From Candidatus Eiseniibacteriota bacterium (lineage in GTDB: Bacteria > Joyebacterota > Joyebacteria > Joyebacterales > Joyebacteraceae), in NCBI GenBank assembly GCA_030610515.1, contig JAUWRQ010000006.1, forward strand, positions 1-10,988: a stretch of 10,988 nt of DNA. Direction: 5' to 3'. A model generated the notes under the pieces. That model made no database searches and was not told the DNA's origin. It saw only the letters and a list, made by a program, of their open reading frames with translations. Of the stretch, positions 1 through 10,988 are shown one piece after another. Position 1 is the first letter of the stretch; each line of letters starts with the position of its first letter. The position numbers were made by a program, and so were the translations under genes.

Positions 1-390
1 GCGAAGGAGATGGAGTTCGACGACCACGAGCAGCCTACGATCTTCGAAGACTTCCTCGAGGCGCTCGGATGCGACGTCGTCGACTTCCCCATGAAGACGG
101 AATGCTGCGGCGGATTCCAGATCGTGCGCGACGAGGACACAGCGATCGCCTGCTCGCAGAACGTCGCGGCTTCAGCCATCAGGGCGGGTGCCGACATCAT
201 CGTGACGACGTGTCCGCTCTGTCGCTACAACCTCGACGCCAAGCAGAAGGAGATATCCGAGCGAGTTCAGGACTGGCGTGAAATCCCGGTCGTCTACTTC
301 ACGCAGCTTCTGGGTCTGGCGCTCGGGATCGACAAGAGCCACATAGATTTCAAAGACAACTACGTAGATCCGCGGCCCGTGCTTTCGTGA
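1..390 (+). CDS. hdrB: Heterodisulfide reductase subunit B, C-terminal part (5' end outside window)
   Basis: The reading frame is open from base 1 and stops at TGA 388-390, so the true start lies upstream; the ATG at 10 is internal. The visible 129 residues are the last cysteine-rich (CCG) domain of HdrB: a cysteine in LGCDVV, then ECCGGF, then a TTCPLCRYNLD motif, giving the C...CCG...CxxC spacing of this family. In characterised HdrB, two such domains bind noncubane [4Fe-4S] clusters that reduce a disulfide or another two-electron acceptor. The next gene is hdrA, 46 bases downstream on the same strand, so this subunit is probably the acceptor end of the complex encoded here. CCG domains also occur in SdhE and in the C-terminal half of TfrB. 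Since a fumarate-reductase-like pair follows in this operon, an SdhE/TfrB-like role is possible. An hdrC gene, if present, would lie upstream. Confidence 0.88.
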   Translation, partial: AKEMEFDDHEQPTIFEDFLEALGCDVVDFPMKTECCGGFQIVRDEDTAIACSQNVAASAIRAGADIIVTTCPLCRYNLDAKQKEISERVQDWREIPVVYFTQLLGLALGIDKSHIDFKDNYVDPRPVLS

Positions 391-400
391 GAAAGAGTGC

Positions 401-413
401 CGCACCAGGTGCG
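401..413. repeat. Short perfect palindrome between hdrB and hdrA
   Basis: CGCACCAGGTGCG is a 13-base palindrome with a single central base, in the 46-base gap between the hdrB stop (390) and the hdrA start (437). The single-base centre cannot form a normal hairpin loop, so if it does anything it would be as a DNA site for a dimeric protein. It may be chance in GC-rich DNA. Confidence 0.25.
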
Positions 414-436
414 ACGAAGAGCATGCTCGAGGGGGG

Positions 437-2401
437 ATGATGGAGAAACGTATCGGGGTTTTCGTCTGCCACTGCGGAACGAACATCGCGGGAGTGGTGG
501 ACGTGAAACGCGTGGCGGGGGAGTTGGCCGGGTACCCCGGCGTGGCCTACTCCACTGACTACACCTACATGTGTTCCGACCCGGGCCAGAACCTGGTCAA
601 GGACGCCATCAAGAAGCACAAGCTTGACTCGGTCATCGTCGCCGCGTGCTCGCCCACGCTCCACGAGGTGACGTTCCGGAACGCTGGACGGGCGGCGGGC
701 GTGAACCCGTACGAAGTCGAGATCGCGAACATCCTCGAGCAGTGCAGCTGGGTCCACCAGGGCGACAAGGAAGCGGCTACCGTCAAGGCCGTCCGCATCA
801 TCAAGACGATGGTCCAGAAGGCGATTCTCGACGAGCCGCTGGAGCCGATAGCGGTTCCGATGACGCACCGCGCGCTTGTTGTGGGAGGGGGCATTGCGGG
901 GATACAGGCGGCGCTCGATATCGCGAACGCGGGCCACGAGGTCGTCCTTGTCGAGAAGGACCCGTCGATCGGCGGCCACATGGCCCAGCTCTCCGAGACG
1001 TTCCCGACGCTCGACTGCTCGCAGTGCATCATGACCCCGAAGATGGTCGAGGTCGCCCAGCATCCCAACATCACGCTGCACACCTATTCCGAGGTCGATG
1101 ACGTGTCGGGCTACGTCGGGAGCTTCAGGGTCAAGATTCGCAAGAAGGCCTCCTACGTCGACCGTGACAAGTGCACCGGCTGCGGCATCTGCGTGGAGAA
1201 GTGCCCGGCCAAGACGCCGTCCGAGTTCGACGAGGGCCTCGCAATGAGGAAGGCCATCTACACGCCGTTCCCGCAGGCCGTCCCGAACAAGCCGGTTCTC
1301 GATGCTGCGCACTGCACGTACTTCCTGAAGGACGGGAAGTGCGGCATCTGCGCGAAGGTCTGCCCGCTCGACTGCCTCGACTACGAGCAGGAGGACGAGA
1401 TCATTGAGGAAGAGGTCGGCGCCATCGTCGTCGCGACCGGATACGACCTCTATCCCATCGCCAACATCGGCGAGTACGGCGGCGGCAAGTACCCCGACGT
1501 CATCACGAGCCTTCAGTTTGAGCGCATGCTGTCGGCCTCAGGTCCGACCGGGGGAGAGGTGCGGAGACCATCAGACGGCGAGGAGCCCAAGGAGATCGTG
1601 TTCCTGACGTGCGTCGGCTCGCGCGACCCCGAGAACCACCTGCCGTATTGCTCGAAGGTCTGCTGCATGTATCTCACGAAGCACGCGATGCTCTACAAGC
1701 ACAAGGTGCACGACGGACAGGCGTACGTCTTCTATATGGACGTGAGGACCGGCGGCAAGGGCTACGAGGAGTTCTACACCCGCGCTGCGGAAGAGGACGA
1801 CGTCCTGTACATCCGCGGCAAAGTCTCGAAGGTCTTCGAGGAAGACGGGAAGGTCATGGTGTGGGGCGTCGACACGCTCGTGGGCGAGAAGATCGAGATC
1901 GCGGCCGACATGGTCGTGCTCGGGTTGGCGACCGTCCCGAATCCCGCGGCCAAGGCGCTGGCCAACAAGCTCAAGATCCACACGGACGAGTGGGGATTCC
2001 TCTCGGAGGCGCATCCGAAGCTCCGGCCTGTCGAGAGCCTGGCGCCCGGCTTCTATCTAGCCGGCGCGGCTCAGGGACCGAAGGACATCCCGGAGTCGGT
2101 CTCCCAGGCGTCGGGAGCTGCGAGCAAGGTCTGCTCCCTCTTCGCGGAGAAGGAATATCACAGGGAGCCCGTCGTCGCGTGGATAGATGAGGACTCCTGC
2201 GCGGGTTGCAGAATTTGCATCTCGGTCTGTCCATACGACGCGGCCGAGTTCGATGAGGAGGAAGGGGTCGCCCGAATACAGGAGGCGATCTGCGAAGGGT
2301 GCGGAGCCTGCATCGCTGCCTGTCCATCGGGCTCGGCTTCCCAGAAAAACCTTACTGACGACCAGATCTATAGGATGGTCTCGGCGGCGCTGGAGGACTG
2401 A
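437..2401 (+). CDS. hdrA: Heterodisulfide reductase subunit A (HdrA), FAD and multi-[4Fe-4S] electron-bifurcating subunit
   Basis: This 654-residue protein is the usual length for HdrA and has the full domain order. The N-terminal cluster domain has C11, C13, C46 and C71. A thioredoxin-reductase-like FAD domain has GGGIAG at 150-155 and the family motif LDCSQCIMTPKMVE. A ferredoxin insert has C246, C249, C252, C256 and C302, C305, C309, C313. The family motif CVGSR...YCSKVCC has cysteines at 392, 405, 409 and 410. A C-terminal 2x[4Fe-4S] ferredoxin has C588/591/594/598 and C619/622/625/629. In characterised Hdr-Mvh complexes the HdrA FAD splits electron pairs between ferredoxin and HdrB, fed by MvhD; the adjacent hdrB and mvhD fit that. 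The protein should be cytosolic: no signal peptide or membrane segment is seen. The GA-rich ribosome site GAGGGGGG (429-436) abuts ATG 437, so ATG 440, one codon later, may be the better start. Confidence 0.95.
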   Translation: MMEKRIGVFVCHCGTNIAGVVDVKRVAGELAGYPGVAYSTDYTYMCSDPGQNLVKDAIKKHKLDSVIVAACSPTLHEVTFRNAGRAAGVNPYEVEIANILEQCSWVHQGDKEAATVKAVRIIKTMVQKAILDEPLEPIAVPMTHRALVVGGGIAGIQAALDIANAGHEVVLVEKDPSIGGHMAQLSETFPTLDCSQCIMTPKMVEVAQHPNITLHTYSEVDDVSGYVGSFRVKIRKKASYVDRDKCTGCGICVEKCPAKTPSEFDEGLAMRKAIYTPFPQAVPNKPVLDAAHCTYFLKDGKCGICAKVCPLDCLDYEQEDEIIEEEVGAIVVATGYDLYPIANIGEYGGGKYPDVITSLQFERMLSASGPTGGEVRRPSDGEEPKEIVFLTCVGSRDPENHLPYCSKVCCMYLTKHAMLYKHKVHDGQAYVFYMDVRTGGKGYEEFYTRAAEEDDVLYIRGKVSKVFEEDGKVMVWGVDTLVGEKIEIAADMVVLGLATVPNPAAKALANKLKIHTDEWGFLSEAHPKLRPVESLAPGFYLAGAAQGPKDIPESVSQASGAASKVCSLFAEKEYHREPVVAWIDEDSCAGCRICISVCPYDAAEFDEEEGVARIQEAICEGCGACIAACPSGSASQKNLTDDQIYRMVSAALED

Positions 2402-2402
2402 G

Positions 2403-3299
2403 ATGTTCGAACCGAGGATCGTCTGCTTCTTCTGCAAGTGGTGTACGTACGCCGGCGCGGATCTTGCCGGCACGTCGCGCAAGCAGTATCCGCCCAACGG
2501 TGTGGTCGTGCGAGTGAACTGCAGCGGCAGGATCGACCCGCAGCACATCCTTTGGGCGTTTCGCGAGGGGGCCGACGGAGTGCTGATCGGAGGCTGCCAC
2601 CCGGGCGACTGCCACTACCAGGACGGCAACTACAAGACGATGCGCCGCGTTGCGTTCTTGAAGCGCATGCTCGAGGACATGGGGGTCGACCCCGAGCGGC
2701 TGCACCTGGAGTGGATCTCCGCGGCTGAGGGCGAGAAGCTCGTCCACGTGATGAACGACTTCGTCGACGCAGTCAAAGAGATGGGTCCGATGGAGGTCGA
2801 TCTGGCAGGAGGTGGGAAGCTCACTGCGACGCCTCCTGCGAGTCCGAAGAAGCCCGCGAAGAAGACGAAGAAGGCGGCAAAGAAAGCCAAGCCGAAGCCC
2901 AAGAAAAGGGCGGCCAAGAAGACCACGAAGACGACGAAGGCCAAGCCTAAGAAGAAGACCGCGAAGAAGGCGGTGAAGAAGACCGCCAAGGCCAAGCCTA
3001 AGAAGACAGTCGCCAAGAAGAAGGTCACGAAGAAGACGAAGACGATCAAGGCCAAGCCTAAGACGAAGGTGGTCAAGAAGACGGCTGCCAAGAAGGCGAA
3101 GCCGAAGCCCAAGAAGAAAGCGACGAAGAAGAAGATCACGAAGAAGAAGGTCGCGGCCAGGCCGAAGAGGAAGACCGCTAAGAAGGCGGTGAAGAAGAAG
3201 GTCGCCGCGAAGTCCAGGAAGAAGACGGCGACGAAGACCGCCAGGAAGAAGGTCGCGAGGAAGGTCACACGCAAGCCGGCGAGGAAGAGATCGAGGTAG
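2403..3299 (+). CDS. mvhD: MvhD-type [2Fe-2S] electron-transfer protein fused to a lysine-rich, histone-H1-like C-terminal tail
   Basis: Residues 1 to about 140 are a typical MvhD/HdrD-delta domain: C8, CKWC at 11-14 followed by TYAGADLAGTS, C40 in NCSGRIDP, and C65 and C70 in GGCHPGDCHY. In Mvh-Hdr complexes this [2Fe-2S] protein passes electrons from the donor module to HdrA. The start is ATG 2403, one base after the hdrA stop, with GGAGG at 2392-2396; in-frame starts further upstream lie inside hdrA. After a short linker, residues 147-298 form a low-complexity tail of lysine, alanine, proline and threonine. By my count about half of these residues are Lys or Arg, and none is acidic. Ordinary MvhD proteins end near residue 140, so the tail roughly doubles the protein. 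Such tails in histone H1 and bacterial H1-like proteins bind nucleic acid or other polyanions. What it does on a redox subunit is unknown. There is no stop or frameshift between domain and tail. Confidence 0.92.
   Translation: MFEPRIVCFFCKWCTYAGADLAGTSRKQYPPNGVVVRVNCSGRIDPQHILWAFREGADGVLIGGCHPGDCHYQDGNYKTMRRVAFLKRMLEDMGVDPERLHLEWISAAEGEKLVHVMNDFVDAVKEMGPMEVDLAGGGKLTATPPASPKKPAKKTKKAAKKAKPKPKKRAAKKTTKTTKAKPKKKTAKKAVKKTAKAKPKKTVAKKKVTKKTKTIKAKPKTKVVKKTAAKKAKPKPKKKATKKKITKKKVAARPKRKTAKKAVKKKVAAKSRKKTATKTARKKVARKVTRKPARKRSR
2841..3296 (+). repeat. Lysine-codon (AAG) rich internal repeat region encoding the MvhD tail
   Basis: This part of the MvhD gene is built from short imperfect repeats. The 15-mer AAGGCCAAGCCTAAG occurs identically at 2937-2951, 2988-3002 and 3048-3062. 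A second unit, GCCGAAGCCCAAGAA, occurs near 2891 and 3101. Nearly all lysines use AAG. The pattern suggests growth by slippage or unequal crossing-over. It also explains the long leucine-rich open frames on the opposite strand here, which are not genes. Confidence 0.85.
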
Positions 3300-3373
3300 C
3301 AGCAGGCGACCTGAGTTCTCGACGCGAACATGATTCCAAGAGGCGAGCGGCAACCAAGGGAGAAGAACACACG

Positions 3374-4057
3374 ATGTCACAGGACATGGCGACCATCTAC
3401 GTGATGGGGAAGCCGTACGAGGTGCCCAAGGACCTCACCATCATGAAGGCGATGGAGTACGCCGGCTATCGCTTCGTCAGGGGGTGCGGTTGCAGGGGAG
3501 CGTTCTGCGGCGCCTGCGGCACGGTCTACAGAACGAGCGACGACTACCGCCTCAAGGTCGGACTCGCCTGCCAGGAAGTTGTGCAGGACGGGATGTACCT
3601 CTCAGAGATCCCGTTCTTTCCCGGCAACAAGGCGATCTACGACATCGAGGAGCTGACTCCGACATCCGAATCGGTCCTCAAGCTCTATCCCGAGGTCTTC
3701 CGCTGCCTGGCGTGCAACACGTGCACCAAGGCGTGCCCTCAGGACATCGAGGTGATGGAGTACATCCAGGCGGCGCTCCGCGGCGACATCGCGAAGGCGG
3801 CAGACCTGTCCTTCGATTGCCTGCTGTGCGGGCTGTGCGCTGCGCGCTGCCCGGCCGAGATAGTCCAGTACAACGTGGCCCTTCTCTGCCGGAGGCTGTG
3901 CGCCCGCCACATAGCGCCGAAGTCCGCGCACCTCGAGAAACGCCTCGAGGAAGTCGAGAAGGGCAAGTTCGACAAGGACATCGCCAAGCTCATGGACATG
4001 GACGAGCCGGAGCTTGCCGACCTCTACAACAACCGCGACATGGAACCGAGAGACTAG
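3374..4057 (+). CDS. Iron-sulfur protein with SdhB-type [2Fe-2S] domain and HdrC-like 2x[4Fe-4S] domain (TfrB-N-like)
   Basis: This 227-residue protein pairs an N-terminal plant-type ferredoxin fold (C40, C45, C48, C66; motif GCRGAFCGACG) with two four-cysteine motifs, C111xxC114xxC117xxxC121P and C149xxC152xxC155xxxC159P. Ordinary SdhB/FrdB carries [2Fe-2S], [4Fe-4S] and [3Fe-4S] centres. Here the third site has a complete CxxCxxCxxxCP set, so a second [4Fe-4S] is expected, as in HdrC and the N-terminal part of TfrB. It sits 13 bases upstream of the flavoprotein gene and very likely passes electrons between that subunit and the Hdr/MvhD chain. No quinone-anchor gene is nearby, so I infer a soluble partner. 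The start is ATG 3374, with GGGAG about 11 bases upstream; ATG 3386 is an alternative. It could also be annotated as a generic fumarate reductase iron-sulfur subunit. Confidence 0.88.
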   Translation: MSQDMATIYVMGKPYEVPKDLTIMKAMEYAGYRFVRGCGCRGAFCGACGTVYRTSDDYRLKVGLACQEVVQDGMYLSEIPFFPGNKAIYDIEELTPTSESVLKLYPEVFRCLACNTCTKACPQDIEVMEYIQAALRGDIAKAADLSFDCLLCGLCAARCPAEIVQYNVALLCRRLCARHIAPKSAHLEKRLEEVEKGKFDKDIAKLMDMDEPELADLYNNRDMEPRD

Positions 4058-4073
4058 GAGGAGGGACGAGTTG
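4056..4073 (+). promoter_or_regulatory. Ribosome binding site and TTG start of the flavoprotein gene
   Basis: AGGAGGAGGG at 4056-4065 begins inside the TAG stop (4055-4057) of the iron-sulfur gene and is followed five bases later by TTG at 4071. This decides the start of the flavoprotein and suggests translational coupling of the two subunits. Confidence 0.75.
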
Positions 4074-5699
4074 TATACCCCGGAGATGCTCGAGTTGATC
4101 AAGCGTGTGGAGGCCACGCGCAAGGAGCGACTGCATCAGGAGTTCCCCCTTCTGTCGGCCGACGCGAAGCAGGAGCTCCTGCACGGGTTCCATCCCGATT
4201 TCAAAGACGAGGTGTTTCGAACTCTGACGGTCGGGCCGTCCAAGGGGGAACGCACTCCGAAGGAATACGCGGACGTATTCGAGGCCTACAGCACCATAGA
4301 CCCCGGTGATTTTGACCTCTCGAAGGTCGACCACGACGTCGATGTTCTGGTGATAGGCGGAGGAGGGGCCGGAGCTTCAGCCGCGCTCGTCGCGCACGAG
4401 CAGGGTGCGAACGTCCTCTTGGTGACGAAACTCCGCTTGGGCGACTCGAACACGGTCATGGCCCAGGGCGGGATCCAGGGCGCCGACAAGGAGAACGATT
4501 CTCCGGCCATTCACTACCTCGACGTGCTGGGCGGCGGACACTACAAGAACATCCCGGAGCTCGCGAAGGCGCTCGTCATGGACGCCCCGGAGATTCTCAC
4601 GTGGCTCGAGAAACTCGGTGTGATGTTCGACAAGCAGGCCGACGGGACCATGATCACGATTCACGGCGGCGGGACCTCGCGCAAGAGAATGCACGCTGCC
4701 CGTGACTTCACCGGCGGCGAGATCATGAAGACCTTGAAGGACGAGGTTCTGAACCGTGACATTCCGCTCATCGAGTTCGCCTCGGCCTACGAGCTTCTGA
4801 CCGACGGCGACACCGTGACCGGTGCCGTCCTCTACAACATGGAGACCGAGGAGTACCTGGTCGTCAACGCCAAGACGATCATCCTCGCCACGGGCGGCGG
4901 CGGCAGATTACACGTCACGGGCTTTCCGACGTCTAACCACTACGGGGCAACCGCCGACGGGCTCGTGCTCGGCTACCGCGCAGGAGCACCACTCATCTAT
5001 ATGGACACGATTCAGTACCATCCGACGGGAGCGGCGTATCCGGAGCAGATTCTGGGGCTCCTGGCCACGGAGAAGGTGCGGAGCATCGGCGGGCAGATCA
5101 CGAACATTGAGGGTGACCGCTTCATCTACGAGCTCGAGACTCGAGACGTGGAGGCGGCTGCCATCATCCGGGAGTGCTCGGGCAGGAACAAGGGGGTCGG
5201 CACGCCGTCCGGACAACCGGCCGTCTGGCTGGACACCCCGATCATCGAAGAACTGCACGGTGAGGGAACGATCAAGGCTCGCGTTCCCGCGATGTTCCGT
5301 CAGTACGAGCGGTTCGGCATCGACATGTCGAAGCATCCCATTCTCATCTACCCGACGCAGCATTACCAGAACGGCGGTCTCAAGATCGACGACTCGTGCG
5401 AGACCGACGTGAAGAACCTTTACGCCGCAGGCGAAGTGTCTGGCGGGATCCACGGAACGAACAGGCTGATGGGCAACTCTCTCCTGGATGTCGTCGTCTT
5501 CGGCAGGAGAGCCGGAGCGGCGGCCGCTGAGCGAGCGACGTCCATCAAGAAGAGTTCGAAGATCACGCTTTCGCACCTCGAGGCCTTCCACGCGGAACTC
5601 GAAGCCGCGGGCGTCCCTAGGGACAGGACGGCGCCGATGCTCCTTCCGGAGTACCGTCGTCCGGAGTTGGCCGGAAGGAAGCTCGCGCTCTCTTCCTAG
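4071..5699 (+). CDS. Fumarate reductase/succinate dehydrogenase-type FAD flavoprotein (FrdA/SdhA/TfrA family)
   Basis: I choose the TTG at 4071 as start: AGGAGGAGGG (4056-4065) overlaps the previous stop and is ideally spaced, whereas upstream in-frame codons overlap the preceding gene; ATG 4086 is a fallback. The 542-residue product has about 90 extra N-terminal residues, then a dinucleotide motif GGGGAG at 96-101. The catalytic set of fumarate reductases is present: H317 in YHPTG, E334-x-x-R337, R358 in ETRDVE, H431 in PTQHYQNGG, and R465 in HGTNRLMGNSLLD. The histidine that binds FAD covalently in SdhA/FrdA is replaced by N127 (GDSNTVMAQGG), so FAD is probably noncovalent, as in L-aspartate oxidase. 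NadB itself is unlikely given the iron-sulfur partner and Hdr genes alongside. It probably interconverts fumarate and succinate or a similar substrate pair in the cytosol; the substrate is inferred, not shown. Confidence 0.88.
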   Translation: MYTPEMLELIKRVEATRKERLHQEFPLLSADAKQELLHGFHPDFKDEVFRTLTVGPSKGERTPKEYADVFEAYSTIDPGDFDLSKVDHDVDVLVIGGGGAGASAALVAHEQGANVLLVTKLRLGDSNTVMAQGGIQGADKENDSPAIHYLDVLGGGHYKNIPELAKALVMDAPEILTWLEKLGVMFDKQADGTMITIHGGGTSRKRMHAARDFTGGEIMKTLKDEVLNRDIPLIEFASAYELLTDGDTVTGAVLYNMETEEYLVVNAKTIILATGGGGRLHVTGFPTSNHYGATADGLVLGYRAGAPLIYMDTIQYHPTGAAYPEQILGLLATEKVRSIGGQITNIEGDRFIYELETRDVEAAAIIRECSGRNKGVGTPSGQPAVWLDTPIIEELHGEGTIKARVPAMFRQYERFGIDMSKHPILIYPTQHYQNGGLKIDDSCETDVKNLYAAGEVSGGIHGTNRLMGNSLLDVVVFGRRAGAAAAERATSIKKSSKITLSHLEAFHAELEAAGVPRDRTAPMLLPEYRRPELAGRKLALSS

Positions 5700-5712
5700 A
5701 CCGGAGGACTGC

Positions 5713-6195
5713 TTGAGGTCTCTCATTCTGGGGATCGGGGACCACGTGGGTGAGATCGAGCACGTCGGGCTCGAGGTCGCCCGCGGGCTCCACGCAATGT
5801 TGCGGGACCCCGACGTAGACATCATAGTGTCACCTGGCGCAGGTATTGACCTCTTCGAACTGGCGGCAGGATACGACAAGGTCGTCGTGGTCGATTCGGT
5901 TCGGAGTGGAGAGGGAGACGTCGGCGAGCTCCGAAAGCTGGGCTTAGGCGACTTGGAGCTGACCGTGAGGGCAAGCTCCAGTGACGGCCATGAGTACCAC
6001 GCAGTTCTCGATCGCGGCGACGAGCGCGGGTCGAAAGCCCCCCTCGAGATCTCCATCTACGCCATCGAAATGGGTCGGGGTGCCCGGTTCACGGCCGAGT
6101 CCTCGGAAGTTCTTCGCAGCATCGTGCCCAGGCTCGTGGAGCAGATCGCGCGCGAGGAGTTCGGAGCCGGTTCCATGAGCGGCGAGTGGTACTAG
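5713..6195 (+). CDS. Divergent hydrogenase maturation protease (HycI/HybD/HyaD family) homologue
   Basis: The TTG start at 5713 is set by GGAGG (5703-5707), 13 bases after the flavoprotein stop. It gives a 160-residue protein, typical for the family. The N-terminus LILGIGDHVGEIEHVGLEVARGL matches the family GxGNxLxxDDGVG motif but is degenerate: Asn becomes D10, and DDG becomes I15-E16-H17. E16, D61 (VVVVDSVRSG) and H93 (DGHEYH) fall at or near the three nickel-sensing ligands of HybD-type proteases. These enzymes trim the C-terminus of the NiFe hydrogenase large subunit after metal insertion. No hydrogenase large subunit is in the window, so either an mvhA/mvhG pair lies upstream or this copy serves another protein. 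It is probably the last gene of the redox operon, since a sigma factor follows closely. Confidence 0.72.
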   Translation: MRSLILGIGDHVGEIEHVGLEVARGLHAMLRDPDVDIIVSPGAGIDLFELAAGYDKVVVVDSVRSGEGDVGELRKLGLGDLELTVRASSSDGHEYHAVLDRGDERGSKAPLEISIYAIEMGRGARFTAESSEVLRSIVPRLVEQIAREEFGAGSMSGEWY

Positions 6196-6206
6196 TGCGA
6201 GGCCCC

Positions 6207-6812
6207 ATGGGCGAGCAGAGCACCCACACGGATTCCGAGTTGGTCGAGAAGGCGAAGACCGGTGACGGCGACGCCTTCGGCGAACTCGTTGTCAGACACG
6301 AGAGCAAGATCTACGGGCTCTGCCTCAAGATGCTCGGCAACCCGGAGGACGCGGAAGACTGCCTCCAAGAAGTTTTCATGAAGGCCTTCGAGGCGCTGCC
6401 GGGCTTCCGACAGGAGGCTCGGTTCTCGACGTGGCTCTACAGAATCGCATACAACGCTTGCCTGATGCGCATCCGAAAGAAGAAGCTCGAGACCGTTCCG
6501 CTCGATCGCCCGGTTCAGATTGGGGAGGACCAGATCGAGCGCGACGTCGCTGACTGGACCACGGACCCGCGCGCTGAACTCATGAACGAGGAGCTCAGTG
6601 ACGTTCTGACGAGACACATCAACGAGCTTCAGCCGGACAACAGGATCGTCTTCGTTCTTCGCGACATCCACGGGCTGTCGACGGACGACACGGCCAGCGT
6701 CCTCGGGCTGTCAGTGCCGGCGGTCAAGTCGCGACTGCACAGGGCGAGGCTTTTCCTGAGAGAGAGACTGACGGGTTACTTCGCACGAGGATCATCCGAA
6801 ATCCACGCGTGA
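6207..6812 (+). CDS. ECF-family RNA polymerase sigma factor (sigma-70 family, RpoE-like)
   Basis: This 201-residue protein has the two ECF regions. Sigma region 2 spans about residues 20-85, with DAFGELVVRHESKIYGLC, the NPEDAEDCLQEVFMKAF core-binding stretch and FSTWLYRIAYNACL. Sigma region 4 spans about 130-190, with LQPDNRIVFVLRDIHGLS, then the helix-turn-helix ASVLGLSVPAVKSRLHRAR that reads the -35 element. It redirects RNA polymerase to a small regulon. The start is uncertain: ATG 6207 has a GAGG at 6199-6202; GTG 6195 overlaps the preceding stop (TAGTG); GTG 6186 adds seven residues. It is 11 bases from the protease homologue and 44 bases from the lipoprotein gene, so it may be co-transcribed with either side. 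A zinc-finger protein at 8895 is a candidate anti-sigma partner. Confidence 0.93.
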   Translation: MGEQSTHTDSELVEKAKTGDGDAFGELVVRHESKIYGLCLKMLGNPEDAEDCLQEVFMKAFEALPGFRQEARFSTWLYRIAYNACLMRIRKKKLETVPLDRPVQIGEDQIERDVADWTTDPRAELMNEELSDVLTRHINELQPDNRIVFVLRDIHGLSTDDTASVLGLSVPAVKSRLHRARLFLRERLTGYFARGSSEIHA

Positions 6813-6856
6813 CCGGACCGGGAGACACTCGGCCGGAAGACAAGGGGGAAGGAAGA

Positions 6857-8797
6857 ATGTTCGGTAACTCACGCAGGTTTGTCGCGGCCGTCGCTCTGGT
6901 CGCGCTCCTGGCTGGGATGGCCTTCGTCATCGCGTCCTGCGGTTCGAGCGACACCAAGCTCATTCCCAGGTCCGTGCTCGTCGGCAATCCCGAGAAGATG
7001 AGAGCGAGGCTCTCGCCCGACGGCGTGCGCCTTGCCTATGTCGCCCCGTATGAGGACGTGTTGAACGTGTGGGTGACGACGATCGGCGAAGACGACGACC
7101 GGGTTCTGACCCACGACACCAACCGCGGCATCTTCCGGTACTTCTGGGCGCACGACAACAAGCGCATCATGTATCTGCAGGACAAGGACGGCGACGAGAA
7201 CTGGAGGCTCTACGACGTAGATCTCGAGACCGGCGAAGAGCGCGATCTCACGCCCTACGACAACGTGCAGGTCAGGATCGTCGACGTGAGCAAGCACCAC
7301 CCGGACACGATCGTCATCACGATGAATATGCAGGACGAGCGACTCCACGATGTCTACCGGTTGGACCTCGTGTCCGGCGAGCACACGATGGTGGCTCGCA
7401 ACCCCGGCAACATCGTAGGCTGGGTTACGGACTTCGACCTCAAGGTGCGCGGCGCCCTTGCCGCGACGCCCACGGGCGGCTACGACATGCTCGTCCGGGA
7501 CACCGAGGACGCCAGCTGGGAGACGATTCTCACCTGGGGGTCCGAGGACAACATGACGAGCTACCCCATCACCTTCACCAGGGACGGCGGTTCTCTTCTG
7601 ATGGTGGATTCGCGCAACTCCAACGCCGGCCGCCTCGTCAGCTTGGATATCGAGACAAAAGAACTCGAGGTGATCGCCGAGGACGAGACGTACGACGTGA
7701 GCGATATCGTGCTGCACCCCGACACCTTCGAGGTCGAGGCGGTGAGCTTCACCAGGGAGCGCTCCGAGTGGACCGTTCTCTCCGACGACATCGCAGCGGA
7801 CTTCGAGGCGATCAGCGCTCTCGACGAGGGCGATTTCAGCCTCACGAGCACGGACAACGACTACGACACGTGGGTGGTGGCGTTTGTGAAGGACGACGGG
7901 CCGGTGTCGTACTGGAGCTACGACCGCGACACCAAGGAGGGGACGTTCCTGTTCGTCCATCGTTCTGCCCTCATGGACTACACGCTTGCGGCGATGGAGC
8001 CCATCTCGTTCACGTCGCGCGACGGACTCACGATCCACGGGTACATCACGTTTCCGGTCGGGAAGCCGAGGCGCAATCTGCCCATGGTCCTGAACGTCCA
8101 CGGCGGCCCGTGGTATCGCGACGCGTGGGGCTACAACCCGGAGGCGCAGTTGCTCGCGAACCGCGGCTACATCTGCCTCCAGGTGAACTTCCGCGGCTCC
8201 ACCGGCTACGGCAAGGAGTTCGTGAACGCGGGCGACAAGGAGTGGGGCGGCAAGATGCACAACGACCTGCTCGATGCCGTGAACTGGGCCATCGATCAGG
8301 GTTACGCCGATCCCGAGAAGATTGCTATCTACGGCCATTCATACGGAGGCTACGCGGCGCTCGTCGGCGCCACGTTCACCCCGGACGTCTTCGCCTGCGC
8401 TATCAGCGGCATGGGGCCGAGCAACCTCGTGACGTTCATCAACTCCGTCCCGCCGTACTGGGCCACCATGCTCGAGAGCATGTACAAACGGATCGGTGAT
8501 CCGAGAACGGAGGAGGAGTTCCTGAAGGAGCGCTCTCCGCTCTTCCGGGTCGACCAGATTCAGATCCCGATGATAGTCGTGCAGGGCGCCAATGACGTGC
8601 GCGTCAAGCAGGCTGAATCGGAGCAGATCGTCGCGGCCATGGAGGAGAAGGGCCTCGACGTCGAGTACATCCTCTTCGAGGATGAGGGACACGGATTCGC
8701 GAAGCCTGAGAACAGGGTTGAGTTCTACGGCAAGGCCGAGGAATTCCTTGCGAAGCATCTTGGCGGGCGATACGAGCCGGCGACGATCGAGAGCTAG
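6857..8797 (+). CDS. Lipoprotein S9-family serine peptidase (prolyl oligopeptidase/acylaminoacyl peptidase type)
   Basis: The start ATG 6857 follows the purine-rich GGGGGAAGGAAG and gives a 646-residue protein. An in-frame GTG at 6809 would place 16 residues before a good signal peptide and is less likely. Residues 1-28 are a lipoprotein signal: basic NSRR, a hydrophobic stretch, then the lipobox IASC with C28 as the lipidated residue, so the enzyme should be anchored on a membrane outside the cytosol. A beta-propeller-like region precedes the alpha/beta hydrolase domain. The hydrolase has HGGP at 415-418, the nucleophile S495 in GHSYGGY, D580 in GANDVRV and H612 in EGHGF, a complete S9 triad. 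Such enzymes hydrolyse short peptides. Its place between a sigma factor and a putative anti-sigma protein may mean it belongs to the same envelope-stress or nutrient response, but this is inference. Confidence 0.93.
6884..6940 (+). other. Lipoprotein signal sequence and lipobox of the S9 peptidase
   Basis: This stretch encodes residues 10-28, a run of Ala, Val, Leu and Met ending in VIASC. Ile-Ala-Ser-Cys fits the bacterial lipobox, with cleavage before C28. Confidence 0.75.
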
Positions 8798-8822
8798 TTC
8801 GCATCTAACCGTGTAGAGACGA

Positions 8823-8856
8823 GTGCCCGGTCGGCCAGGACCGGTCGGCCGGGCAC
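8823..8856 (+). terminator. Strong GC-rich hairpin downstream of the S9 peptidase gene
   Basis: Bases 8823-8836 pair with 8843-8856 in a 14-bp stem with two G-U pairs and a six-base loop (AGGACC), beginning 25 bases after the peptidase stop. The stem is as stable as an intrinsic terminator, but no T-run follows. It may be a Rho-assisted terminator, a 3'-end RNA-stabilising structure, or an attenuator before the small zinc-finger gene. Confidence 0.5.
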
Positions 8857-8894
8857 CGACCCATCGCTCCTTGAGGGCGATGGCGGAGGCCGCG

Positions 8895-9143
8895 ATGGAC
8901 GACATCCGAGAGTGCAAGGCGTTCCTGGAGTACCTGTCCGCGCACTTCGATGGTGAGCTTGACGAGGATCTGGTGGTTCAGTTCGAGCAACACCTCCGGT
9001 TCTGTTCGAACGCCAGGTGCATCGTTCGGACTTTCGAACGCACGATAGCTCTCCACCGTCAGAGGCGGCCCGACCGGGTACCAGCCGACATGCACGAGCG
9101 TCTCCTCAAGGCGCTCGAGGAGTGTCGCAGGAGCGGCGGGTAG
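8895..9143 (+). CDS. Small putative zinc-finger (zf-HC2-like) anti-sigma factor
   Basis: The ATG at 8895 is preceded by GGAGG (8885-8889) at ideal spacing and gives an 82-residue soluble protein; ATG 8880 is a weaker option. The sequence resembles the anti-sigma zinc-binding domain: C7, then a helix, DGELDEDLVVQFEQHL, then H33-x3-C37-x4-C42. The usual motif is H-x3-C-x2-C, so this copy has two extra residues between the last cysteines. Such domains wrap the ECF sigma factor and release it on redox or envelope signals. The gene lies 2.1 kb downstream of the sigma gene, with the lipoprotein peptidase between them, and it lacks the transmembrane helix common in membrane-bound anti-sigma proteins. 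The family assignment is moderate and the pairing with this sigma factor is inferred. Confidence 0.65.
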   Translation: MDDIRECKAFLEYLSAHFDGELDEDLVVQFEQHLRFCSNARCIVRTFERTIALHRQRRPDRVPADMHERLLKALEECRRSGG

Positions 9144-9261
9144 GTCGGCCCGGCGGCTCCGTTCTCGCGCAGCGGCCCGCGAGCAGTCCGGGCTGCGCTA
9201 CTCGGCTCCCGCGCGGCCGGACTCCCCGGCACCGATCGCCCCCGTGCACCCATCCTCCTGC
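9144..9261. other. GC-rich non-coding stretch after the zinc-finger gene
   Basis: I see no credible gene here. A 7-bp inverted repeat, GCGCAGC (9167-9173) with GCTGCGC (9192-9198), could form a weak hairpin 24 bases after the zinc-finger stop but has no T-run. Around 9200-9240 the text (GCTCCCGC...GGAC) vaguely resembles the repeat unit that follows, and may be decayed copies of it. Confidence 0.4.
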
Positions 9262-9357
9262 ACTTGCTCCTGCCTCAGGACGCACCATCCGCCACCTGCT
9301 CCCGCCGCAAGACCTACCATCCACAATCTGCTCCCGCCGCAGGACCCACGATCTCCG
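9262..9357. repeat. Three degenerate 32-bp tandem repeats
   Basis: Consecutive 32-base units lie at 9262-9293, 9294-9325 and 9326-9357. They share the core A-TGCTCC(T/C)GCC-CA(G/A)GAC followed by a CCATCC- or CACGATC-type tail. Units 2 and 3 are identical over TGCTCCCGCCGCA. The units hold no stop-free conserved peptide in any convincing gene. The array lies just upstream of the structured region that begins near 9404. Confidence 0.7.
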
Positions 9358-9403
9358 AGCGCATCTCCCGGAATCCTGACGCTGTTCTCCGCATCACAAT
9401 AGG

Positions 9404-9594
9404 CGGTCCAAAGAGGACGGCGTATTGACCGTGGGAATTCCGAAGACGGAAGTTGCGAAGGGCAAGAAGACAGACATCAAGAGCTGCTAGTGCCTTGATC
9501 TTCGCTTTGACCGGTACTGTGTCGCGAGGGGTCGCTTCACTGGGCGTGCCGGTCAGACTGGGGGTGGCCTCGTGCCGCCCCCGGTCCTTTTGTT
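9404..9594 (+). ncRNA. Candidate structured RNA or leader: chain of stem-loops ending in an intrinsic terminator
   Basis: A run of local inverted repeats covers this stretch. GTCC/GGAC at 9406-9418 has a 5-base loop. TTCCG/CGGAA at 9438-9451 has an AAGA tetraloop. A longer helix has CTTGATCTTCGC (9494-9505) pairing with ATCAAG (9476-9481) and, across a 15-base bulge, GCGAAG (9455-9460). GACCGGTAC/GTGCCGGTC (9509-9517 with 9546-9554, one G-U) encloses a GCGA/TCGC hairpin. The 13-bp terminator at 9556-9586 follows. No known riboswitch, T-box, SRP, RNase P, tmRNA or 6S signature is recognised. The T-run fixes transcription on the plus strand. No good promoter is visible at its 5' end, so the left boundary is approximate. 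It could be a free small RNA or an attenuated leader for the flavoprotein gene at 9713. Confidence 0.45.
9556..9594 (+). terminator. Rho-independent terminator
   Basis: GACTGGGGGTGGC (9556-9568) pairs with GCCGCCCCCGGTC (9574-9586) in 13 uninterrupted pairs, two of them G-U, around a CTCGT loop. It is followed by CTTTTGTT (9587-9594). The T-run lies only on the plus-strand side, so it stops rightward transcripts. The nearest upstream protein gene ends 412 bases earlier, which suggests it serves the candidate RNA rather than that gene. Confidence 0.78.
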
Positions 9595-9620
9595 GGGTCA
9601 GCTCCGGCGCTCGAGGCCCC

Positions 9621-9649
9621 TTGTCAGAGACGTTCGCCTGTGCTAACCA
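9621..9649 (+). promoter_or_regulatory. Possible sigma-70-type promoter for the downstream flavoprotein gene
   Basis: TTGTCA (9621-9626) matches five of six -35 consensus bases. After a 17-base spacer lies TAACCA (9644-9649), a poor -10 helped by an upstream TG (9641-9642). Transcription would begin near 9656, about 57 bases before ATG 9713. The -10 is weak, so confidence is low. Confidence 0.3.
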
Positions 9650-9660
9650 TTGGCTCTGAC
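9623..9660. promoter_or_regulatory. 7-bp inverted repeat flanking the possible promoter (candidate operator)
   Basis: GTCAGAG (9623-9629) and CTCTGAC (9654-9660) are perfect inverted copies with centres 31 bp apart, close to three helical turns. They overlap the putative -35 and the expected start point. A dimeric regulator or an RNA stem with a 24-base loop are both possible. Confidence 0.35.
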
Positions 9661-9674
9661 CTCGTCGTGAAACC

Positions 9675-9690
9675 GGGGCGTGAGTGCCCC
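9675..9690 (+). other. Small hairpin upstream of the flavoprotein ribosome site
   Basis: GGGGC (9675-9679) and GCCCC (9686-9690) enclose GTGAGT, ending 11 bases before the ribosome site GAGAGGGA (9702-9709). It does not sequester the ribosome site. Confidence 0.3.
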
Positions 9691-9712
9691 CGCTCCAGTA
9701 AGAGAGGGACGA

Positions 9713-10988
9713 ATGCCAGCAGCGATGAGAGACGGTGGCCGGCTCGTGGTACTCGGCGGCAACGCCGCCGGACTCTCCGCCGCCAGCCGCGCGAGGCGTC
9801 TCCGATCGGACGTCGAGGTTGTTGTGCTCGAGTGCGGCCACGACGTCTCGTACGCCGCGTGCGCGCTTCCCTACTACATCGCCGGTGTGATCGGGCCGCG
9901 AGAGAACCTCATCGTGTACGACGCCGACTTCTTCCGGAGGGAGAGGCGGATCGACCTCAGGCTCGGCACCGAGGCCATCGATCTCAAGCCCCGCGCCAGG
10001 ACGGTCACCTGTCGCTCCGAGGACGGGTCGACCGAGGAACTCCAGTACGACGCGCTCGTGCTCGCGACGGGATCCCTTCCTGTCGTGCCGCCGATCCCGG
10101 GCTCGAACATGCCGGGCGTGTTCCCGCTCAGGACGCTCACGGACGGCGACGCCGTCAAGTCGTTCATAGACGGGGGCCGCGCGCGAACGGCCGTCATCCT
10201 GGGAGCGGGCTACATAGGCCTCGAGATGGCCGAAGCGCTCCTTGCCCGGGACATCCAGGTTACCGTTATCGAACGACTGCCCGGTGTGCTTTCGACCTAC
10301 GACCCGGACATGAGCAAGATTGTGGAACGAGAGCTGCACTCCAAGGGAGTTCGCGTCCTGGTTGGGACGGACGTTGGGGGATTCGAGCCCGGCGACGACT
10401 CGCCGTCCGTCGCGTACGTCACGGCCGGCGGGCAGCGCGTGCCGACCGACATGGTCATTCTCGCCGCGGGCGTTCGGCCGCGGTCCGAACTCGCCAAGGC
10501 AGCCGGCCTGGATCTCGGCGCGGCCGAGGCGATCAAGGTCGACGTGAGGCAGGTGACGAGCGAACCGTCGATCCTTGCGGCCGGTGATTGCTGCGACGCG
10601 ACGCACATCGTGACCGGGAAGAGGACGTGGATCCCGCTCGGGACGACGGCGAACAAGCAGGGCAGGATCGCCGGCGAGAACGCCGTCGGCGGGATGCTGC
10701 GGTTCCAGGGAGTCGCGGGCACGAACGTCACGAAGATCATGGACCTCGAGGTCGCACAGACGGGCCTGACCGAGACGCGCGCTCTCGAGGAGGGTCTGAG
10801 CGCCGACTCCGTGACCATAACGGCGTCGTCCCGGGCGCACTCGTACCCGGGCGCCCGTCCGCTCAGAGTCAAGATCGTGTTCGAGAGAAGTACGGGAAGG
10901 CTGCTCGGGGCGCAGATGATCGGAGAGGACGGCGTGTCCAAGCGCATCGACACGGTCGCGGCCGGTCTCTGCACGGGCATGTCGGTCA
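9713..10988 (+). CDS. CoA-disulfide reductase / NADH oxidase-family flavoprotein (3' end outside window)
   Basis: The frame runs from ATG 9713, preceded by GAGAGGGA, to the window end without a stop, giving 425 residues; ATG 9725 is an alternative start. The order is that of single-cysteine pyridine nucleotide-disulfide oxidoreductases. The FAD-binding motif is GGNAAG at 15-20. The redox-active C50 sits in VSYAACALPYY, matching the one-cysteine active site of CoA-disulfide reductases and NADH oxidases. The NAD(P)H motif is GAGYIG at 164-169, the second FAD motif AAGDCC has D292, and the dimerisation domain begins near residue 325. These enzymes use NAD(P)H to reduce CoA disulfide, CoA persulfide, polysulfide or oxygen; sequence does not tell which. 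If a rhodanese domain were fused it would lie beyond the window. The gene sits behind a terminator and its own possible promoter, so it is probably a separate unit from the Hdr operon. Confidence 0.88.
   Translation, partial: MPAAMRDGGRLVVLGGNAAGLSAASRARRLRSDVEVVVLECGHDVSYAACALPYYIAGVIGPRENLIVYDADFFRRERRIDLRLGTEAIDLKPRARTVTCRSEDGSTEELQYDALVLATGSLPVVPPIPGSNMPGVFPLRTLTDGDAVKSFIDGGRARTAVILGAGYIGLEMAEALLARDIQVTVIERLPGVLSTYDPDMSKIVERELHSKGVRVLVGTDVGGFEPGDDSPSVAYVTAGGQRVPTDMVILAAGVRPRSELAKAAGLDLGAAEAIKVDVRQVTSEPSILAAGDCCDATHIVTGKRTWIPLGTTANKQGRIAGENAVGGMLRFQGVAGTNVTKIMDLEVAQTGLTETRALEEGLSADSVTITASSRAHSYPGARPLRVKIVFERSTGRLLGAQMIGEDGVSKRIDTVAAGLCTGMSV

Follow-up and report, generated by a model that had tools for sequence, protein, structure and literature searches.

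A conserved operon of hdr, mvhD and soluble fumarate reductase-type genes in an Effluviviaceae-type bacterium and its possible coupling to hydrogen

Gene content of the operon

The window analysed here comprises 10,988 nucleotides and is the entire contig C28 of an Effluviviaceae-type ("Eisenbacteria") MAG of a sediment bacterium; counts given for "the family" refer to genomes or loci of this MAG's own Effluviviaceae-type group. All genes described lie on the forward strand. The 5′ end of the contig falls within hdrB, of which only the C-terminal part is present (positions 1–390; CCG domain PF02754, E=2.3e-10), carrying the second CCG cysteine set. It is followed by a full-length hdrA (437–2401), the putative bifurcating-flavin subunit, matching Methanothermococcus HdrA (5odc_A) with 732 bits over residues 1–651 of 654, and by mvhD/flpD (2403–3299; PF02662, E=8.2e-53), whose Lys/Arg-rich C-terminal tail (2808–3296; 163 residues, 49% K+R) is highly variable among relatives. 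Downstream are a frdB-like gene with one [2Fe-2S] and two [4Fe-4S] motifs (3374–4057; PF13510, PF13187), a frdA-like flavoprotein gene with a TTG start (4071–5699; FAD_binding_2, PF00890, E=7.8e-76) and a homologue of the hydrogenase maturation protease gene hycI, likewise starting with TTG (5713–6195). The intergenic gaps, from hdrB through the hycI-like gene, are 46, 1, 74, 13 and 13 bases. Domain matches and coordinates thus confirm the order from hdrB to the FrdA-type flavoprotein gene given in the preliminary description of this locus, and the tight spacing of 1, 74, 13 and 13 bases reported there is borne out as well, except that the final 13 bases precede the hycI-like gene, which that description had not named.

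HdrA had been proposed to contribute a possible bifurcating flavin. Indeed, E362 and K415 are each present in 31 of 31 aligned rows and correspond to E356 and K409 of Methanothermococcus HdrA, a pair proposed as the mark of bifurcating HdrA (PMC12054007), consistent with such a role. HdrB, previously seen as supplying the CCG half that TfrB carries at its C-terminus, is instead a complete, separate protein: Cys 35, 36, 71 and 74 are invariant (41/41), and full-length homologues hold ten cysteines, enough for two noncubane clusters, in 40 of 40 rows, with the C-terminal set being the one retained in the window.

Conservation and a soluble fumarate reductase-type module

Relatives confirm both the operon and its conservation. 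The full order hdrC-hdrB-hdrA-mvhD-frdB-frdA-hycI recurs in L024, L025, L026 and L029 and in L198–L201, some of the last four being contigs that another locus search returned too, and a Hdr gene lies near FrdA in 37 of 48 related loci whose upstream flank spans 6 kb or more. The co-occurrence across genomes that the preliminary description had offered as a check is therefore seen, and the order exceeds chance. Loci were read with homology-guided gene calls; the MvhD of L030, L031 and L034 was masked by shadow ORFs in these calls and is present on the corresponding stretches. The remaining 11 of the 48 loci have no Hdr gene nearby. In WOR-3-type loci, frdBA adjoins fumarase genes apart from hdr, with HdrA encoded elsewhere in the genome in 8 of 8 probed genomes. 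An FrdA-type pair separated from hdr and accompanied by sdhC/D had been named as evidence against a single complex; these loci exhibit only half of this, the separation, with fumarase genes as neighbours and no sdhCD seen with the pair.

FrdA has a family-specific N-terminal extension and, by Pfam search, no Succ_DH_flav_C domain (PF02910). Its catalytic His, Thr/Glu, Arg, His and Arg, which we take to be H232, T244, E245, R287, H355 and R390 in E. coli FrdA numbering, are kept in 76–77 of 78 alignment rows, and the position of the flavin-linking His is occupied by Asn in 77 of 78. FrdB retains all 12 cluster cysteines in 65 of 65 rows. Both proteins had been likened to TfrAB, the thiol:fumarate reductase. 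For FrdA the likeness stands, TfrA being its best NCBIfam match, albeit with a score of 348 bits where the model's cut-off is 718, so that membership does not follow. FrdB had been compared with the N-terminal half of TfrB, but this likeness is weak, at 25.7 bits over ~30 residues for a model whose cut-off is 385, and the CCG half of TfrB is missing. With both curated cut-offs missed, we rejected strict TfrAB membership.

A quinone-linked complex II (SQR/QFR) was likewise rejected: FrdA lacks PF02910, and 11 of the 13 family genomes searched have no member of the SdhC/D anchor family PF01127, which in the other two (G004, G010) is ~80 kb distant from the operon or on a different contig. Together with the conserved catalytic, bifurcation and cluster residues, this upholds the earlier view of a soluble, Hdr-linked fumarate reductase-type module devoid of a membrane anchor. 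PF02621, representing the futalosine route to menaquinone, was absent from all nine family genomes searched. Since this domain covers the futalosine route alone and demethylmenaquinone genes are reported in the phylum (PMC11323493), its absence does not establish a lack of quinones.

Hydrogenase genes and the maturation protease homologue

The fumarate reductase-type module had initially been described as standing in place of a visible hydrogenase. As the window is a whole contig, the absence of hydrogenase genes from it means little, and a MvhA homologue is encoded on another contig of the same MAG (C251). MvhA was detected in 13 of the 18 family genomes that carry this FrdA at 72% identity or more, the source MAG included; terminal fragments alone were found in G010, and no MvhA was found in G011, G014, G015 and G016 (completeness 98% for G011, 90% for G014 and 95% for G016, these three belonging to genus g5). 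Conversely, G005 and G019 possess MvhA and lack this FrdA. In 10 of 10 stretches read from relatives, mvhG-mvhA-hycI occurs at a separate locus without an mvhD of its own. One genome (G007, 97% complete) has a single FlpD/MvhD match, located in the Hdr-Frd operon, and two (G003, G009) have one canonical FlpD match there plus one weak match of ~73 bits; a lone mvhD lies outside the operon in G002 and G011, and some other genomes have several MvhDs.

MvhA is within reach of FrdA in just two of 80 loci. The distant bacterium of locus L086 has mvhG-mvhA-hdrC-hdrB-hdrA-mvhD-frdB-frdA in one run, followed by ferredoxin-like, korABC and sucCD genes and, further on, fumAB and hycI; an archaeal contig (L070) has mvhA-hdrC-hdrB-frdB-frdA. 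Given mvhGA-hycI elsewhere in the same genomes and MvhGA inside the L086 operon, the module is better read as an addition to a hydrogenase than as its replacement.

The product of the hycI-like gene matches TIGR00072 with 54 bits (cut-off 47.45) and PF01750 with 20.5 bits, just below the cut-off of 23. We take an acidic residue, an Asp and a His to be the metal-binding residues of the maturation protease, with roles as in HybD. Among the operon copies, Asp is kept in 12 of 12, Glu in 8 of 12 and His in one (L025), the only copy with all three; the window copy lacks the His. In the copies adjoining mvhA and in that of L086, His is present in 9 of 9 and the acidic residue in 8 of 8 readable cases. 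With copies that keep all readable residues adjoining mvhA and most operon copies lacking the His, we rejected the operon homologue as a plain maturation protease of the MvhA hydrogenase.

A candidate hydrogen-linked bifurcating complex

The best reading of these data, to which we assign a probability of about 0.55, is a cytoplasmic Mvh-Hdr-Frd complex that would catalyse 2 H2 + fumarate + Fd(ox) → succinate + Fd(red). It draws on gene order and its conservation, on cofactor and catalytic residues, on mvhGA lacking mvhD in the same genomes and on the single run of L086; from these we infer that a complex forms, how electrons travel through it, which way the reaction runs and that the enzyme is active. 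HdrABC, MvhD and soluble FrdAB would form one assembly, to which MvhG/MvhA from the separate mvhGA-hycI locus would dock through MvhD, making H2 the donor in most family members. Electrons may leave the NiFe site via MvhG, cross MvhD and reach the flavin of HdrA, which would split the pair, sending one to ferredoxin via the HdrA ferredoxin domains and the other through HdrC/HdrB and the three FrdB clusters to the FrdA flavin, where fumarate would be reduced. The potential of H2 is about −414 mV. That of fumarate is given as +33 mV (PMC5861303), and the calculated −86 kJ or so per mol fumarate is sufficient to pay for ferredoxin reduction. Counting against this reading are the four of 18 genomes without MvhA and the one with fragments, the rarity of MvhA near FrdA, the 11 loci without a nearby Hdr gene, the several MvhDs of some genomes and the lone mvhD of G002 and G011, which could serve MvhGA.

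The same Hdr-Frd bifurcating complex might instead receive electrons at MvhD from a donor other than H2, whether NAD(P)H, formate or a further dehydrogenase with genes at another site. This is possible but unlikely: besides the MvhA-negative genomes and the one with fragments, it is favoured by Bacillota loci with Flx-type NAD-binding partners and by contig C279, which appears to bear a group-4-like hydrogenase as well as a formate-dehydrogenase-like gene. However, flxABC genes, which 12 of 80 loci carry, chiefly those of Bacillota and others, are absent from the family loci, mvhGA consistently lacks its own mvhD, and MvhA is joined to the set in L086 and L070. Operation in reverse, with succinate and reduced ferredoxin oxidised to H2 (confurcation) in fermentation or syntrophy, appears improbable. 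Loss of the flavin-linking His in E. coli FrdA hurts succinate oxidation most. The near-universal Asn at this position and the standard energetics noted above both speak against it, even if our estimate with assumed potentials allows near equilibrium at very low H2 and fermenters of seeps and sediments are said to metabolise H2 (PMC11323493). We give similarly little credence to HdrABC-MvhD and FrdAB being co-expressed yet separate, HdrB reducing some disulfide and FrdAB drawing its electrons from ferredoxin or a thiol, in the manner of thiol:fumarate reductase. Because all ten cluster cysteines of HdrB are kept, action on a disulfide is still possible, and the WOR-3-type loci would fit; against this, FrdBA adjoins Hdr in most long-flank loci, across unrelated phyla and varied partner sets, and FrdB is without the CCG half of TfrB. 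An L-aspartate oxidase function for FrdA, or activity on some other substrate, is very improbable: NadB models match it well (285 bits) and NadB and FrdA have most active-site residues in common, but NadB-looking partial PF02910 matches (66–72 bits) occur in 11 of 13 family genomes, and FrdA homologues neighbour fumAB, kor and sucCD genes.

A Flx-Hdr-fumarate reductase of Pseudoclostridium thermosuccinogenes is reportedly the subject of a 2019 preprint by Koendjbiharie and van Kranenburg. Its 'succinate operon' places a soluble fumarate reductase together with hdr genes, and fumarate reduction is proposed to be coupled to ferredoxin reduction (PMC7282089); there, NADH enters via Flx, whereas the operon described here has MvhD only, lacks flxABC and includes a HycI homologue, with most genomes encoding a hydrogenase at another locus. 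Likewise, tubeworm symbionts and Chromatiaceae have flxABCD-hdrABC-korABCD-tfrAB clusters, in which genes for fumarate reductase and Kor alternate with those for Hdr and direct electron transfer is suggested; these are NADH-linked, and the hydrogenases discussed for them belong to groups 1e and 3b (PMC6315080, PMC11636981). The coupling of fumarate to ferredoxin through Hdr, put forward in the preliminary description, has thus already been proposed in print for the NADH-linked form; the H2-linked form, which would be its hydrogen-fed version, was not found among the matches listed in the open-licence literature. With methanogen HdrABC-MvhAGD the system shares full-length HdrA, two HdrB cluster sets and MvhD; MvhAG is encoded elsewhere in most genomes, 13 of the 18 with this FrdA. 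Here FrdAB is added, mvhGA occupies another locus and no CoM/CoB acceptor is expected. From methanogen TfrAB, whose TfrA is the best NCBIfam match of FrdA, it differs in the scores below both cut-offs, in the separate CCG protein and in the presence of HdrA and MvhD.

A more elaborate proposal, which we hold only tentatively and consider doubtful in its entirety, is a quinone-free, H2-driven bifurcating MvhAG-MvhD-HdrABC-FrdAB complex built in trans from two operons, with the mostly degenerate protease as an assembly or docking subunit linking hydrogenase to the Hdr-Frd core, and with a FrdAB cassette common to H2- and NADH-fed Hdr complexes of bacteria and archaea. The L025 operon copy, with its three metal-binding residues intact, makes this proposal slightly less likely.

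If the H2-linked Mvh-Hdr-Frd reading is true, succinate formation would conserve energy without membrane or quinone, H2 charging ferredoxin directly and making it available to 2-oxoacid synthases or ion pumps, and the coupling proposed for NADH would extend to H2. Fumarase (PF05681) is present in all nine family genomes searched. Six of nine have methylmalonyl-CoA mutase and five of nine a KorA homologue at 63–67% identity; G003, G006 and G007 have KorA homologues at merely 47–50% identity, and G000 has none. L086, where hydrogenase, Hdr, Frd, Kor, SucCD and FumAB genes share one strand, would then be a concrete example in which H2-driven reverse-TCA chemistry could be tested.

Gene content and neighbourhood of the operon

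The window is contig C28 in its entirety, from a MAG of 57% completeness in 342 contigs. Its forward strand encodes the C-terminal part of HdrB (1-390), HdrA (437-2401), MvhD (2403-3299), FrdB-like (3374-4057), FrdA-like (4071-5699) and HycI-like (5713-6195) proteins, followed, in that order, by an ECF sigma factor, an S9 peptidase, a zinc-finger protein and a pyridine-nucleotide-disulfide oxidoreductase. The gene list of the preliminary description was correct, except that the gene at 5713-6195 had been left unnamed even though the gap preceding it was counted. The three genes from the ECF sigma factor to the zinc-finger protein (6186-9143) also lie downstream of the operon in many loci of the Effluviviaceae-type family and probably serve a separate function. 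The closest named relative of the window's FrdA is encoded on a 'Candidatus Effluviviaceae Genus IV' contig (L032; 85% over the matched part), probably the one in genome G001 (same genus, FrdA 84%).

We consider the operon likely (probability about 0.8) to encode an Hdr-coupled soluble fumarate reductase. Homology-guided gene calls recovered the full order hdrC-hdrB-hdrA-mvhD-frdB-frdA-hycI in loci L024, L025, L026, L029 and L198-L201. A scan for FrdA, using one genome per species, returned 172 encoding places, and among the best 80 of these, with many contigs ending early, FrdB was found near FrdA in 68 loci and an Hdr gene in 44. Upstream sequence of at least 6 kb is available for 48 of these best 80: in 37 an HdrA, B or C gene is close by, and of the 11 without one, seven carry fumarase genes in its place. 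Based on these neighbour counts, FrdBA (the flavoprotein and its iron-sulfur partner) is a cassette that changes partners, joining either fumarase or Hdr, the latter alone or together with MvhD, Flx-type genes or Kor. In the FrdA tree (79 rows, one mis-framed row ignored), gene contexts cluster yet switch repeatedly (23 changes for seven labels versus a shuffled mean of 50.9).

Against an Hdr linkage stand the WOR-3-type loci, where FrdBA adjoins fumarase (fumA-fumB-frdB-frdA with no hdr gene nearby in L039, L041, L043, L045, L046, L048, L052, L056, L058, L063 and L065). HdrA is encoded elsewhere in all eight probed genomes with such loci (56-62% identity), and five of the seven HdrA regions read show hdrC-hdrB-hdrA; of the other two, one has hdrB-hdrA at the start of its contig and the other hdrC-hdrA. 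This is compatible with Frd-Hdr coupling in trans, without proving it.

A second, distant Hdr-Frd set (hdrC-hdrB-frdB-frdA; FrdA 54% identical to the window's) occurs at L188 (G000:C92, the window's own MAG), L192 (G005:C61) and L194 (G011:C225). At L192 it is preceded by an 828-residue HdrA with a weak FlpD match in the same frame.

Conserved cofactor and catalytic residues

Alignment to E. coli FrdA marks six catalytic positions, each conserved in 76-77 of 78 FrdA rows; where the flavin-linking His would stand, 77 of 78 have Asn. Close homologues match FrdA residues 1-540, most of the more distant flavoproteins only ~83-500, which means that this FrdA family has an N-terminal extension of its own. 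FrdB retains twelve cysteines (65/65) and HdrB ten (40/40). In HdrA, E362 and K415 are present in 31/31, as are most cluster cysteines, the exceptions being C194 and C197 (28/31) and C625 (30/31). According to PMC12054007, this Lys/Glu pair has been proposed to mark HdrAs that bifurcate, and some HdrAs lack one or the other.

Hydrogenase genes and the case for H2

The window's own MAG encodes an MvhA homologue followed by a HycI on contig C251, and mvhG-mvhA-hycI forms a small gene group in ten of ten relatives, and none of these ten stretches contains an mvhD. Of 23 genomes searched for FlpD, G007 (97% complete) has a single match, which belongs to the frd operon. The only canonical match in each of G003 and G009 also belongs to that operon; both have in addition a weak match (~73 bits) within a frame exceeding 800 residues. 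Other genomes have two to eight. The strongest evidence for H2 is an Mvh-type hydrogenase lacking its own MvhD, with the sole MvhD of the genome in the frd operon.

MvhA lies within reach of FrdA in only two of the best 80 of 172 loci, both outside the family. One, an archaeal contig (L070), reads mvhA-hdrC-hdrB-frdB-frdA. The other, from a distant bacterium (L086), reads mvhG, mvhA, hdrC, hdrB, hdrA, mvhD, frdB, frdA, ferredoxin-like, korA, korB, korC, sucC, sucD and, after two other genes, fumA, fumB and hycI, with every gene on the same strand (MvhA, MvhG, KorA, KorB, SucC and HycI checked against models, the rest by clustering). From its gene content, this stretch (2892-20854; hydrogenase, Hdr, Frd, Kor, SucCD, FumAB and HycI) looks like an H2-fed reverse-TCA segment.

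Across the 18 family genomes with this FrdA (identity at least 72%), 13 encode MvhA (two as split matches). G010 holds terminal MvhA fragments only, and the search gave nothing past weak matches in G011, G014, G015 and G016 (three of them, each from genus g5, at least 90% complete); either the donor varies or these MAGs have gaps. G005 and G019 have MvhA and lack this FrdA, and G002 and G011 carry lone mvhD genes. Taken as a whole, the statement that an Hdr-coupled fumarate reductase complex is fed by H2 in most of the Effluviviaceae-type family stands at slightly better than even odds.

For flx-hdr-kor-tfr clusters of tubeworm symbionts, direct electron transfer is suggested in PMC6315080 and PMC11636981. 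Group 3c hydrogenases appear in the phylum paper (PMC11323493); the terms Hdr, Mvh, fumarate and succinate, when searched for in its main text, do not. A search of open-licence literature found no description of an Mvh-linked fumarate reductase. An H2-fed Hdr-Frd system would be a clean, testable extension of an already proposed mechanism, not a new category.

Divergent response-regulator genes adjoin seven of the ten mvhGA-hycI stretches (L178-L187), and an FAD/NAD-binding protein of ~755 residues, or part of it, adjoins six. Lone mvhD genes without hdr neighbours adjoin housekeeping-looking genes in L195 and L196. Translations from L105 (G000:C279), in the window's own genome, include a formate-dehydrogenase-like protein beside a group-4-like hydrogenase and antiporter-like genes.

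The HycI homologue and the MvhD tail

We compared twelve operon copies of HycI (the window's and others among L024-L062) with eight copies beside mvhA and that of L086, assuming the residue roles (acidic, Asp, His) to be those of HybD. The His is present in all nine of the latter and the acidic residue in all eight long enough to tell, versus a His in one of twelve operon copies (L025), where the acidic position is Glu in eight and Gln or Arg in four; Asp is kept in all twelve. Eleven operon copies, the window's included, miss one or two expected residues; L025 keeps all three and could still be active. Because the operon copies have common motifs of their own, the homologue is probably in use, perhaps, as a guess, in assembly or docking.

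The window's MvhD carries a 163-residue tail (2808-3296), Lys/Ala-rich like histone-H1-type repeats (49% K+R), which in relatives measures 76 (L198), 61 (L197), 38 (L031), 28 (L029) or ~6-19 residues (L024, L026, L027).
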